Shown piece after piece: positions 1 through 64,000 of a DNA stretch of 64,000 nucleotides. A program made the position numbers and the translations under genes. This stretch comes from Neopararhizobium haloflavum (GTDB taxonomy: Bacteria; Pseudomonadota; Alphaproteobacteria; Rhizobiales; Rhizobiaceae), in assembly GCF_002750855.1 (NCBI RefSeq), contig NZ_NWUC01000001.1, forward strand, positions 62,001 to 126,000, read 5' to 3'. The notes under the pieces were generated by a model. The model was not told the DNA's origin and did no database searches. It saw only the letters and a list, made by a program, of their open reading frames with translations. Positions within the stretch are counted from its first letter, which is position 1, and each line of letters opens with the position of its first letter.

Positions 1-330
1 TCACCCGGCTTCGTGCTGGGCGTCATCAACCTGCGCGGTGCGGTGCTGCCGATCATCGATCTGTCGAGCCGGCTAGGCATGAAGGCGGCTGATCCGACCG
101 CACGGCACGTCATCATCGTGGCGCAGGTTCATCAGAAGGTCGTCGGCCTGCTGGTCGATGCGGTGTCTGACATTCTTTCGGTCACCAGCGAGAACATCCA
201 GCCGACGCCAGAGGTCTCGTCCGAACTCGACAAGAGCTTCGCGCGCGGCGTGCTGGCGATCGAGGGGCGGATGATCTGCCTCATCGAGCTCGAAGCGCTG
301 TTCAGAGCGAGCGAAAGCGAAGCCGCATGA
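1..330 (+). CDS. cheW: CheW chemotaxis coupling protein (5' end cut by window)
   Basis: The reading frame is open from base 1, so the gene starts upstream of the window and only the C-terminal ~109 codons are present. CheW is the adaptor that couples chemoreceptors to the CheA kinase at the membrane. The visible part carries the family core: GVINLRGAVLPIIDLSSR, then the second SH3-like half (VVGLLVDAVSDIL). The stop overlaps the cheR start by 4 bases, so translation is coupled. Position before cheR-cheB-cheY-cheD matches cheW in the rhizobial che operon. Confidence 0.95.
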   Translation, partial: SPGFVLGVINLRGAVLPIIDLSSRLGMKAADPTARHVIIVAQVHQKVVGLLVDAVSDILSVTSENIQPTPEVSSELDKSFARGVLAIEGRMICLIELEALFRASESEAA

Positions 331-1244
331 CAGCCGTTCTGACGCGCAAGGCCGGTTCCGGCGGCAACGATCTCCTGGTGGACGGGGAATTCCCGCTCAC
401 CCGGCGCGATCTCTCCGAGATCGCGGCGATGATCTATGCCGATGCCGGGATCGCGCTCAACGAGAGCAAGGCCTCGCTCGTCTATTCGCGGCTGTCGAAG
501 CGGATTCGCCAATTGGGCCTCGCTGATTTCGCAGCCTATTGCGCGCTCGTCGGGGCGCCGGGGGGCGAAGCGGAACGGCGCGAGATGCTGTCGTTCCTGA
601 CAACGAACTTCACGCGCTTCTTCCGTGAGAACCACCATTTCGACCATCTGCGCGATCATGTCCTGCCACCCTTGCTGAAGAGTGCGCGGGAGGGCGGGCG
701 CGTGCGGATCTGGTCGGCGGGGTGCTCGGACGGGCAGGAGCCCTATTCAATCGCACTGACGGCGCTCTCTTTGATGCCGGAGATCGGATCATACGATTTC
801 CGCATTCTGGCGAGCGATATCGATCCCAAGATCATCGCCAAGGCACGCGCCGGTGTCTACGACGACCACGCGGTCGAAACGGTGCCGGCCGCCATGCGAA
901 AGCAGTGGCTGCGCGAGAACCCGACCGGCAGTGGCGGGCGGTGGAGCGTCGGCCCACAGGCCAAGGCGCTGATTGCGTTTCGCGAACTCAACCTCTTGAC
1001 CGAATGGCCGTTCAAGGGGCCGTTCCAGGTCATCTTCTGCCGCAACGTCGTCATCTATTTCGACGAGCAGACACAGGCTCGTGTTTGGGGCCGCTATTGC
1101 GACATGCTCGCTCCCGGCGGCCATCTTTATATCGGTCATTCGGAGCGGCTGTCGGGACCGGCCAAGGATCGCTTCGACAACATCGCGATCACGACCTATC
1201 GGCGCCGGACGGACGATAGCCAACGCGCCGGGAGGTCACGATGA
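327..1244 (+). CDS. cheR: CheR chemoreceptor glutamate methyltransferase
   Basis: CheR transfers methyl groups from S-adenosylmethionine to receptor glutamates, giving chemotactic adaptation together with CheB. The 305 residues show an N-terminal helical domain (about 25-85), then the Rossmann methyltransferase core with the SAM loop [13 protein letters not shown], the [10 protein letters not shown] strand-loop, and the late motif IGHSERL. Length is normal for the family. The start overlaps the cheW stop (ATGA) and the end overlaps cheB by 4 bases. A chemoreceptor at 60637-62634 ends in a CheR-docking type tail, a plausible substrate. Confidence 0.97.
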
Positions 1245-2287
1245 GTGCGCCGGCCAGGGTCCTGGTGGTCGACGATTCGCTGACCATGCGCTCGATGATC
1301 GCATCGGTGCTCGGCCGCGACCCGGATATCGCCGTCGTCGGGCAGGCCTCCGACGCGATGGAAGCGCGCAGCGCAATCAAGTCGCTCAATCCCGATGTGG
1401 TGACCCTCGACATCGAGATGCCCAACATGAACGGGCTGGAGTTTCTGGAAAAGATCATGCGGCTGAGGCCGATGCCGGTGATCATGGTATCGACGCTGAC
1501 GCAGCGCGGCGCGGATGCTTCGCTCGCGGCGCTGGAAATCGGCGCCTTCGACTGCGTGGGAAAGCCGGCTCCGGGCGACGCCGCCCCCTTTGCCGACCTC
1601 GTGGCCAAGGTGAAGGCGGCGGCACATTCGAAATTGCGGCGCGAGCCGGCGTCACCGGCGCGCCCGTCGGAAGCGGCGATCGATGCCGACTATCGGCCGC
1701 GCCGCAAGGTCATCGCGATCGGTGCGTCGACGGGCGGGGTGGAAGCTCTCATCCAGGTGCTGTCGCGCTTTCCTGCCAATTGTCCGCCGACCGTCGTGAC
1801 GCAACACATGCCCGGCTCCTTTACGCGCAGCTTCGCCGAACGGCTCGACCGGCTGTGTGCCCCGAAGGTGGCCGAGGCGCGCGACGGCGAAGCGCTGAGC
1901 TTCGGACGGGTCTACCTGGCGCCCGGCGGCAACCGCCATCTGGAAATCGTCAATCCCTCGGCGCCGCAGTGCCGGCTTGCCGAAGGCTCACCCGTCAACG
2001 GGCACTGTCCGTCCGTTGACGTCCTCTTCTCGTCGGTGGCCGAGACCGCCGGCAAGAACGCCATCGGCGCCATTCTCACCGGCATGGGCCGGGACGGCGC
2101 CGAGGGCCTTTTGAAGATGCATCGCGCCGGTGCGGCCACGTTGGGCCAGAACGAGCGCAGTTGCGTGGTCTATGGAATGCCGCGGGTCGCCTTCGAAATC
2201 GGGGCTGTCGGTAGACAGTTGCCGCTGGAGGCGATCGGCCAAGAAATCATTTCAATCACGGCTGCCAAGCCAGTTGGGAGTGCATGA
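1241..2287 (+). CDS. cheB: CheB receptor methylesterase/response regulator
   Basis: CheB removes receptor methyl groups after phosphorylation by CheA. The 348 residues comprise a receiver domain (about 5-120) with the acidic pair VVDDS and phospho-acceptor Asp57 (TLDIEMP), a linker, and a C-terminal methylesterase domain with AIGASTGG (nucleophile Ser), TQHMPGSF (His) and GMGRDGAEG (Asp). All catalytic elements appear intact. It overlaps cheR by 4 bases; its TGA shares one base with the preferred cheY ATG. Confidence 0.97.
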
Positions 2288-2676
2288 TGTCGTTAGCTCA
2301 GAAGATAAAGGTGCTCGTCGTTGACGACCAGGTGACCAGCCGTCTGCTCATCGGGGAGGCGCTGCAGACGCTCGGAATATCGCAGATCACGGTTGCGGGA
2401 GATGGCCAGCAGGGGCTGGCGATCATGCAGCAGCAGCCGCATCATCTCGTCATTTCGGATTTCAACATGCCGAAGATGGATGGGCTCGGCCTGTTGCAGG
2501 CGATCCGCTCGAACGCGCAGACCAAGCGTGCGGCCTTCATCATGCTGACGGCGCAGGGCGACCGCGCGCTGGTGCAGAAGGCGGCGCAGCTCGGCGCCAA
2601 CAACGTCCTGTCCAAGCCCTTCACGGTCGACAAGATCCGCGCGGCGATCGAGGCGGTCTTCGGTGCGTTGAAATGA
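2287..2676 (+). CDS. cheY: CheY motor response regulator (CheY2-type by position)
   Basis: Single-domain receiver, 129 residues from the chosen start. Visible are the acidic pair (VLVVDDQ), phospho-acceptor Asp58 ([11 protein letters not shown]), switch Thr88 (MLTAQG) and Lys110 (LSKPF). Phospho-CheY acts on the motor switch (FliM, 11005-11925). Rhizobia usually have two CheY proteins; position directly after cheB and before cheD corresponds to CheY2, the main motor regulator of S. meliloti. I chose ATG 2287 over 2284 because GGGAG at 2276-2280 then has a 6-base spacer. Confidence 0.95.
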
Positions 2677-3221
2677 CGATGACGCACGGGCGCGAGCGCC
2701 TGCACGTCATCCAGGGCGAATACGCCGTCAGCGCCGATCCGAACGTCGTCCTGACGACGATCCTCGGATCGTGCGTCGCCGCGTGTCTGCGCGATCCGGT
2801 GGCGGGCGTGGGCGGGATGAACCATTTTCTGCTGCCCGGCGCGGCGCAGGCCGCAAGCGGCAATGCGGCGACCCGCTACGGCGTGCACCTGATGGAACTC
2901 CTGATCAACGCACTGCTCAAGAGCGGCGCGCGGCGCGACCGGCTGGAAGCCAAGATCTTCGGCGGGGCGCAGACGATCAGCCAGTTCTCCAATGTGGGGC
3001 AGCAGAACGCGGAATTCGCCATGCAGTTCCTGTCCGACGAAGGCATCAGCGTGGTCGGCTCGTCGACCGGCGGAGACCAGGGCCGAAAGCTTGAATACTG
3101 GCCGGTCAGCGGCCGGGCGCGCCAGCATGCCCTGAGCGGGCGCGAGCGCACGCGCACCATCGAACTGCTGACGCCGCCGCCACCAAAACCGCCGGTCGAC
3201 AACGGCGTGGAATTCTTCTGA
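2673..3221 (+). CDS. cheD: CheD receptor glutamine deamidase
   Basis: CheD deamidates receptor glutamines and tunes CheA activity. The 182 residues show the family core with catalytic Cys34 and upstream Thr28 in [13 protein letters not shown] and His51 in [10 protein letters not shown], plus KIFGGAQ and VVGSSTGG further on. The C-terminal 25 residues are Pro-rich ([10 protein letters not shown]) and look disordered. The ATG overlaps the cheY stop by 4 bases. Confidence 0.96.
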
Positions 3222-3230
3222 GAGGCGCGA

Positions 3231-3593
3231 ATGAGACAGACCCTGAAACACCAAGAGACGCGACCGGAAAGCGCACTGCGCGAGGTGCTTGCGCTCGTCA
3301 GCGCCGAACTTGGCGACATCGCTGCGAAGGTGGAAGAACTGGAGCCGCATATCGGTCGCGCGGGTGATGCCTCAGGCATGCGCAAGATCCAGTCGATCGA
3401 CCTGACGGTCCAGCGCGTGCGGGCCCTTTGCGATTTTCTCTCGGTGCTTCAAAAGACCGTGCCGGACGATCTCCCGGTCGATGTTGCGGCCGCGCTCGGC
3501 ACCGTCAAGCTGGCCGACGTGCAGCGCCGTCTTTCGGGCCACGGCACGACATCGCCGCGTCTCGAAGCGGTCGGTGATTGCGAACTCTTCTGA
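3231..3593 (+). CDS. cheT: CheT-like chemotaxis protein (CheZ-like DXXXQ helix)
   Basis: A 120-residue, mostly helical protein in the slot that S. meliloti cheT (formerly orf10) occupies between cheD and fliF. S. meliloti CheT has been described as a distant functional analogue of the CheZ phosphatase with a DXXXQ motif. Here Asp57-Leu-Thr-Val-Gln61 fits that motif within a helix (SIDLTVQRVRALCDFL). The spacing from cheD is 9 bases, so it is in the che operon. Identity rests on position plus the motif; phosphatase activity is inferred. The C-terminal tail ends DCELF. Confidence 0.8.
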   Translation: MRQTLKHQETRPESALREVLALVSAELGDIAAKVEELEPHIGRAGDASGMRKIQSIDLTVQRVRALCDFLSVLQKTVPDDLPVDVAAALGTVKLADVQRRLSGHGTTSPRLEAVGDCELF

Positions 3594-3616
3594 CTTTGCC
3601 CGGCGACCGCCACCCT

Positions 3617-3639
3617 CGCGCAAGTTTCAGCCCCTAAGG
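3617..3639 (+). promoter_or_regulatory. Flagellar promoter box upstream of fliF
   Basis: CGCGCAAG (3617-3624), 9 bases, CTAAGG (3634-3639). This is one of seven boxes with identical architecture upstream of flagellar operons in this window. It lies 53 bases before the chosen fliF start and would overlap transcription initiation for any start at 3642. Confidence 0.7.
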
Positions 3640-3692
3640 TCATGCCCGACACCGTCTTATGGCGGCGACACTTGTGGTTGATTGGGCACAGA

Positions 3693-5357
3693 ATGACTCT
3701 GTTAAGCCGACTGGCACCCCTATCCAGAAGCTTCCTGGCGCTCGGTCAGGGGCGCATCATTGCCGTCCTCGGTGGGGCAGCGCTGGCTATCGCGTTGGTC
3801 GTGGCGGCAGGCCTCTATCTAAACCGGCCGACGATGGAGACGCTCTATGTCGGACTGGAAGCCGAAGACGTCAGCAAGGTTTCGCTTGCGATGGCGGAAG
3901 CCGGCATGGATTTCGAGGTCGGAGCGGACGGTGCCAGCGTCAGGGTGCCTGTCGGTACCGTTGGCCGGGCAAGGGCGTTTCTCGCCGAGCGTGGCCTGCC
4001 GGACAGCGCCAATGCCGGCTATGAGCTCTTCGACAATGTCGGCTCGCTCGGCCTGACATCCTTCATGCAGGAAGTGACCCGCGTGCGCGCCCTGGAGGGC
4101 GAGATCGCGCGGACCATCCAGTCGATCAACGGCATCTCGGCCGCACGCGTCCACATCGTGATGCCCGACCGGGGCAATTTTCGCCGCGGCGAGCAGGAGC
4201 CGTCAGCCTCGGTGATGATCCGCACCTCCGGCAGCAACGGGCAGCGCTCGGCCGAATCGGTGCGCCATCTCGTCGCCGCATCGGTGCCGGGTCTCGGCAT
4301 CGACAACGTGACCGTGCTCGATTCCATGGGGCAGTTGCTGGCGTCGGGCGACGACCAGACCAACAGCGCGCTCAACCGCTCTCTCAGTATCGTCCAGCTG
4401 GTCGAAGGCGAGATCGAGAACAATATCGACAAGGCACTGTCGCCGTTTCTGGGTGTCGACAATTTCCGCGCCAGCGTGCGCGCCAACCTCAACACCGACT
4501 CGCAGCAGATCATGGAAACGCTGTTCGATCCGGAATCGCGGGTCGAGCGCTCGATCCGGGTGACGCGCGAGGAAGAGTTGTCCAACCGCTCGGAAGGCGA
4601 CGAACCGGCCACGGTGGAGCAGAACCTGCCGCAAGCCGACCCGGAGACCGCCGGCAGCAGCCCCAGCTCGTCGGAATCGCTTGAACGGCGCGAAGAACAG
4701 ACCAATTTCGAGATCAACTCCAAGACCGTGGAGACGGTCAAGAACAGCTACGACATCGAGGGGCTTTCGATCGCCGTCGTCGTCAACCGGGGCCGGATCG
4801 AGGCAATGCTCGGCGAGGGCGCGACCAGCGAGCAGGTGGACACCTACCTTGCCGAACTCGAGCAGATCGTGCGCAGCGCGGCTGGGCTCAACGAAGAACG
4901 CGGCGACGTCATCTCGCTGAGTGCCATGACGTTCCTCGACCACGAGCTGCTGGAGGAAAATGCCGGAACGACGAGCCTGATGGACAACCTGTCACGCCAC
5001 GCCGGCAGCATGGTCAATGCAGGAGCGTTCATCCTGGTGGCGCTCCTGGTGATCTGGTTCGGCCTGCGTCCGCTGGCCCGCTCGGTCGGAACCGCGGTCG
5101 TGCCTGCCGAGAACGATATGGGTCTTGGCGACTTCAGCCCCGCTGTCGCGGCCGACGGCACCAGCATGGAAGGTTTTGGCGCAGATTTCGGCTTCGAGCC
5201 CGGCGACGATCTTCTCGGGCTCGACCAGTCGAGCGATGGCGGGTTCAACCGCAAGGTCAAGGAAGGGCCAGAGCGGCGCCTTGCCCGCATGGTGGAGCTC
5301 AACGAGGAGCGCGCCGCCAAGATCCTGCGCAAATGGGCGTTGGAAAAGGCCGCCTGA
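3693..5357 (+). CDS. fliF: FliF flagellar MS-ring protein
   Basis: FliF forms the inner-membrane MS ring, the platform for rod, C ring and export gate. From ATG 3693 it has 554 residues: a first membrane helix (about 22-43), the periplasmic ring-building domains, an acidic low-complexity stretch around 305-345, a second membrane helix (about 441-459, AGAFILVALLVIWFGL) and a cytoplasmic C-terminal FliG-binding segment (RMVELNEERAAKILRKWAL). An upstream in-frame ATG at 3642 would add 17 residues, but it lies 3 bases after the promoter box, so 3693 is preferred. Confidence 0.95.
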   Translation: MTLLSRLAPLSRSFLALGQGRIIAVLGGAALAIALVVAAGLYLNRPTMETLYVGLEAEDVSKVSLAMAEAGMDFEVGADGASVRVPVGTVGRARAFLAERGLPDSANAGYELFDNVGSLGLTSFMQEVTRVRALEGEIARTIQSINGISAARVHIVMPDRGNFRRGEQEPSASVMIRTSGSNGQRSAESVRHLVAASVPGLGIDNVTVLDSMGQLLASGDDQTNSALNRSLSIVQLVEGEIENNIDKALSPFLGVDNFRASVRANLNTDSQQIMETLFDPESRVERSIRVTREEELSNRSEGDEPATVEQNLPQADPETAGSSPSSSESLERREEQTNFEINSKTVETVKNSYDIEGLSIAVVVNRGRIEAMLGEGATSEQVDTYLAELEQIVRSAAGLNEERGDVISLSAMTFLDHELLEENAGTTSLMDNLSRHAGSMVNAGAFILVALLVIWFGLRPLARSVGTAVVPAENDMGLGDFSPAVAADGTSMEGFGADFGFEPGDDLLGLDQSSDGGFNRKVKEGPERRLARMVELNEERAAKILRKWALEKAA

Positions 5358-5369
5358 GCGGCCGCTTTT
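5348..5369. terminator. Bidirectional terminator between fliF and the antisense PAS-like gene
   Basis: GGCCGC (5348-5353), loop CTGA, GCGGCC (5358-5363), then TTTT on the plus strand; on the minus strand the stem is also followed by TTTT. The stem overlaps the fliF stop codon and abuts the stop of the opposing gene, so it can serve both convergent transcripts. Confidence 0.6.
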
Positions 5370-5800
5370 CACAGATCGGTGTAGAGATCGCGCGAAAAGA
5401 CGAAGAGGCCGAACAGCTCTTCGCCGCTCGCGGTGCCTTCGACCGTTCGATGGGAGCCAAAGCACTGCACTGCGCGCCGGCTATCGGGCGGTCCAAGTGT
5501 GGCGGTGAAGTGGAACGGCCGGTTCTCGAATGCGGCGTGCTCGAACAGCTGGATGATCCGGCGTTGCCGATCGCCGTCGTAGCAGCGGACGAATTCCAGA
5601 AGCCCGAAGCGCTCGCGCGCGGGGTCCAGCTGGTGGAACGTCTTGGCCTGATCCCCCATTTTCAGCATGGCGTTGGCGAGGTTGGCCGACCAATGGTCGA
5701 CAACGCAGAATTCGGACAGCAGATTGACGTTCGGCTGGCCAACGACATCCAAAAGGTCGTCTTCGTCTCGCGTGGTCTTTTTCTCGGCTAATCCGAACAA
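5369..5800 (-). CDS. PAS-like single-domain protein, antisense between fliF and visN
   Basis: 143 residues from a TTG start at 5800 preceded on the minus strand by a G-rich ribosome-binding stretch (AGGGGGG). The protein reads like a stand-alone PAS fold: an early FCVVDHWSANLANAM segment, then LLEFVRCYDGDRQRRIIQLF, a basic/aromatic strand (RPFHFTATL), and a closing strand GLFVFSRDL. No output domain (kinase, GGDEF, HTH) is visible. I do not recognise a named gene. It is the only minus-strand gene between fliF and visR, convergent to fliF with a shared terminator. A small sensory or partner-binding PAS protein is the best guess. Confidence 0.6.
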   Translation of the reverse strand: MFGLAEKKTTRDEDDLLDVVGQPNVNLLSEFCVVDHWSANLANAMLKMGDQAKTFHQLDPARERFGLLEFVRCYDGDRQRRIIQLFEHAAFENRPFHFTATLGPPDSRRAVQCFGSHRTVEGTASGEELFGLFVFSRDLYTDL

Positions 5801-6228
5801 ATGGCCCCCCTGCTGCCAAGATGTCGTCTTCCGGCTCGAATTAATGTTACGTCATTTGTTTCTGCGCAAGTAGAGATCGTGATGATTCATGAACTGATCC
5901 CCCATCCTTTTGCCGGATGGCGGCTCGCGCGAAGCGTTGGTGCGCTCACTACGCCGGGTCGGCGGCTTCGGATCATCCCCCTTCGCCAGTCAGATGCGAC
6001 GACCTGCGGATGTGAATGTCTGAAGTTGGTAGTGGACAGCAGGAGTCCGCGTACCTAACCTGTCCTCAGGCGGGCGAATCATATGACCTGCGGCGTTCCG
6101 GTCTCGCGTTAAAGCGTTTGGCGACACGACCTGGCGAGGGAGCCGAGGGTGCTGGGCATTATTGACGCAATGGCAGCGTCATCGATCGACGATTCCGGAG
6201 AGGGCCGCGTGGGCGGTTCACGCGGCGG
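5801..6228 (+). promoter_or_regulatory. Long intergenic region upstream of visN
   Basis: 428 bases without a convincing gene. It must hold the promoter of visNR (plus strand) and that of the PAS-like gene (minus strand). It lacks the CGCGCAAG-N9-CTAG box found before the structural operons, as expected if visNR sit at the top of the hierarchy. A short CATCC-TTTTGC-GGATG-type inverted repeat occurs near 5907-5925. An 85-codon reading frame here has no family resemblance. Confidence 0.4.
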
Positions 6229-6906
6229 ATGCGCATGATCGGCCGTACGGAGCTGCTGCAAAAGCTTGAGTTGACAGTCGAGCGCAACGAGATCGCTGCC
6301 GGGCTGGAGTTGCTATCGGCCTTCGTCGGTGCGGAACATTATCTGCTCGCACGTTACGACGTGTTCGCCGAGGATGGCTACGACTACGTGGTATCGTCGA
6401 ACTGGCCTTTCGACCTGCTGCGCTCGCTGGGCGCGGTCGTTGCTCGCCAGCAGTCGAAGCGCAACGAGGTTGAGCGTTGCATGGCAGCCATGGAGCCCGA
6501 ATTCGTGCGATGCGGCGCGGGCATACGGTTTCCCGCACATCTCAGCCGCACCTACTGCGCGGTCACCTTCAATGCGGGACAGGCGCGGCTGATGCTGGTG
6601 CTGCTCTTTCGCGACGACGTCGTGAGGGCACAGGACCGGCTGCACGACGCGGCCCTCATTGGAGCCTACTATGCGGCACGCTTCGACCAGGCATCTTTCG
6701 TGCCGGAGAGCGTGCTGGACCTGACGGATCGGGAGATCGAGTGCCTGAACTGGATCGCGGAAGGCAAGACGAGCGATGAGATCTCGATGATCATCGGCAT
6801 CTCGCGCAACACGGTGAACAACTACATCACGAGCATCATGCGCAAGACTTCGACCAAGACACGATCGGAAGCGATCGCTTACGCGGTGCGCAACGGACTG
6901 ATCTGA
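6229..6906 (+). CDS. visN: VisN, LuxR-type master regulator of motility
   Basis: VisN and VisR form the global activator of flagellar, motility and chemotaxis genes in rhizobia, acting by switching on rem. The 225 residues have an N-terminal ligand-binding-like domain (about 1-155) and a C-terminal LuxR helix-turn-helix (LTDREIECLNWIAEGKTSDE, then ISRNTVNNYI) at about 160-225. The partner visR follows after 96 bases. Alternative start ATG 6235 would remove two residues. Identification rests on the HTH family plus the visN-visR pair at the fliF-flhB junction. Confidence 0.9.
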   Translation: MRMIGRTELLQKLELTVERNEIAAGLELLSAFVGAEHYLLARYDVFAEDGYDYVVSSNWPFDLLRSLGAVVARQQSKRNEVERCMAAMEPEFVRCGAGIRFPAHLSRTYCAVTFNAGQARLMLVLLFRDDVVRAQDRLHDAALIGAYYAARFDQASFVPESVLDLTDREIECLNWIAEGKTSDEISMIIGISRNTVNNYITSIMRKTSTKTRSEAIAYAVRNGLI

Positions 6907-7002
6907 GCAAAGGCGCGGGGCGGCGCCGGCGACAGGGACATATGCGGGGCATCATAGCGGTACGATGCCTGGTTTACGGGGAACCTTTAGGGGAATGCGG
7001 TC

Positions 7003-7737
7003 ATGAACATGCAGATCAATCCCGGGCGGGTGCACAACGGTGCATGGGCGCTCAAGCACAAAGCGGGCGCTCCTGGCGCATCGGATGCGGATGAAGACAT
7101 GCGGTCGATGGCGGCGTCGATCGGCGCGACGGCCCATTTCGTCCTGCATGTCGGGGCTCTGGCCAGCCGCAGCAGCAACCAGACGGCGGTGGTCGTGGCC
7201 AGTTCGACGTCGCCGTGCGAGCGGATGATGGCGCAGCTTGCGCCTTCGCTGATGTCACATATGGATGAGGCGATCCTGCCGCTTTCGGGCGGGCGACCGG
7301 ACCTTGCCATGCTGGCAGGCTGCGTCCTGGCACTCAGACCGACGAAGGCGCTCGAAGCCGCGCTCGATGGCCAGGAGATAATCGTCTTCCCGGTCAAGCT
7401 CGGCGGCCTCGGCAACGGCGCCTCGGTCTTCGTCGGCGACCGGCTTTCGCTCGATTGCGACCGGGTGCTGGAGCTGCATCGCAAGAGCTACGGCGTGCTG
7501 AAGGCGCATCTGGCGATGGCTCTGAAGAAATCGGCGCCGCGACAAAACCTCAACGACCGCGAGCTGGAATGTCTGCAGCTTGCGGGCGAGGGCCTGAAGA
7601 GCGAGTTGATCGCAGAGCGGCTGACGCTGTCGGTGCATACCGTCAATGCCTATCTCGGCACTGCCACGGCCAAGCTCGACTCCGTCAACCGGATCCAGGC
7701 GATCGCCAAGGCGATCCGGCTCGGCTATCTCGCCTAG
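7003..7737 (+). CDS. visR: VisR, LuxR-type master regulator of motility
   Basis: 244 residues, partner of VisN. The N-terminal ~170 residues are a divergent autoinducer-binding-like domain; the C-terminus is a LuxR HTH (LNDRELECLQLAGEGLKSEL, then LSVHTVNAYLGTA). An AGGGG ribosome-binding site precedes ATG 7003. The 96-base visN-visR gap contains no obvious terminator, so the two are probably cotranscribed. It is convergent with the minus-strand flhB operon. Confidence 0.9.
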   Translation: MNMQINPGRVHNGAWALKHKAGAPGASDADEDMRSMAASIGATAHFVLHVGALASRSSNQTAVVVASSTSPCERMMAQLAPSLMSHMDEAILPLSGGRPDLAMLAGCVLALRPTKALEAALDGQEIIVFPVKLGGLGNGASVFVGDRLSLDCDRVLELHRKSYGVLKAHLAMALKKSAPRQNLNDRELECLQLAGEGLKSELIAERLTLSVHTVNAYLGTATAKLDSVNRIQAIAKAIRLGYLA

Positions 7738-7764
7738 AGGTGCATCATCTTCAAGCGGATGCGG

Positions 7765-7790
7765 TCTGCCGGCGATATATTCGCGGCAGA
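7765..7790. terminator. Hairpin between convergent visR and the flhB operon
   Basis: TCTGCCGGCGA / TCGCGGCAGA pair around a TATAT loop with a single bulged G. It sits 27 bases after the visR stop and before the stop of the opposing gene. No T-tract follows on either strand, so its role as terminator is uncertain; it may protect transcript 3' ends. Confidence 0.4.
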
Positions 7791-7825
7791 TGCCCGCCGT
7801 GCGGACCATTCGGCGAGGCGGGCTG

Positions 7826-8272
7826 TCAGTTTGCGTAGTGCGTCAGCGGGTCGGTCGGGCCGACGAAACGGGCATGCGTCAGGCTTTCGGCCAGAAGCAG
7901 CGTGTTCACGACAGGGTCGTCGGCCGGCTCGTCAAAGGCGATGTGGCTGATCTCGACGCCGGCCGTGGCATCCTCGAGCGTCAACCGCGTATAGACCGTC
8001 ACGCCGGCGGGACGCAGTTCCAGATCGAGCACGACGCGCGGATGGGTGCCCCAGTCCAGCCAATAGTCGCCACCAATGCCAAGCTTGACGGTTCCGGGCT
8101 GGAAATAGAGTTCCGCCGCCGAGGCGACCAGATCGGTCAGATCGCCATAGCATTCGAACTTCAACATGGAGATCAGATCGCCGGCATCGATCAGGCGCAG
8201 CTCGCTGGCGACCGGCCTCAAGGCGTCCGCGACGATCTTTTCGCGTTCCTCGGTAAATGCTGATGACATCAT
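7826..8272 (-). CDS. Conserved-looking unknown protein, last gene of the motA-flhB operon
   Basis: 148 residues, starting 10 bases after the flhB stop on the minus strand, so it very likely belongs to the motA-fliM-fliN-fliG-flhB transcript. No membrane segment or signal peptide is seen; the sequence is a regular alternation of strands and helices (FECYGDLTDLVASAAELYFQ, YWLDWGTHPRVVLDLELRP) and it ends in LTHYAN. I recognise no family. Location suggests an accessory flagellar or motility role; this is inference only. Two adjacent ATGs (8272, 8269) are possible starts. Confidence 0.75.
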   Translation of the reverse strand: MMSSAFTEEREKIVADALRPVASELRLIDAGDLISMLKFECYGDLTDLVASAAELYFQPGTVKLGIGGDYWLDWGTHPRVVLDLELRPAGVTVYTRLTLEDATAGVEISHIAFDEPADDPVVNTLLLAESLTHARFVGPTDPLTHYAN

Positions 8273-8282
8273 CGTGGTCTGC

Positions 8283-9365
8283 TCACCTGCTGACGGTCTT
8301 GGCTTCGGACTTCGAATAGACCTGGTGGATCAGTTCCGCCACGGCCTTGTAGAACTCCGTGGGAATCACACTATCCACGGAGACTTGCGCAAAAATGGAG
8401 CGCGCGAGCGGCGGTTCCTCAAAAATCGGAATCTGGTTGTCCTCGGCGATCTCGCGGATCTTGAGCGCGATGAGATCCTGGCCCTTGGCAACGACAAGCG
8501 GCGCGCCGCCTTCGTCGCGAACATAGCGCAGCGCCACCGCGTAGTGCGTCGGGTTGGTGATGACCAGCGTCGCGCGTGGCACCGCGGCGATCATGCGTTT
8601 GCGGGCCCGGTCACGGGCAAGCGAGCGCTGGCGCGACTTGACGATCGGATCGCCCTCGCTCTGCTTGTACTCGTCCTTGAGCTCCTGGCGGCTCATGCGC
8701 AATTCGTTGTGCCAATGGAAGCGTGTCCACAGGATGTCGACCACGGCGATGACGGCGGTCGCCAGCAACACAATCACCAGGATCTTGCCCACCGTCGAGG
8801 ACATCAGGGACAGGATCGCGGAGGGATCGACGAACATGGCCTGCAGCCATGAGAAGAAGTCGTCGATCATGGCAAATGCGATGATCGCGGACACGACCAC
8901 GATCTTGAACACCGACTTGGCGAATTCCACCATGCCCTGGGCGCTGTAGATGCGGCCGAGCCCCTTGCCGAGCGACACCCGCGAGAGCTTGGGCTGAACA
9001 CGATCGAGCACCGGGCGGGGCACGTTCTGCAGGATGGAGGCCGCTATGCCGAAGGCCATCATCAGCGCGAATGCGGGCAGCAGCACGGCACTCGTCTCGA
9101 AGAAGAGGTGATGAAAAAGATAAACCGCGTCCTGCCCGGTGGTCAGGCGCAATTCCTCGGGCTTTTCGAATATGTCGACCAGCGATCCCGTCAGGCTCTT
9201 GGCGCCCATCGGCAGGAAGAAGACGAAGAAGACCAGGATGGCCAGCGCCGAGGCGAAGATCGGCACCTCGCGGGAGAAGGGGATGTTGCCCTTCTCCATC
9301 GCATCGCGCAGCTTCTTTTCGGTCGGCTGCTCGGTTTTGCTGTCCTTGTCCTGCTCTTCCGACAT
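8283..9365 (-). CDS. flhB: FlhB flagellar export-gate switch protein
   Basis: FlhB is an inner-membrane component of the type III export apparatus that switches substrate specificity from rod/hook to filament. The 360 residues show a charged N-terminus ([17 protein letters not shown]), four membrane segments, and a cytoplasmic domain with the self-cleavage site Asn271-Pro-Thr-His ([14 protein letters not shown]), intact. The C-terminal part ([20 protein letters not shown]) is typical. It is transcribed after fliG with a 60-base gap. Confidence 0.97.
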
Positions 9366-9425
9366 CCGGCCGCCATCCCTTCGATGTTTCGACGATCAAA
9401 GGGCCGCCGTGCCGGCCATCCGGCT

Positions 9426-10457
9426 TCAGGCCGCTTCGAGAGTCTCGCGCCGTTCCTTGAGAACGATTCGATCGGCTGCCGCAAGGCGGATCGCTTCCTG
9501 CGTGATCGAGCGTCTTGCGATCTCGCTGTCGCGGGCAGAGCCGCCAGCGGCGGACAAATCCGTCTCGATCATCCGGCGCTGCCTTGCGCCGATCGAAGAC
9601 AGCACACATTCGCGCATGTCCGACCCGACGCCGCGCAGCGAAGCCGTGATGATGTCGTTGGAGATGTCGTCGAACAGCGTGACACGGCTTGCAGCGGGCA
9701 TCTCCAGAATGTCCTCGAACAGGAAGATCTTCGGGCGCACCCGCTCGACATCCTTGGACGAGATTGAATTGAGCGCACCGAGCAGCGCGTCGACCTGCGG
9801 TTTGGCGAGCTCGTTCATCATGTCGGCCACCTTGTTGGTGCCTGCGGAGTTCTTTTCCGCTTCGAGCGATTCCACCAGATCGACCACGCGCTTGTGGATG
9901 ATCTCCGCGATCTTAGGATTGACCTGCTTCATGTTGACGGTTCGATGAACGATGTCGGCGCGCTTGGCTTCGGGAAGCTGGAACAGCGTCTTGGCGGCGA
10001 AGGCCGGCGGCAGCATGGAGACGATATAGGCGACGGTCTGCGGATGCTCGCTTGCCAGAAAGTTGCCGATGATTTCGGGTTCGGCGGATTGCAGCCGGTC
10101 CCAGACGGAAGCTTCATAGGCCTGGAAGGGCGTGCGGCGTCCAAGCAGGCCGTCGACCTCGTCCGGCGGAAGACCTTCTTCCAGGATGCCTTCCATGGCC
10201 TTGGCATTGTCCATCAGGCCGGCGCCTTCGGTGAAAAGGTCCTCGAATTCGTTGACCAGCACTTCCAACTCGTCGGCCGGCACCGAACGCAGTGTCTGGG
10301 CATTGGCGATGATCAGCTGAAGCTCCGACGAGGCGAAGTATTTCAGGAGCTTGCCGGCGATCGGCTTGCCCATGGCGATGAGAATGGCTGCCGCCTTCTG
10401 TGCCTTGTTCAATTGTGTGGTCGTTGCCGCCTGGCCGTACTCGCCGATCGCTTCCAT
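9426..10457 (-). CDS. fliG: FliG flagellar motor switch protein
   Basis: FliG is the C-ring protein on which the MotA/MotB stator acts to produce torque. The 343 residues contain the FliF-binding N-domain (NKAQKAAAILIAMGKPIAGK), the middle ARM-like domain (ASEHPQTVAYIVSMLPP), and the C-terminal torque domain with charged residues (PKIFLFEDI, then RGVGSDMRECVLSSIGARQR). Start ATG 10457 follows the fliN stop by 11 bases. Length is standard. Confidence 0.97.
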   Translation of the reverse strand: MEAIGEYGQAATTTQLNKAQKAAAILIAMGKPIAGKLLKYFASSELQLIIANAQTLRSVPADELEVLVNEFEDLFTEGAGLMDNAKAMEGILEEGLPPDEVDGLLGRRTPFQAYEASVWDRLQSAEPEIIGNFLASEHPQTVAYIVSMLPPAFAAKTLFQLPEAKRADIVHRTVNMKQVNPKIAEIIHKRVVDLVESLEAEKNSAGTNKVADMMNELAKPQVDALLGALNSISSKDVERVRPKIFLFEDILEMPAASRVTLFDDISNDIITASLRGVGSDMRECVLSSIGARQRRMIETDLSAAGGSARDSEIARRSITQEAIRLAAADRIVLKERRETLEAA

Positions 10458-10468
10458 ACCCGCTAACC

Positions 10469-10942
10469 TTATTTCCTGACGTCGCCCATGACCTCGATCA
10501 GCTTGACGCCGAACCGGGTATCTTCCTCGCCGAGAACGGTGATCTCACCGCGACCGAACAGACGGCCGTTGACCATGATGTCCACCGGCTCGCCGATCTT
10601 GCGGTCGAGCCCGATCAACGAACCTTCGGTGAGGTTCATCAATCCCGATACCGGCAGGCGGCTCGTGCCGAGCACGATCTGCATGTCGATCGGAATGTCC
10701 ATGATGAGATCGAGGTTGGGTGCGCCGGTGCTGGTGGGGCCTGCCTTCGTCTCGGGGATATGCGCGTCGATATCGTCGGCGGCATCGTCCTTGTCGCTGA
10801 GGACGAGGGCGGATGGAGCGTCCTCGAAATCGGCGCCGAAATCGCCAACCGCGGGATCGCCGTCCGCTTCGAAGGCTGCCAACGGGTCGTCTGCCGCCGT
10901 ATCATCGGTATCGAGCTTGGCCTTGTTCGGGTTCGCACCCAT
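10469..10942 (-). CDS. fliN: FliN flagellar motor switch protein
   Basis: 157 residues. The first ~75 are acidic and low-complexity ([18 protein letters not shown]), as in the extended rhizobial FliN; the C-terminal ~80 form the SpoA domain ([59 protein letters not shown]). FliN makes up the bottom of the C ring and binds CheY and export factors. It lies between fliM and fliG in one transcript. Confidence 0.96.
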
Positions 10943-11004
10943 TGCGTCTTCCCCTTATTTCGACATTTCCTGGGCCGGGTCGCCGCCCGGCAGGGTTCGG
11001 GTCG

Positions 11005-11925
11005 TCAGCCGGTCAGCTGGCGGATGAAGTCTTCTTCGCTGCCGTAGCGATCCTGCAGACGCAGCATGTAGCGATTGCCGGCCTTTCCGAACTCGCACCA
11101 GTAGAGGTCCTTGCCATTCGCCTTGAGCAGCACGCGCACATCCTTCTCGTCGGCAAAGGGCAGGACGTCACCCGGTTGCAGGCGGGAGGCAGCCGACAGC
11201 GTGACCGGCGCGAGCGCCACGTTGGCCTGCATCGTGACATGCGACATGTGCACCTTGTGGGTCAGCTGCTCGACCCATTTCGGGGCCCGCTGCGACGTAC
11301 CCTCGGGCGCGCCCGGCTTTTGGATCACCGTCTTGAGGAGCATGTCCTGAGGCAAGACGGCTTGCAGCGCATAGGTCCTGCCGTCGAGTTCGACGAGAAG
11401 GCGGAGCGTTGCGGCGTACGCATCTTCGCGGGCATCCGACTCGCGCTTCAGCGGGCCGTCGAAGGCGAAGCCGCATTCATGCCCCGTCGCGCCGACCGTC
11501 GTACCCAGCGCCGAGGCAAAGGCCTCGAACAGAACGAAGGCCACGTCGCGCTCAATATCGGAAAGCGGCCGCGCGGCCGATTTCGCTGCGCCTGTCCCGC
11601 CGAGCAGGCGTTCGGTCGCGGCGATCACGAGGCCGCCGTCGCAGGCGAGCACCACATCGTCGGACCACTCCGTCAGCGTCGTTTCACACAACGCGGATTT
11701 GCCATCGAATGGTGCCGCCATCTCGGCGCGCGTTCCCTCGGTTGCACCGGCGAGGCTGCAGTCGAGCTTGATGGCGGTCGCCTGGAAAATCTTCTGCGTC
11801 AACGGCGCGCAGATGGCTTCGCCGATGGCGGTCACGATGCCGGCGATCGTCTTGCGATCACCCAGCTGGCCGGTCATGCGCGCGAGTAAACGGGCGTCGA
11901 TGCGGGGTTGCACTGCGCTCGTCAT
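11005..11925 (-). CDS. fliM: FliM flagellar motor switch protein
   Basis: FliM is the C-ring protein that receives phospho-CheY and links FliG to FliN. The 306-residue protein is divergent, as in rhizobia. A CheC-like middle domain (GGLVIAATERLLGGTGAAKS) is followed by a C-terminal SpoA-like domain (ALAPVTLSAASRLQPGDVLP, VRVLLKANGKDLYWCEFGKA). Its ATG shares one base with the motA TGA, so translation is coupled. The classical N-terminal CheY-binding peptide is not obvious. The call rests on position between motA and fliN plus the SpoA segment. Confidence 0.92.
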   Translation of the reverse strand: MTSAVQPRIDARLLARMTGQLGDRKTIAGIVTAIGEAICAPLTQKIFQATAIKLDCSLAGATEGTRAEMAAPFDGKSALCETTLTEWSDDVVLACDGGLVIAATERLLGGTGAAKSAARPLSDIERDVAFVLFEAFASALGTTVGATGHECGFAFDGPLKRESDAREDAYAATLRLLVELDGRTYALQAVLPQDMLLKTVIQKPGAPEGTSQRAPKWVEQLTHKVHMSHVTMQANVALAPVTLSAASRLQPGDVLPFADEKDVRVLLKANGKDLYWCEFGKAGNRYMLRLQDRYGSEEDFIRQLTG

Positions 11926-12797
11926 CAGGCCGCTCTAGCCTCGCCGCCGGGGTTCATCATCTCCTGCTCGACCGCATCGATCGAAGGCCGTTCATAGGCG
12001 GAGATCGTCTTGCGGCCGTGCTCGAGCGCGACCTGCGGCACCGAGCCGTTCATGTAGGCGAGCAAGGTCTGCTTGACGATGACGTAGAGGCGGTTCTGCT
12101 TCTCGCGCACGATCTTGATGTTGGTGGCAAGCGGCCCGAGCACGGAATAGGACAGGAAGATACCCAGGAAGGTGCCGACGAGGGCAGCGCCGATGAGGCC
12201 GCCCAGGATTTCCGGCGACTGGTCGATCGCGCCCATTGCCTTGATGACGCCGAGCACGGCGGCAATGATGCCGATCGCCGGGCAGGCGTCCGAAACGGTC
12301 GACATCGCGTGATACGGCTTCATCTTGTCGCGCGTGATCGTATGGATTTCCTCGTCCATAAGCGCCTCGATCTCGTGGGAGCGGGCATTGCCGATGATGA
12401 TGAGGCGGACGTAGTCGCAGATGAACGCAGTGAGCTCACGGTTCTTGAGGACCGTCGGCGCGGCCTGGAACAGCTCAGACTCGTCGGGATTGTCGATGTG
12501 GCTCTCGATTTCGTTGCGGGACTTGGCGCGCAGGTCGCGCATCAGCGTGTAGAGCACCCCGAGCGTGTCGAGATATTCGCGCTGTTTGGGCACCTTGTGC
12601 TTGAAGGCCTCCATCATCGCCTTTCCGGTATCCTTGATGGTCTTCAAGGGGTTGGCCATGATGAAGCTGCCGAGCGCGGCGCCGCCGATGATGACCAGCT
12701 CGAATGGCTGCATGAGCACGTCGAGATGCCCGCCCATCGCCATGAAGCCGCCGAGGATGGAGCCGAAAGTCAGAACCAGGCCGATGATGATGTTCAT
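11925..12797 (-). CDS. motA: MotA proton-driven stator subunit
   Basis: MotA forms the proton channel with MotB and pushes on FliG. From ATG 12797 it has 290 residues and starts [17 protein letters not shown] (membrane segment 1), with the other membrane helices around 30-50, 170-195 and 200-225 and a charged cytoplasmic loop with [17 protein letters not shown] longer in-frame start at 12926 is rejected because it would run through the promoter box at 12830-12852. It is the first gene of the minus-strand motA-fliM-fliN-fliG-flhB operon. Confidence 0.96.
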
Positions 12798-12829
12798 GTG
12801 AATTCCCGCGTGTCGCCTTAGCCTGTCCT

Positions 12830-12852
12830 GCCTAGACGGCGTGGCTTGCGTG
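12830..12852 (-). promoter_or_regulatory. Flagellar promoter box upstream of motA
   Basis: On the minus strand: CACGCAAG (12852-12845), 9 bases, CTAGGC (12835-12830). It matches the other six boxes except one base in the first element. It ends 32 bases before the motA ATG and lies about 45 bases from the oppositely oriented box at 12897-12919, giving a divergent promoter pair. Confidence 0.65.
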
Positions 12853-12896
12853 AAGCTGGCTGATGCGCCGTGCGCGCGCTTTCGCCGAACAAGCTT

Positions 12897-12919
12897 CGCG
12901 CAAGCAACTCCCGCTACCT
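12897..12919 (+). promoter_or_regulatory. Flagellar promoter box upstream of the DUF1217-flgF-fliI operon
   Basis: CGCGCAAG (12897-12904), 9 bases, CTACCT (12914-12919). It has the same architecture as the other boxes with a weaker second element. It places transcription downstream of the ATG at 12863 and supports GTG 12989 as the start of the following gene. Confidence 0.65.
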
Positions 12920-12988
12920 TCGCCAATCATGATGCGGCATGGCGCGTGCCTTAACGCATCGAGCTCCAACGGATCGGCGGTGCCTGGC

Positions 12989-13771
12989 GTGACGACCACC
13001 TATACAAGCTACAAGCTGCTTGCGGCGGATATGCCTCGCTCAATCGAGCGTGTCGCGGCGGAACCGATGGTGGCGCGCGAGACGCAGTATTTTCGCGACA
13101 CGATCGAAACGGTGAAGTCGGTCGATGACTTCATGTCCGACAACCGGCTCTACAATTACGTTTTGAAGGCGCACGGGCTGGAAGACATGGCCTATGCAAA
13201 GGCCTTCATCCGCAAGGTTTTGACGGAAGGCGTGTCCAATGAGGAAAGCTTCGCCAACAAGCTGACCGACAGTCGTTACAGGGATCTGGCCCGCGCTTTC
13301 GATTTCGAGGCGCTGGGCGCGGCGGCAACGGGCACGGAGGCCGCGCGGCTCGGCACAGTCTCCAAATACATGCGCCAGACGCTGGAGCAGAATGCGGGCG
13401 AGGAAAACGCAGGTGTGCGGCTTGCGCTTTACTTCGAGCGGATGGCACCGGGTCTCGACAACATGTACGAGATCCTCGCCGACGATGCGCTGGCGGAAGT
13501 GGTGCGCACGACGCTTGGACTGCCGCCGGAGGTCGCCGCGAGCGACATCGACAAGCAGGTCCAGCTCTTCGAGAAGCAGTTCTCACTCGACGACTTCAAG
13601 GATACGGAGAAACTCTCCCGGTTCCTCGATCGATTCACCACCATGTGGGAGGTCGCGAACCCGAGCGCGGGCAGCTTCGACGCGAGCTCGCTCATCGGTC
13701 AGCAGACAAGCTTCGGCATCTCGCCCGATCTCATGCTCTCGCTCAACACTCTGAAACTGGGAGGCCGGTAA
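12989..13771 (+). CDS. DUF1217-family flagellar-locus protein
   Basis: 260 residues from GTG 12989 (TTTYTSYKLLAADMPRSIER). The sequence, including VKSVDDFMSDNRLYNYVLKA and GLEDMAYAKAFIRKVLTEG, fits the DUF1217 family of alphaproteobacterial flagellar clusters; the equivalent slot in S. meliloti (next to motA and flgF) holds such a gene. It is helical, with no signal peptide or membrane span. A rod or basal-body role is inferred from position. The longer ORF from 12863 begins upstream of the promoter box. flgF follows after one base. Confidence 0.85.
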   Translation: MTTTYTSYKLLAADMPRSIERVAAEPMVARETQYFRDTIETVKSVDDFMSDNRLYNYVLKAHGLEDMAYAKAFIRKVLTEGVSNEESFANKLTDSRYRDLARAFDFEALGAAATGTEAARLGTVSKYMRQTLEQNAGEENAGVRLALYFERMAPGLDNMYEILADDALAEVVRTTLGLPPEVAASDIDKQVQLFEKQFSLDDFKDTEKLSRFLDRFTTMWEVANPSAGSFDASSLIGQQTSFGISPDLMLSLNTLKLGGR

Positions 13772-13772
13772 T

Positions 13773-14498
13773 TTGGATACCGCGCTCTATGTCGGGCTGT
13801 CTGCCCAGATCGCGCTCGAAAAGCGGCTGACCACGCTCGCGGACAATGTCGCCAATGCGAACACTGTCGGCTTTCGCTCCACGGAGGTGAAATTCGAGTC
13901 GCTCGTTGATCGGCGGCGGCCCGCCGACGTCGATTTCGTCTCGTCTGGCAGCAATTATCTCTCGACCGAAAACGGCGGCTTGAACCAGACCGGCAATTCG
14001 CTGGATTTCGCCGTGCGGGGCGAGGGGTGGTTCGCTATCGACACACCGGCTGGTCAGGCTTTGACGCGGGATGGCCGGTTCACCATGACGCAGGAAGGCG
14101 CGCTCGTTACGCTCAACGGATACCCGGTTCTCGATGCCGGCGGTGCGCCGATCCAGCTTGATCCACTGGCCGGTCCGCCGGAAGCTGGCAACGACGGCAC
14201 TTTGCTGCAGAACGGCGCACAGGTGAGCGCTCTGGGCCTCTTCGCCTTCGACCCCAATTCGAACTACCGTCGCTTCGAGAACAGCGCCATCATTCCCGAT
14301 GGTGAAGCCGAGCCGATCGTCGACCGCTTCGATGCGGGCGTCGTGCAGGGCTATGTCGAACAATCCAACGTCAACCCGGTGGCCGAGATGACGCGTCTGA
14401 TCATGGTGACGCGCGCGTTCGAGAACGCGTCCGCCTTGATGCGCGCTTCGGAATCAACCACCGAGGAAGCCATCCGAACGCTGGGCGGGCGCACATGA
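13773..14498 (+). CDS. flgF: FlgF proximal-rod protein
   Basis: FlgF is part of the proximal rod, exported by the flagellar type III system. The 241 residues start at TTG 13773, directly after the previous stop. The N-terminal rod/hook motif is clear (LTTLADNVANANTVGFRSTE), with the central rod domain (VRGEGWFAIDTPAGQALTRD) and the C-terminal coiled motif (EQSNVNPVAEMTRLIMVTRA). TTG is the only start that retains the complete N-terminal helix. Confidence 0.94.
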   Translation: MDTALYVGLSAQIALEKRLTTLADNVANANTVGFRSTEVKFESLVDRRRPADVDFVSSGSNYLSTENGGLNQTGNSLDFAVRGEGWFAIDTPAGQALTRDGRFTMTQEGALVTLNGYPVLDAGGAPIQLDPLAGPPEAGNDGTLLQNGAQVSALGLFAFDPNSNYRRFENSAIIPDGEAEPIVDRFDAGVVQGYVEQSNVNPVAEMTRLIMVTRAFENASALMRASESTTEEAIRTLGGRT

Positions 14499-14513
14499 TG
14501 ATGGAGGCCGGCC

Positions 14514-15932
14514 TTGTCCGGTGAGGCGGCCACGGGGGCGTCGACCTCGCCGCATCTCAGCAAACTCGCCGCTGCCGCGCGCAGGTTTGCCGGGCCGGAC
14601 CATGCGGTTCGCCATGGCGGGCGGGTGAGCGCGATCACCACCGGGCACTATGCCGTCACCGGCCTATCGCGCCACGTCCACCTTGGCGATTTCGTCGTTC
14701 ATGAAAGCCGCACCGGCGCGCATCTCGGCGAGGTCGTGAAAGTCGAACCCGAAGCGGTCATCGTCTGCCCGATCGAATCGGGCGCGGCGATCGGCATATC
14801 CGACCGGGTCTTTCGGCGCGGGGCATTTCGAATCGCGCCGGATGCATCCTGGTGCGGCCGGACGATCAATGCCATGGCCGTGCCGATCGATGGCAAGGGG
14901 CCGCTGACGAACGGCAACGAACGGCGGTCAGTGATGGCGGCGCCGCCGCCCTCCATGGGGCGCAAACGCATCGACACGGCGCTGCGCACCGGCGTGCGCG
15001 CCATCGATATCTTTTCGCCGCTCTGCTACGGCCAGCGCCTCGGCATCTTCGCCGGATCCGGGGTCGGCAAGTCGACGCTTCTGTCCATGCTTGCGCAAGG
15101 GGACGGGTTCGACAAGGTGGTGATCGCCCTTGTGGGTGAGCGGGGGCGGGAAGTCCGCGAGTTCATCGAGGATACACTCGGCTCCGACATGGCGAAGACC
15201 GTGGCGGTGGTCGCGACGGGCGACGAATCGCCGATGCTGCGCCGTCTGGCGCCGCTGACCGCGATGGCGGTCGCCGAACATTTCCGCGATGCCGGCGAGC
15301 GCGTGCTGATGATCGTCGACAGCGTCACGCGATTTGCCCACGCGGTGCGCGAGGTCGGCGTTGCGGCCGGCGAGCCGCCGGTCGCGCGTGGCTATCCTGC
15401 GTCGGTGTTCACCGAATTGCCGAAGCTCCTGGAACGCGCCGGACCCGGCGGCGAGGATGCAGGCTCCATAACAGCCATCGTCTCGATCCTCGTTGATGGC
15501 GACAACCACAACGACCCCGTTGCCGATGCAACGCGCGGAATCCTCGACGGTCACATCGTGTTGAGCCGCACGCTTGCCGAGGAAGGGCGCTATCCGCCGA
15601 TCGACCCGATGGCATCGATCTCGCGGCTGGCGCGCAAGGCCTGGGCTGGCGACGAGGAAAAGCTCGTCTCGCGGCTACGCGCGCTGATCCATCGTTTCGA
15701 GGAGACGAAGGATCTGCGGCTCATCGGCGGCTACAAGCCGGGCCTCGATGCGGAGATGGACATGGCCGTCAAGCAGGTGCCGGTGATCTACGAAGTGCTG
15801 CGCCAGATGCCGGATGCGCCGCTGGCCGCCGACGCGTTCGATGATCTGGCCCGAGAGATGAAAAAGGCCGCCGGCATTGGCGGCAATACTGGCGCGCCGG
15901 GTGAAGCGCAGCAGCCGAAAGCAAAACGATGA
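14514..15932 (+). CDS. fliI: FliI flagellar export ATPase
   Basis: FliI is the ATPase of the flagellar type III export machine, related to F1-beta. The 472 residues contain a beta-barrel N-domain, Walker A GSGVGKST (181-188), Walker B LMIVDSVTRF, and the family motif (FTELPKLLERAGPG). Start TTG 14514 has GGAG at 14503-14506 with a good spacer; the three nearby ATGs (14495-14503) are out of frame. Cognate FliH and FliJ candidates are at 26617 and 40863. Confidence 0.97.
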   Translation: MSGEAATGASTSPHLSKLAAAARRFAGPDHAVRHGGRVSAITTGHYAVTGLSRHVHLGDFVVHESRTGAHLGEVVKVEPEAVIVCPIESGAAIGISDRVFRRGAFRIAPDASWCGRTINAMAVPIDGKGPLTNGNERRSVMAAPPPSMGRKRIDTALRTGVRAIDIFSPLCYGQRLGIFAGSGVGKSTLLSMLAQGDGFDKVVIALVGERGREVREFIEDTLGSDMAKTVAVVATGDESPMLRRLAPLTAMAVAEHFRDAGERVLMIVDSVTRFAHAVREVGVAAGEPPVARGYPASVFTELPKLLERAGPGGEDAGSITAIVSILVDGDNHNDPVADATRGILDGHIVLSRTLAEEGRYPPIDPMASISRLARKAWAGDEEKLVSRLRALIHRFEETKDLRLIGGYKPGLDAEMDMAVKQVPVIYEVLRQMPDAPLAADAFDDLAREMKKAAGIGGNTGAPGEAQQPKAKR

Positions 15933-16471
15933 AGCCAACACATCCGCATCCTCCGCTGCCACCGAAAACGCCCTGGTATCGCCGGCTGATGACGTCCGAC
16001 CGGGTCATCATGGCCGGGGGGGTGTCACTTGCAGCATTCGCCGCGTTCTTTCCCTGGTACGTCTTTCTGCATCAGGAGGAATTCGGGCCGAAGCCGATGG
16101 TCTATTCACGCAGCGAAGGGCTTGCCCAATGGCCCGGCCGCACGCTGCTGGACGCCTCACCGCTGGTCGAAGACAGCCCGGACAGCGAAACGTCGGAAAC
16201 GTTCGATCCGCTGATGACGGCGACCGTTCCCACCCAGGCGGCACCGGCGGAAACGGATGACAGTGCGCTCGATCAGCCCTTTCCTTCCTCGCGCTCGCCA
16301 TTCCGGCTGCTGCATGTGGCAAACGGCCGGGCGCTGATCGAGAACGGCGCCGGCATGTACATTGTCCGAATCGGCTCGGTGCTTCCCGACAACAGCCGCC
16401 TGGCGCGCCTGGAAAAGCGGGAAGGCGAGTGGGTCATCGTCACCTCTGACGGAGACGTGATCGCGCGCTGA
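15929..16471 (+). CDS. Single-pass membrane protein of unknown function between fliI and flgB
   Basis: 180 residues, start overlapping the fliI stop by 4 bases. A short Pro-rich cytoplasmic N-terminus (HPHPPLPPKTPWYRR) precedes one membrane helix (about 27-48, VIMAGGVSLAAFAAFFPWYV), an acidic linker, and a C-terminal beta-rich periplasmic module (FRLLHVANGRALIENGAGMY, IVRIGSVLPDNSRLARLEKR, WVIVTSDGDVI). That module looks like the small beta domains of pilus/secretion assembly proteins of the PilP/GspC type. Genes in this slot are found in rhizobial flagellar clusters. Function unknown; an assembly or anchoring role is inferred. Confidence 0.8.
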   Translation: MKPTHPHPPLPPKTPWYRRLMTSDRVIMAGGVSLAAFAAFFPWYVFLHQEEFGPKPMVYSRSEGLAQWPGRTLLDASPLVEDSPDSETSETFDPLMTATVPTQAAPAETDDSALDQPFPSSRSPFRLLHVANGRALIENGAGMYIVRIGSVLPDNSRLARLEKREGEWVIVTSDGDVIAR

Positions 16472-16499
16472 GGCGCCCCGTCCATCCGCCGACAAGTCC

Positions 16500-16522
16500 C
16501 GCGCAAGATTGGCGGCCTAGGG
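16500..16522 (+). promoter_or_regulatory. Flagellar promoter box upstream of flgB
   Basis: CGCGCAAG (16500-16507), 9 bases, CTAGGG (16517-16522): a perfect match to the consensus of the seven boxes. It ends 25 bases before the flgB ATG at 16548, so the transcript leader is very short. Confidence 0.7.
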
Positions 16523-16547
16523 TCGTCGCAACGAAGCGGAGATGCGT

Positions 16548-16928
16548 ATGGACCCGATTCAATTGTTCGACCTCGCCTCACGGCAGGCGCACTGGCTTTC
16601 AGTGCGCCAGACCGTCGTTGCCGGCAACGTCGCCAATGCGAATACGCCGGGCTATGCGGCAAAGGATGTCGAGCCTTTCGAGAAGGTCCTCGCGACGACC
16701 GGAAACCGGATGGCGGCGACGCATCCGGCCCATTTCGTCGAGGATTCCATGCGCAACTCCGTGCGCTCGGAGCGGGTGGAAGACGGTGTCGATCTGCAGG
16801 TTTCCGGCAACAGCGTCACCGTCGCCGACGAGTTGATCAAGTCCGGCGAGATCCGTCGCCAGTTCGAGATGAATACCGGCCTGGTGCGCTCCTTCCATCG
16901 CATGATGCTGATGACAGTCCAGAGGTGA
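16548..16928 (+). CDS. flgB: FlgB proximal-rod protein
   Basis: FlgB is the rod protein adjacent to the MS ring. The 126 residues show the rod signature [20 protein letters not shown] and a C-terminal helix ending MLMTVQR. ATG 16548 is chosen over 16542 because GGAG at 16538-16541 is then 6 bases upstream. It is the first gene of the flgB-flgC-fliE-flgG-flgA-flgI-motE-flgH-fliL-fliP operon, whose genes mostly overlap or lie within about 25 bases of each other. Confidence 0.96.
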
Positions 16929-16930
16929 TT

Positions 16931-17350
16931 ATGGTCGACCCGCTTATCGCATCCCTCAAGATCGCTGCCTCGGGACTTGATGCCCAATCGACGCGGCTTC
17001 GTGTCGTGTCGGAAAACCTGGCCAACGCGCAGTCGACGGCCGAATTGCCTGGGGGCGATCCCTACCGGCGCAAGATCGTCGGCTTCGCCGCCGAACTGGA
17101 CCGGTTGTCCGGCGCATCCATGGTCAACGTCAACTCGGTCGAGGAAGACACCAGCGACTTCTCGCTGGAATACGACCCCGGAAACAAGGCGGCGGACGAG
17201 AACGGCATGGTCAAGATGCCCAACGTCAACGTGCTGATCGAAATGGCGGACATGCGCGAGGCCAATCGGTCCTACGAGGCCAATCTGCAGACAATCCGCC
17301 AGGCGCGCGAACTCGTCTCCATGACCATCGATCTTCTGAGGACGCAATAA
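16931..17350 (+). CDS. flgC: FlgC proximal-rod protein
   Basis: 139 residues from ATG 16931 ([20 protein letters not shown]). It has the rod motif [19 protein letters not shown] and the C-terminal [24 protein letters not shown] at 16925 would add two residues; ATG 16931 has AGAGG upstream and matches the family N-terminus. FlgC polymerises with FlgB and FlgF in the proximal rod. Confidence 0.96.
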
Positions 17351-17703
17351 TGGTGACGGGGCCGGTTCAGAACGTTTCCGCTCTTTCCTTCACGCGCCAG
17401 CTGGACGGCGTGCAACAGAGCGCGTCGTCTTCCTCGTCGAACATCACCAACCTGCCTGGGGCGGCCGGCAGCGCTGCCGCCGAGCCGGGGGATTTCCAGA
17501 TGACCCTCGCCAGCATCGCCGGCGACATGGCCGCCAATCTGCGCACGGCGGAACAGGTCTCGCTGCAAGGCATCAATGGCGAAGCGGAGACCCGCGAAGT
17601 GGTCGACGCCGTCATGTCGGCCGAGCAGACACTGCAAACCGCCATCGCCATCCGCGACAAGATCGTCACGGCCTACCTCGAAATCAGTCGTATGCAGATT
17701 TAA
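17350..17703 (+). CDS. fliE: FliE MS-ring/rod junction protein
   Basis: 117 residues. FliE joins the MS ring to the rod and is an early export substrate. After a Ser-rich N-terminus (QQSASSSSSNITNLPG) comes the conserved core (FQMTLASIAGDMAANLRTAE, VVDAVMSAEQTLQTAIAIRD, KIVTAYLEISRMQI). The start shares one base with the flgC stop. Confidence 0.96.
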   Translation: MVTGPVQNVSALSFTRQLDGVQQSASSSSSNITNLPGAAGSAAAEPGDFQMTLASIAGDMAANLRTAEQVSLQGINGEAETREVVDAVMSAEQTLQTAIAIRDKIVTAYLEISRMQI

Positions 17704-17715
17704 GGATCGCGTCTC

Positions 17716-18504
17716 ATGAAAGCTCTTGCCATCGCCGCAACCGGGATGAACGCCCAGCAGCTCAATGTCGAGGTGATCTCCAACAACATCGCCAACATCA
17801 ACACGACCGGCTTCAAGCGCTCGCGTGCCGAGTTCTCCGATCTGCTCTACCAGGTCGAGCGTCACCAGGGCGTGCCGAACCGCGCCAACCAGGCGATCGT
17901 GCCGGAAGGTGCGCATGTCGGGCTCGGCGTTCAGACGACGGCAGTGCGCAACCTGCATATCCAGGGCTCGCTCGTCTCGACGGGCAACAAGCTCGACCTC
18001 GCCTTGATCGGCCGTGGCTGGTTCCAGGTGGAGACCGCGGAAGGCGACACGCTCTATACCCGCGCCGGCGCCCTCAACACCAATGCAGAAGGCGAGATCG
18101 TGACGGCCGACGGCTACCGGATCACGCCGGCGATCGTGGTGCCGGACAACGCGAGCGACATCGTCGTCAGCAAGTCGGGACAGGTGTTCGCGCGGATCGA
18201 GAACCAGCCGGAACTGGAGGAACTCGGCCAGCTCGAGATATCCAACTTCGTCAACGAAGCCGGTCTCGAACCACTCGGCGAAAATCTCTTCCGCCAGACG
18301 CCCGCTTCGGGCGAGGCGATCGTCGGGGCGCCGGACGATCCGGGATTCGCACGGATCCAGCAGGGTTACCTGGAAGCTTCGAACGTCGACCCGGTGAAGG
18401 AAATCACCGATCTCATCTCTGCGCAGCGCGCCTACGAGATGAACTCCAAGATCATCCAGGCGGCAGACGAGATGGCCTCGGTCGTTTCGCAGGGCATTCG
18501 ATAG
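17716..18504 (+). CDS. flgG: FlgG distal-rod protein
   Basis: 262 residues, normal for FlgG, which forms the distal rod crossing the periplasm. It begins [20 protein letters not shown], has the rod motif [20 protein letters not shown], the central [20 protein letters not shown], and the C-terminal [20 protein letters not shown]. It lies 12 bases after fliE. Confidence 0.97.
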
Positions 18505-18514
18505 GACCGGCGTA

Positions 18515-18985
18515 ATGGCGATGGGCGCTTTCAAACTGACGATCGGGCGGTGGTTCGCCGCCGCCGTGGTGATGGTGCCGCTGGCGGCTGCAGCGTCCGA
18601 GCCGGTGGCGATCGTGCCCAACGAGGTGATCTATCCCGGCCAGGCCATCGACGTGGCGCTGTTGCGCGAGGTCGCGGTGACCAATCCGAACGTGCGGGCC
18701 GATTATGTCTCGTCGCTGGAAGACTTGAGGGACGCGGTTGCGCGCCGGACCCTTCTGCCAGGCCGGGTGATCCCGATCTCGGCCGTGCGCGAGGCCTATG
18801 CCGTCGAGCGCGGAGCGCCGGTGCGGCTGGTCTTCTCCAATGCCGGACTGACGATCACCGCCTCGGGCAGCCCGCTGCAATCCGCCGCCATCGGCGATTT
18901 CATCAAGGTGCGCAACACCGATACGGGCGTGACGGTGTCCGGCACGGTGATGGCCGACGGCAGCGTTCAGGTGGTGGCCCAATGA
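18515..18985 (+). CDS. flgA: FlgA P-ring assembly chaperone
   Basis: 156 residues with a signal peptide ending around residue 28 (VMVPLAAAASEP), then a SAF-type domain (LLPGRVIPISAVREAYAVER) and the C-terminal ASGSPLQSAAIGDFIKVRNT and VSGTVMADGSVQV. FlgA is the periplasmic chaperone for FlgI. An alternative ATG lies two codons in (18521). Its stop overlaps the flgI start by 4 bases. Confidence 0.95.
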   Translation: MAMGAFKLTIGRWFAAAVVMVPLAAAASEPVAIVPNEVIYPGQAIDVALLREVAVTNPNVRADYVSSLEDLRDAVARRTLLPGRVIPISAVREAYAVERGAPVRLVFSNAGLTITASGSPLQSAAIGDFIKVRNTDTGVTVSGTVMADGSVQVVAQ

Positions 18986-20091
18986 TCCGAGCCTGGATCA
19001 CACTCGCCCTGCTGGTCGCGTTCGTGCCTGCGGGCATGACGGCGCAGGCGGCGTCGCGCATCAAGGACATCGCTTCGGTGCAAAGCGCCCGCGACAACCA
19101 GCTTATCGGCTACGGCCTTGTCGTCGGGCTGCAGGGAACGGGCGACGGCCTGCGCAATGCACCGTTTACCGACCAGTCGCTGCGCGCCATGCTGGAAAAT
19201 CTCGGCATCGCGACCGAAGGCGGCCAATCCAACGCCAACAATGTGGCCGCCGTTCTCGTGACGGCCAACCTGCCGCCCTTCGCAAGCGTCGGCTCGCGCA
19301 TCGACGTGTCGGTCAGCTCGCTCGGGGATGCGACCTCGCTGCGCGGCGGGACGCTTGTCATGACGTCGCTGTCGGGTGCGGACGGGCAGATATACGCCGT
19401 CGCGCAGGGCGGGGTGATCGTTTCGGGCTTTCAGGCCGAGGGCCAGGCGCAGACGCTGACGCAAGGCGTGACGACGGCCGGGCGCGTGCCGAACGGGGCC
19501 ATCATCGAACGCGAAGTCGCCGCGACCTTCGAGGGTGCGGGCGAACTGGTGTTCCAGCTGCGCAATCCGGACTTCTCGACCGCCGTCGCGGTTGCCGACG
19601 CGGTCAACGCCTATACCGGGCAGCGCTACGGCGCGGTGACGGCGAAAGCGCGCGATTCGGTGGAGGTCGCGGTGGCGCTGCCGCAATCGGTTTCGCTGAC
19701 GCGGTTCCTCGCCGAGATCGAGGGACTGAGAGTGGAGACGGACGCGCCGGCGCGCGTCGTCGTCAACGAGCGCACGGGGACCATCGTGATCGGCCACGGG
19801 GTGCGGATCTCAGAGGTCGCCGTCAGCTACGGGACGCTGACCGTCAGGGTCAACGAGGCGCCGACCATCGTCCAGCCGGCACCGTTCTCGGACGGGCAGA
19901 CGGCGATCGAAGACCGGACCGACATCTACGCCGATGCCGAGGGCGGGCAGGTGGCGATCATCGACGGGCCGGACCTGCGCACGCTGGTCGGCGGCCTCAA
20001 CAGCATCGGCGTCAAGCCGGACGGCATCATTTCCATCCTCCAGGGCATCAAATCGGCCGGTGCCCTCCAGGCGGAGCTCGTATTGCAATGA
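18982..20091 (+). CDS. flgI: FlgI flagellar P-ring protein
   Basis: FlgI forms the periplasmic P ring around the rod. From ATG 18982 it has 369 residues with a signal peptide (MIRAWITLALLVAFVPAGM, cleavage near AQAA), the strongly conserved SRIKDIASVQSARDNQLIGY, VVGLQGTGDGLRN, and the C-terminus LVGGLNSIGVKPDGIISILQ. The open frame extends upstream inside flgA, but ATG 18982 overlaps the flgA stop (ATGA) and gives a proper signal peptide. Confidence 0.97.
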   Translation: MIRAWITLALLVAFVPAGMTAQAASRIKDIASVQSARDNQLIGYGLVVGLQGTGDGLRNAPFTDQSLRAMLENLGIATEGGQSNANNVAAVLVTANLPPFASVGSRIDVSVSSLGDATSLRGGTLVMTSLSGADGQIYAVAQGGVIVSGFQAEGQAQTLTQGVTTAGRVPNGAIIEREVAATFEGAGELVFQLRNPDFSTAVAVADAVNAYTGQRYGAVTAKARDSVEVAVALPQSVSLTRFLAEIEGLRVETDAPARVVVNERTGTIVIGHGVRISEVAVSYGTLTVRVNEAPTIVQPAPFSDGQTAIEDRTDIYADAEGGQVAIIDGPDLRTLVGGLNSIGVKPDGIISILQGIKSAGALQAELVLQ

Positions 20092-20612
20092 CCCTTGCGG
20101 CAACCGTTTCGCGTCTTTTTCTTGCCGGCTTCGTTGCCGCCATTACCGGCCTTTCGCCCGTGGCGTTCGCCCAGGGGCTGGACGCGGCCAGCGAACAGAG
20201 CGCGATCGAGCGCGACATCGAGGCCTATTGCGGCAACATCGCCGATGCGGCGCGCGACCAGCGCTATGCGCTGCAGCGCCAGGATCTCGAAACGCTGCAG
20301 GGCGAGATCGACGACCGGATCGCGGTTCTTGAGGCACGGCGCGCCGAATACGAGGACTGGCTGACACGGCGCAACGACTTCCTCAAGCTCGCCGAAGACG
20401 GCCTTGTCGACATCTACAAGGGCATGCGGCCCGATGCGGCCGCCGAGCGGCTGGAACTGGTGAGCGCCGAAGTGGCCGCCGCCATCCTGATGAAACTCAA
20501 CCCGCGCATGGCCGGCCAGATCCTCAACGAGATGGACACCAAGGTCGCGGCGACGCTGACGAGCGTGATTGCCAGCGCCGGCGACGAAACCACCTCGAGG
20601 AACCCGACATGA
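20088..20612 (+). CDS. motE: MotE periplasmic chaperone for MotC
   Basis: 174 residues with a signal peptide (cleavage near VAFAQG), a long helical coiled-coil region (about 60-115), and a MgtE-N-like C-terminal segment (ADEGL-type helix, then AAERLELVSAEVAAAILMKL and NPRMAGQILNEMDTKVAATL). In S. meliloti MotE folds and stabilises periplasmic MotC and works as a disulfide-linked dimer; a single Cys (Cys48) is present here. The gene sits between flgI and flgH as in rhizobia and overlaps both neighbours by 4 bases. Confidence 0.9.
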   Translation: MTLAATVSRLFLAGFVAAITGLSPVAFAQGLDAASEQSAIERDIEAYCGNIADAARDQRYALQRQDLETLQGEIDDRIAVLEARRAEYEDWLTRRNDFLKLAEDGLVDIYKGMRPDAAAERLELVSAEVAAAILMKLNPRMAGQILNEMDTKVAATLTSVIASAGDETTSRNPT

Positions 20613-21319
20613 AACCCGCCATCCTCGCGATCGCGCTCAGTGCAACGCTTGCCGGCTGCGGATCGCAGACCTTCAACGAGATCGGGCGTGCGCCGTCGAT
20701 GAGCCCGGTCGGCAGCGGCCTTACCTATGGCGCGACGCCGCAAATGGCGCTCTATCCCAAGCAGCCGCTGGCGACCAATCGCAGCTTCTCGCTGTGGCAG
20801 GACAGCCAGTCGGCGCTGTTCAAGGATGCGCGCGCGCTCAATGTCGGCGACATCCTCACCGTCGACATCTTCATCAACGACCGGGCGGCGTTCGACAACG
20901 AGACGGAGCGCAGCCGCGTGAACGAGAGCGGCATCGGCCTTGGCGGGGCCTACGAGATCTTCGGCGAGGTTGGCGAGGGCAATGCCGACATCAATTTCGG
21001 CTCCAACACGTCGACCAACGGCTCCGGTTCGACGGCGCGCTCGGAACAACTGCGTCTCTCCGTCGCCGCCGTCGTCACCGGCGTCCTGGAGAACGGCAAC
21101 CTGGTGATCAGCGGTTCGCAGGAGGTGCGCGTCAACCACGAGCTGCGCATTCTCAACATTGCGGGGATCGTCAGACCGCGCGACGTCGACGCCTATAACC
21201 GAATCTCCTATGAGAAGATCGCGGAAGCGCGGGTTTCCTATGGCGGCCGCGGGCGGCTGACGGAGGTGCAGCAGCCGCCGGTCGGGCAACAGCTGGTCGA
21301 CATCTATTCGCCGATCTGA
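20609..21319 (+). CDS. flgH: FlgH outer-membrane L-ring lipoprotein
   Basis: 236 residues with a lipoprotein signal: lipobox LAGC with Cys17. FlgH forms the L ring in the outer membrane. Family segments: SLWQDSQSALFKDARALNVG, DILTVDIFINDRAAFDNETE, and the C-terminal RPRDVDAYNRISYEKIAEAR. It overlaps motE by 4 bases and precedes fliL by 24. Confidence 0.97.
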   Translation: MKPAILAIALSATLAGCGSQTFNEIGRAPSMSPVGSGLTYGATPQMALYPKQPLATNRSFSLWQDSQSALFKDARALNVGDILTVDIFINDRAAFDNETERSRVNESGIGLGGAYEIFGEVGEGNADINFGSNTSTNGSGSTARSEQLRLSVAAVVTGVLENGNLVISGSQEVRVNHELRILNIAGIVRPRDVDAYNRISYEKIAEARVSYGGRGRLTEVQQPPVGQQLVDIYSPI

Positions 21320-21343
21320 CGGCGCGCGCTTTGGTAAGGGGCA

Positions 21344-21853
21344 ATGGGTGACATGACGACACCTGAGGACGGCAAGGCCAAGGGGCCATCGATGATCGTG
21401 ACGCTCGCGGTCGTGGCGGTGCTCTCGCTGGTCGCGGCCGGCGGCGGATGGATGATGGGCGGTCTCCTGGCGCCGACGGCCGAGGCGGTTCAGACCGCGG
21501 CGCGCGAGGGCGCAACGGGCCACGGCGAGACGGCCGAGGCGGAAGGCGCGGGCGCCGAGGGCGAACCGGCCGATGCGATCATCGATCTCGCGGCGATCAC
21601 CACCAATCTGGCCTATCCGGCGGAGAACTGGATCCGCCTCGAAGTCTCGCTGCTCTTCGACGGGGCGGGCGACGAGGCGATGGCGCGGGTCATCCAGGAA
21701 GACATGCTGGCCTATCTGCGCACGGTGTCGTTGCAGCAGATCGAGGGTCCGCGCGGCTTCCAGCATCTGCGCGAGGACCTCAGCGAACGGGCGAGCCTGC
21801 GCTCGGAAGGGCGGGTGACCGACCTTCTCTTCAAGACCTTCGTGATCGAATGA
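21344..21853 (+). CDS. fliL: FliL stator-associated basal-body protein
   Basis: 169 residues: short cytoplasmic N-terminus, one membrane helix (about 14-40, IVTLAVVAVLSLVAAGGGWM), an acidic linker, and a periplasmic stomatin-like FliL domain (WIRLEVSLLFDGAGDEAMAR, DMLAYLRTVSLQQIEGPRGF, RVTDLLFKTFVIE). FliL surrounds the stator and supports torque. Start may be ATG 21344 or 21353. Its stop overlaps the fliP start. A second FliL-like protein is encoded at 42423. Confidence 0.94.
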   Translation: MGDMTTPEDGKAKGPSMIVTLAVVAVLSLVAAGGGWMMGGLLAPTAEAVQTAAREGATGHGETAEAEGAGAEGEPADAIIDLAAITTNLAYPAENWIRLEVSLLFDGAGDEAMARVIQEDMLAYLRTVSLQQIEGPRGFQHLREDLSERASLRSEGRVTDLLFKTFVIE

Positions 21854-22587
21854 ACCGTCTTTTCCTCACGGCCGTCCTGTTCCTGGTGTTTTGCGCCGGG
21901 GCGAAGGCGCAAGGCATCGACACCGATTTCCTCACCGAACCCGTCGACGGCTCGGTCGCCAGCTGGATCATCCGCACCTTCGGGCTGATCACGGTGCTCT
22001 CGCTGGCGCCTGGGATCCTCGTCATGGTGACGAGCTTTCCGCGCCTGATCATCGCCTTTTCCATCCTGCGGGCGGGCATGGGGCTGCAGACGACGCCGGC
22101 CAACCTCATCATCGTGTCGCTGGCGCTTTTCATGACGTTCTACATCATGGCGCCGACCTTCGACCGGGCATGGAACGAGGGCGTCCAGCCGCTGATGGAA
22201 GAGCAGATCACCGAGGAAGAAGCCTTCCCGCTCATCGCCGAACCGTTCCGCGACTTCATGATGGCCAATACGCGCGACGAAGATCTCAACCTCTTCATCG
22301 ACATCGCCACCGAGCGCGGCCAGACGGTCGAGACCGACGGCGTGATCGACCTGCGCGTCCTGACCCCGGCCTTCATGATCTCGGAGATCCGGCGCGGCTT
22401 CGAGATCGGCTTCCTCGTCGTGCTGCCGTTCCTCGTCATCGACCTCGTCGTCGCCACCATCACCATGTCGATGGGCATGATGATGCTGCCGCCCACCGCC
22501 GTCTCGCTGCCCTTCAAGGTGCTGTTCTTCGTCCTCATCGACGGCTGGAACCTGCTGGTGGGATCCCTGGTGCGCTCTTTCGTCTGA
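21850..22587 (+). CDS. fliP: FliP flagellar export-gate protein
   Basis: 245 residues from ATG 21850. It has a cleavable signal peptide (MNRLFLTAVLFLVFCAG, near AKAQ), as FliP does, and four membrane helices, including LAPGILVMVTSFPRLIIAFS and VVLPFLVIDLVVATITMSMG with MMMLPPTAVSLPFKVLFFVL. FliP, FliQ (37650) and FliR (40111) form the export pore. It is the last flagellar gene of the flgB operon; the toxin-antitoxin-like cassette follows after 62 bases. Confidence 0.97.
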   Translation: MNRLFLTAVLFLVFCAGAKAQGIDTDFLTEPVDGSVASWIIRTFGLITVLSLAPGILVMVTSFPRLIIAFSILRAGMGLQTTPANLIIVSLALFMTFYIMAPTFDRAWNEGVQPLMEEQITEEEAFPLIAEPFRDFMMANTRDEDLNLFIDIATERGQTVETDGVIDLRVLTPAFMISEIRRGFEIGFLVVLPFLVIDLVVATITMSMGMMMLPPTAVSLPFKVLFFVLIDGWNLLVGSLVRSFV

Positions 22588-22600
22588 GGTGATTGCCGAA

Positions 22601-22635
22601 ATCTGTAACTTCTGTATGATGCAGAAATTACAGAT
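22601..22635 (+). promoter_or_regulatory. Palindromic operator/promoter of the toxin-antitoxin-like pair
   Basis: Inverted repeat with 14-base arms: ATCTGTAACTTCTG (22601-22614), spacer TATGATG, CAGAAATTACAGAT (22622-22635), 13 of 14 pairs matching. A TATGAT -10-like element (22615-22620) lies in the spacer, with TTGCCG (22593-22598) 16 bases upstream as a possible -35, so a protein on the palindrome would cover the promoter. This is the arrangement of an autoregulated toxin-antitoxin operon. The antitoxin ATG is 14 bases downstream. Confidence 0.7.
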
Positions 22636-22649
22636 CATGGTGATGACGG

Positions 22650-22907
22650 ATGAAGACTTTCACTTTCTCTGACCTCAGCCGCCGATCGGGTGATGTCCTC
22701 GACGCCGCGATGACCGAACCGATTTTTCTGATGAAGCGCGGCAAAACGAAGGTCGTGATGATGCCCACCGGCGACTATGAGCGCCTGCTGCGCGGTCGAA
22801 GCGAACGCACTGCCTTCACGCTTGCCGATGCGCCCGCCGAGGATGTCGAGAATCTGGCGGCGGGCTTTCGACAGATCATCGATGAGGCGGAGACCTCCCG
22901 TGAATGA
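22650..22907 (+). CDS. Phd/YefM-like antitoxin
   Basis: 85 residues. The N-terminal ~50 residues fit the Phd/YefM antitoxin DNA-binding fold: FTFSDLSRRSGDVLDAAMTE, then a basic strand MKRGKTKVVMMPTGDYERLL. The C-terminal ~35 residues are acidic and helical (AEDVENLAAGFRQIIDEAE), the usual toxin-neutralising tail. It overlaps the downstream gene by 4 bases and follows a strong palindrome. Base composition looks less GC-rich than the flagellar genes around it. Such a gene is not part of the standard rhizobial flagellar set, so recent insertion is likely. Confidence 0.8.
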   Translation: MKTFTFSDLSRRSGDVLDAAMTEPIFLMKRGKTKVVMMPTGDYERLLRGRSERTAFTLADAPAEDVENLAAGFRQIIDEAETSRE

Positions 22908-23314
22908 GGCGGGGTGAGGTCTACCTCTTCAACTATCTGTGGGGCCACGAGGCCGCACGCGGTGAGGAAAGCGGCCGGAAAATTCGCCACGTCTGCCTGA
23001 TGATGCAGGTCGACCAGTGGCTCTATCTGTTTCCGATTTCCGGACGGCATCCGCAGCCGCGCATCGCTGATGAGCAACGGCTCTACGAAATCATCCCGGA
23101 AACCGAATGCCGGCGGGTCGGCCTTGGGACGAGCGGCAAGGTCAGTCACCTCATTCTCGATGATTTCAACAAAGTCCGCGCCGACGAACTCTATGATTTT
23201 GAAAGCCTGACGCCAGTGGGCTCTTTCAGTCACCGTTTTCTTGAGAAGGTGGCCCGCCGGTTTCTCGATGCCATGCAGCAGCGGCATCCGATTGCCGGCC
23301 TGACGCGGCGCTGA
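22904..23314 (+). CDS. Putative PemK/MazF-like toxin
   Basis: 136 residues, ATG overlapping the antitoxin stop. The sequence resembles the MazF/PemK SH3-like barrel in outline: a first strand RRGEVYLFNYLW, an insertion rich in charged residues (GHEAARGEESGRKIRHVCLM), a strand with LYLFPISGRH in the place of the MazF APITS strand, then IPETECRRVGLGTSGKVSHL and ILDDFNKVRADELYDFE. Classical MazF motifs are only loosely conserved, so this is a divergent family; RNase activity is inferred. Other possibilities are a different toxin fold or a nucleic-acid-binding protein. Confidence 0.65.
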   Translation: MRRGEVYLFNYLWGHEAARGEESGRKIRHVCLMMQVDQWLYLFPISGRHPQPRIADEQRLYEIIPETECRRVGLGTSGKVSHLILDDFNKVRADELYDFESLTPVGSFSHRFLEKVARRFLDAMQQRHPIAGLTRR

Positions 23315-23534
23315 GCGAGCCGGCGGATTTCGGTGCCATATTAGCATTTCCTGTCCCGGCTTAACGCTTTGGCAAGACCCGTCTGCGAAGTTCCACTTCA
23401 ACATGACGGGTTCGGCGATATGGGACGGGGTTCCCGCGCCGAGTGGCATGATGCCAGACCGCCATCGCCGGTATTGCGTTACCACTAGTCCGGTATGTCC
23501 CTCCTAATTCTCGCGTGGAAACAAGGGATATTTC
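23315..23534 (+). promoter_or_regulatory. Flagellin gene A upstream region
   Basis: 220 bases between the toxin-like gene and the first flagellin. It contains TTAACGCTTTGGCAAG at 23361-23376, which matches 12 of 16 bases with a site before the second flagellin (25038-25053). The general CGCGCAAG-N9-CTAG box is absent. A GGAAACAAGGGATAT stretch directly upstream of the ATG gives the ribosome-binding site. The insertion of the toxin-antitoxin cassette leaves this leader intact. Confidence 0.5.
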
Positions 23535-24866
23535 ATGTCCAGCATCATGACCAACACGTCGTCCATGGCGGCGCTGCAGACACTTCGTTCCATCAACGAC
23601 CAGATGGGCACCACCCAGAACCGCATATCGTCGGGCCTCAAGGTCGGCAGCGCGTCCGACAACGCCGCCTACTGGTCGATCGCGACCACCATGCGCTCCG
23701 ACAACGCAGCGATGTCCACCGTTTCAGACGCCCTCGGCCTCGGCGCCGCGCAGGTCGACATCGCCTACACGGCGATGGAATCGGTCAAGGACACGCTCGA
23801 CGAGATCAAGACGAAGCTCGTCGCTGCACAGCAGCCGGACGTCGACAAGTCGAAGATTCAGTCTGAGATCAAGCAGCTTCAGGAAGACCTGAAGACTTTT
23901 GCAAGCTCTGCAACTTTCTCGGGCGGCAACTGGCTGGATGTTAGCGAAGCCGAGACACAGAAGGTCGTCGCTTCGTTCCTTCGCGATTCCAATGGTGTCT
24001 CGCTCGGCACGATCGATGTCGACACGGCTAAGACAGCCTTGTTCAACAGCGCAACCGATGAAACGGGACTGCTGGAGCAAGGCGACGCGATTACTATTGG
24101 GGCGAACGCCGCTGACGACGTCGAGTTCGACGGATCAACCGCCGCCGATACTGACCCCATCGAGATCGAAGACGTTTTCGTCCATGATTTCGCTGCGGCC
24201 GCCGATGGCGCTATCGACCTGAATGACGGCGGCGCGATCAAGTTCGATATCAATATCAATGGCGAAGAAACCCGCGTTACGATCAATGCGAAGACTCTCG
24301 AAGATGCTGGCATCACTGATGGCCTAGTTGACTCAGATGCAGACCTCCTCGCCGCATTCAACGCCGCTCTGACTTCCGCGGGCGTCAATGATCAGGTTGA
24401 GGCGGTCGCCGGCACGACAGGCGGCGTGAACATCCAGCAGATCGACGACGCCGGCGCTGTGGTCACCTTCGATGGAAACACGGACGACGCCAACACCTAC
24501 GAACTGAGCGTCAGCAACGTTCGTACCTCCGACAACGGCAACTTCTTCGAGGCAACCGGCTTCGACATCTCCAGTGCCGGATCGCTCGATCTCGAGGAAT
24601 ATATGCAGGGCGTCGACTCGATGCTGTCTGCGGTCACCACGGCCGCTTCGGATCTTGGTGCCATCAAGACCCGTGTCGACAGCCAGCAGAGCTTCGTCTC
24701 GAAGCTGATGGATGCCGTGGATCGCGGCGTCGGCCAGCTCGTCGATGCGGACATGAACGAAGAGTCGACCCGCCTCAAGGCTCTGCAGACGCAGCAGCAG
24801 CTCGGCATCCAGGCGCTGTCGATCGCCAACAACGAGACGCAGAACATCCTGTCGCTCTTCCGCTAA
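23535..24866 (+). CDS. flaA: Flagellin (first copy)
   Basis: 443 residues. The conserved D0/D1 N-terminal region (about 1-150: LRSINDQMGTTQNRISSGLK, SDNAAYWSIATTMRSDNAAM) and C-terminal region (about 355-443: LGAIKTRVDSQQSFVSKLMD, VDADMNEESTRLKALQTQQQ, then LGIQALSIANNETQNILSLF) flank an acidic variable domain facing the outside of the filament. It is exported by the flagellar apparatus and controlled by FlaF/FlbT (36451-37244). The second flagellin shares the ends but has a different middle. Confidence 0.97.
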   Translation: MSSIMTNTSSMAALQTLRSINDQMGTTQNRISSGLKVGSASDNAAYWSIATTMRSDNAAMSTVSDALGLGAAQVDIAYTAMESVKDTLDEIKTKLVAAQQPDVDKSKIQSEIKQLQEDLKTFASSATFSGGNWLDVSEAETQKVVASFLRDSNGVSLGTIDVDTAKTALFNSATDETGLLEQGDAITIGANAADDVEFDGSTAADTDPIEIEDVFVHDFAAAADGAIDLNDGGAIKFDININGEETRVTINAKTLEDAGITDGLVDSDADLLAAFNAALTSAGVNDQVEAVAGTTGGVNIQQIDDAGAVVTFDGNTDDANTYELSVSNVRTSDNGNFFEATGFDISSAGSLDLEEYMQGVDSMLSAVTTAASDLGAIKTRVDSQQSFVSKLMDAVDRGVGQLVDADMNEESTRLKALQTQQQLGIQALSIANNETQNILSLFR

Positions 24867-24915
24867 GCGCATTGAGGCAAGCCGGCCATTCGGCCGGCCT
24901 GCCCCGACACTGACG

Positions 24916-24956
24916 AAGGCCGCACCCTGCACGCGCATGGTGCGGCCTTTTCTTTT
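24916..24956 (+). terminator. Rho-independent terminator after flagellin A
   Basis: AAGGCCGCACC (24916-24926) pairs perfectly with GGTGCGGCCTT (24939-24949), followed by TTTTCTTTT. A second GC-rich hairpin (GCCGGCC-ATTC-GGCCGGC, 24881-24898) lies just before it. A strong terminator here fits a highly expressed single-gene flagellin transcript. Confidence 0.85.
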
Positions 24957-25037
24957 GGCCTGTTACGCCCGTTAAGGTTTCGGCTACGAGAATTAACAGG
25001 TTGCGACGGCGATTAAGCTTCTGTTAACCATCGCACA

Positions 25038-25053
25038 TTAACACTCTTGCAAG
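25038..25053 (+). promoter_or_regulatory. Conserved flagellin-upstream element (second copy)
   Basis: TTAACACTCTTGCAAG at 25038-25053; consensus with the flagellin A site is TTAACRCTYTKGCAAG. It shares the GCAAG core with the seven general flagellar boxes but lacks the CTAG element at the expected spacing. It lies 104 bases before the GTG of the second flagellin, in a stretch rich in TTAA. Confidence 0.45.
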
Positions 25054-25157
25054 GAATCGCGTTCGTGGGGCGGTTCCGATGCGCATGATGCGCTGCAACG
25101 TCTCTCCGGCAATGCCGGAATGTCGGGATCAATGAGTTCAGGAACAGGGGCGAACTC

Positions 25158-26408
25158 GTGAGCAGCATCATGACAAACGCCGCCGCGATGGCGGCGCTTC
25201 ACACGCTTCGCAGCATCAACAGCGAAATGGGCGTGACGCAGAACCGGATTTCGTCTGGTCTTCGCGTCGAAACGGCATCGGACAACGCCGCCTACTGGTC
25301 GATCGCGACGACGATGCGCTCCGACAACAACGCCATGTCGACGGTGCAGGACGCGCTCGGCCTCGGCGCGGCCCAGGTCGACGTCGCCTATACGGCGATG
25401 GAATCGATCAAGGACACGCTCGACGAGATCAAGACCAAGCTGGTCGCCGCCTCGCAGCCTGATGTCGACAAAGGCAAGATCCAGTCTGAAATCGCGCAGC
25501 TTCAAAGCGACCTTCTGACGTTCGCGAAGTCGGCGACCTTCTCGGGCGGCAACTGGCTCGACGTCAGCGGCTTCGGCATGCAGAAGATCGTTGCTTCGTT
25601 CACCCGCGACGAAGCCGGCAACATCGCGCTCGGCACGATCGACGTCGACACCGCCAAGACGGCGCTCTTCAATTCCGACCCTGCCGATTACGGGCTGCTG
25701 GAAGGCGAGGGGAACTTCTCGCTCGGCGGCCTGACAGTGGGCGCCTCGACGGCGAGTGAGTTCACCCCGGCGGCAGCTCCCGGCACGATCGAACTCGATG
25801 GTTTCACCGGACCGTTGTCACTCGCGCTGGGCGACAGCATCGAATTCGAAATGACCTATGGCGGCGTGACGGAGACGATCCGGATCGACGGCGAGGACCC
25901 GGCACTGGCGATCGCAGATGCCGCTGGACTTGTTACGCATCTGGACACCGCTGTGGCTGCGGCTTTCACAGGCTTCACTGCAACCGAAAACTCCGGTGTG
26001 ATCACGATCACTACGACGACCCCGACAGGTGCCGCCGAGGCGAGCCCCGTCACCATCGAGAATCTGCGGGCCCGTCCCGGACAGCTCGATATCCTCGCGA
26101 TCGATATCACGATGGTGAACGACGGCGATCTGGCCGGGCTGGTCGACGGCGTCGACCGGGCCTTGAGTTCCGTGACGACCGCGGCCTCGGACCTTGGCGC
26201 CATCAAGTCGCGCGTCGACAGCCAGCAGGACTTCGTCTCCAAGCTGATGGACGCGGTGGACCGGGGCATCGGCCAGCTCGTCGATGCGGACATGAACGAG
26301 GAGTCCACGCGGCTGAAGGCGTTGCAGACGCAGCAGCAGCTTGGCGTGCAGGCGCTTTCGATCGCCAACCAGAATTCGCAGCTGATCCTGCAGCTCTTCC
26401 AGAACTGA
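25158..26408 (+). CDS. flaB: Flagellin (second copy)
   Basis: 416 residues from GTG 25158 (MSSIMTNAAAMAALHTLRSI), matching the N-terminus of the first flagellin. N- and C-terminal D0/D1 regions are almost the same as in the first copy (SDNAAYWSIATTMRSDNNAM; VDADMNEESTRLKALQTQQQ), while the central ~200 residues differ (GGLTVGASTASEFTPAAAPG and Thr-rich ITITTTTPTGAAEA). It probably copolymerises with the first flagellin. ATG 25170 is a less likely start because it loses the conserved MSSI. Confidence 0.96.
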   Translation: MSSIMTNAAAMAALHTLRSINSEMGVTQNRISSGLRVETASDNAAYWSIATTMRSDNNAMSTVQDALGLGAAQVDVAYTAMESIKDTLDEIKTKLVAASQPDVDKGKIQSEIAQLQSDLLTFAKSATFSGGNWLDVSGFGMQKIVASFTRDEAGNIALGTIDVDTAKTALFNSDPADYGLLEGEGNFSLGGLTVGASTASEFTPAAAPGTIELDGFTGPLSLALGDSIEFEMTYGGVTETIRIDGEDPALAIADAAGLVTHLDTAVAAAFTGFTATENSGVITITTTTPTGAAEASPVTIENLRARPGQLDILAIDITMVNDGDLAGLVDGVDRALSSVTTAASDLGAIKSRVDSQQDFVSKLMDAVDRGIGQLVDADMNEESTRLKALQTQQQLGVQALSIANQNSQLILQLFQN

Positions 26409-26432
26409 CGCTTCGCGTTTAAGCGTTTTTGC

Positions 26433-26463
26433 GGCCGGTGCCTTCTCAAGGTGCCGGCCGTTC
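26433..26463 (+). terminator. Probable terminator after flagellin B
   Basis: GGCCGG (26433-26438) pairs with CCGGCC (26454-26459), with an inner CCTT/AAGG pair; it is followed by a T-rich but interrupted tract (GTTCTGGTTCTT). It lies 24 bases after the flagellin stop and before the next promoter box. Confidence 0.5.
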
Positions 26464-26486
26464 TGGTTCTTGACGGTCGTTATCCT

Positions 26487-26509
26487 CGCGCAAGTTTCAT
26501 CGTCTAGCG
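26487..26509 (+). promoter_or_regulatory. Flagellar promoter box upstream of the fliH-like/motB operon
   Basis: CGCGCAAG (26487-26494), 9 bases, CTAGCG (26504-26509). The flanking TCCT and TTTCA match the fliF and flhA copies closely. It lies 107 bases before the chosen start of the downstream gene and excludes the in-frame start at 26470. Confidence 0.7.
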
Positions 26510-26616
26510 TCAGTGCGATCATCCGGTGGCTGGCCGCCGGATTCTTCGCAGCGGCAATGGGATTTCAGCTCTTGGCACAGCTTCTTGGCACGCGCCCGGC
26601 GACCGGCGGCAAGGCG

Positions 26617-27249
26617 ATGACGCATTCGATCGCGGATTATCTGCGCGATTTTGGCGGCGAGGCGGCGTATGCGGATTTCGAACCGGCGGCCGAAAAGCCC
26701 GGCATCGAGGTTTCGCTGAAGCGCGAGAAAGCCGGTGAACCCGATATCGCCTCGATCGAGGCGGCAGCCTATGCGCGCGGCCAGGCGGCCGGCGAGGCGG
26801 AGGCGAAGGCCGAGCAGGCGGCGGCGCTTGCCGCGATGACGGCGCGCCACGGCGAAGAGATCGACGCGCTGCGCAAGACCCTGACGGATGAAATCGCCGC
26901 GACGCTTGCCGCCCGGTTCGACGCGCTGAGCGGCAGCGTCGTCGAGACGCTGGGCCGGCAGACGGGCGCGGTGATCGCACCGTTCCTGGAAGAGGCGATG
27001 ACCGAGCGGATGATCGCGGCGCTGGCGCTGGACGTTTCGCAGGCGATCGGCGAGGGCGCCGCGATCCGCCTTGCCGTCAGCGGTCCGGCCGAGCTTCATG
27101 CGCGCTTCGTCGAGCTTTTTCCCGACAAGGCCGTCAGCTTCGCCTTCACCGAGACGGACGGGGCCGATCTATGCGTGGATATTGACGGAACGGCGTTCGC
27201 CACGCGGCTTGCCGACTGGTCGACGGCTCTGAAGGAGGCGCTCGCGTGA
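26617..27249 (+). CDS. FliH-like export ATPase regulator (tentative)
   Basis: 210 residues from ATG 26617 (MTHSIADYLRDFGGEAAYAD). The middle is an Ala/Glu-rich helix with small-residue periodicity (AAAYARGQAAGEAEAKAEQA), as in the FliH/YscL stalk. The C-terminus (LFPDKAVSFAFTETDGADLC, VDIDGTAFATRLADWSTALK) resembles the end of FliH, where the last strand-helix binds FliI. No other fliH was found in the window although fliI is present. The gene overlaps motB by 4 bases. Start is uncertain: the ATG has a weak ribosome-binding site. Confidence 0.6.
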   Translation: MTHSIADYLRDFGGEAAYADFEPAAEKPGIEVSLKREKAGEPDIASIEAAAYARGQAAGEAEAKAEQAAALAAMTARHGEEIDALRKTLTDEIAATLAARFDALSGSVVETLGRQTGAVIAPFLEEAMTERMIAALALDVSQAIGEGAAIRLAVSGPAELHARFVELFPDKAVSFAFTETDGADLCVDIDGTAFATRLADWSTALKEALA

Positions 27250-28499
27250 GCGGCGAAAAGGAAATCGAACGCGAGATCGTCATCGTCCGGCGTGGTCGGG
27301 AAAGCGAGGGCGAAGGCCACCATGGCGGGGTCTGGAAGATCGCCTATGCCGACTTCATGACGGCGATGATGGCGTTCTTCCTCGTGATGTGGCTGGTCAA
27401 CGCGACGAACGAGGAAACGAAGGCTTCGGTCGCGAGCTATTTCAACCCGATCAAGCTGATGGACGAGAAGCCGGCAGACCGCAACATCAGCGATGACGGC
27501 ACGGCCTCGGAAGGCATCACCGACCGGCCGGCGGCGGACACGCAGGGCGAGGGCACAAGCGACGGCGCCAGCGCGGAACAGGGCAACGACCAGAACGCGA
27601 CGGCCGGCGAGAAGGAAAGCTATTCGGAGGCGGACTACTTCGAGAACCCCTACGCGGTGCTTGCCGAGATCGCCATGGAGACGGGCCAGCAGACTAATAT
27701 CAGCGATGCCGGCGAGGGCGGGGCGCAGCAGTCCGGCCCCTCGACGGGCGCTTCGGGCGGGGAAGCCTATCGCGATCCGTTCGATCCCGATTTCTGGTCG
27801 CAAGCCGCGGCGCCCGAGCCGACGCTGGACCCGGTGAGCGACACGCAGGCCATGCTCTCTCCCGAGGCGCTGGCCGAAGACCAGCCGGAATCAGAGGAGC
27901 CGGAGCCGGCCGCCCCCGTGGCCGAAGCCGCAGAACCGGTACCGGCGCCTGCAGAAGAGACGGCAGCGGCGGAGGCCGCTCCGCCTGCCGAGCCAGCGAT
28001 CGACCCCGCCGACCTTGCCGCCGAACGCGCGGCGGCGGATGCGGCGGCTCTTCGTGAAGAGATTGCCGAGGCGCTGGGCGGCGCCAATGGCCGCCTGGCC
28101 GAGGGGCTCGATGTGCAGCCGGCGGAAGGCGGTGTGCTGATCAGCCTGACCGATGAGGGCGAGGACAGCATGTTCAACGTCGGCTCCGCGGTGCCGCGGC
28201 GCGAGATGGTTCTGGCGATGGAAGAGATCGGCGGGCTGCTTGCCGACCGTCAGGGCGCGGTGGTGATCCGCGGCCATACCGATGCGCGGCCCTTTACCGG
28301 CGAGGGCAACGACAATTGGCGGCTATCGACCGATCGTGCGCACAGCGCCTACTACATGCTGGTGCGCGGCGGGCTGGCCGAGGAACGCATCGTGCAGGTG
28401 TCGGGCTTTGCCGACCGCCGGCTGAAGCTGCCGGACGATCCGTTCGCTTCCGCCAATCGGCGGATCGAGATCCTGGTCGAGGGCAAGGGAGCGCCGTGA
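27246..28499 (+). CDS. motB: MotB stator subunit with peptidoglycan-binding domain
   Basis: 417 residues from GTG 27246. An N-terminal cytoplasmic tail leads into one membrane helix with the proton-carrying Asp36 (YADFMTAMMAFFLVMW). A very long Ala/Glu/Pro-rich periplasmic linker (about 75-280) follows, then the OmpA-like domain (VVIRGHTDARPFTGEGNDNW, RLSTDRAHSAYYMLVRGGL, ANRRIEILVEG) that anchors the stator to the wall. The long linker is a feature of rhizobial MotB, which works with MotC. Confidence 0.96.
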   Translation: MSGEKEIEREIVIVRRGRESEGEGHHGGVWKIAYADFMTAMMAFFLVMWLVNATNEETKASVASYFNPIKLMDEKPADRNISDDGTASEGITDRPAADTQGEGTSDGASAEQGNDQNATAGEKESYSEADYFENPYAVLAEIAMETGQQTNISDAGEGGAQQSGPSTGASGGEAYRDPFDPDFWSQAAAPEPTLDPVSDTQAMLSPEALAEDQPESEEPEPAAPVAEAAEPVPAPAEETAAAEAAPPAEPAIDPADLAAERAAADAAALREEIAEALGGANGRLAEGLDVQPAEGGVLISLTDEGEDSMFNVGSAVPRREMVLAMEEIGGLLADRQGAVVIRGHTDARPFTGEGNDNWRLSTDRAHSAYYMLVRGGLAEERIVQVSGFADRRLKLPDDPFASANRRIEILVEGKGAP

Positions 28500-29686
28500 C
28501 CGCCATGCTGCGTTTGGCTCTCATGGTTGTGGCAAGCCTTGCCGCCGGCAGCGCGGCGAGCGCGCAGTTCGCCGACACGTCGGCGCTGAAGATGGTGCGA
28601 TCGCTGCAGTTCGTGCAGGATTCCATCGCCATGGGCGATCATTCCGCCATCGAGATGCAACGCCATCTGCTGGCGCTGATCGACGAGCGGCTGGAGGCGG
28701 CGGGCGATGACATCTTCCAGGAACGCGATACCGTCGAGGCGGCGCTGATCTATGCCATGAGCGGCGGCAACCCGGCGACCGTCGCGCATATCGCTTCGAG
28801 CGAGGATCCGGCGGTCGACCCGCGCGTGCTGCCACTCGTTGCCAGCTATCTCGGCGGGCGGGGCGCAGCGGTCGGAGAGGAGATCGCGGCGCTGCTGCCC
28901 GATTTTTCCGGCAGCCGGCTTGAGCCCTATCTGGCGCTGATCGCGGCCAACGGGCTGCTGTCCTCCGAGCCGGCGATGGCGCTCGAACTTTACGACAGGG
29001 CGCGGCTTCTGGCGCCGGGCACGATCATCGAGGAGGCGGCGCTGCGCCGCTCCATCGCGACGAGCGTCGGGTCAGGGCGCGTGGAAGACGGCGTCCACTA
29101 TGCCGAGCGTTATGCGCGGCGCTTCCTGCATTCGCCCTATGCCGGCCAGTTTGCCGATCTGTTCGTCGATCTCGTCGTCGCCCATCCCGAAACGGTGCGG
29201 GCCGAGCGTATCCTCCAGATTCTTGCCAATATGGACGCCGATCGCCGCCGCTCCGTCTATCTGAGAATCGCGCGCAAGGCGGCGATCGCCGGTAACGATC
29301 AGCTTGCCGTCGAGACGGCGACAGCCGCGCAGGCGCTGGGCGAGGACAACGGCAAGGTGCGGGCGCTTGCAGGGCTTTATTCCGGTGTGGCGGGCGTGCC
29401 GATGCACGACGCGGCGGACCTTTCGGAAGAACTCGAGGCGATCGACGCGGCGGCGCTGAGCCCGCGCGACCTGGCCCTGCGGGCTGCCGCCCGCCGTGTC
29501 GCGGATGCCGTGACGACGCGGCCAGAGCTCGACCCTGTGCCGGTCGTCGACGTCAGTGAACTTCCGTCCGTGCCGGCGGAGACCGAGGCGATGCCGGAGG
29601 ATGGCGACACGCCGATCGCCGATTTCGTCGATGCGCGGCGGGATGTGCTGCAGTCCGTGGATCAACTTCTGGAGGAAGACCGATGA
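28496..29686 (+). CDS. motC: MotC periplasmic motility protein
   Basis: 396 residues from GTG 28496 (or ATG 28505) with a signal peptide (MLRLALMVVASLAAGSAASA). MotC is a rhizobial periplasmic protein required for motor rotation; it binds MotB and needs MotE (20088). The mature protein is largely helical with tandem helix pairs (RILQILANMDADRRRSVYLR, QALGEDNGKVRALAGLYSGV). GTG overlaps the motB TGA. Identity rests on position after motB, the signal peptide and the size class. Confidence 0.9.
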   Translation: MTAMLRLALMVVASLAAGSAASAQFADTSALKMVRSLQFVQDSIAMGDHSAIEMQRHLLALIDERLEAAGDDIFQERDTVEAALIYAMSGGNPATVAHIASSEDPAVDPRVLPLVASYLGGRGAAVGEEIAALLPDFSGSRLEPYLALIAANGLLSSEPAMALELYDRARLLAPGTIIEEAALRRSIATSVGSGRVEDGVHYAERYARRFLHSPYAGQFADLFVDLVVAHPETVRAERILQILANMDADRRRSVYLRIARKAAIAGNDQLAVETATAAQALGEDNGKVRALAGLYSGVAGVPMHDAADLSEELEAIDAAALSPRDLALRAAARRVADAVTTRPELDPVPVVDVSELPSVPAETEAMPEDGDTPIADFVDARRDVLQSVDQLLEEDR

Positions 29687-31149
29687 CCGGCCCAGTCGGC
29701 AATACGCTGCCCATGAACGCGCCCCAGCAGGCGGCTGGCGCGCGCGCCCGCCAAGGCGGCGGCGAGGCCGGCGATGACGCGCTATTCGGCGCCGCGATCC
29801 GTGCGGCCGACGAGCGGACGGGCGAGGAGGCCGGCGGGCGCCAGGAGGCTTTGGCGCAGGGCGAAGGTGAGCTCGTGATCGACCTTGCCGAAGGAGAGAT
29901 TGTCCAGGATGAGGGCAGCGCGAAGGACATGGATATCGACCGCTTCTTCAAGCTTCTCGGTCTGGAAGAGGGGCGGCGCGTGATTCAGCCGCGCTTGTCG
30001 GTCGAGGCGAGGACACCTGACGCGCCACTGGACGGGATCCGCATGGAACTGGCGGCCCTTGTGGCGGCAGCTGCCGGGCGCAACAGGCCCGAAGCCAGCG
30101 GCGAGACGACGGCGCGCATCGATATCGAGGACCTTGCGCAGGCGCTGGCCGACCACGCCGAAAGCGGCGAACAAACCCCGGAACAGATCGAGGCGCTGCT
30201 GGCGGCAGCGTCCGCGCAGTCGGCGGGGAAGGGCGGCGATGCGGTGGCCGGGCTCGATAGTCTGCTGCGCTCGGTGCGGGCCGGCGTGGAGGCGCAGGCG
30301 ACGATCGAGATGCCGCGCAACCGCGGGGTCGCGGTCGCTGAAGGCTCGCCAGCCGCGCCGAACGCGGAGGGCGCAAGCGAGGACGGCGACACGTTGTTCC
30401 GCTTTGCGCGGGCCGAGGGCACGACAATGCCGCCGGCCATGGAACGTGCGGCCACGCTGTCCGCCTCCACCGAGGTGCAAAGACCTGCTGCCCTGAAGGC
30501 CGAGCTTGCGGGCGCTGACGGTGAGGCGCGGCTTGAAGCAGTGGCCGACAAGCGCACCGGCACGCCCGATTTCGCGATCGTGGATTCACGCAAATATCTC
30601 GGCGTCGCGCTCGGCCAGACCGCGGTTGCGTCCGTCGTCGGGGCGATCAGCGACAATGCCGAGTGGTCGGCGATGCTGCGCCAGACGGCGGCAACCGCCG
30701 CGACCACGCTGGATGCGGCCAAGAACGCCGCCAGCAGCCTCAAGATCCAGCTCAGCCCGCCCGAACTCGGTTCGGTGATGGCAACGCTGCGGATGAGCAA
30801 CGGGCAGCTCAGCATCGACCTGCGGGTCGAGACGGTGGAAGCCTATCGCCAATTGAACGACGATCAGAACGGGCTGCTGAAAGCGCTGCGCGGCCAGGGC
30901 TACGACGTCGATCACGTCACCATCCAGCATGCCGGAACCGACCGCGTGCAGGCGGCGAACGGCAATGCCGGATCGCAGCAGTCCACCAACCTCCAGCAGG
31001 GCCAGACGGCGCTGCAGGGCGAAGGGGGCAGCGCGCGCCAGCAGCAGGGCCGGGATGGCCAGGGCGGCTTCAACCAACCCGGAGGACGGCAGGGTGAAAG
31101 CGACGATCGCACTCATGAGCGCCGTTCTTCTAACGGCATCTATCTCTAG
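29683..31149 (+). CDS. fliK: FliK hook-length control protein (MotD of rhizobia)
   Basis: 488 residues. FliK measures hook length and triggers the FlhB specificity switch. The N-terminal ~300 residues are low-complexity, rich in Ala, Gly and Glu, as expected of an unfolded ruler. The C-terminal domain is typical: ASSLKIQLSPPELGSVMATL, RVETVEAYRQLNDDQNGLLK, GYDVDHVTIQH, then a Gln-rich tail. It follows motC with a 4-base overlap; the S. meliloti gene in this place was first named motD and later recognised as fliK. Confidence 0.93.
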   Translation: MTGPVGNTLPMNAPQQAAGARARQGGGEAGDDALFGAAIRAADERTGEEAGGRQEALAQGEGELVIDLAEGEIVQDEGSAKDMDIDRFFKLLGLEEGRRVIQPRLSVEARTPDAPLDGIRMELAALVAAAAGRNRPEASGETTARIDIEDLAQALADHAESGEQTPEQIEALLAAASAQSAGKGGDAVAGLDSLLRSVRAGVEAQATIEMPRNRGVAVAEGSPAAPNAEGASEDGDTLFRFARAEGTTMPPAMERAATLSASTEVQRPAALKAELAGADGEARLEAVADKRTGTPDFAIVDSRKYLGVALGQTAVASVVGAISDNAEWSAMLRQTAATAATTLDAAKNAASSLKIQLSPPELGSVMATLRMSNGQLSIDLRVETVEAYRQLNDDQNGLLKALRGQGYDVDHVTIQHAGTDRVQAANGNAGSQQSTNLQQGQTALQGEGGSARQQQGRDGQGGFNQPGGRQGESDDRTHERRSSNGIYL

Positions 31150-31672
31150 CACCGATGCGCGGGCAGCCGGCGTGCCCACGCTTTGCGAGGTCGAGATCGC
31201 GCAGGCGGCCGCAGCTTACGATATTCCGGAGGGCATCCTCTATTCGGTCGGGCTGACCGAGACGGGACGGCGGGGTTCTTTGCATCCCTTCGCGCTCAAC
31301 ATCGAGGGCAAGGCCGTGTTCGCGCACTCGAAAGCCGAAGCTCTGGCCGCCTTTGCCGATGCGCAGGGGAAGGGTCGGCGGCTGATCGATCTCGGCTGCA
31401 TGCAGATCAATCACCACTATCACCATGACCGCTTCGCGTCGGTCGCGGACATGCTGGATCCGCGGCAGAACGTGCGCTATGCGGCACGGTTTCTGTCCGA
31501 GTTGAAGGCGCGCCATGAAAGCTGGACGATGGCGGTGGCGCGCTATCATGCCGGGCCGGACAACGACCCTGCCCAGAAGCGCTACGTATGCCGTGTCATC
31601 TCCAACCTGGTGGCCACGGGCTACGGGCAATGGACGGCGAACGCCCGCGCTTTCTGTGGGGTGGGAACTTAA
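31094..31672 (+). CDS. Periplasmic lytic transglycosylase (SLT fold) overlapping fliK
   Basis: 192 residues from GTG 31094, preceded by GGAGG (31081-31085, 8-base spacer). Signal peptide (VLLTASISSTDARAAG), then an SLT-type domain: catalytic Glu in LYSVGLTETGRRG, the LGCMQINHHYHHDRF motif, and AVARYHAGPDN. The gene begins inside fliK in another frame and overlaps it by 56 bases. It probably opens peptidoglycan for rod passage. FlgJ at 41397 has only the rod-cap half and no hydrolase, so this protein likely supplies the missing activity. Confidence 0.88.
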   Translation: MKATIALMSAVLLTASISSTDARAAGVPTLCEVEIAQAAAAYDIPEGILYSVGLTETGRRGSLHPFALNIEGKAVFAHSKAEALAAFADAQGKGRRLIDLGCMQINHHYHHDRFASVADMLDPRQNVRYAARFLSELKARHESWTMAVARYHAGPDNDPAQKRYVCRVISNLVATGYGQWTANARAFCGVGT

Positions 31673-31926
31673 CTCAAAGTTGCAATTTTGCGACAGCCGT
31701 GAAATGGGGCGATTTCGGCTTTGCAAGCCCCATGTCGATCAAACGTTAATTTTTCCAATCACTAATTGTGCCATATTGAGCGATACCCACTATATATAGA
31801 TCCAAATCGGACCTTCAGGGTTAAGCAACTGTTAATTCCAACCATTCATTTCCTCTAGTTGTTCCAGAATCCCGCGATTCGTAAAACGTGGTTAACGCGA
31901 TGGGTGCGGGTGATTCGGGGGCAGCA
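31673..31926 (+). promoter_or_regulatory. AT-rich rem upstream region
   Basis: 254 bases, strikingly AT-rich for this genome (TTAATTTTTCC near 31746, TATATATAG near 31790, several TTAA). It lacks the CGCGCAAG-N9-CTAG box. In S. meliloti rem is activated by VisNR and repressed by MucR, which favours AT-rich DNA; the composition here would suit that, but no specific site can be named. Confidence 0.55.
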
Positions 31927-32598
31927 ATGATCGTTGTGGTTGACGAGCGTGAGCTCGTGACGGAGGGATTCAAATCCTTGTTCGGACGCGAAGGGGTTCC
32001 GTCCGCAAGCTTCGAGCCAGGGGAGTTCGAAGAGTGGGTCAGCACGGCAGCGGACACCGATCTCGACGCCGTCGAGGCGTTTCTTATCGGCCAGGGACAG
32101 ACCCAGTGCGAACTGCCGCGAGCGATCCGCAGCCGATCGATCGCGCCGGTCATCGCCGTCAATGATGGACACTCGCTGGAATCGACGCTGGCGCTCTATG
32201 ACAGCGGTGTCGACGATGTCGTGCGCAAGCCGGTTCATCCGCGCGAAATCCTTGCCCGTGCCGCTGCGATCCGCCGGCGCCTTCAGGGCATTGTCAACTA
32301 CACCGACATCGGATCGATCCGCGTCTATTCCGACGGCCGCGATCCCGAAATCGACGGCGCAGCCTTCGCGCTTCCCCGGCGGGAGCGGCGCATCCTGGAA
32401 TATCTCGTCGCCAACCGCGGCAAGCGGGTGACCAAGGGCCAGATTTTCAACGCCATCTACGGCATTTTCGACGAAGACGTCGAAGAGAACGTGGTCGAGA
32501 GCCACATTTCCAAGCTGCGCAAGAAGCTGCGCAAGCGGCTCGGGGTCGACCCGATCGATTCCAAGCGCTTCCTCGGCTACCGCATCGACTGGGCGTGA
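31927..32598 (+). CDS. rem: Rem/FtcR-type OmpR-family activator of flagellar genes
   Basis: 223 residues from ATG 31927 ([20 protein letters not shown]); GGGGG lies 4 bases upstream. In S. meliloti Rem is the class IB activator between VisNR and the flagellar operons; Brucella FtcR is its counterpart. The receiver-like N-domain keeps the first acidic strand and Lys in [13 protein letters not shown], but the usual phospho-Asp position at the end of strand 3 reads VEAFLIG, so phosphorylation is unlikely. The C-terminal winged HTH is complete ([46 protein letters not shown]). Confidence 0.93.
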
Positions 32599-32645
32599 GC
32601 CCGGCGCGTGCGTCGGTCAGTGCCGGCGCGCGCAGCAACCAGCCT

Positions 32646-32668
32646 CGCGCAAGGCACGCCACCTAGCA
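32646..32668 (+). promoter_or_regulatory. Flagellar promoter box upstream of flgE
   Basis: CGCGCAAG (32646-32653), 9 bases, CTAGCA (32663-32668). It lies 48 bases after the rem stop and 31 bases before the flgE ATG, so it separates the hook operon from rem. Confidence 0.7.
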
Positions 32669-32699
32669 TCGGACATGAAGATCAAAGAGGATTGATGCG

Positions 32700-33929
32700 A
32701 TGAGCCTCAACGGGATGATGCGCACCGGCGTTTCCGGGATGAACGCGCAGGCCAACCGCCTGAGCACGGTGGCGGAGAATATCGCCAACGCCGATACGGC
32801 CGGCTACAAGCGGGCTTCGACAGAGTTTTCCTCGCTGGTGCTGCCGACTTCGCAGTCGTCCTATAACTCCGGCGCGGTGACGACGGACGTTCGCTACAAC
32901 GTCAACAAGCAGGGCGAGCTGGAATTCACCTCGTCGCCGACCGACCTTGCCATCGAGGGCAATGGTTTCATGATCGTGCGCGATCGCAACGGCGATCCGT
33001 TCCTGACACGCGCCGGCTCGTTCGTTGCCAACGGCCAGGGCGAGCTCGTCAACGCGGCCGGCTTCACGCTGCTCGGCTATCCCTATGACGGCGGCGATCC
33101 GGCAACGGTCGTCAACGGATTCAACGGGCTCGTTCCGATCAATGTCGGCCAAGGCAACCTTGCTGCGTCGCCTTCCACGATCGGAAATTTTGCGGGCAAT
33201 CTGCCTTCTGGGGCAGCGGTGGGCGACGTGGAAAAGAGTTCACTCGTCGTCTACGACAACGTCGGAAACAGCGTGATTGTCGACCTCGTTTTCACAAAGA
33301 CCGTAGCGGCGGACCCTACTGGCGGCGGGAATGAAGAGTGGGAGCTAGAGGTTCGCCGACAAGGCGACGACGTGCTTCTGAATTCAGACGGTGACGCCGA
33401 CACCCTTACCTTCGATTACACGAGCGGCAAAATCGTCGGTGGATTGAACATGAATTTCACGGTCGAGCCGAACGATGACAACGCCATCGAAATCGAGATG
33501 GATCTCAGCCGGATGACCGCGCTTGGCTATGATTTCGACGTCTCTGATGCCGGTGTCGACGGGGCTGCGCCATCCAAGCTGGAAGAAGTCGAGATCGACT
33601 CAGCGGGCATTGTCTATGGAAAGTACGAGAACGGCGATCTTGAGCCGCTCTACCGCATCGCCATGGCCAATGTGCAGAGCCCGGACAAGCTGCAGCCGCT
33701 GCCCGGCAACGTCTACACGCAAGGTGTCGACTCCGGCGTCATCGTGACGGGGTTCGCCGAGACCGGCAATTTCGGCCAGATCATTTCCGGCGCGCTCGAG
33801 GGGTCGAATGTCGACATCGCCGAGGAGCTGACGTCGATGATCGAGTCGCAGCGAAGCTACACCGCCAATTCCAAGGTCTTCCAGACCGGCTCCGATCTCA
33901 TGGAGATCCTGGTCAATCTGAAGCGTTAA
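32700..33929 (+). CDS. flgE: FlgE hook protein
   Basis: 409 residues, forming the flexible hook. N-terminal motif MRTGVSGMNAQANRLSTVAE and NIANADTAGYKRASTEF, central IEGNGFMIVRDRNGDPFLTR, an acidic insert with VEPNDDNAIEIEMDLSRM, and the C-terminus LEGSNVDIAEELTSMIESQR. Ribosome-binding AAAGAGGA precedes ATG 32700. It is the first gene of flgE-flgK-flgL-flaF-flbT-flgD-fliQ. Confidence 0.97.
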   Translation: MSLNGMMRTGVSGMNAQANRLSTVAENIANADTAGYKRASTEFSSLVLPTSQSSYNSGAVTTDVRYNVNKQGELEFTSSPTDLAIEGNGFMIVRDRNGDPFLTRAGSFVANGQGELVNAAGFTLLGYPYDGGDPATVVNGFNGLVPINVGQGNLAASPSTIGNFAGNLPSGAAVGDVEKSSLVVYDNVGNSVIVDLVFTKTVAADPTGGGNEEWELEVRRQGDDVLLNSDGDADTLTFDYTSGKIVGGLNMNFTVEPNDDNAIEIEMDLSRMTALGYDFDVSDAGVDGAAPSKLEEVEIDSAGIVYGKYENGDLEPLYRIAMANVQSPDKLQPLPGNVYTQGVDSGVIVTGFAETGNFGQIISGALEGSNVDIAEELTSMIESQRSYTANSKVFQTGSDLMEILVNLKR

Positions 33930-33952
33930 GGTACTTGTACCGGGGTTCTTGA

Positions 33953-35371
33953 ATGTCTCTGTCGTCAGCGCTCAATACCGCACAGTCGATCCTGTCGAAC
34001 ACCTCGACGCAGACATCTATTGTGTCGAAGAACATCTCCAATGCGAGCAACCCGCACTATGCGCGGCGCGCGGCGGAGCTGGCGACAAACGGCTGGGGCG
34101 CGCAGGTCGTCAACATCTCGCGCTCGGCCAACGACCTTCTTTTCAAGGACAACATCGCAAGCATCGGTGCGGCCAGCGGACAGGGCGCGTTGCTCGACGG
34201 CATCGATCAGTTGCGCGCGCTTCTCGGTGGCAATGACTACGAAACGGCGCCCTCGACGCTGATCAGCAATTTTCGCGATGCGCTGCAGCTCTTTGCCTCC
34301 AAGCCGAACGATGTCAGTGCGGCACGCTCGGCCCTTGCCGATGCCGGAACCCTGGCTGACGGCATCCGAGAGACTTCGGTCGACGTGCAGAAGCTGCGTC
34401 TCGAAACGGACAAGGAGATCAGCCGTCAGGTCGGCGAGCTGAACTCGCTTCTCTCCCAGTTCGAAAAAGCCAATAACGACGTCAAGCAGGGCACGCAGGC
34501 GGGCGAAGACGTGTCCGATGCGCTCGATCAGCGCGACCGGCTGCTCGGCGATATTTCGTCGATCATCGGCGTCAGTGTCGTCACGCGCAAGAACAACGAC
34601 ATCGCGCTTTATACCAAGGACGGCGCCACGCTGTTCGAGACGATACCGCGGGCGGTGACGTTCGAGCCGACGAGCGGCTTCGACGCGACGATCGCCGGCA
34701 ATCCGGTTCTGGTCGACGGTGTCGCTGTCAACGTGGGAACCGGCGGCGCCACCAGCGCGCAGGGTTCGCTCGGCGGCCTTCTGCAGGTGCGCGACAGCGT
34801 CGCGCCGACCTATCAGGCGCAGCTGGACGAAATGGCGCGCGGTCTCGTCACCATGTTCGCAGAAGGCGATCCGGCAAGCGAGCCGGGTCTTTTCACCTGG
34901 GGCGATGATGCCTTGATCACCGGCGCACCGACGCCCGGTATCGCGATGTCCCTTCAAGTCGACCAGGCCTTCGTCGACAATCCGCTGAAGCTGCGGGACG
35001 GCGACAGCGTCGTCGTCAATCCGGATGGCAATGGTGGGTTCTCCGCACTTCTGGAATCGTTCGTCACGAGGTTCGATGAGCCGCTGGCGTTCGACGAGAC
35101 AGCGCAGGCCGGAACGAACGTCTCGATCATGACGCTGGCCGCCAATTCGGTCGGCTGGATGGAGACGCTGCGGCAACAGGCCGATCAGGCGGCCGAGACC
35201 AAGAACGCTTCGTATTTCCGCTCCAGCGAGGCGCTTTCCGCGTCGCAGGGCGTGAACCTCGACGAGGAGATGTCCAAGCTTCTGGAGCTCGAGCAATCCT
35301 ACAAGGCTTCGTCCCGCCTGATCGCGACGATCGACGAGATGCTGAACACACTGCTGGCGTCGGTGAGGTAA
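33953..35371 (+). CDS. flgK: FlgK hook-filament junction protein 1
   Basis: 472 residues, within the range of alphaproteobacterial FlgK. It starts SLSSALNTAQSILSNTSTQT and has the FlgK core (LDQRDRLLGDISSIIGVSVV), and the C-terminal heptad helix (SQGVNLDEEMSKLLELEQSY, KASSRLIATIDEMLNTLLAS). FlgK connects hook to filament with FlgL. It lies 23 bases after flgE and 4 before flgL. Confidence 0.97.
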   Translation: MSLSSALNTAQSILSNTSTQTSIVSKNISNASNPHYARRAAELATNGWGAQVVNISRSANDLLFKDNIASIGAASGQGALLDGIDQLRALLGGNDYETAPSTLISNFRDALQLFASKPNDVSAARSALADAGTLADGIRETSVDVQKLRLETDKEISRQVGELNSLLSQFEKANNDVKQGTQAGEDVSDALDQRDRLLGDISSIIGVSVVTRKNNDIALYTKDGATLFETIPRAVTFEPTSGFDATIAGNPVLVDGVAVNVGTGGATSAQGSLGGLLQVRDSVAPTYQAQLDEMARGLVTMFAEGDPASEPGLFTWGDDALITGAPTPGIAMSLQVDQAFVDNPLKLRDGDSVVVNPDGNGGFSALLESFVTRFDEPLAFDETAQAGTNVSIMTLAANSVGWMETLRQQADQAAETKNASYFRSSEALSASQGVNLDEEMSKLLELEQSYKASSRLIATIDEMLNTLLASVR

Positions 35372-35375
35372 CGAC

Positions 35376-36404
35376 ATGAAAACGACCTTCACCTCCACGA
35401 TGGCAATGCAGAATGCGGTGCGGCTGGCGGTGCAGCGGGCGCAGCAGGAGCTGACGCAGACGCAGAGCGAGATCACCACGGGCAGGCATGCCGATATCGG
35501 ACTGGCGCTTGGTTCGAAGACATCCCGCACCATCTCGCTGACGCGCGACGTGGCGCGTCTCGACTCCATTCTCGACAACAATGCCCTTGTCGCCCAGCGC
35601 CTTTCGGTTTCGCAGGATGCCCTTGGCCAGCTGTCGAGCAACGGCCAGACGATGATGGAAACGCTGATCACGGTCAGCAGCAGTTCCGACAAGGCACAGC
35701 GCGGCGTGGCGCAACGCGAGATGACCGCGATGCTGGAGAATTTCGTCGCCATTTCCAACACGTCCAGCAGCGGCGAGTTTCTGTTTGCCGGCGTCAATAC
35801 CGACGTCAAGCCGATGGCGAATTACGAGGTTGCCGCGAAGGCAGCGTTCGACGCCGAACTGGATCTGGCCTTTGGTGCCGGTACGCCTGCGGGCGACTAT
35901 ACGGCCGCCGACATGGACACGTTCCTGACCAATCTGGAGGCGCGGTTCGACGCGGACTGGGGCACGCTCTGGTCGGAAGCGTCCGACACGAACATGACCA
36001 GCCGGATCACCAATTCCGAGATCATCGAGAGTTCGACGAACGCCAATGCCGAAGGGTTTCGCAAATTCGCGTTGACTGCGGTGATCGGCGCCGAACTGCT
36101 TGACGAAGACCTGTCCGGTGAAGCGCGCACCGTCCTCATGGAACGGCTTGTCGGCCTTGCCGGCGAGGCGATTGCCGGCATCGACGCGGAGCGCGCCGAA
36201 CTCGGGGTTGCTGAATCGCGGGTGGCCAAGGCCAACACCGCGCTGACCGACCAGAAGGATGTGGTGGCCACCTATATCGGCGAGCTCGAGGGTGTCGATC
36301 CCTATGAAGCCTCGACCCGCATGAACACGCTGCTTACGCAGATGGAGGCGTCCTACGCACTGACCGCGCGAATCCAGCAATTGAGCTTGATGAATTACCT
36401 CTAA
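35376..36404 (+). CDS. flgL: FlgL hook-filament junction protein (HAP3)
   Basis: 342 residues. Flagellin-like ends: N-terminal VQRAQQELTQTQSEITTGRH and C-terminal EASTRMNTLLTQMEASYALT with ARIQQLSLMNYL. The middle carries FLFAGVNTDVKPMANYEV, a FlgL signature. It joins FlgK to the flagellin filament. Confidence 0.95.
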   Translation: MKTTFTSTMAMQNAVRLAVQRAQQELTQTQSEITTGRHADIGLALGSKTSRTISLTRDVARLDSILDNNALVAQRLSVSQDALGQLSSNGQTMMETLITVSSSSDKAQRGVAQREMTAMLENFVAISNTSSSGEFLFAGVNTDVKPMANYEVAAKAAFDAELDLAFGAGTPAGDYTAADMDTFLTNLEARFDADWGTLWSEASDTNMTSRITNSEIIESSTNANAEGFRKFALTAVIGAELLDEDLSGEARTVLMERLVGLAGEAIAGIDAERAELGVAESRVAKANTALTDQKDVVATYIGELEGVDPYEASTRMNTLLTQMEASYALTARIQQLSLMNYL

Positions 36405-36450
36405 CTTCGAAACCGCGGCCAAGCGGGGCGGAATGAACAAGGCGGGCTGA

Positions 36451-36798
36451 ATGTATCAGTTTTCTTATGCCGAGATCCAGCAGGATGACGTTGCTGAATC
36501 CAAGGACCGGGAACGGCAGGTTCTCGACAGGTCGATCGCGCTGCTCGGTCAGGCGCAGGCCGCCGGGCCGAAGTCGCGCGAAGCGATCGAAGCCATCTAC
36601 TTCACCAACCGGGTCTGGATGCGATTCATCGAAGACCTGAATTCCCCGGAGAACGAGCTGGAGGCGCAGCTTCGCGCCAACCTGATCTCGGTCGGCCTTT
36701 GGATCCTTCGCGAAGGCGAGAAGATCCGGAAGGGCGAGTCGGAAAACTTCCAGGGGATCATCGATATCTCCGCCATCATCCGGGACGGCCTGAAATGA
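36451..36798 (+). CDS. flaF: FlaF flagellin biosynthesis regulator
   Basis: 115 residues: [20 protein letters not shown], then [20 protein letters not shown] and [20 protein letters not shown], characteristic of FlaF. FlaF assists flagellin synthesis or secretion and acts in balance with FlbT. It overlaps flbT by 4 bases. Confidence 0.95.
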
Positions 36799-37244
36799 AA
36801 AGTTCCCTGCGCATTTCGCTGAAGAGCGGTGAGAAGATCTTCATCAACGGTGCCGTCCTGCGCGTTGACCGCAAGGTGTCGCTGGAATTCCTCAACGACG
36901 TGACGTTCCTTCTGGAAAATCACGTGCTTCAACCGGAAGACGCCTCGACGCCGCTGCGCCAGCTCTACTTCATCGTCCAGATGATGCTGATCAATCCGGA
37001 AGGCGCCGATCAGTCGATGATCATGTTCAAGAAGTCTGTCATGATGCTTCTGAACTGCTTCCACAACGAAGAGATCCGCACCGAGCTCAAGCGTGTCGAT
37101 GAAATCGTCAGTGGCAAGAAGCCGTTCGAGGCGCTGAAGGTCATTCGCGGCCTCTATGCATTGGAAGAGAGCATTCTCGACACGCCGGAGATGACCCCGG
37201 CGACGATCCAGTCCATCCAGAAGGAGATCGCGCCGTGGAGATAG
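36795..37244 (+). CDS. flbT: FlbT flagellin post-transcriptional regulator
   Basis: 149 residues from ATG 36795 ([20 protein letters not shown]). FlbT binds the flagellin mRNA leader and controls its translation or decay in Caulobacter and relatives. Family segments: [20 protein letters not shown] and [23 protein letters not shown] overlaps the flaF stop; the frame is open further upstream but only within flaF. It overlaps flgD by 10 bases. Confidence 0.95.
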
Positions 37245-37639
37245 GGTCGAGCGCCACCACATCGCAGGCCAGCGCCCGGACGAGCGCCGAGCAGGCCGAG
37301 AAGAAGGCGATGCTGGACTACGACAATTTCCTGCAGCTTCTGGTCGCGCAGATGCGCAATCAGGATCCGACGCAGCCCATGGACGCGACCGAGCAGATTG
37401 CGCAGTTGGCCACGTTCTCGCAGGTCGAACAGACGATCCAGACCAACCAGCGGCTCGAGATGCTGATGCAGTCCTCCGCGCTCTCCGAGGCCGATGCAGT
37501 GATCGGCCGCACGGTCACGTCGATGAACGGGGACATCTCGGGTGTCGTCAAGGAAGTGACGCTTTACTCGGACGGCATCATGGCGACCCTGGAGGACGGG
37601 ACCGAGTTGCCGATCACGCCGGGCGTCAAGATCAGCTGA
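37235..37639 (+). CDS. flgD: FlgD hook-cap/scaffold protein (short rhizobial form)
   Basis: 134 residues from GTG 37235. The conserved N-terminal half is complete ([40 protein letters not shown]). The C-terminus is a short beta stretch ([20 protein letters not shown]), without the larger Ig/tudor domains of enterobacterial FlgD; the short form is usual in rhizobia. FlgD caps the growing hook. Confidence 0.95.
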
Positions 37640-37649
37640 CGCCAGTCCC

Positions 37650-37916
37650 ATGAACGAGGCCGACGCACTCGAACTCGTCCAGAATGCGATCTGGACCATC
37701 ATCGTCGCTTCCGGGCCGGCGGTCTTCGTCGCGATGGCTGTCGGCGTCGGCATCGCCTTTGTCCAGGCGCTGACGCAGATCCAGGAAATCACGCTGACAT
37801 TCGTGCCGAAGATCATCGCGATCCTTGTCACCGTCGCGATCTCCGCGCCGTTCGTCGGCGCGCAAATCTCGCTCTTCACAAACATCGTCTTCTCGCGGAT
37901 AGAGACGGGTTTTTGA
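37650..37916 (+). CDS. fliQ: FliQ export-gate protein
   Basis: 88 residues, two membrane helices (IWTIIVASGPAVFVAMAVGV; IIAILVTVAISAPFVGAQIS) with the conserved FVQALTQIQEITLTFVPK between them. FliQ is part of the FliPQR export pore. It is 10 bases after flgD; a new promoter box begins 20 bases after its stop. Confidence 0.96.
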   Translation: MNEADALELVQNAIWTIIVASGPAVFVAMAVGVGIAFVQALTQIQEITLTFVPKIIAILVTVAISAPFVGAQISLFTNIVFSRIETGF

Positions 37917-37936
37917 AGCAGCGGCGCAATCACCCT

Positions 37937-37959
37937 CGCGCAAGTTTCGCCCTTTAGGG
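37937..37959 (+). promoter_or_regulatory. Flagellar promoter box upstream of flhA
   Basis: CGCGCAAG (37937-37944), 9 bases, TTAGGG (37954-37959). The surrounding CCCT and TTTC match the fliF and fliH copies. It lies 67 bases before the chosen flhA start. Confidence 0.7.
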
Positions 37960-38026
37960 ATCAGGGTCAGGCAGACGGTGGCCGTCGCATGAGGCGATGG
38001 CCCGTTCAGCACCGATCAGGGTGATC

Positions 38027-40114
38027 ATGGCGCAGTCTCAGGCTATCGCAATTCCGGCCATCAATCCGCGCGGTCGTGACGTCGGCTTCGCGATCGGCAT
38101 CGTGGCCATTCTGGCTATTCTCTTCCTGCCGCTGCCACCGGTCCTGATCGACGTGGGTCTTGCCTTTTCGATCGCGCTATCGGTTCTGATCCTGATGGTG
38201 GCGCTGTGGATTCAGCGGCCGCTCGACTTCTCGGCCTTTCCGACGGTTCTCCTGATCGCCACGATGCTGCGGCTGGCGATGAACATCGCCACGACGCGAA
38301 TCATCCTTTCACAGGGTCATCACGGCACGGACGCGGCCGGCAGCGTCATCTCCGGCTTTGCCAATCTGGTGATGTCCGGCGATTTCGTGATCGGTCTTAT
38401 CGTCTTCCTCATCCTGATCACGGTCAACTTCATCGTCATCACCAAGGGCGCGACGCGCATCGCGGAGGTCGGCGCGCGGTTCACGCTGGATGCCATTCCC
38501 GGCAAGCAGATGTCGATCGACGCCGATCTGTCGGCGGGGATGATCGACGACAAGGAGGCGCAGCGGCGCCGGCGGGAGCTGGAGGAGGAAAGCTCGTTCT
38601 TCGGCTCGATGGACGGTGCCTCGAAGTTCGTTCGCGGCGATGCGATCGCAGGCCTGATCATCACCGCGATCAACGTCTTCGGCGGTATCGTCATCGGCTA
38701 TACGCGCCATGACATGCCGATCGGCGAGGCGGCGGACGTCTTCACGCGGCTCTCGGTCGGCGACGGCCTGGTCACACAGATCCCGGCGCTGATCGTATCG
38801 CTCGCGGCGGGCCTGCTCGTGGCGCGGGGCGGGACCACCGGCTCGGCCGACCAGGCGGTCATCAGCCAGCTCAGCAATTATCCGCGCGCGCTGCTCGTTG
38901 CCGCCGGTCTGATGATGCTTCTGGCCGTCATGCCGGGCCTGCCTTTCCTCCCCTTCGTCTTTCTCGGTGGCGCGATGGCCTTTGGCGGATGGTTCATTCC
39001 GCGCCAGATCGAGGCGGCGCGTCAGGCTGAGGTCGAGGCGGTGCAGGTGTCCGAACGCGAGGAGCGGGAGAAGGAAAAGGACTCCGTCAAATCGGTCCTC
39101 AAGACCGCCGAGGTGGAATTGCTTCTCGGCAAGCACGTTTCGGCGCGGTTGCTCGGCTCGCATCAGGAGCTGGCGTTTCGCGTCGGTAAGATGCGCAAGA
39201 AGTTCGCGTTGCAGTACGGATTCGTCGTGCCCGAGATCAAGGTCAGCGACGACTATACCGTGCCGCAGAAGGGTTATCAGATCCGCATCCACGGGACGGT
39301 GGTCGCTGCCAACGCATTGCGCGTCGGAGAGGTCATGGTCGTTAAGCAGGGCGGGCGGCAACCAAGTGTTCCGGGTGACGAAATCCGGGAGCCCGCCTTC
39401 GGCATGCCGGCGATCTCGGTACCGGAAAGCTTTACGGAAGACCTCAAGCGCGAAGGCTTCCATCCGATCGACAACGTATCGGTCGTCCTGACGCACATGA
39501 GCGAGGTGATCCGCAACAACCTGCCGCAGCTTCTGTCCTACAAGGACATGAAGGTGCTGCTGGATCGGCTGGACCCGGAATACAAGAAGCTTGCCGACGA
39601 GATCTGCTCGTCGCACATGACGTATTCCGGCCTTCAGGCAGTGCTCAAGCTGTTGCTCGCCGAGCGCGTCTCCATCCGCAACCTGCACCTGATCATCGAG
39701 GCCGTGGCGGAGCTGGCGCCGCATGTGCGCAAGACGGAACAGATCGTCGAGCATGTGCGCATCCGCATGGCGCAGCAGCTTTGCGGCGATCTGGCGGAAA
39801 ACGGCGTTCTGCGCGTGCTCCGGCTTGGAAACCGCTGGGATCTGGCATTCCATCAGGCGCTCAAGCGTGATGCCAAGGGCGAGGTCGTGGAATTCGACAT
39901 CGACCCGCGGCATCTGGAGGAATTCTCCGAGCAGGCCACCAAGGTCGTGCGCGAAGAACTCGACAAGGGCCGGCCCTTCGTCCTCGTCACGGCACCGGAT
40001 GCACGGCCTTATGTTCGCATGATCATCGAGCGGCTCTTTGCGACCTTGCCCGTCATCTCGCATGTGGAGATCGCCAAGGGCCTCGAGATCAAGGTGCTGG
40101 GTTCGATCTCTTGA
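38027..40114 (+). CDS. flhA: FlhA flagellar export-gate protein
   Basis: 695 residues from ATG 38027 (an upstream ATG 37997 would add ten). Eight predicted membrane helices lie in the first half, with the FHIPEP-family loop ([40 protein letters not shown]) between helices 4 and 5. The C-terminal ~350 residues are the cytoplasmic substrate/chaperone platform, including [20 protein letters not shown]. FlhA forms the nonameric ring of the export gate. Confidence 0.97.
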
Positions 40115-40866
40115 TCGGCGATCCGGAAGGTACCGTGCTGGCGATGTTCGCGGCGTTCTGCCGTGTCGGCGCGTGCTTCATGCTGCTGCCGGGGCTCGGG
40201 ACGCTGCGTGTGCCGATGATGATCCGGCTTTTCGTCTCCGTCGCCGTATCGTTCAGCATCCTGCCGATCCTTTGGGACGCGATCTATCCGCAAGTCTCCG
40301 AGGGCGGTCCGGGCTATATCGGCATTGTCGGGGTGGAACTGCTCATCGGCACCGTCATCGGGCTTCTGGCGCGCTACTATGTCCTGGCGCTGCAGTTCGC
40401 GGGTTCGGTGATCTCGATGCTGATCGGCTTCAATGCCATGCCCGGCGTCGGTATCGATGAAATGGAAAGCCAGACGTCGCTGTCGGCGATGCTGAGCTTT
40501 GTCGGGCTGCTCATCCTGTTCATGCTGGATTATCATCATATCGTCATCGTCTCGCTGACGAATTCCTACGATGTCATGCCGCTCGGCCTGGCCTTCGACA
40601 GCCAGTTGGCGCTGGTCAGTCTCACCGACACGCTGCTCGCCTCCTTCACGTTGATCCTGCAGCTTTCGGCGCCTTTCATCATCTATGGCCTGGCCTTCAA
40701 CCTCGCAGTCGGGATGGTCAACAAGCTGGCGCCGCAGATTCCGGTCTACTTCATTTCCATACCGTTCCTGCTCGCCGGCGGTCTCATCCTCCTCTATCTC
40801 GGCTCCAATGATTTCTTCCGCCTGTTCGGGCGAGGGTTCGAGCCGATCTTCACCGGAACGCAGTGA
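40111..40866 (+). CDS. fliR: FliR export-gate protein
   Basis: 251 residues from TTG 40111, which overlaps the flhA stop (TTGA). Six membrane helices ([52 protein letters not shown]-type segment with [20 protein letters not shown]). FliR completes the FliPQR pore. The GTGA at its end overlaps the next gene. Confidence 0.95.
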
Positions 40867-41258
40867 GCATGAAGGCGCGATCGACCAAACTCAGGCGTCT
40901 CGTCTCCGTCCAGCGGCAGATCGAACGAATCGCCGAAATCGAGCTTGCCGAACTTGCGATGGAACGGGCCGCCATATCCGAGCGGCTCGACCACCTCGTC
41001 GACGCGTTGGCCTCGCCCAACCCGGTGCACAGCGGCTTTTCCAAGCTCTACGGTTCTCAGATCGCGCGCCTGAAGATCAAGGACCAGATGCTGGGCGGTC
41101 GCATGCGCATGCAGGAAAAGAAGCTGATGACCGAGCGGGCCAAGGCAGACCGCCTGGAGGATCACGCGCGTCATGCGGGCAATGACGAACGGCGGGCGGG
41201 AGAAGAGGAAGCGCTCTATGACATTCTCGATCGGATCGGTGACTCAAGCCTCCGGTAA
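40863..41258 (+). CDS. Small coiled-coil protein, FliJ-like candidate
   Basis: 131 residues, start GTG 40863 overlapping the fliR stop (ATG 40869 is an alternative). It is entirely helical and highly charged with long heptad stretches (LRRLVSVQRQIERIAEIELA, KIKDQMLGGRMRMQEKKLMT, ERAKADRLEDHARHAGNDER). Size, charge and two-helix coiled-coil character match FliJ, the FliI-associated escort protein, for which no other candidate was seen. Assignment is by structure and position; sequence motifs are not decisive. Confidence 0.55.
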   Translation: MSMKARSTKLRRLVSVQRQIERIAEIELAELAMERAAISERLDHLVDALASPNPVHSGFSKLYGSQIARLKIKDQMLGGRMRMQEKKLMTERAKADRLEDHARHAGNDERRAGEEEALYDILDRIGDSSLR

Positions 41259-41396
41259 GCTTCGGAATGCATAGTCAAATCAACGTCAGCCGACCGACCC
41301 TGCTCATGACGAGCCATCGGGCCGCGCGGCGACCTGTTGCACTGCGGCTGCGCTCCATGAGGGAGGGCGAAGACCGCCAACCGACGGATCAGACAG

Positions 41397-41978
41397 TTGG
41401 CCATATCCCCTCCCAGCGACATCGTTCTCGACGTCATGAAGGCGGCCGATCCCGTAGAACTTCGGCAAGCGCGCCAGGCGCTCGCCGCCAACGGTCCTGC
41501 AGCAACCGATCGCTCCGCCTCGCAGGCTGGCGAGCGCGCGGCGGCCGCGTTCGATCTTTCGTTCAACGCAGCACGCCTGGCCGCGAGCGGGCGTGAGACC
41601 CAAGCCAGCGACGTGACAGGCGAAGATGCCGCGCTGTTCGACAGCTACCAGAAATTCGAGGCGATGGTTCTTCAGAATTTCGTTCAATCCATGCTGCCCA
41701 AGGAAAGCGCGACCTTCTTCGGTGAGGGAACGGCCGGCGAAATCTGGAAGAGCATGATGGCCGAGCAACTGGCGGCGATGCTGGCCGAGGGCGGCGGCAT
41801 CGGAATCGCACAAAGCCTGATGCCCGCTGATGGCGTTGAAGTGGATCGGCCCAGCGACGATCTTGCCGGCAGCCAGCACAACCTTGCCGCCGGCCCGGTG
41901 CAGGAACTGCAGCGCGCCACGCTCGACGAATGGTCGGGCGGGGGCAGTGACAACGACAAGTCCGGACTATGGGGCTGA
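41397..41978 (+). CDS. flgJ: FlgJ-type rod-binding protein without hydrolase domain
   Basis: 193 residues from TTG 41397 (MAISPPSDIVLDVMKAADPV); ATG 41436 is an alternative. The rod-binding domain at about 85-145 is clear: FEAMVLQNFVQSMLPKESAT, then MMAEQLAAMLAEGGGIGIAQ. The enterobacterial FlgJ muramidase half is absent and the C-terminus is short and polar. The rod-cap role is inferred from the domain; the separate lytic transglycosylase at 31094 probably provides hydrolysis. About 140 bases before it hold no gene. Confidence 0.85.
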   Translation: MAISPPSDIVLDVMKAADPVELRQARQALAANGPAATDRSASQAGERAAAAFDLSFNAARLAASGRETQASDVTGEDAALFDSYQKFEAMVLQNFVQSMLPKESATFFGEGTAGEIWKSMMAEQLAAMLAEGGGIGIAQSLMPADGVEVDRPSDDLAGSQHNLAAGPVQELQRATLDEWSGGGSDNDKSGLWG

Positions 41979-42057
41979 CCTGACGGTCCCGGGGGAGAAA
42001 CGCGGCCGATCAACGGCGGCAAGATGACAATGCCCACAACAACGAAGAAGGCATACC

Positions 42058-42426
42058 ATGGAAATGAATGGCACTGAACTGCGCATCAGCGGTGTTCTCG
42101 GACGGCTCGAAAACGTGCTTGCCAACGAGAATGCGCTCATCGGCGCCGACGTCAATTTTGACATCAAGGCATCGAACGCCCGCAAGAGCCGGTGTCTTTA
42201 CGAACTGAACCTCCTTTTCAAGTCGACGCGGCCTGACGAATTTCCGCCAGCGTTCCGTTCGCGGCTGGAGGCGCTGCGAGCAATGCTCGACGTCAACGCT
42301 GTGCGGGTGCGGGCTCATCTGGAGGCGGTGCGCGGCGTGACGGATCTCCTCAATGACGCCGTCCAGGCGGCCGAGGCGGACGGCACCTATTCCATGGAGC
42401 AGTTCCGGTACGGCGCGCATCCATGA
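42058..42426 (+). CDS. FlgN-like export chaperone candidate
   Basis: 122 residues, all helical. N-terminal LRISGVLGRLENVLANENAL, middle RKSRCLYELNLLFKSTRPDE, C-terminal GVTDLLNDAVQAAEADGTYS. This layout (LENVLANENALI at the front, a long central helix, a C-terminal amphipathic helix that would bind FlgK/FlgL) is that of FlgN-type chaperones. Such a gene follows the rod-cap gene in rhizobial clusters. Function is inferred. Confidence 0.65.
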   Translation: MEMNGTELRISGVLGRLENVLANENALIGADVNFDIKASNARKSRCLYELNLLFKSTRPDEFPPAFRSRLEALRAMLDVNAVRVRAHLEAVRGVTDLLNDAVQAAEADGTYSMEQFRYGAHP

Positions 42427-42944
42427 TCAAGCTTGCCGTTACCGCTGTCTGGATATGCCTGATCACGCTCGGTTCCGTCTACGTCTCGATCAAGGCGTCG
42501 TCGGAGACGAGCGCGGAGGCGCCACCGGCCGATTTCTTCGGCGGTCTGGACTATGTCCGGGGCGAGGTGGTTTCCATCCCGGTGATCTCGGACGGCGCGG
42601 TGCACGGCTATTTCCTGGCCCGCCTCGTCTTCACCGCCGAGCCGGAGCAGCTCGCCCGCTTGTCGATCGATCCGCAGGTGCTGATCACGGACCAGCTCTA
42701 CACGCACCTCGTCGGCAACAAGACCATCGATTTCGCCAATATCGAAAGCTTCGATCTGACCACATTTCGCACCGGTATCCGCGACGCGCTCAACGAGCGT
42801 GTCGGCGAGAAGGTCTTCCACGAGATCATCATCGAACAGGTCGACTACCTGACCAAGGAAGAAATCCGTTCCAACATGCAGCGTGGCGGCACACCGGTGG
42901 CGGCCCCGCCGTCTGCGCCGGCGGAACAATCCGCCAGCCACTGA
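42423..42944 (+). CDS. Membrane-anchored FliL-like protein at the end of the flagellar cluster
   Basis: 173 residues, ATG overlapping the previous stop. One N-terminal membrane helix (IKLAVTAVWICLITLGSVYV), then a periplasmic domain: YFLARLVFTAEPEQLARLSI, VLITDQLYTHLVGNKTIDFA, FRTGIRDALNERVGEKVFHE and IIIEQVDYLTKEEIR. The order of strands and helices resembles the FliL periplasmic domain, making it a second FliL-like protein. Sequence identity to the 21344 gene is low. A stator-related role is inferred. Confidence 0.65.
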   Translation: MIKLAVTAVWICLITLGSVYVSIKASSETSAEAPPADFFGGLDYVRGEVVSIPVISDGAVHGYFLARLVFTAEPEQLARLSIDPQVLITDQLYTHLVGNKTIDFANIESFDLTTFRTGIRDALNERVGEKVFHEIIIEQVDYLTKEEIRSNMQRGGTPVAAPPSAPAEQSASH

Positions 42945-42996
42945 ATGGAAGCATGACGCGCCTCTTCGCGAAATGAAGCAAGAGCGTCGCCGACAG

Positions 42997-43018
42997 GCCG
43001 GCTGCCGGCTTGATTTTT
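42997..43018 (+). terminator. Likely terminator of the flhA operon
   Basis: GCCGG-CTG-CCGGC (42997-43009) followed by TTGATTTTT. The 5-pair GC stem is short but the T-tract is good. It lies about 50 bases after the last flagellar stop and before the folD leader. Confidence 0.5.
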
Positions 43019-43023
43019 CGGTC

Positions 43024-43089
43024 CTTCTGTCGTCAACACGCTGGGCGCGGGCAGTGAGCTTTCTCGCGCCGGCTGACGACGAACAGAAG
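43024..43089 (+). other. Structured 5' leader of folD
   Basis: Long inverted repeat: CTTCTGTCGTCA (43024-43035) pairs with TGACGA-CGAA-CAGAAG (43074-43089) with a 4-base bulge; inside it GGCGCG and CGCGCC form a second stem. Immediately after, GGCG-AA-CGCC lies against the folD ATG at 43104. A folded leader that could affect translation of folD is possible. I could not match it to the known tetrahydrofolate riboswitch classes by eye. Confidence 0.35.
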
Positions 43090-43103
43090 TAAAGGCGAAC
43101 GCC

Positions 43104-44006
43104 ATGGCAGCAACGATACTCGACGGGAAGGCGACGGCGGCGGATGTGATCGCCCGCGTCAAGGACTTCACCGCGCAACTCGCCGCCGATCGCGCGACGA
43201 CACCCGGCCTTGCCGTCATCATCGTCGGAGACGATCCGGCAAGCCATGTCTATGTCGGCTCGAAAAGCCGCAAGGCGAAGGAATGCGGCTTCAACTCGAT
43301 CCAGCATACCTTGCCGGAAGACACCACGCAGGCCGATCTTGCGGCGCTTGTCGAACGACTGAATGGCGACGAGTCCATCCATGGCATCCTGGTGCAATTG
43401 CCTCTACCGCGTCACCTCGATTCAGAGGCGATCATCCAGTCGATCAGGCCGGAAAAGGATGTCGACGGGCTGCATGTGGTCAATGCGGGAAAGCTGATGA
43501 CGGGTGACAGCCGGGGCGGCATGGTCTCGTGCACGCCAGCCGGGGCCATGGTTTTCGTGCGCAAGGTGCATGGCGATGACCTTTCCGGTCTCAATGCGGT
43601 CGTGATCGGCCGTTCGAACCTCTTCGGCAAGCCGATGTCGGCGCTCCTGCTGGCGGCCAATGCGACCGTCACGACCGCTCATTCGCGCACGGCGGATCTT
43701 TCGGCGGTGTGCCGCCGGGCGGATATTCTGGTGGCCGCCGTCGGCCGCGCGCAGATGGTAAAGGCCGATTGGGTCAAGCCCGGTGCCACCGTCATCGACG
43801 TCGGCATCAACCGGATCGATGCGCCGGAGCGCGGCGAAGGCAAGACGCGCCTTGTGGGCGATGTCGATCTTGCAGCCGTGAAGGATATCGCGGGCGCGAT
43901 CACGCCGGTGCCGGGGGGCGTCGGGCCAATGACGATTGCCATGCTGATGGCCAATACGGTGATCGCGGCGAGCCGGGCGGCCGGCGTGGAGCCGCCGCGT
44001 TTCTGA
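43104..44006 (+). CDS. folD: FolD bifunctional methylenetetrahydrofolate dehydrogenase/cyclohydrolase
   Basis: 300 residues. FolD interconverts 5,10-methylene-, 5,10-methenyl- and 10-formyl-tetrahydrofolate using NADP+. Visible motifs: [14 protein letters not shown] (catalytic Lys), [20 protein letters not shown] with KDVDGLH, the cofactor loop [20 protein letters not shown], and the end [19 protein letters not shown]. All key parts are intact. It is convergent with aglR: the stops are 7 bases apart. Confidence 0.97.
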
Positions 44007-44013
44007 CGCCCCG

Positions 44014-45066
44014 TCAGCCGGCTTTGCGGCGCACCCGTTTGGTTTCGGCCGGCGCCGGCCCGGTCGATGCGCGCACGATCAGGTCGACGGGCCACACCTC
44101 CTGCAAGGGCTCCTCGCCGCCACCGGCAATGGCGCCGATCAGGCGTTCGCCGATGCGGGCGCCGGCGGCGCGGATGGGCGAACGCGTGGTGGTCAGCGGC
44201 GTCGAGAAATGTTCCGGCTTCAGATAGGGGAACACATCGTCATGTGCGATCAGCGAGATGTCCGTTCCAAGAGCAAGGCCGCGCTGGTTCATCGCACGCA
44301 CGGCGCCGAGCGCCAGAAGGATCGACGAGCACAGTACCGCCGTCGGCGGCTCGGCGCTGTCTAGCAGGCGCATCATGCCGCGATAGCCGTTCTCGTCCGT
44401 CATGCCCGAATGCTGGAACAGTGCCGGATCGGTGGCCATGCCCGCTTCGGCGAGCGCCGCCTCCAGGCCCATGCGGCGGGCGATCGCGAATGTCAGATAG
44501 TCCGGTCCGTTGAGCAGCGCGATGCGCCGGTGACCGAGTTGCAGCAAGAGCCGCGCCGCATCGCGGAAGGCGCCCAGATTGTCGATATCGAGCAGAGGGA
44601 AATCAGGATCCTCCTCCAGCGTGCGGCCATGGACGACGAAGGGAAGGCTCAGTGATTTCAACAGGTCGATCCGGGTGTCGTTCCTTCGGATATAAGCAAG
44701 GAAGATCGCATCCACCGTACCGCCCGCTGCTAGTTTGCGGAACGTCATCTCCTCGTTTTCGGGTCGGCTCGGCGTAACCACGAGCAGCATGTCTTCCGAC
44801 AGGCAGACTTCGCCGAGGCCCGAAAGGAACTCGGCGAAATGCAGGTCCGTGTCGCGTCCCGGTGCCGTGGGCATGATGACCCCGATAGACCCGGCCTTGC
44901 CGGTCGCAAGGCGCTGTGCGGCCCGATTGGGACGATAGCCGGTTGCCTGGACTGCCTGCATCACACGTTGACGTGTGCGCTCGTTGACCTCAGGATAGCC
45001 GTTGAGAGCGCGGCTGACCGTCGTCTGGGATAGGTTCAGGAACTTGGCCAGTTCTTTCAGATTCAC
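44014..45066 (-). CDS. aglR: AglR-type LacI-family repressor of alpha-glucoside genes
   Basis: 350 residues from GTG 45066. N-terminal LacI HTH (LKELAKFLNLSQTTVSRALN, hinge YRPNRAAQRLATGKAGSIGV) and a periplasmic-binding-like sugar sensor domain (about 60-335). Divergent from aglE with two operator palindromes of LacI type in between (45088-45101, 45294-45305). In S. meliloti aglR precedes aglEFGAK in the same arrangement. Expected to repress the agl operon, and perhaps itself, until an alpha-glucoside is present. Confidence 0.9.
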   Translation of the reverse strand: MNLKELAKFLNLSQTTVSRALNGYPEVNERTRQRVMQAVQATGYRPNRAAQRLATGKAGSIGVIMPTAPGRDTDLHFAEFLSGLGEVCLSEDMLLVVTPSRPENEEMTFRKLAAGGTVDAIFLAYIRRNDTRIDLLKSLSLPFVVHGRTLEEDPDFPLLDIDNLGAFRDAARLLLQLGHRRIALLNGPDYLTFAIARRMGLEAALAEAGMATDPALFQHSGMTDENGYRGMMRLLDSAEPPTAVLCSSILLALGAVRAMNQRGLALGTDISLIAHDDVFPYLKPEHFSTPLTTTRSPIRAAGARIGERLIGAIAGGGEEPLQEVWPVDLIVRASTGPAPAETKRVRRKAG

Positions 45067-45087
45067 GTTGCCGATCCGCCGATGCGC

Positions 45088-45101
45088 TCAAAGCGCTTTG
45101 A
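45088..45101. promoter_or_regulatory. LacI-type operator near aglR
   Basis: TCAAAGCGCTTTGA, a perfect 14-base palindrome with a central CG, typical of LacI-family operators. It lies 21 bases upstream of the aglR GTG, so binding would also block aglR itself. Confidence 0.8.
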
Positions 45102-45293
45102 TGTTTGCTGTCCGGCGCAGCCGTGCTCTCCCTCTGGTTGCACAGGGCCTGAGGAGCGTCAGACAAGAATATTGCGATGATAACTGGAAACAGACCAGAT
45201 TCCAGACCGCACTGCAGCAATTCGGGAATCTTTTAAGTGGAACGGCCAAACGCCCTTGACTCTCACCGCATCATCTAATGTTCTCAAAGGAGC

Positions 45294-45305
45294 CAAAGCG
45301 CTTTG
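45294..45305. promoter_or_regulatory. LacI-type operator near aglE
   Basis: CAAAGCGCTTTG, a perfect 12-base palindrome sharing its whole core with the site at 45088-45101; centres are about 205 bases apart. It lies 96 bases before the aglE ATG, downstream of a TTGACT element (45256-45261). Two identical sites at this distance would allow DNA looping by a tetramer. Confidence 0.8.
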
Positions 45306-45401
45306 AAATTTCGCGGCACCACCCTTGTTCGGTCTAGCGTGTGCCGCATCGACTTTGACAGCCGTCGTCGCAGGAACGGCAAAATCGGGAGGAGTGATCT
45401 G

Positions 45402-46757
45402 ATGAAAAGCTTGTTGATGGTGAGCGTTGCAGCGTTGGCGCTGTCGGCCACCGGCGCCGTTGCCCAGGAACTGATGTTCGCGCCGGGCGAGGACGATGCG
45501 TTCAACTGGGAGAGCTTCGACAGCTTTGCCAGCGAGCATGACCTCAGCGGTGAGTCGATGTCGATGACCGGGCCATGGACCGGCAGCGACGCGGAGCTGT
45601 TTGAATCCGTGATCGCCTATTTCGAGGAAGCCACCGGGGCGACGGTCAACTATTCGGGCTCGGACAGCTTCGAGCAGGACATCGTGATCAGCGCCGAAGC
45701 GGGTTCTGCGCCGAACCTGGCCGTTTTTCCCCAGCCCGGACTTGCAGCGGACATGGCGGCGCGGGGCTTCTTGTCGCCGCTCGAGCAGGATACGGCGGAC
45801 TGGGTCCTGGAAAACTATGCCGCGGGTGAATCCTGGGTCGACCTCGGTACCTACGAAGGAGAGGACGGCGAAGACGCTCTCTATGGTTTCTTCTACAAGA
45901 TCGACGTGAAGTCGCTCGTCTGGTTCATCCCCACCGCTTTTGAAGAAGCGGGCTATGAAATTCCCGAGACGATGGAGGATCTGAAGGGGCTGACGGAGCA
46001 GATCGTCGCCGATGGCGGCACGCCTTGGTGCATCGGCCTTGGTTCGGGCGCGGCAACCGGCTGGCCGGCAACAGACTGGGTGGAAGACATGATGCTGCGC
46101 ACGCAGCCGCCGGAAGTCTACGACCAGTGGGTATCCAACGAAATTCCGTTCGACGATCCGGCGGTGGTCGGTGCGATCGAGGAGTTCGGCTTCTTTGCCA
46201 CGAACGACGATTTCGTCGCTGGCGGTTCGGCAAGCGTCGCCAATACCGACTTCCGCGAAAGCCCGGCCGGTCTCTTCTCGTTCCCGCCGGAGTGCTACAT
46301 GCACCATCAGGCATCGTTCATCCCGACGTTCTTCCCGGAAGGGACGCAGGTCGGCACCGATGTCGATTTCTTCTACATGCCGCCATACGAGGCGCAGGAT
46401 CTCGGCCGTCCGGTGCTGGGCGCCGGTACGCTCTTCGCCATCACGCAGGACAGCGAAGTGGCGCGGACCTTCATCGATTTCCTGAAGACACCCATTGCCC
46501 ACGAGATCTGGATGGCGCAGTCGGGCTTCCTGACGCCGCACACCTCGGTCAACGCGGAGGTCTTCCCGACCGATCTGCAACGCAACCTCAACCAGATCCT
46601 GATCGACGCGACGACCTTCCGCTTTGATGCCTCCGACCTGATGCCGGGCGAGATCGGCGCCGGCGCATTCTGGACCGGCATGGTGGACTATGTCGGCGGG
46701 GCGGATGCAGAGACCGTTGCGGCCGACATCCAGCAGCGCTGGGACTCGATCGAATAG
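45402..46757 (+). CDS. aglE: AglE alpha-glucoside ABC transporter substrate-binding protein
   Basis: 451 residues from ATG 45402, with GGGAGGAG upstream. Signal peptide (MKSLLMVSVAALALSATGAV, cleavage near AQ), then an extracellular solute-binding type 1 fold with aromatic-rich binding segments (SMTGPWTGSDAELFESVIAY, DALYGFFYKIDVKSLVWFIP, GWPATDWVEDMM). It captures sucrose, maltose or trehalose-type alpha-glucosides in the periplasm. An in-frame TTG at 45303 lies within the operator and is rejected. Confidence 0.93.
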   Translation: MKSLLMVSVAALALSATGAVAQELMFAPGEDDAFNWESFDSFASEHDLSGESMSMTGPWTGSDAELFESVIAYFEEATGATVNYSGSDSFEQDIVISAEAGSAPNLAVFPQPGLAADMAARGFLSPLEQDTADWVLENYAAGESWVDLGTYEGEDGEDALYGFFYKIDVKSLVWFIPTAFEEAGYEIPETMEDLKGLTEQIVADGGTPWCIGLGSGAATGWPATDWVEDMMLRTQPPEVYDQWVSNEIPFDDPAVVGAIEEFGFFATNDDFVAGGSASVANTDFRESPAGLFSFPPECYMHHQASFIPTFFPEGTQVGTDVDFFYMPPYEAQDLGRPVLGAGTLFAITQDSEVARTFIDFLKTPIAHEIWMAQSGFLTPHTSVNAEVFPTDLQRNLNQILIDATTFRFDASDLMPGEIGAGAFWTGMVDYVGGADAETVAADIQQRWDSIE

Positions 46758-46777
46758 GCTATCGACGAAAGATGGAC

Positions 46778-46808
46778 GATCCCCGCGCGCCATTGCGGCG
46801 CGGGGATC
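46778..46808 (+). repeat. Strong intercistronic stem-loop between aglE and aglF
   Basis: GATCCCCGCGC (46778-46788), 9-base loop, GCGCGGGGATC (46798-46808): a perfect 11-pair stem without a T-tract. In binding-protein transporters such hairpins after the binding-protein gene protect the upstream mRNA and reduce downstream expression, giving more AglE than AglF/G. That role is inferred. The aglF ribosome-binding GGAGGAG lies 20 bases downstream. Confidence 0.75.
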
Positions 46809-46842
46809 GGCGACCCTTGCATTCTGGGAGGAGACGGCGGTC

Positions 46843-47823
46843 GTGAACCCACTCGTTCAAGGACTGATCACCATCGTCATCGGCGTCGGCGGTTGTGTCG
46901 GATATTTCTATCTGTCCAATCTTGTCGTCGACCATCTGATCTTCCCGGCCAAGGGAAAGAACGCCGGGCGAAACATCAACCGCGCCAACAAGGTGCGGCC
47001 CTGGCTTTTCCTTTTTCCGGCGATCTTCGCGCTTGGCCTCTATCTGGTCTATCCAGTTGTCGGGTCCTTCTGGCGATCGCTGTTCAACCGCGCCGGAACC
47101 GATTTCATCGGACTTGGCAACTACATGGCGCTGGCTGCGTCGGACGAGTTCCGCACCGCCGTCCTCAACAATTTTCTCTGGGTGCTTTTCGTGCCCGCCG
47201 GCGCCACCGCATTCGGGCTTCTGGCGGCCCAGCTAACCGACAAGATGCGCTGGGGGAACGTCGCCAAATCGCTGATCTTCATGCCAATGGCGATCTCCTT
47301 CGTCGGTGCCTCGCTGATCTGGAAATTCGTCTATGCCAACAATGCCGATATCGGCCTGATCAACGCCGTTCGTGAGGCGCTCGGGGCAAGCGGCCCGATC
47401 GACGTGCTGCAAATTCCCTTCTGGAACAATTTCTTCCTGATGGTCATCCTGATCTGGATCCAGACAGGGTTCGCGATGGTCATCCTGTCGGCCGCGTTGC
47501 GCGGCATTCCCGAAGAAACGGTCGAGGCGGCGGTGATCGACGGCGCCAATCCGTTCCAGATCTTCTTCAAGATCAAGGTGCCTCAGATGATGGGCACGAT
47601 CGTGGTTGTCTGGACGACGATCACGATCCTCGTGCTGAAGGTCTTCGACATCGTCTACACGATGACGGGCGGCAATTTCGGGACGCAGATCCTGCCATCC
47701 TACATGATGGCCTACATGTTCCGCGACGACGGCAGGGCCACGGCCGTCGCCTTCGTCATCATGCTCATCGTGTTGCCGGTGATGATCTGGAATATCCGGC
47801 AGGCGCGCAGAGAACTGCGGTGA
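46843..47823 (+). CDS. aglF: AglF alpha-glucoside ABC transporter permease
   Basis: 326 residues from GTG 46843, with GGAGGAG upstream. MalF-like inner-membrane permease: an extra N-terminal helix (LVQGLITIVIGVGGCVGYFY), then the six-helix core with the EAA loop (EETVEAAVIDGANPFQIFFK) that contacts the ATPase AglK. The frame is open upstream into aglE, but no start there has a ribosome-binding site. Confidence 0.93.
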   Translation: MNPLVQGLITIVIGVGGCVGYFYLSNLVVDHLIFPAKGKNAGRNINRANKVRPWLFLFPAIFALGLYLVYPVVGSFWRSLFNRAGTDFIGLGNYMALAASDEFRTAVLNNFLWVLFVPAGATAFGLLAAQLTDKMRWGNVAKSLIFMPMAISFVGASLIWKFVYANNADIGLINAVREALGASGPIDVLQIPFWNNFFLMVILIWIQTGFAMVILSAALRGIPEETVEAAVIDGANPFQIFFKIKVPQMMGTIVVVWTTITILVLKVFDIVYTMTGGNFGTQILPSYMMAYMFRDDGRATAVAFVIMLIVLPVMIWNIRQARRELR

Positions 47824-47833
47824 GGAGGGGACG

Positions 47834-49000
47834 ATGAGCACGCACAATGTCGCAGGACGCAAATCGGCGCTCACCTGGGTCGTCAACATATCCGTCATCA
47901 TCATGGTGGTGGCCTGGCTGATCCCGACGGTCGGGCTTCTCGTCTCCTCGTTCAGAGAGCGCGACCAGATCTCGCAGACCGGCTGGTGGCTGGCACCGCT
48001 GCCCGTCGAGCAGGCCTTTCGCGCCCGCGTTCCGGCCGAGGGCGCCACGCGGGATGGAGAGCGCTTTGTGGTGGAAGGCAATGTCTTCACGCTGCAGGGC
48101 GTGGCCAACGCGTTCCCCGGCGGAGGCGGGAACGTGACGGCGTTCGGAACACGCAGCATCCAGCCTGGCGAGTTCGAAGCCGGAACGACGGCAGAATTGC
48201 GTGACGGCGGGACCCTCACCGTTTCCGACGACGGAACCTTGCGCGCCGAACTTGTCGAAAATCCCGAGGAGGGGACACCGTTCGTCTATTTCTTCGCGGA
48301 GACCCCGCCGAAATTCACGCTCGACAATTACCGAACGGTGCTGAGCGCGGACAACATGGACATCGCGTTCATCAATACGCTGACCGTGACGATACCGGCG
48401 ACGATCATTCCAATCCTCATCGCCGCGTTCGCCGCCTATGCCTTGGCCTGGATGCAGTTTCCCGGGCGTGGTCTCCTCATCGCGGCCGTGGTCGGGCTTC
48501 TCGTCGTGCCACTGCAACTGGCGCTGGTGCCGATGCTCTCGCTCCATACCCAACTCGGCATCGGGCAGAGCTTTGTCGGAATCTGGCTTGCGCATACGGG
48601 CTTCGGCCTGCCGCTCGCGATCTACCTCTTGCGCAACTACATGGTCGGGCTGCCGCGCGACATCATCGAATCCGCAAAGGTCGACGGAGCGACGGATTTC
48701 GAGATCTTCGTGCGGATCGTGCTTCCGCTGTCGTTTCCCGCGCTGGCGAGTTTCGCCATCTTCCAGTTCCTCTGGACATGGAACGATCTTCTTGTCGCCA
48801 AGGTGTTCTTGCCGAGCAACGACGCCAGCAAGGTGATGACGGTCAAGATCGCCGACGACCTCTTGGGCTCGCGCGGCGGGGACTGGGGAATTCTGGCCAC
48901 GGCGGCCTTCGTTTCGATCGGGGTGCCCCTGGTCGTCTTCTTCACGCTGCAGCGCTACCTCGTGCGCGGCCTGCTGGCGGGATCAGTCAAGGGTGGTTGA
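47834..49000 (+). CDS. aglG: AglG alpha-glucoside ABC transporter permease
   Basis: 388 residues, with GGAGG before ATG 47834. MalG-like permease. Between helix 1 (NISVIIMVVAWLIPTVGLLV) and helix 2 is a periplasmic insertion of about 100 residues (about 50-155) with beta-rich sequence (RFVVEGNVFTLQGVANAFPG); such an enlarged loop is known in this AglG group. The EAA loop (RDIIESAKVDGATDFEIFVR) and the C-terminal helix (GLLAGSVKGG) are normal. Confidence 0.93.
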   Translation: MSTHNVAGRKSALTWVVNISVIIMVVAWLIPTVGLLVSSFRERDQISQTGWWLAPLPVEQAFRARVPAEGATRDGERFVVEGNVFTLQGVANAFPGGGGNVTAFGTRSIQPGEFEAGTTAELRDGGTLTVSDDGTLRAELVENPEEGTPFVYFFAETPPKFTLDNYRTVLSADNMDIAFINTLTVTIPATIIPILIAAFAAYALAWMQFPGRGLLIAAVVGLLVVPLQLALVPMLSLHTQLGIGQSFVGIWLAHTGFGLPLAIYLLRNYMVGLPRDIIESAKVDGATDFEIFVRIVLPLSFPALASFAIFQFLWTWNDLLVAKVFLPSNDASKVMTVKIADDLLGSRGGDWGILATAAFVSIGVPLVVFFTLQRYLVRGLLAGSVKGG

Positions 49001-49007
49001 TAAAGAC

Positions 49008-50690
49008 ATGACAATTGCAATGAAGGCCGGCGAGACGACGGCGGCGCTGGTTGGCCGGGAGGCCGATCGCGACTGGTGGCGAGGCGCGGTGATCTACCAG
49101 ATCTATCCGCGTTCCTTCCAGGACACGAGCGGCGACGGAATCGGGGATATCAACGGCATCACACGCCGGCTGCCCTACGTCGCCTCGCTCGGCGTCGATG
49201 CCATCTGGATCTCTCCGTTCTTCACATCGCCGATGAAGGATTTCGGCTACGACGTGTCGGACTATCGCAGCGTCGACGAGATGTTCGGCACGCTGCACGA
49301 TTTCGACATGCTGATTGCCGAAGCGCACCGGCTCGGCCTCAAGGTGATGATCGATCTCGTCATCTCGCACACCTCGGATCAGCATCCCTGGTTCGTCGAG
49401 AGCCGCGCGAGCAAATCCAACGCCAAGGCCGACTGGTATGTCTGGGCAGATGCCAAGCCGGATGGCACGCCGCCCAACAACTGGCTGTCCATCTTCGGCG
49501 GTTCGGGCTGGCACTGGGACCCGACGCGGATGCAGTACTACCTGCACAATTTCCTGGCTTCCCAGCCCGACCTCAACTTCCATAACCGGGACGTTCAGGA
49601 CGCGCTTCTCGACGTCACGCGGTTCTGGCTGGAACGCGGCGTCGACGGCTTCCGGCTCGACACGATCAACTTCTACTTTCACGACAAGGAACTGCGCGAC
49701 AACCCAGCGCTCGATCCGACATTGCGCAATGCGACGATCGCACCGGCGGTCAATCCCTACAACTGGCAGGACCACATCCGCGACAAGAACCAGCCGGAGA
49801 ACCTTTTATTCCTGCAGCGCTTTCGTGCGCTGATGGAGGAATACCCGGCGATCGCGGCGGTCGGCGAGGTGGGCGATGCGCAGTATGGCCTGCAGATCGT
49901 TGCCGACTACACGTCCGGCGGCGACAAGATGCATATGTGCTACGCCTTCGACTTCCTGTCCGGCGAGCCGCTGACGCCGACGCGCGTTGCGTCCGTGATC
50001 GGCCGCTTCCAGACGGCGGCGCCGGAGGGATGGGCGTGCTGGGCGTTTTCCAATCATGACGTCATGCGCCATTCCTCGCGCTGGCTGCATCTCGTCAGGG
50101 AACATGATTTCGAGCAGTATCTGCGCATGCTTTCGGGACTTCTGATGAGCCTGCGCGGTTCAGTCTGCCTCTACCAGGGGGAAGAGCTCGGATTGACGGA
50201 GGCCGACATCGCGTTCGAGGATCTCCAGGATCCCTACGGCATCCAGTTCTGGCCGGATTTCAAGGGACGGGACGGGTGCCGCACGCCGATGGTCTGGGAG
50301 CACGACCGGCCCTCAGGCGGCTTTTCCGTCGGCCAGCCCTGGCTGCCGGTGCCGCCCGAGCACCGCAACCACGCGGTCGACCTGCAGGACCACCGCCACG
50401 CGTCGATCCTCAACCACTATCGGCACTTCCTCAAGTTCCGGCGCAGCCAGCAAGCGCTCATCAAGGGTGACATGGAGGTGCTCTCCAGCGATGGCGACGT
50501 GCTGGTCTTCACCCGCAGCGTCGGCAATGAAAGCCTGATCTGCATGTTCAATTTCGCCGGGACGTACCAGACCGTGCCGCGCCCGCAGGGCGGGATCACG
50601 GGGCTTGAGGGGCATGGCTTTTCGGGCCTTTTGCGCGAGAGCGATATCGAACTGCCACCCTACAACGCATTCATCGGCCGGCTCGACTGA
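49008..50690 (+). CDS. aglA: AglA cytoplasmic alpha-glucosidase (GH13)
   Basis: 560 residues from ATG 49008; GTG 48993 (overlapping aglG) and ATG 49020 are alternatives. GH13 barrel with catalytic residues in place: DGFRLDTINFY (nucleophile Asp218), AAVGEVGDAQYG (acid Glu) and FSNHDVMRHSSRW (third Asp); entry motif GAVIYQIYPRSFQDTSGDGI. No signal peptide, so it hydrolyses imported alpha-glucosides in the cytoplasm, releasing glucose for the zwf-pgl-edd route downstream. Confidence 0.93.
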   Translation: MTIAMKAGETTAALVGREADRDWWRGAVIYQIYPRSFQDTSGDGIGDINGITRRLPYVASLGVDAIWISPFFTSPMKDFGYDVSDYRSVDEMFGTLHDFDMLIAEAHRLGLKVMIDLVISHTSDQHPWFVESRASKSNAKADWYVWADAKPDGTPPNNWLSIFGGSGWHWDPTRMQYYLHNFLASQPDLNFHNRDVQDALLDVTRFWLERGVDGFRLDTINFYFHDKELRDNPALDPTLRNATIAPAVNPYNWQDHIRDKNQPENLLFLQRFRALMEEYPAIAAVGEVGDAQYGLQIVADYTSGGDKMHMCYAFDFLSGEPLTPTRVASVIGRFQTAAPEGWACWAFSNHDVMRHSSRWLHLVREHDFEQYLRMLSGLLMSLRGSVCLYQGEELGLTEADIAFEDLQDPYGIQFWPDFKGRDGCRTPMVWEHDRPSGGFSVGQPWLPVPPEHRNHAVDLQDHRHASILNHYRHFLKFRRSQQALIKGDMEVLSSDGDVLVFTRSVGNESLICMFNFAGTYQTVPRPQGGITGLEGHGFSGLLRESDIELPPYNAFIGRLD

Positions 50691-50706
50691 GCGCGGGAAG
50701 GACATT

Positions 50707-50733
50707 GCGGGCGCCGGCGGTACGGCCGCCCGC
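50707..50733 (+). repeat. Intercistronic hairpin between aglA and aglK
   Basis: GCGGGCG (50707-50713) pairs with CGCCCGC (50727-50733); inner CCG/CGG extends the stem with a one-base bulge. No T-tract. It sits 17 bases after the aglA stop and may tune aglK expression or stabilise the upstream mRNA. Confidence 0.5.
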
Positions 50734-50760
50734 GACCCAAGGGAGAGCCGGGAGGGCACA

Positions 50761-51861
50761 ATGACTGGACTGACACTGACCGACATCCGCAAATCCTATG
50801 GAAGCGTCGACGTCATTCACGGTATCGATCTGGAGATCCAGGAAGGCGAGTTCGTCGTCTTCGTCGGCCCGTCGGGATGCGGAAAGTCCACGCTGCTGCG
50901 CATGATCGCCGGCCTGGAGGACATCACCGGAGGAACACTCAAGATCGACGGGGAGACGGTCAACGATATCCCGCCGTCCAAGCGCGGGATCGCGATGGTG
51001 TTCCAGTCCTATGCGCTCTATCCGCACATGACGGTTTACGACAACATGGCGTTCGGCATGCGGATCGCCAAGGAGAGCAAGGAAGAGATCGACCGACGGG
51101 TTCGCTCCGCAGCCGCGATCCTGCAACTTGAGCCCTATCTCGATCGACTGCCAAAGGCGCTTTCTGGCGGCCAGCGCCAGCGTGTCGCGATCGGCCGCGC
51201 GATCTGCCGCGACCCGAAGGTCTTCCTCTTCGACGAACCGCTTTCCAACCTCGATGCCGCCCTGCGGGTGGCGACGCGCATCGAGATCAACAAGCTGCAC
51301 GAGTCGATGCCGAATTCGACCATGATCTACGTGACCCACGACCAGGTCGAAGCGATGACGCTGGCCGACCGGATCGTGGTTCTCTCGGCCGGCCACATCG
51401 AGCAGGTCGGCGCGCCGATCGAACTCTACAACCGTCCGGCCAACCTATTCGTCGCCCAGTTCATCGGGTCGCCGGCGATGAACATCATCCCGGCCAAGAT
51501 CGAGAGCGCGGGCGCACAGACGACGGTTACCCTGACCGGTGGGAAGTCCGTGACCGTCGACATCCCGACCGATCCGGCCGAGAGCGGAAAGGAGGCAAGC
51601 TTCGGCGTGCGCCCGGAAGACCTGACGGTGGCGGAAGGCGATGATTTCATCTTCGAAGGTGAAGTGGCGCTTGCCGAGCAGTTGGGGGAGGTGACGCTCT
51701 ACTATATCGAGGGTCTGGTGAAGGATCAGCCGATCATCGCCAAGATGCCGGGCAACCATCCCAGCCGGCGCGGCGAGCGCGTCCGCTTCACCGCAGGCCG
51801 CGAAACGCTCCACCTCTTCGACGCGGCGGGGCAGACCTATCGCCGTTCGAGTGACGGCTGA
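50761..51861 (+). CDS. aglK: AglK alpha-glucoside ABC transporter ATPase
   Basis: 366 residues from ATG 50761 (GGGAGGG upstream). MalK-like: Walker A GPSGCGKST (36-44), Q-loop MVFQSYALYPHMTVYDN, signature LSGGQRQRVAIGRAI, Walker B VFLFDEPLSNLD, H-loop MIYVTHDQVEAMTLA, and a C-terminal regulatory OB-type domain (about 235-366, FGVRPEDLTVAEGDDFIFEG). It energises AglF/AglG. Confidence 0.95.
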   Translation: MTGLTLTDIRKSYGSVDVIHGIDLEIQEGEFVVFVGPSGCGKSTLLRMIAGLEDITGGTLKIDGETVNDIPPSKRGIAMVFQSYALYPHMTVYDNMAFGMRIAKESKEEIDRRVRSAAAILQLEPYLDRLPKALSGGQRQRVAIGRAICRDPKVFLFDEPLSNLDAALRVATRIEINKLHESMPNSTMIYVTHDQVEAMTLADRIVVLSAGHIEQVGAPIELYNRPANLFVAQFIGSPAMNIIPAKIESAGAQTTVTLTGGKSVTVDIPTDPAESGKEASFGVRPEDLTVAEGDDFIFEGEVALAEQLGEVTLYYIEGLVKDQPIIAKMPGNHPSRRGERVRFTAGRETLHLFDAAGQTYRRSSDG

Positions 51862-51942
51862 CAGGCGTTCCTGAAACCTTTTCCTGTGCGTTTCCGTATC
51901 TGCTCATGTCCCGACTAACGGACAAACCCAAGCGGAGGTGAC

Positions 51943-52494
51943 ATGAACAGGAACATTTCAGGCGGGTTGGCGCTGATCGCAGCGCTGGCCGCAGGGGCAG
52001 CCCATGCCCAATCCAACCCGACCGTCGGCGGTGCGCCGATGTTCGAGAACCGGTCGATTGTCGAGAATGCGGTAAATTCGCCGGTTCACACCACACTCGT
52101 GGCGGCGGTCAAGGCCGCCGGACTGGTCGAGACGCTTTCGGGCGCCGGCCCGTTCACTGTGTTCGCGCCCGTCAACTCAGGCTTTGCCGCGCTGCCGGCG
52201 GGCACCGTCGAGACGCTGCTGATGCCGGAGAACAAGGACCAACTCGTCAAGGTGCTGACCGCCCATGTCGTGGCGGGCGATCTCTCCGGCGGCGAACTGA
52301 TGCGCGATGTCATGGCCAATGGCGGCCAGCTCGAGCTTCAGACGGTCAGCGGCGACACCCTCACCGTCATGCAGTCCGGCCGGGGCCTTGCCCTGATGGA
52401 TGAAAATGGCGGGACGTCGGTGATCACGACAGCCGACGTCAATCAGTCGAACGGCGTGATCCACGTCGTCAATCAGGTGCTCGTGCCGAACTGA
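51943..52494 (+). CDS. Secreted FAS1 (fasciclin) domain protein
   Basis: 183 residues. Signal peptide (ISGGLALIAALAAGAAHAQS), then one FAS1 domain: SIVENAVNSPVHTTLVAAVK, the H1 motif FTVFAPVNSGFAALP, LVKVLTAHVVAGDLSGGE, and the C-terminal motif QSNGVIHVVNQVLVPN. FAS1 proteins mediate adhesion or periplasmic interactions; in rhizobia related proteins occur but their role is unclear. GGAGG precedes the ATG. It lies between aglK and edd with no sign of operon linkage to either. Confidence 0.9.
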   Translation: MNRNISGGLALIAALAAGAAHAQSNPTVGGAPMFENRSIVENAVNSPVHTTLVAAVKAAGLVETLSGAGPFTVFAPVNSGFAALPAGTVETLLMPENKDQLVKVLTAHVVAGDLSGGELMRDVMANGGQLELQTVSGDTLTVMQSGRGLALMDENGGTSVITTADVNQSNGVIHVVNQVLVPN

Positions 52495-52514
52495 CGGCGG
52501 CCTTACGGGGGCCG

Positions 52515-52551
52515 GGAGGGCTATGCGCGTCGAGCGACGCCATGGCCCTCC
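52515..52551. terminator. Long inverted repeat between convergent FAS1 and edd genes
   Basis: GGAGGGCTATG (52515-52525) pairs with CATGGCCCTCC (52541-52551) with one G-T pair, and inside it GCGTCG-AG-CGACGC continues the stem, giving a near-continuous hairpin of about 17 pairs. It lies 20 bases after the FAS1 stop and 31 before the edd stop; probable bidirectional terminator or 3' end stabiliser, though no T-tract follows. Confidence 0.55.
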
Positions 52552-52582
52552 TGACGTCGATGATGCGCCCCGATCCAATTGC

Positions 52583-54400
52583 TCAGTACAAGACGCTCGC
52601 GCCTTCGCTCGCCGGCCCCGCATTGGCGCGCAAGGCGGCGAACAGCTCACGGCCCATGCCGAAGCCGTTCCGTTCGAGATCGGCATCGGCGGGTAGACGG
52701 TCCTCCCATGTGGCCTGATCCACCAGGACGGTCAATTCGCCCTTCACCGCATCGACGCGGACCATGTCGCCGTCTCTAACCTTCGCGATCGGACCCCCGT
52801 CGCAGGCTTCAGGCGTCACGTGGATTGCCGCCGGCACCTTTCCGGAAGCGCCCGACATGCGTCCATCGGTGACCAGTGCGACGTGATGACCGCGATCCTG
52901 CAAAACGCCGAGCGAGGGAGTGAGCTTGTGTAGTTCCGGCATGCCGTTCGCCTTCGGGCCCTGATAGCGGATGACGGCGACGAAATCGCGGTCCAGTTCG
53001 CCTGCCTTGAAGGCATCGATCAGATCCTGCTGGTCGTGGAAGACGCGCGCCGGCGCCTCGACGACATGCCGATCCGACTTGACGGCGGAGATCTTGATGA
53101 CGGCCGCGCCGAGATTGCCGCTCAGCATCTTCAAGCCCCCGTTCGGCTGAAAAGGCTGATCGACGGTCGAGAGCACCTTGGGGTCACCGCTTTCCTTCGG
53201 TGCCGGGGCGCGGGCGACGGTGCCGTTTTCACCGAGGCGCACGTCGATGGCATAGGAGGCGAGGCCCTGGCCCCAGACGGTGCGGACGTCGTCGTGCACC
53301 AGGCCTTTCGACAGAAGCTGCGCGATCAGGTAGCCCATGCCGCCGGCGGCATGGAAATGGTTCACGTCGGCAAGGCCGTTCGGGTAGACACGGGCGAGCA
53401 ATGGAACGACATCCGACAGTTCGGAAATGTCTTCCCATGTCAGGTGAATGCCGGCGGCGCGCGCCATGGCGACCAGATGCAGCGTGTGGTTTGTCGACCC
53501 TCCGGTCGCATGCAAGCCGACGACGCCGTTGACGATGGAGCGCTCGTCGATCATCTCGCCGGCCGGGGTGAACTCGTTGCCGAGCGCGGTGATGGCGAGT
53601 GCGCGCTTCGTGGCTTCCCTCGTCAGGGCATCTCTGAGAGGGGTGTTCGGGTTGATGAAGGAGGCGCCGGGCGTGTGCAGGCCCATGATCTCCATCAGCA
53701 TCTGGTTGGAGTTGGCCGTGCCGTAGAAGGTACAGGTGCCAGGCCCGTGATAGCTCCTGGATTCGGCCTCCAGCAGCTCATCGCGCCCGACCTTGCCCTC
53801 GGCGTAAAGCTGGCGCACCCGTGCCTTCTCGTCATTCGGCAGTCCCGTCGTCATGGGTCCCGCCGGAACAAAGATCGCAGGAAGATGGCCGAAGGTCATC
53901 GCGGCGATCATCAGGCCCGGAACGATCTTGTCGCAAACGCCGAGATAGACTGTTGTGTCGAACATGTTGTGCGACAGGCCGATGCCGGCGGCCATGGCGA
54001 TGACGTCACGGGAGAAGAGCGACAGTTCCATGCCCGGCTGGCCCTGGGTCACGCCATCACACATGGCAGGCACGCCGCCGGCCACCTGAGCAACGCCGCC
54101 GGCTTCCCTCGCAGCCTCCCGGATGAGCTCGGGGAAGCGCTCGAAGGGCTGGTGCGCCGAGAGCATGTCGTTATAGGCGGTGATGATGCCGAGATTTGCG
54201 GCCCGGTCGCCGGCCAAGGCCGATTTTTCGGCTGGTGCGCAGGCGGCGAAGCCATGGGCAAGGTTGCCGCAGGACAGGGTCGTGCGGTGCGGGCCGGCAT
54301 CTGCAGCACGGCGCAGGCGATCCAGATACAGCTGGCGCGTCGGCTTCGAGCGCTCGATCAGACGGTTTGTGATGGCGGTGATACGCTTGTGGGCGGCCAT
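52583..54400 (-). CDS. edd: Edd 6-phosphogluconate dehydratase
   Basis: 605 residues. Edd dehydrates 6-phosphogluconate to 2-keto-3-deoxy-6-phosphogluconate in the Entner-Doudoroff pathway, using an Fe-S cluster. IlvD/Edd family motifs: [60 protein letters not shown] (cluster cysteines) and [20 protein letters not shown]. Third gene of zwf-pgl-edd on the minus strand. eda was not seen in this window. Confidence 0.97.
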
Positions 54401-54454
54401 GTTCTTTCGTCCTGTTTCAAGTGGTGGCCGGCGCCCTGGCCGGCGCGGTGAGGC

Positions 54455-55156
54455 TCAGGGAGCCCAGTAGATCTCAACCGGTGTCGCGGCCCGATGGAGC
54501 ACGGCGCGCACCGGCATTTCGGTTTCGGCGCCGGATGTCTGCGCGCGCGCCAGCGTCTGCTTTTTTTCCGCACCCTCGATATGCAGCGCGAGGAACCGCG
54601 CATCGGCAATTGCAGGGAACGTCAGCGTCAGGCGCGCTTCCTCCGCGCCAGGGGCCGTCATGGCGATGACCGACTTGTCCGCCGCCTCCGACAGAGCCTC
54701 ATCGAGGTTGTCGCCGCCGGCAAAGAACGAGGCCGTATGACCGTCATTGCCCATGCCGAGGATGATCGCATCGAAGGGGCGCGGCAAGCCGGCAATGACA
54801 GCACTCGCCCGATCAGCGGCCTGATGCGGCGTCGGCGCCTCGTTGTAGAGCGGCACGAAGCTGGCACGGGCCGCGTTGTTCTGCATCAGGCGTTCGACGA
54901 CGAGGCGCTGATTGGAACGCTCGTCCGTTTCCGGTACGAACCGCTCGTCCACCAGCGTCACCGTGACCCTGTCCCATGCGAGTTCGCGGGTCGACAGTTC
55001 CTGAAACAGGCGGTGCGGCGTCGAGCCCCCCGATACGGCCAGTGTTGCCCGTCCACGCTCCGCGATGGCGCGGTCCAGGGTTTCGGCGATACGGCCGGCA
55101 AGTGCGGCGGCCAATGCATCGCGGTCGGCAAAGTCGTGGTGGGCGATATCGCTCAT
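54455..55156 (-). CDS. pgl: Pgl 6-phosphogluconolactonase
   Basis: 233 residues from ATG 55156 (a longer frame extends into zwf). Pgl hydrolyses 6-phosphogluconolactone from Zwf. DevB/SOL-type motifs: TLAVSGGSTPHRLFQELSTR, VTLVDERFVPETDERSNQRL, DAIILGMGNDGHTASFFAGG and the C-terminal VRAVLHRAATPVEIYWAP. ATG lies 5 bases after the zwf stop. Confidence 0.95.
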   Translation of the reverse strand: MSDIAHHDFADRDALAAALAGRIAETLDRAIAERGRATLAVSGGSTPHRLFQELSTRELAWDRVTVTLVDERFVPETDERSNQRLVVERLMQNNAARASFVPLYNEAPTPHQAADRASAVIAGLPRPFDAIILGMGNDGHTASFFAGGDNLDEALSEAADKSVIAMTAPGAEEARLTLTFPAIADARFLALHIEGAEKKQTLARAQTSGAETEMPVRAVLHRAATPVEIYWAP

Positions 55157-55161
55157 CGGCT

Positions 55162-56637
55162 TCAGCGCCTTTCGTGCCAGGTTCGCCCGTCGCGCTCGAT
55201 CAGCGCGATGGCCTGACTCGGCCCCGACGTCCCTGCCGTATATCCCTGAACGGCCTGGGCGTTCGCTTCCCAGGCCTTGAGAATGGGATCGACCCATTTC
55301 CATGCGGCCTCGACCTCGTCGCGGCGCATGAACAGCGTCTGGTTGTTGCGGATGACGTCGAGCAGGAGGCGCTCATAGGCATCGGGATTGCGCACGTCGA
55401 AATTCTCAGCGAACGTCATGTCGAGCGGCACATGGCGCAGCCGCATCCCGCCGGGACCAGGATCCTTGATCATGATCCACTGCTTGACCGCCTCGTCGGG
55501 CTGCAGGCGGATGACGAGCTGGTTCGCGATCACCCTGCCGGCGCTTTCGTCGAAGACGGAATGCGGGATCGGCTTGAATGTGATGACGATCTCGGAGACG
55601 CGCTCGGCCATGCGCTTGCCGGTTCTCAGATAGAAGGGTACGCCGGCCCAGCGCCAATTGGCGATCTCGGCCTTTATGGCAACGAAGGTCTCGGTATCGG
55701 ACGCGCCGTCGTCGAGTTCCTCAAGGTAACCCTTGACCGGACCACCGGCGGACGCCCCTGCGCGGTATTGGCCGCGCACGGTGACCTGCTCAACATTCGC
55801 CGCCGTGATCGGCTTCAACGAGCGCAACACCTTCAGCTTCTCGTCGCGCACCGCTTCGGCGTCCATCGAAGATGGCGGTTCCATCGCGACGAGGCAGACG
55901 AGCTGGAGAAGATGGTTCTGGACCATGTCGCGCATGGCGCCGGCCTTGTCGTAGTAGCCGGCCCGGCCCTCGAGCCCCACCGATTCGGCGACTGTGATCT
56001 GAACGTGGTCGATATGCGCCGAATTCCACAACGGCTCATAGAGCGCGTTGGCAAAGCGCATCACCATCAGGTTCTGGACCGTTTCCTTGCCGAGATAGTG
56101 ATCGATGCGGAAGACCTGCTCTTCCTTGAATACGCTGCCGATCGTGTCGTTGAGCTCGCGCGCGGATGCAAGGTCCCGTCCGATCGGCTTTTCGACGACG
56201 ATGCGTGTCTTCGCGGTGATGAGGCCGTGATCGCGGATGTGCTGCGCGATATCGCCGAAGAGCGCCGGGCCGACGGCGAGGTAGAATGCGCGGATGCGGC
56301 CTTCGCCCTCGGCGAGCAGCGCCTTCAGTTCGTCCCAGCCCTTGTCTGACTTCGCGTCGACCGCAACGTAGAACAGGCGCGCCAGGAAGCGTTCGACATC
56401 GTCCTTTCCAAGTTCGTCCGCTTTCACGTGCTCGGTCAGGGCGTCGCGCGCAAAGGCGCGGAATTCCTCGTGGGAAAGCGCAGAGCGCGACGCGCCGATG
56501 ATGCGCGTTGGCTCGGTCAACTGTCCGGCGAGCTGGCGATGGTAGAGAGCCGGCAACAGTTTGCGCTCGGAAAGATCGCCGGTTCCACCGAACACGATGT
56601 AGTCGAAAGGCTCGACCGGAATGATCTGGCTGCTCAT
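55162..56637 (-). CDS. zwf: Zwf glucose-6-phosphate 1-dehydrogenase
   Basis: 491 residues. Zwf oxidises glucose-6-phosphate with NADP+. N-terminal dinucleotide motif YIVFGGTGDLSERKLLPALY, active-site RIDHYLGKETVQNLM, and the C-terminal domain YERLLLDVIRNNQTLFMRRD. First gene of the zwf-pgl-edd operon, and adjacent to the agl uptake operon as in S. meliloti. Confidence 0.97.
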   Translation of the reverse strand: MSSQIIPVEPFDYIVFGGTGDLSERKLLPALYHRQLAGQLTEPTRIIGASRSALSHEEFRAFARDALTEHVKADELGKDDVERFLARLFYVAVDAKSDKGWDELKALLAEGEGRIRAFYLAVGPALFGDIAQHIRDHGLITAKTRIVVEKPIGRDLASARELNDTIGSVFKEEQVFRIDHYLGKETVQNLMVMRFANALYEPLWNSAHIDHVQITVAESVGLEGRAGYYDKAGAMRDMVQNHLLQLVCLVAMEPPSSMDAEAVRDEKLKVLRSLKPITAANVEQVTVRGQYRAGASAGGPVKGYLEELDDGASDTETFVAIKAEIANWRWAGVPFYLRTGKRMAERVSEIVITFKPIPHSVFDESAGRVIANQLVIRLQPDEAVKQWIMIKDPGPGGMRLRHVPLDMTFAENFDVRNPDAYERLLLDVIRNNQTLFMRRDEVEAAWKWVDPILKAWEANAQAVQGYTAGTSGPSQAIALIERDGRTWHERR

Positions 56638-56672
56638 GTCCCGCTCCTTAATCTCTCGCGGACTTGTAATCT

Positions 56673-56680
56673 AATCGATT
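56673..56680. promoter_or_regulatory. Possible LacI-type half-palindromic site upstream of zwf
   Basis: AATCGATT, an 8-base palindrome centred on CG inside a short AT-rich patch (CTAATCGATTTAAAAA) 36 bases upstream of the zwf ATG. CG-centred AT palindromes are used by several LacI-family sugar regulators. It differs from the AglR sites. Only a candidate. Confidence 0.3.
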
Positions 56681-56718
56681 TAAAAAGGCCAGACCCGCGG
56701 TTCGATCAAACTGTCGCA

Positions 56719-58005
56719 TCAAATCCTGTCGCGCAGGGCGAACCAGGTCAGCGCGAGGAACAGCAGCGGCGCGCGCAGCTTCGTTCCGCCTGGAAACGGG
56801 GGAACCTTCAGTTGTTCGAAGAGGGCGAGGCGGGTTCGGTCGCCGAGGATGGTGTCGGCATAGAGCTTCCCGCAATAGTTGGAGAGCTTGACGCCATGGC
56901 CGGAAAATCCGCCGATCGAGATGACGCCTGGCATGACTTCGCGCACGAAGGGCTTGCGCGGCAGGGTGATCGCCACCGAGCCGCCCCAGGCATGGGTCAG
57001 TTCGATGTCGTGCAGCGACGGATAGATCTCGGCGATCTGCTTGCGGATATGCGTCGAGATATCCTTCGGGTTCTCCGAGGTATAGGCCTCGCGCCCGCCA
57101 AAAAGCAGCCGGCCGTCGGCGGTCTTGCGGAAATAGCGCACGACGAAGCGGCTGTCGTCCACTGCTTCGCCGCCCGGCAGGATGGAGGCATCCTCGACAG
57201 GGACCGTCGCGCCGATGAACGAGCGGATCGGCATCACATGGGCTGCCGTCACGGGCTCCAGCCCGTCGATATGGGCGTTGCATGCGATGAGGCCATGCTT
57301 TGCGGTGATCGTTCCGGACCTGGTCGTGACGATGACCTTTCCGTTCCCCGCCTCGATCTTTTCGGCTCGCGTGCCTTCAAAAAGGCCCGCCCCGGCAGCC
57401 GCGGCGGCGCGCGCCAGGCCGACCATCAGCTTCATGGGATGGATGTGGCCGGTTCCGGTGTCGCGCACGCCCGCGAAGAACCGTCTGGAACCGACCCGCC
57501 AGGCCGTTTCTTCCCGGTCCATGAATGAGACATGCGGATAGTTCCATCGCTCGCGCATTTCATCGGTATAGCGGCGGAAATCATCGACATAGCGGGCCTT
57601 GTGGGCGAGCGAAAGCTGGCCGGGGCGGTAGTCGATGTCGATGCCGTATCGCTCGCCACAGTCGAGCAAATAGCGCTTTGCGTCCTCGGCGAGCTCGAAG
57701 AGCGCGCGGGCGCGCTCGGCGCCGTATTCGGCCTCCAGTTCGTCGGCGTCGGCACGCTGACCCGTTCCGATCTGACCGCCATTGCGGCCCGAGGCCCCGT
57801 CGCCGAACCTTGCCGCTTCGATCAGCGCGACGTCGACCCCCGCCTCGGCGAGGTTGAGCGCGGCCTGCATCCCGGTATAGCCCCCGCCGACGATGACAAC
57901 GTCGGCCCGGCGCGAGCCGTCGAGCGGGTCGAATACCGGGCGGCCCGCAAGGCCGTCTTCATACCAGGACAGGCCCGGCGATATCGGGCTGCGATAGGTC
58001 GTCAT
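56719..58005 (-). CDS. FAD-dependent oxidoreductase, PuuB/OrdL-like
   Basis: 428 residues. DAO-type FAD enzyme: dinucleotide motif ADVVIVGGGYTGMQAALNLA, RFGDGASGRNGGQIGTGQRA, and the C-terminal HAWGGSVAITLPRKPFVREV with GGFSGHGVKLSNYCGKL. Closest by layout to gamma-glutamylputrescine oxidase (PuuB), which oxidises gamma-glutamylated amines. The glutamine-synthetase-like ligase at 58013 starts the same transcript 7 bases upstream, which supports this. Exact substrate not certain; sarcosine- or glycine-oxidase-like activity is an alternative. Confidence 0.85.
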   Translation of the reverse strand: MTTYRSPISPGLSWYEDGLAGRPVFDPLDGSRRADVVIVGGGYTGMQAALNLAEAGVDVALIEAARFGDGASGRNGGQIGTGQRADADELEAEYGAERARALFELAEDAKRYLLDCGERYGIDIDYRPGQLSLAHKARYVDDFRRYTDEMRERWNYPHVSFMDREETAWRVGSRRFFAGVRDTGTGHIHPMKLMVGLARAAAAAGAGLFEGTRAEKIEAGNGKVIVTTRSGTITAKHGLIACNAHIDGLEPVTAAHVMPIRSFIGATVPVEDASILPGGEAVDDSRFVVRYFRKTADGRLLFGGREAYTSENPKDISTHIRKQIAEIYPSLHDIELTHAWGGSVAITLPRKPFVREVMPGVISIGGFSGHGVKLSNYCGKLYADTILGDRTRLALFEQLKVPPFPGGTKLRAPLLFLALTWFALRDRI

Positions 58006-58012
58006 GCCCGCC

Positions 58013-59452
58013 TCAAACGTTCAGAAGCAGATATTCGCGTTCCCACGGGCTGATGACCTGCATGAAGGTCTCGAACTCGCCCCGCTTCAGGCCGCAATAG
58101 GTTGCGATGAAGTCGGCGCCGAAGACCTCGTGGAAGGCCGGCTCGCTTTCGAGCAGGGACACCGCTTCCAGCAATCCACGCGGCAGGTCGACAGTCGTGC
58201 CTTCATTGGCGGTATGGGCGGTCGGGTCCGACGGTTTGACGCCGCGCACCATGCCGAGATAGCCGGCGGCCAGCGAGGCGGCGAGCGCCAGATAGGGGTT
58301 CGTATCCGAAGAGGGCAGCCGGTTTTCCACGCGGCGCGCCGTCGGGTCGGAACTGGGGACGCGAAAAGCGGTCGTGCGGTTGTCGTAGCCCCACGCGTTG
58401 TTGACAGGGCAGGCCATGTCCGGCGTCAGGCGGCGATAGGAATTGACGTAAGGCGCCATCATGACCAGCGATTTCGGAACGAAATGCTGCATGCCGCCGA
58501 TGAAGGAGAAGAACTCGGGCGAATGGCTGCCATCCTCGAGCGCGAATATGTTGCGTCCGCTCGCCAGGTCGACCACCGACTGGTGGATGTGCATGGCCGA
58601 CCCGGCCTGGCCCTGCATCGGCTTGGCCATGAAGGTGGCATACATGTCGTGTTTCAATGCTGCTTCACGCAGCGTGCGCTTGAACAGGAAGACCTGATCG
58701 GCCAGTTCGACCGGATCACCATGGCGCAGGTTTATCTCCAGCTGCGCGGGCCCTTCCTCATGGATCAGCGTATCAATCTCCAGCCCTTGGGCTTCGGAGA
58801 AATGGTAGATGTCGTCGATCAGTTCGTCGAACTCGTTGACGCCGGCGATGGAGTAGGACTGGCCACCGGCGATGGTGCGGCCGGAGCGCCCTTTCGGCGG
58901 TTGAAGCGGATAGTCCGGGTCCGCGTTCCTTGCGACGAGATAGAATTCGATTTCCGGTGCAACGACCGGCTGCCAGCCCCTGTCGCGGTAGAGCGCGACG
59001 ACGCGTTTCAGGACGTTGCGCGGGGTATAGCCGACCGCCTTTCCCTGCGTGTCGACGATATCGCAAACGACCTGCGCCGTCGGGTCGGTTTCCCATGGTA
59101 CGGCCGAGATGGTGCCGAGATCGGGCACCAGCTTCAGATCGCCATCGGTCGGATCGTAGCGAAAATCACCGGTCTCCTCGGGATATTCGCCCGAGATGGT
59201 ATGGCGGAACAGCGCGGACGGCAGCGACAGCGAGGTGTTGGAGGTGAACTTGGAGGTCGGCATCATCTTGCCGCGGGGAACGCCGGCGATATCGGGCGTT
59301 ATGCATTCGATGTCCTCGATACCACGCCATTTGAGCCATTCGCTGGCCTCCTTCCAGTCCTTCACGCCGCGCTTGACGTCGATATAGGCCGGCTTCTTGC
59401 GTGGGCGCCCCTCGCGCACCGAGCTCGGATGAATTTCATTACTGGAGGACAT
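58013..59452 (-). CDS. Glutamine-synthetase-family gamma-glutamyl ligase, PuuA-like
   Basis: 479 residues of the GS fold: N-terminal beta-grasp (GIEDIECITPDIAGVPRGKM), metal and glutamate residues in VVAPEIEFYLVARN, IHEEGPAQLEINLRHGDPVE, GSAMHIHQSVVDL, and VENRLPSSDTNPYLALAASL. The lack of typical GS-I adenylylation context and pairing with a PuuB-like oxidase point to a gamma-glutamylpolyamine synthetase. It would attach glutamate to putrescine or a similar amine using ATP. True glutamine synthetase activity is less likely but not excluded. Confidence 0.85.
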   Translation of the reverse strand: MSSSNEIHPSSVREGRPRKKPAYIDVKRGVKDWKEASEWLKWRGIEDIECITPDIAGVPRGKMMPTSKFTSNTSLSLPSALFRHTISGEYPEETGDFRYDPTDGDLKLVPDLGTISAVPWETDPTAQVVCDIVDTQGKAVGYTPRNVLKRVVALYRDRGWQPVVAPEIEFYLVARNADPDYPLQPPKGRSGRTIAGGQSYSIAGVNEFDELIDDIYHFSEAQGLEIDTLIHEEGPAQLEINLRHGDPVELADQVFLFKRTLREAALKHDMYATFMAKPMQGQAGSAMHIHQSVVDLASGRNIFALEDGSHSPEFFSFIGGMQHFVPKSLVMMAPYVNSYRRLTPDMACPVNNAWGYDNRTTAFRVPSSDPTARRVENRLPSSDTNPYLALAASLAAGYLGMVRGVKPSDPTAHTANEGTTVDLPRGLLEAVSLLESEPAFHEVFGADFIATYCGLKRGEFETFMQVISPWEREYLLLNV

Positions 59453-59625
59453 CGATCACCGTTGAGGACTTATTTCAGACAAGCATAAACCGCCGAGTGA
59501 TGTGGGAAAAGGGCAGGACGGCAGGATTGTCGTTCGGCGGGTCGGCGAAAATAAGCGGCCGCGGATCGAAACCGCGTCTGCGACGTTGTGGCAGAAATCA
59601 CACCTTTGTCGAAAGGACAGCACAC

Positions 59626-59712
59626 ATGTTGAAGTTCATTGGCGGAACCGTCGGCGTCATCTTCCTGATCGGCCTCCTGGTCGTGATCGGTATTCTCAGC
59701 TTGATTTTCTGA
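59626..59712 (+). CDS. 28-residue single-helix membrane protein
   Basis: A very short frame: 28 codons starting MLKFIGGTVGVIFLIGLLVV and ending in Phe. Nearly all residues are hydrophobic, forming one membrane helix with a single Lys near the front. AAAGGAC lies 8 bases upstream of ATG 59626, and a perfect terminator follows 24 bases after the stop, so this is a compact monocistronic unit. Small hydrophobic proteins of this kind occur in Hyphomicrobiales; function unknown. It diverges from the PuuA-like gene. Confidence 0.65.
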   Translation: MLKFIGGTVGVIFLIGLLVVIGILSLIF

Positions 59713-59736
59713 CCAGGATTTTCAATGTTGCTACAA

Positions 59737-59773
59737 CCTGCCGGCCGACGTGCCGGCAGGGGTCTTACTTTTA
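59737..59773 (+). terminator. Terminator after the small membrane protein
   Basis: CCTGCCGGC (59737-59745), 6-base loop, GCCGGCAGG (59752-59760): a perfect 9-pair stem followed by the T-rich GGTCTTACTTTT. Its presence supports the short upstream gene being a real transcript. Confidence 0.75.
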
Positions 59774-60013
59774 ATTGCATTTTCCAGCTCTAGTTGTGGT
59801 TTGCCGCTGTACTTGCGCCCAGCTTCTTGCACTTGAGCGTTAACACTCCAGAAACCCAATCCTATTCATAAGTAGGTCTCGTCCGGACAGTCTTGGCCGT
59901 CCGCACGACGCGCGGCGGACATGACGTCAGGCCGACATCACTCAGTCATCGACGAATATTGACCGCTGCGGTGGGGCGTTGCCTTGCCGCGGTATTCGGG
60001 GGGATTCCGAACC

Positions 60014-60619
60014 ATGCCGCTTCTTGATCGTGCCGGCACCCGCCGCGCCGCCCTGGCGCTGGCCGTCTTTTCGCTCGCCGCGCCAGCATCGGCCGGGCCA
60101 GGGCCCGACCATCGTCCGCAGGTGGCGCAGTATTTCGACAGTCATGTGGCTGGATGGATCGGCTCGGAGCCGATCGTTGCAGCGCTCAGAGCGCAGAACG
60201 CTGAAAACGTCCGCCTGACGCAGGGCGAGATCGATGAACTCGATGCGACATGGCGCGCGCAGATGGCGTCGGAAGGCAATCGCCGTCCGCTCGTCCAGGC
60301 CGTCATGGATCGGGAGGCGTCACGCTATCTCAAGGAGCGCCAGCGCGAAGCGGACTGGATGATCGTCGAGATCATCGTGATGGACGCGAAGGGCCTCAAT
60401 GTCGCGCTCAGTACGCCGTCCTCGGATTACTGGCAGGGCGATGAGGCCAAGCACCAGAAGACCTTCCAGGCGGCCTCCCGCGTGACCCAGATCGACGCCG
60501 TCGAATACGAGGCGGAGACCGGGCTGCTGCTCTCCCAGGTGAACAAGACCATTTTCGATCCCGACACCGGCAGGCCGATCGGCGCCGTCACCGTGTCGGT
60601 GAACATGAACAAGCTTTGA
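60014..60619 (+). CDS. Secreted Cache-like protein paired with a chemoreceptor
   Basis: 201 residues from ATG 60014 (an upstream in-frame ATG 59984 would spoil the signal peptide). Signal peptide ([20 protein letters not shown]), then a soluble domain: [40 protein letters not shown] and [20 protein letters not shown], ending [20 protein letters not shown]. The pattern of a strand with MDAKGLNVA, the DYWQGDE loop and a closing GAVTVSVN strand is that of a single Cache (PAS-like) sensor. The gene is 17 bases before the MCP, so a periplasmic ligand-sensing partner is inferred. Confidence 0.75.
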
Positions 60620-60636
60620 GCGTATCGGGGAATCGC

Positions 60637-62634
60637 ATGACCAGTTCAATGACTTCAGCTCCCAAGGCAAACCGGCGTTTCAAGGGCCTGTCGCTGACGG
60701 CGAAGCTTGCCTCCGTCATCGTCGTGATCAATCTCATCGGCCTCGCCGGCACCGTCTATTTCCTGCAGCAGCGGGCCGCGACGACGTTGCGCGAGGACGC
60801 CTTCGTCAACTGGACGCGCGAAGTCGAGCAGATCGGGCGGATCGCCGCTGGTGGAATCAAATGGAACGTGCCCGAAGCAATCCAGGAAGCCTATGGCGGG
60901 TATGCTTCGAGCGAGAACCACGACCTTCGCCAGGTCGTCGCGTTCAATTCCGACAAGGCGCAGCTCGACGCCTGGACGTTTCCGGGCTTCGAAGCAGCGC
61001 CGGCTCTTGCCGATATCGATCGTGTGATGGCCGGGGATCCCACGGGACCGGTGATCGACGATGTTCCCGAGGGCGACGGTAAGGTGACGATCGTCGTTCC
61101 GCTCGAGGCTGACAGCCAGGGCAATCCGCGCGGCTATGTTGCCACGGTCTGGAGCACGGAACGCCTGTCGGCAACGGGTGCGGCCTTCGGTCTCGAAACG
61201 CTGATGCTTCAGGGCGTTTGCATCCTGCTCGTCGTTGGCGCCTTTCTCTTCGCTCTGCGCATGATCGTCAGCAAGCCGCTTGGCGAGCTCACCGCACGCA
61301 TCGGCACGCTGGAGGGCGGCGACTTGCAGTCGGACGTGCCGCACCAGCATCGCACGGATACGATCGGGGTGGTGGCCAAGGCGCTGGACACATTCCGATT
61401 GTCGGCTCAGGCGAAGGATGCGAGCGACGCTGAGGCCGCCCGCCAGCGCCAGGCATTCGAAGACGAGCGCCAGCGCAACGAGGTCGAGAGCGAACGTGTC
61501 TCGCGCGAGCAGGGTGAGGCCATGACGGTCGTCGGCGACGCGCTGAAGCGCCTCGCCGGCGGCGACCTGACGGTGCGCATCAGCGCGATTGGCGAGGATT
61601 TCCGCACACTGCGCGACGATTTCAATGCCGCTGTCGATTCGCTGGCCGAGACGATGGGCGAAATCACGGAGACGACGGGTGCGGTGCGCAACAGTTCGGG
61701 TGAGATCGCAACGGCCGCCGACGACCTGTCGCGGCGCACCGAGCAGCAGGCCGCATCGCTCGAGCAGACCGCGGCGGCACTGGACGAGATCACCCAGACG
61801 GTGCGCGGCACCACACAGCGCGCCGAGGAAGCCAACCGGATGGTAACCGATGCGACGGCCGGGGCGCAGACCTCGCGGGCTGTCGTGCGCGACGCCATCG
61901 CCGCGATGGAGCGCATCGAGGCGTCATCGGCGCAGATCAGCCAGATCATCGGCGTCATCGACGACATCGCCTTCCAGACCAACCTTTTGGCACTCAATGC
62001 GGGCGTCGAAGCGGCGCGCGCCGGCGATGCAGGCAAGGGATTTGCCGTTGTCGCGCAGGAAGTGCGCGAATTGGCCCAGCGCTCCGCCAACGCCGCCAAG
62101 GAGATCAAGGGACTGATCCACAAGTCCACCGACGAGGTGGGCGCAGGTGTGGCACACGTCAACAAGACCGGCGTGTCGCTGGAAGAAATCGAAAAGCACG
62201 TGCATCTGATAAGCGGTCACATCTCGGCGATCGTGACGTCCGCGCGCGAGCAGTCGGTCGGTCTCCAGGAGATCAACACCGCGGTCAACCAGATGGACCA
62301 GGTGACGCAGAAGAACGCCGCGATGGTCGAAGAGACGAACGCCGCCTGCCAAAGCCTTGAAGAACAGGCCGGTCAGCTGCGCCGCCTCGTCAGCCGCTTC
62401 CACACGGAGGGACGCGCCGGGCACGGCGCTGCCCCTGGCGCGGTCATGGCGGAGCCTCGCGGGCCGGCCGTTCATGTCGTCGGCGATAGCGGCGCGGCGC
62501 AAGCGAAGGCGCGGCGCGATGAGTCGCCCGCACGGGCGCTCGGCCGCCGTCTGGCCGGCGCATTCGGAGGAGGGGCGGGCGCCCAGGCGGCCGCGTTGAA
62601 GCCAGTCGATGATGATGGCTGGACTGAATTCTGA
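60637..62634 (+). CDS. Methyl-accepting chemotaxis protein with CheR-docking tail
   Basis: 665 residues from ATG 60637 (GGGGA upstream). Membrane helix 1 ([20 protein letters not shown]), periplasmic domain about 45-185, helix 2 ([20 protein letters not shown]), HAMP ([20 protein letters not shown]) and a second HAMP-like unit ([20 protein letters not shown]). The signalling hairpin has the conserved tip ([40 protein letters not shown]). The C-terminal GWTEF matches the x-W-x-x-F tether that recruits CheR/CheB. It probably signals through CheA-CheW of the flagellar locus. Confidence 0.96.
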
Positions 62635-62667
62635 CGCTGGCTGAATCGAGCATCCTATTTGTACTGA

Positions 62668-62704
62668 GGGCTTTCGCGGCATGACCACCGCGGGAGCCCA
62701 TTTT
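62668..62704 (+). terminator. Terminator after the chemoreceptor gene
   Basis: GGGCTTTCGCGG (62668-62679) pairs with CCGCGGGAGCCC (62688-62699), 12 pairs with two G-T, 8-base loop, followed by ATTTT. It lies 33 bases after the MCP stop. Confidence 0.75.
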
Positions 62705-62766
62705 CTATTGGCGGGGCTGCGGAACCGAAGCAGGCCGTTGCCGTTGTTGGGCGGAGAGGGGTGCCG

Positions 62767-63516
62767 ATGCAATTTGCTGACCTGAAGATCGTCCTGTCCC
62801 GCAAGGCTGTCTGGCCGGCGGCGGTCATGTCGTTTCTGGCGGCTGGACTGTTCGTCTTCATCGAACTTGCCGAAGAGATCATGGAAGGCGAAGCGCTCGA
62901 TTTCGACGAGGCGCTGCTGCTTGCCTTTCGCAACCCGGCCGATCTCGGCGACCCGCTCGGACCGCCCTGGCTGGAGGAGACCGCGCTCGAACTGACGGCG
63001 CTCGGCGGCTATCCGGTCATTGTGGTGCTGACGCTTGCCGTGGCAGGCTATCTCGGCGTCGCGGCCTGGCGCGGTGCGGCGCTCTACGTCCTGGCATCGG
63101 TGGCGGGGGGCAGTGCGCTTTCGGCGCTGCTCAAACGCTTTTTCGAGCGGCCGCGTCCCGATATCGTCGAACAGCTCGACGTCATTCACACGGCCAGCTT
63201 TCCCAGTGGACACGCCATGGTGGGGACGGTGACCTATCTGACGCTCGGCGCGCTTCTGGTGCGCTATGCCAAGACGCGGGCCGAGATGATCTATGTGGTG
63301 TTCACCGCAGGCGTCATCACGGTGCTGGTGGGGCTGACGCGCGTTTATCTCGGCGTGCACTGGCCGAGCGACGTCGTCGCCGGATGGGCCATGGGTCTGT
63401 CGTGGGCGGCGTTCGTCTGGTGCGTCGTCGCCGTTATCGAATATCGCGCGCAGATATCGGCCATCGGGTCGCGCGCATCGGGTTATCTGATAGGACGCGG
63501 GAAGGTCGAGCCATGA
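62767..63516 (+). CDS. PAP2-family membrane phosphatase
   Basis: 249 residues from ATG 62767 (AGGGG upstream; GTG 62761 possible). Five to six membrane helices with the three PAP2 motifs: KRFFERPRP, FPSGHAM, and TRVYLGVHWPSDVVAG. The catalytic His residues are in the second and third. Members dephosphorylate lipids such as phosphatidic acid or undecaprenyl pyrophosphate; which substrate cannot be read from the sequence. It overlaps the next gene by 4 bases. Confidence 0.92.
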   Translation: MQFADLKIVLSRKAVWPAAVMSFLAAGLFVFIELAEEIMEGEALDFDEALLLAFRNPADLGDPLGPPWLEETALELTALGGYPVIVVLTLAVAGYLGVAAWRGAALYVLASVAGGSALSALLKRFFERPRPDIVEQLDVIHTASFPSGHAMVGTVTYLTLGALLVRYAKTRAEMIYVVFTAGVITVLVGLTRVYLGVHWPSDVVAGWAMGLSWAAFVWCVVAVIEYRAQISAIGSRASGYLIGRGKVEP

Positions 63517-64000
63517 ACACCGCAGCGATGGTCGCGCGCGCCGACAAGACCTGGTTCAAGCCGTTCGCCCGCATCGGCTATGCAGCGCGCGGGCTCGTCT
63601 ATCTGGTCATCGGCCTGTTCGCCGCGCTTGCCGCAATCGGCGCGGGCCAGGAAATGGGATCGCGCGACGCGCTGCAGACGATGCTGAGTTCTGCGTTCGG
63701 CGACGTGCTGGCCATCGTGCTGATGGCCGGCATGGTGTCCTATCTCATCTGGCGGTTCATCCAGGCGCTCGCCGATACCGACCGCCACGGACGAGGCGCA
63801 AAGGGACTTGCCATTCGAGGTGGGCTGATCGCCTCCGGCATCACCTACGGTATTCTTGCCGTCTATACGTTCGGGCTCTGGAACGGTTCGGGTGGTGGCT
63901 CTGGTGGAGGATCGCAAGGCGGTGCCGACATCCCCACGGCCATAGCCGGCTTCGTCGGCAGCCAGGTCGTGTCAATGACACTCACGATCGTCTTCATCGG
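63513..64000 (+). CDS. DUF1206 membrane protein (3' end cut by window)
   Basis: The frame runs from ATG 63513 to the window edge (162 codons) with no stop. The start is MNTAAMVARADKTWFKPFAR, then IGYAARGLVYLVIGLFAALA, ALQTMLSSAFGDVLAIVLMA and FIQALADTDRHGRGAKGLAI, matching the repeated membrane units of DUF1206 proteins, with a Gly/Ser-rich loop (NGSGGGSGGGSQGG) between units. At least four membrane helices are visible. Cotranscribed with the PAP2 gene (ATGA overlap). Function unknown. Confidence 0.85.
   Translation, partial: MNTAAMVARADKTWFKPFARIGYAARGLVYLVIGLFAALAAIGAGQEMGSRDALQTMLSSAFGDVLAIVLMAGMVSYLIWRFIQALADTDRHGRGAKGLAIRGGLIASGITYGILAVYTFGLWNGSGGGSGGGSQGGADIPTAIAGFVGSQVVSMTLTIVFI

Follow-up and report, generated by a model that had tools for sequence, protein, structure and literature searches.

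The two-gene cassette that lies between fliP and the flagellin genes in the window (the whole 64,000-nucleotide stretch of DNA that was analysed) is, with a probability of about 0.9, a type II toxin-antitoxin module of the alpha-proteobacterial SMa0917-PHD kind, an addiction module acting for itself. The module is most likely mobile, sitting in an intergenic site that tolerates insertion. The kind of pair is already known, occurring frequently on plasmids carried by rhizobia and related bacteria, and its landing site alone is unusual; it offers a clean example of an SMa0917-PHD unit entering a flagellar locus at a site that is unoccupied in sister species.

Organisation of the cassette and its control region

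The cassette and its surroundings comprise the following features:

21850..22587, + strand: fliP, the left neighbour, outside the cassette (PF00813, E 3.1e-74)
22588..23319, + strand: inserted unit, absent from sister genomes (borders of DNA similarity to the closest copies)
22593..22620, + strand: sigma-70-like promoter, TTGCCG, 16 nt, TATGAT (consensus scan only, 9/12 matches)
22601..22635, no strand: operator-like palindrome with 17-nt arms, overlapping the -10 element (DNA fold, z -4.9)
22650..22907, + strand: Phd/YefM-family antitoxin, 85 aa (PF02604, E 1.7e-8; TIGR01552)
22904..23314, + strand: toxin of predicted MazF/PemK fold, SMa0917-like family, 136 aa (AF2 model, Foldseek, catalytic positions)
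23535..24866, + strand: first flagellin gene, the right neighbour (PF00669, PF00700)

The preliminary description had placed an intact toxin-antitoxin-like cassette between fliP and the flagellin genes, and its coordinates, its reading frames and the overlap of 4 bases (ATGA) between the two genes were correct; both frames are open, the antitoxin being of the Phd type and the toxin of a divergent MazF type. The surrounding region is a flagellar cluster, in which eight of the ten ORFs scanned match FlgI, FlgH, FliL, FliP, flagellin (twice), a MotB-type protein and FliK, the other two having no family match. No RNA family reached its gathering score in 21500-24500. The cassette and the flagellar cluster are together on an 838-kb contig, which is probably chromosomal. 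The two adjacent flagellin genes (23535-24866 and 25158-26408; 443 and 416 aa) have long middle regions.

The assignment of the 85-residue gene to the Phd/YefM group was confirmed by HMM search, with 34.6 bits for PF02604, above the curated cut-off of 29.8, and an E-value of 8e-6 for TIGR01552. A Phd-like ORF adjoins every one of the 108 toxin matches found with the family profile, duplicates and broken copies included, and it ends near the toxin start or, in the broken copies, near the first piece; the commonest spacings among the 108 are an 8-base overlap (55) and a 4-base overlap (20). Because the antitoxin profile comes from two rounds of building on those 108 upstream ORFs, seeded with the antitoxin of the window, its E-values are flattered.

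The palindrome upstream of the antitoxin gene extends over 35 bases, with arms of 17 nt each (22601-22617 and 22619-22635) that are 88% complementary; arms of 14 bases had been described before, a figure that has to be corrected, while the -10-like TATGAT (22615-22620) does lie inside it as had been noted. Together with a -35-like TTGCCG at 22593 this hexamer makes a promoter match of 9/12, the minimum that the scan reports; with a single such match in the 1.2 kb scanned, and 0.3 +- 0.6 in shuffled sequences, it is weak by itself. When the 61-nt stretch with the palindrome was folded as DNA, it gave -11 kcal/mol, whereas shuffled sequences gave -3.5 kcal/mol (z -4.9) and none of the 200 did as well. 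Of the 88 distinct upstream regions compared within the family, 42, that of the window among them, have a palindrome matched by no more than one in 50 mononucleotide shuffles, and 46 do not; the set was made up of non-repeated regions of at least 70 bases in which a start codon lies about where it is expected. Among the eight closest copies such a palindrome was found in L002, L031 and L036-L039 and not in L032 and L040, and its core in the window, L031 and L036 is TTCTGTATnATnCAGAA. By eye, L046, L083 and L093, which belong to other subgroups, bear repeated TACGTA-like cores upstream, and the subgroup of the window bears CTGTAT/ATnCAG; such subgroup-specific cores give the impression that the operator has diverged in step with the antitoxin.

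A divergent toxin with a predicted MazF fold

The window toxin alone had no match in Pfam, NCBIfam, PADLOC or PDB sequences, the PADLOC defence families being searched at E<=1. A PemK/MazF-like outline had been proposed for this 136-residue gene, and profile searches supported it in part: PF02452 (MazF/PemK) had no match to the window protein but matched 13 of 52 relatives at E<=1, with a best value of 2.2e-7. The Pfam PemK model thus misses most of the relatives tested (39/52), which were chosen for diversity from the 108 matches, leaving out plasmid rows and known broken copies; nine canonical PemK rows were chosen among 20 loci. Comparison at the level of predicted structure agreed with the proposal. 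The AlphaFold2 model of the toxin has a pLDDT of 94.1, all 14 PDB chains recovered with it by Foldseek at E<=1e-3 are MazF-type, and VIA matches are to MazF too; a MazF/Kid fold is therefore predicted. The MazF catalytic Arg position is kept in the 52 relatives (Arg28, 52/52), and position 46, corresponding to the catalytic Thr/Ser, holds Thr in 44 and Ser in 8, the window having Ser46. The toxin of the window and the MazF/PemK/Kid mRNA interferases (PF02452) thus have a common predicted fold and the catalytic Arg and Thr/Ser positions, whereas the partner is Phd/YefM instead of MazE/PemI and the sequence is too divergent for the Pfam model. It is extremely improbable that the toxin is a gyrase poison like CcdB, which has this fold in common, and not an RNase.

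A mode of action can be proposed by analogy with known modules. The N-terminal Phd/YefM domain of the antitoxin, recognised by profile, would repress its own promoter by binding the palindrome that covers the -10 element, more strongly when toxin is bound to the antitoxin, and the C-terminal part of the antitoxin would bind and block the toxin. Free toxin would cut RNA by means of Arg28 and Ser46, and growth would stop until antitoxin is made again.

It could also be that the pair is an inactive relic, or that it is kept solely as a repressor, a reading in keeping with the several relatives that are broken (L025, L026, L038/L070, L060, L061, L100, L103 and L104) and with the presence of Ser in place of Thr at position 46 of the window toxin. 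Against it, both frames in the window are intact, the catalytic positions are kept and dN/dS is low in those pairs that allow a reading. For the antitoxin, the comparison of the window with L036, L037, L039 and L002 gave 0.14, 0.15, 0.07 (pS 0.74) and 0.30, respectively; for the toxin, it gave 0.15 with L036 (pS 0.59) and 0.25 with the more distant L002, while pS with L037 and L039 was 0.72 and 0.77, at or past saturation. On balance a relic or a mere repressor is unlikely.

The cassette as an insertion after fliP

The toxin was found in one of the four genomes of the genus, that of the window. In the three sister genomes fliP, 84-86% identical, is followed by flagellin after a gap of 257-261 bases, as against 947 in the window (stop codon not counted). 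Approximately the last 170 bases before the flagellin start align well across all four genomes; of the native sequence nearer to fliP, nothing can be recognised in the window. A wider survey, based on a family fliP search with matches in 98 of 121 genomes, covered 31 loci other than that of the window, namely 29 of the 30 family fliP loci retrieved (a sister among them) plus two further sister loci, with 0.9-1.5 kb inspected per locus. Flagellin lies 219-495 bases downstream in 24 of them, and none is recognisable in the stretch for the other seven. The cassette is missing from all 31, which rules out a conserved flagellar gene pair; the insertion between fliP and flagellin that the preliminary description had suggested is upheld, and as judged from these comparisons the cassette is a lineage-specific insertion.

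At the DNA level the closest copies (L031 and L036-L039) resemble the window from 22593, 22599 or 22650 up to 23265-23319; the similar stretch is shorter in the more distant L002, L032 and L040. Since similarity to the closest copies ends near the cassette borders, the shared unit consists of the operator and the two genes. The highest DNA identity to another copy is 72%, so that no close donor was seen. GC3 is 0.71 in both cassette genes, compared with 0.92 in fliP and 0.77 in flagellin. A search for target duplications at the cassette borders gave no convincing repeat. These comparisons show a module that spreads as a unit of operator, antitoxin and toxin, frequently plasmid-borne, and that settled after fliP by replacing the first intergenic part and leaving the flagellin-proximal part.

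A function in motility had been put forward for the cassette, which would stabilise the locus or tie growth arrest to flagellar state. In such a case the MazF-fold pair would have been co-opted for the flagellum, either controlling flagellin through its promoter or through the action of the toxin on flagellar mRNA, or preventing loss of the motility locus. It is true that fliP, the pair and the flagellins all share one strand, that the opening part of the native spacer has been lost, and that no terminator-like site was found in 22400-23600, although none was found in the two sister loci inspected either. The absence from the 31 other fliP loci, three sister species included, and the retention of the flagellin-proximal intergenic part argue against co-option, as do seven other neighbourhoods of the cassette, five in plasmids and two in genome contigs, which hold unrelated genes: zigA and a VapC pair in the first plasmid, DUF and PilZ genes in the second, IS110 in the third, IS21 and a ParB-like gene in the fourth and ParB-like and DarT-like genes in the fifth; around two close relatives on genome contigs six of ten neighbouring ORFs have Pfam matches, none of them flagellar. 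Co-option is thus highly unlikely and the proposed tie to motility is left unsupported; the module would most likely serve itself, as an addiction module, and not the flagellum. There is a slighter chance still that the insertion has rewired the locus, so that transcription from the toxin-antitoxin promoter, whose activity would follow the antitoxin:toxin ratio, continues into the flagellin genes. If that were true, read-through would couple flagellin supply to the growth-arrest state in this one species.

The SMa0917-PHD family and its distribution

The cassette belongs to the SMa0917-PHD family predicted in 2009. Makarova et al. (2009, PMC2701414) describe the SMa0917-like toxins as specific to alpha-proteobacteria, encoded next to PHD antitoxins and predicted to belong to the PemK/MazF superfamily; they place SMa0917 on S. 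meliloti pSymA, and Table 6 gives 12 plasmid and 7 chromosomal MazF-PHD pairs, a plasmid enrichment. That arrangement, a Phd-type antitoxin beside a divergent alpha-proteobacterial PemK/MazF-like toxin, is the one found in the window; in contrast to the plasmid copies, the copy of the window is beside a flagellar cluster on the 838-kb, probably chromosomal, contig. To the 2009 prediction of a MazF-like toxin, made from sequence and secondary structure, our analysis adds a confident predicted structure. An ORF of S. meliloti pSymA at about 509831-510208 matches the toxin family profile (E 4e-27), is short at the C-terminal end and has a weak upstream antitoxin match (E 6e-5); on the basis of family and replicon, in a record bearing no locus tags, it may be equated with SMa0917. 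Another pair, PapA-PapT of S. meliloti pSmeLPU88b, is named a plasmid addiction pair (PMC10194956) and, as described, likewise combines a Phd/YefM antitoxin with an adjacent PemK-like toxin; unlike the pair in the window it is plasmid-borne, downstream of repABC. Within the literature that was accessible, only PMC2701414 appeared on topic among papers naming SMa0917, and neither an experimental study of the SMa0917-like toxins nor work on toxin-antitoxin systems with flagellin or fliP in alphaproteobacteria was found. To that extent the toxin family is poorly characterised, as the preliminary description had it, yet it was recognised as PemK/MazF-PHD as early as 2009.

The family profile rendered 108 toxin matches, 90 without repeats: the window was counted twice, some contigs occur in two collections, and broken copies are represented by fragments. 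In the family 97 of 395 genomes have a toxin match and in the order 32 of 397, the genome of the window being counted in each. Among 72,556 plasmid records 300 have one at E<=0.01, of which 158 are typed as conjugative. Several relatives are annotated in the plasmid records as 'PemK/MazF family toxin'. We take to be alpha-proteobacterial the ten organism names that account for 246 of these 300 records, the rest being spread over 36 further names, and also the 39 toxin-bearing genome-contig loci. No relative of the toxin was found at E<=0.1 among 50,697 phage records, and no close one in viral contigs, where four stretches matched the pattern and none encodes a relative.

The broken toxin genes cited above contain internal stops or frameshifts and still have an antitoxin-like ORF adjacent. 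In L031 (5992-6390, a Phyllobacterium zundukense plasmid) about five residues are missing before the Ile-Ser catalytic stretch, and no usual start codon is present where the gene of this copy should begin. The 6.1-kb contig of an Oricola MAG (L102) contains two cassettes of different subgroups (730-1123 and 4236-4646), one of which is broken. In a Chelativorans plasmid (L035, 4246-4755), an annotated DarT-like ADP-ribosyltransferase gene is located approximately 0.9 kb from the cassette, and a ParB-like gene is present in the same stretch.
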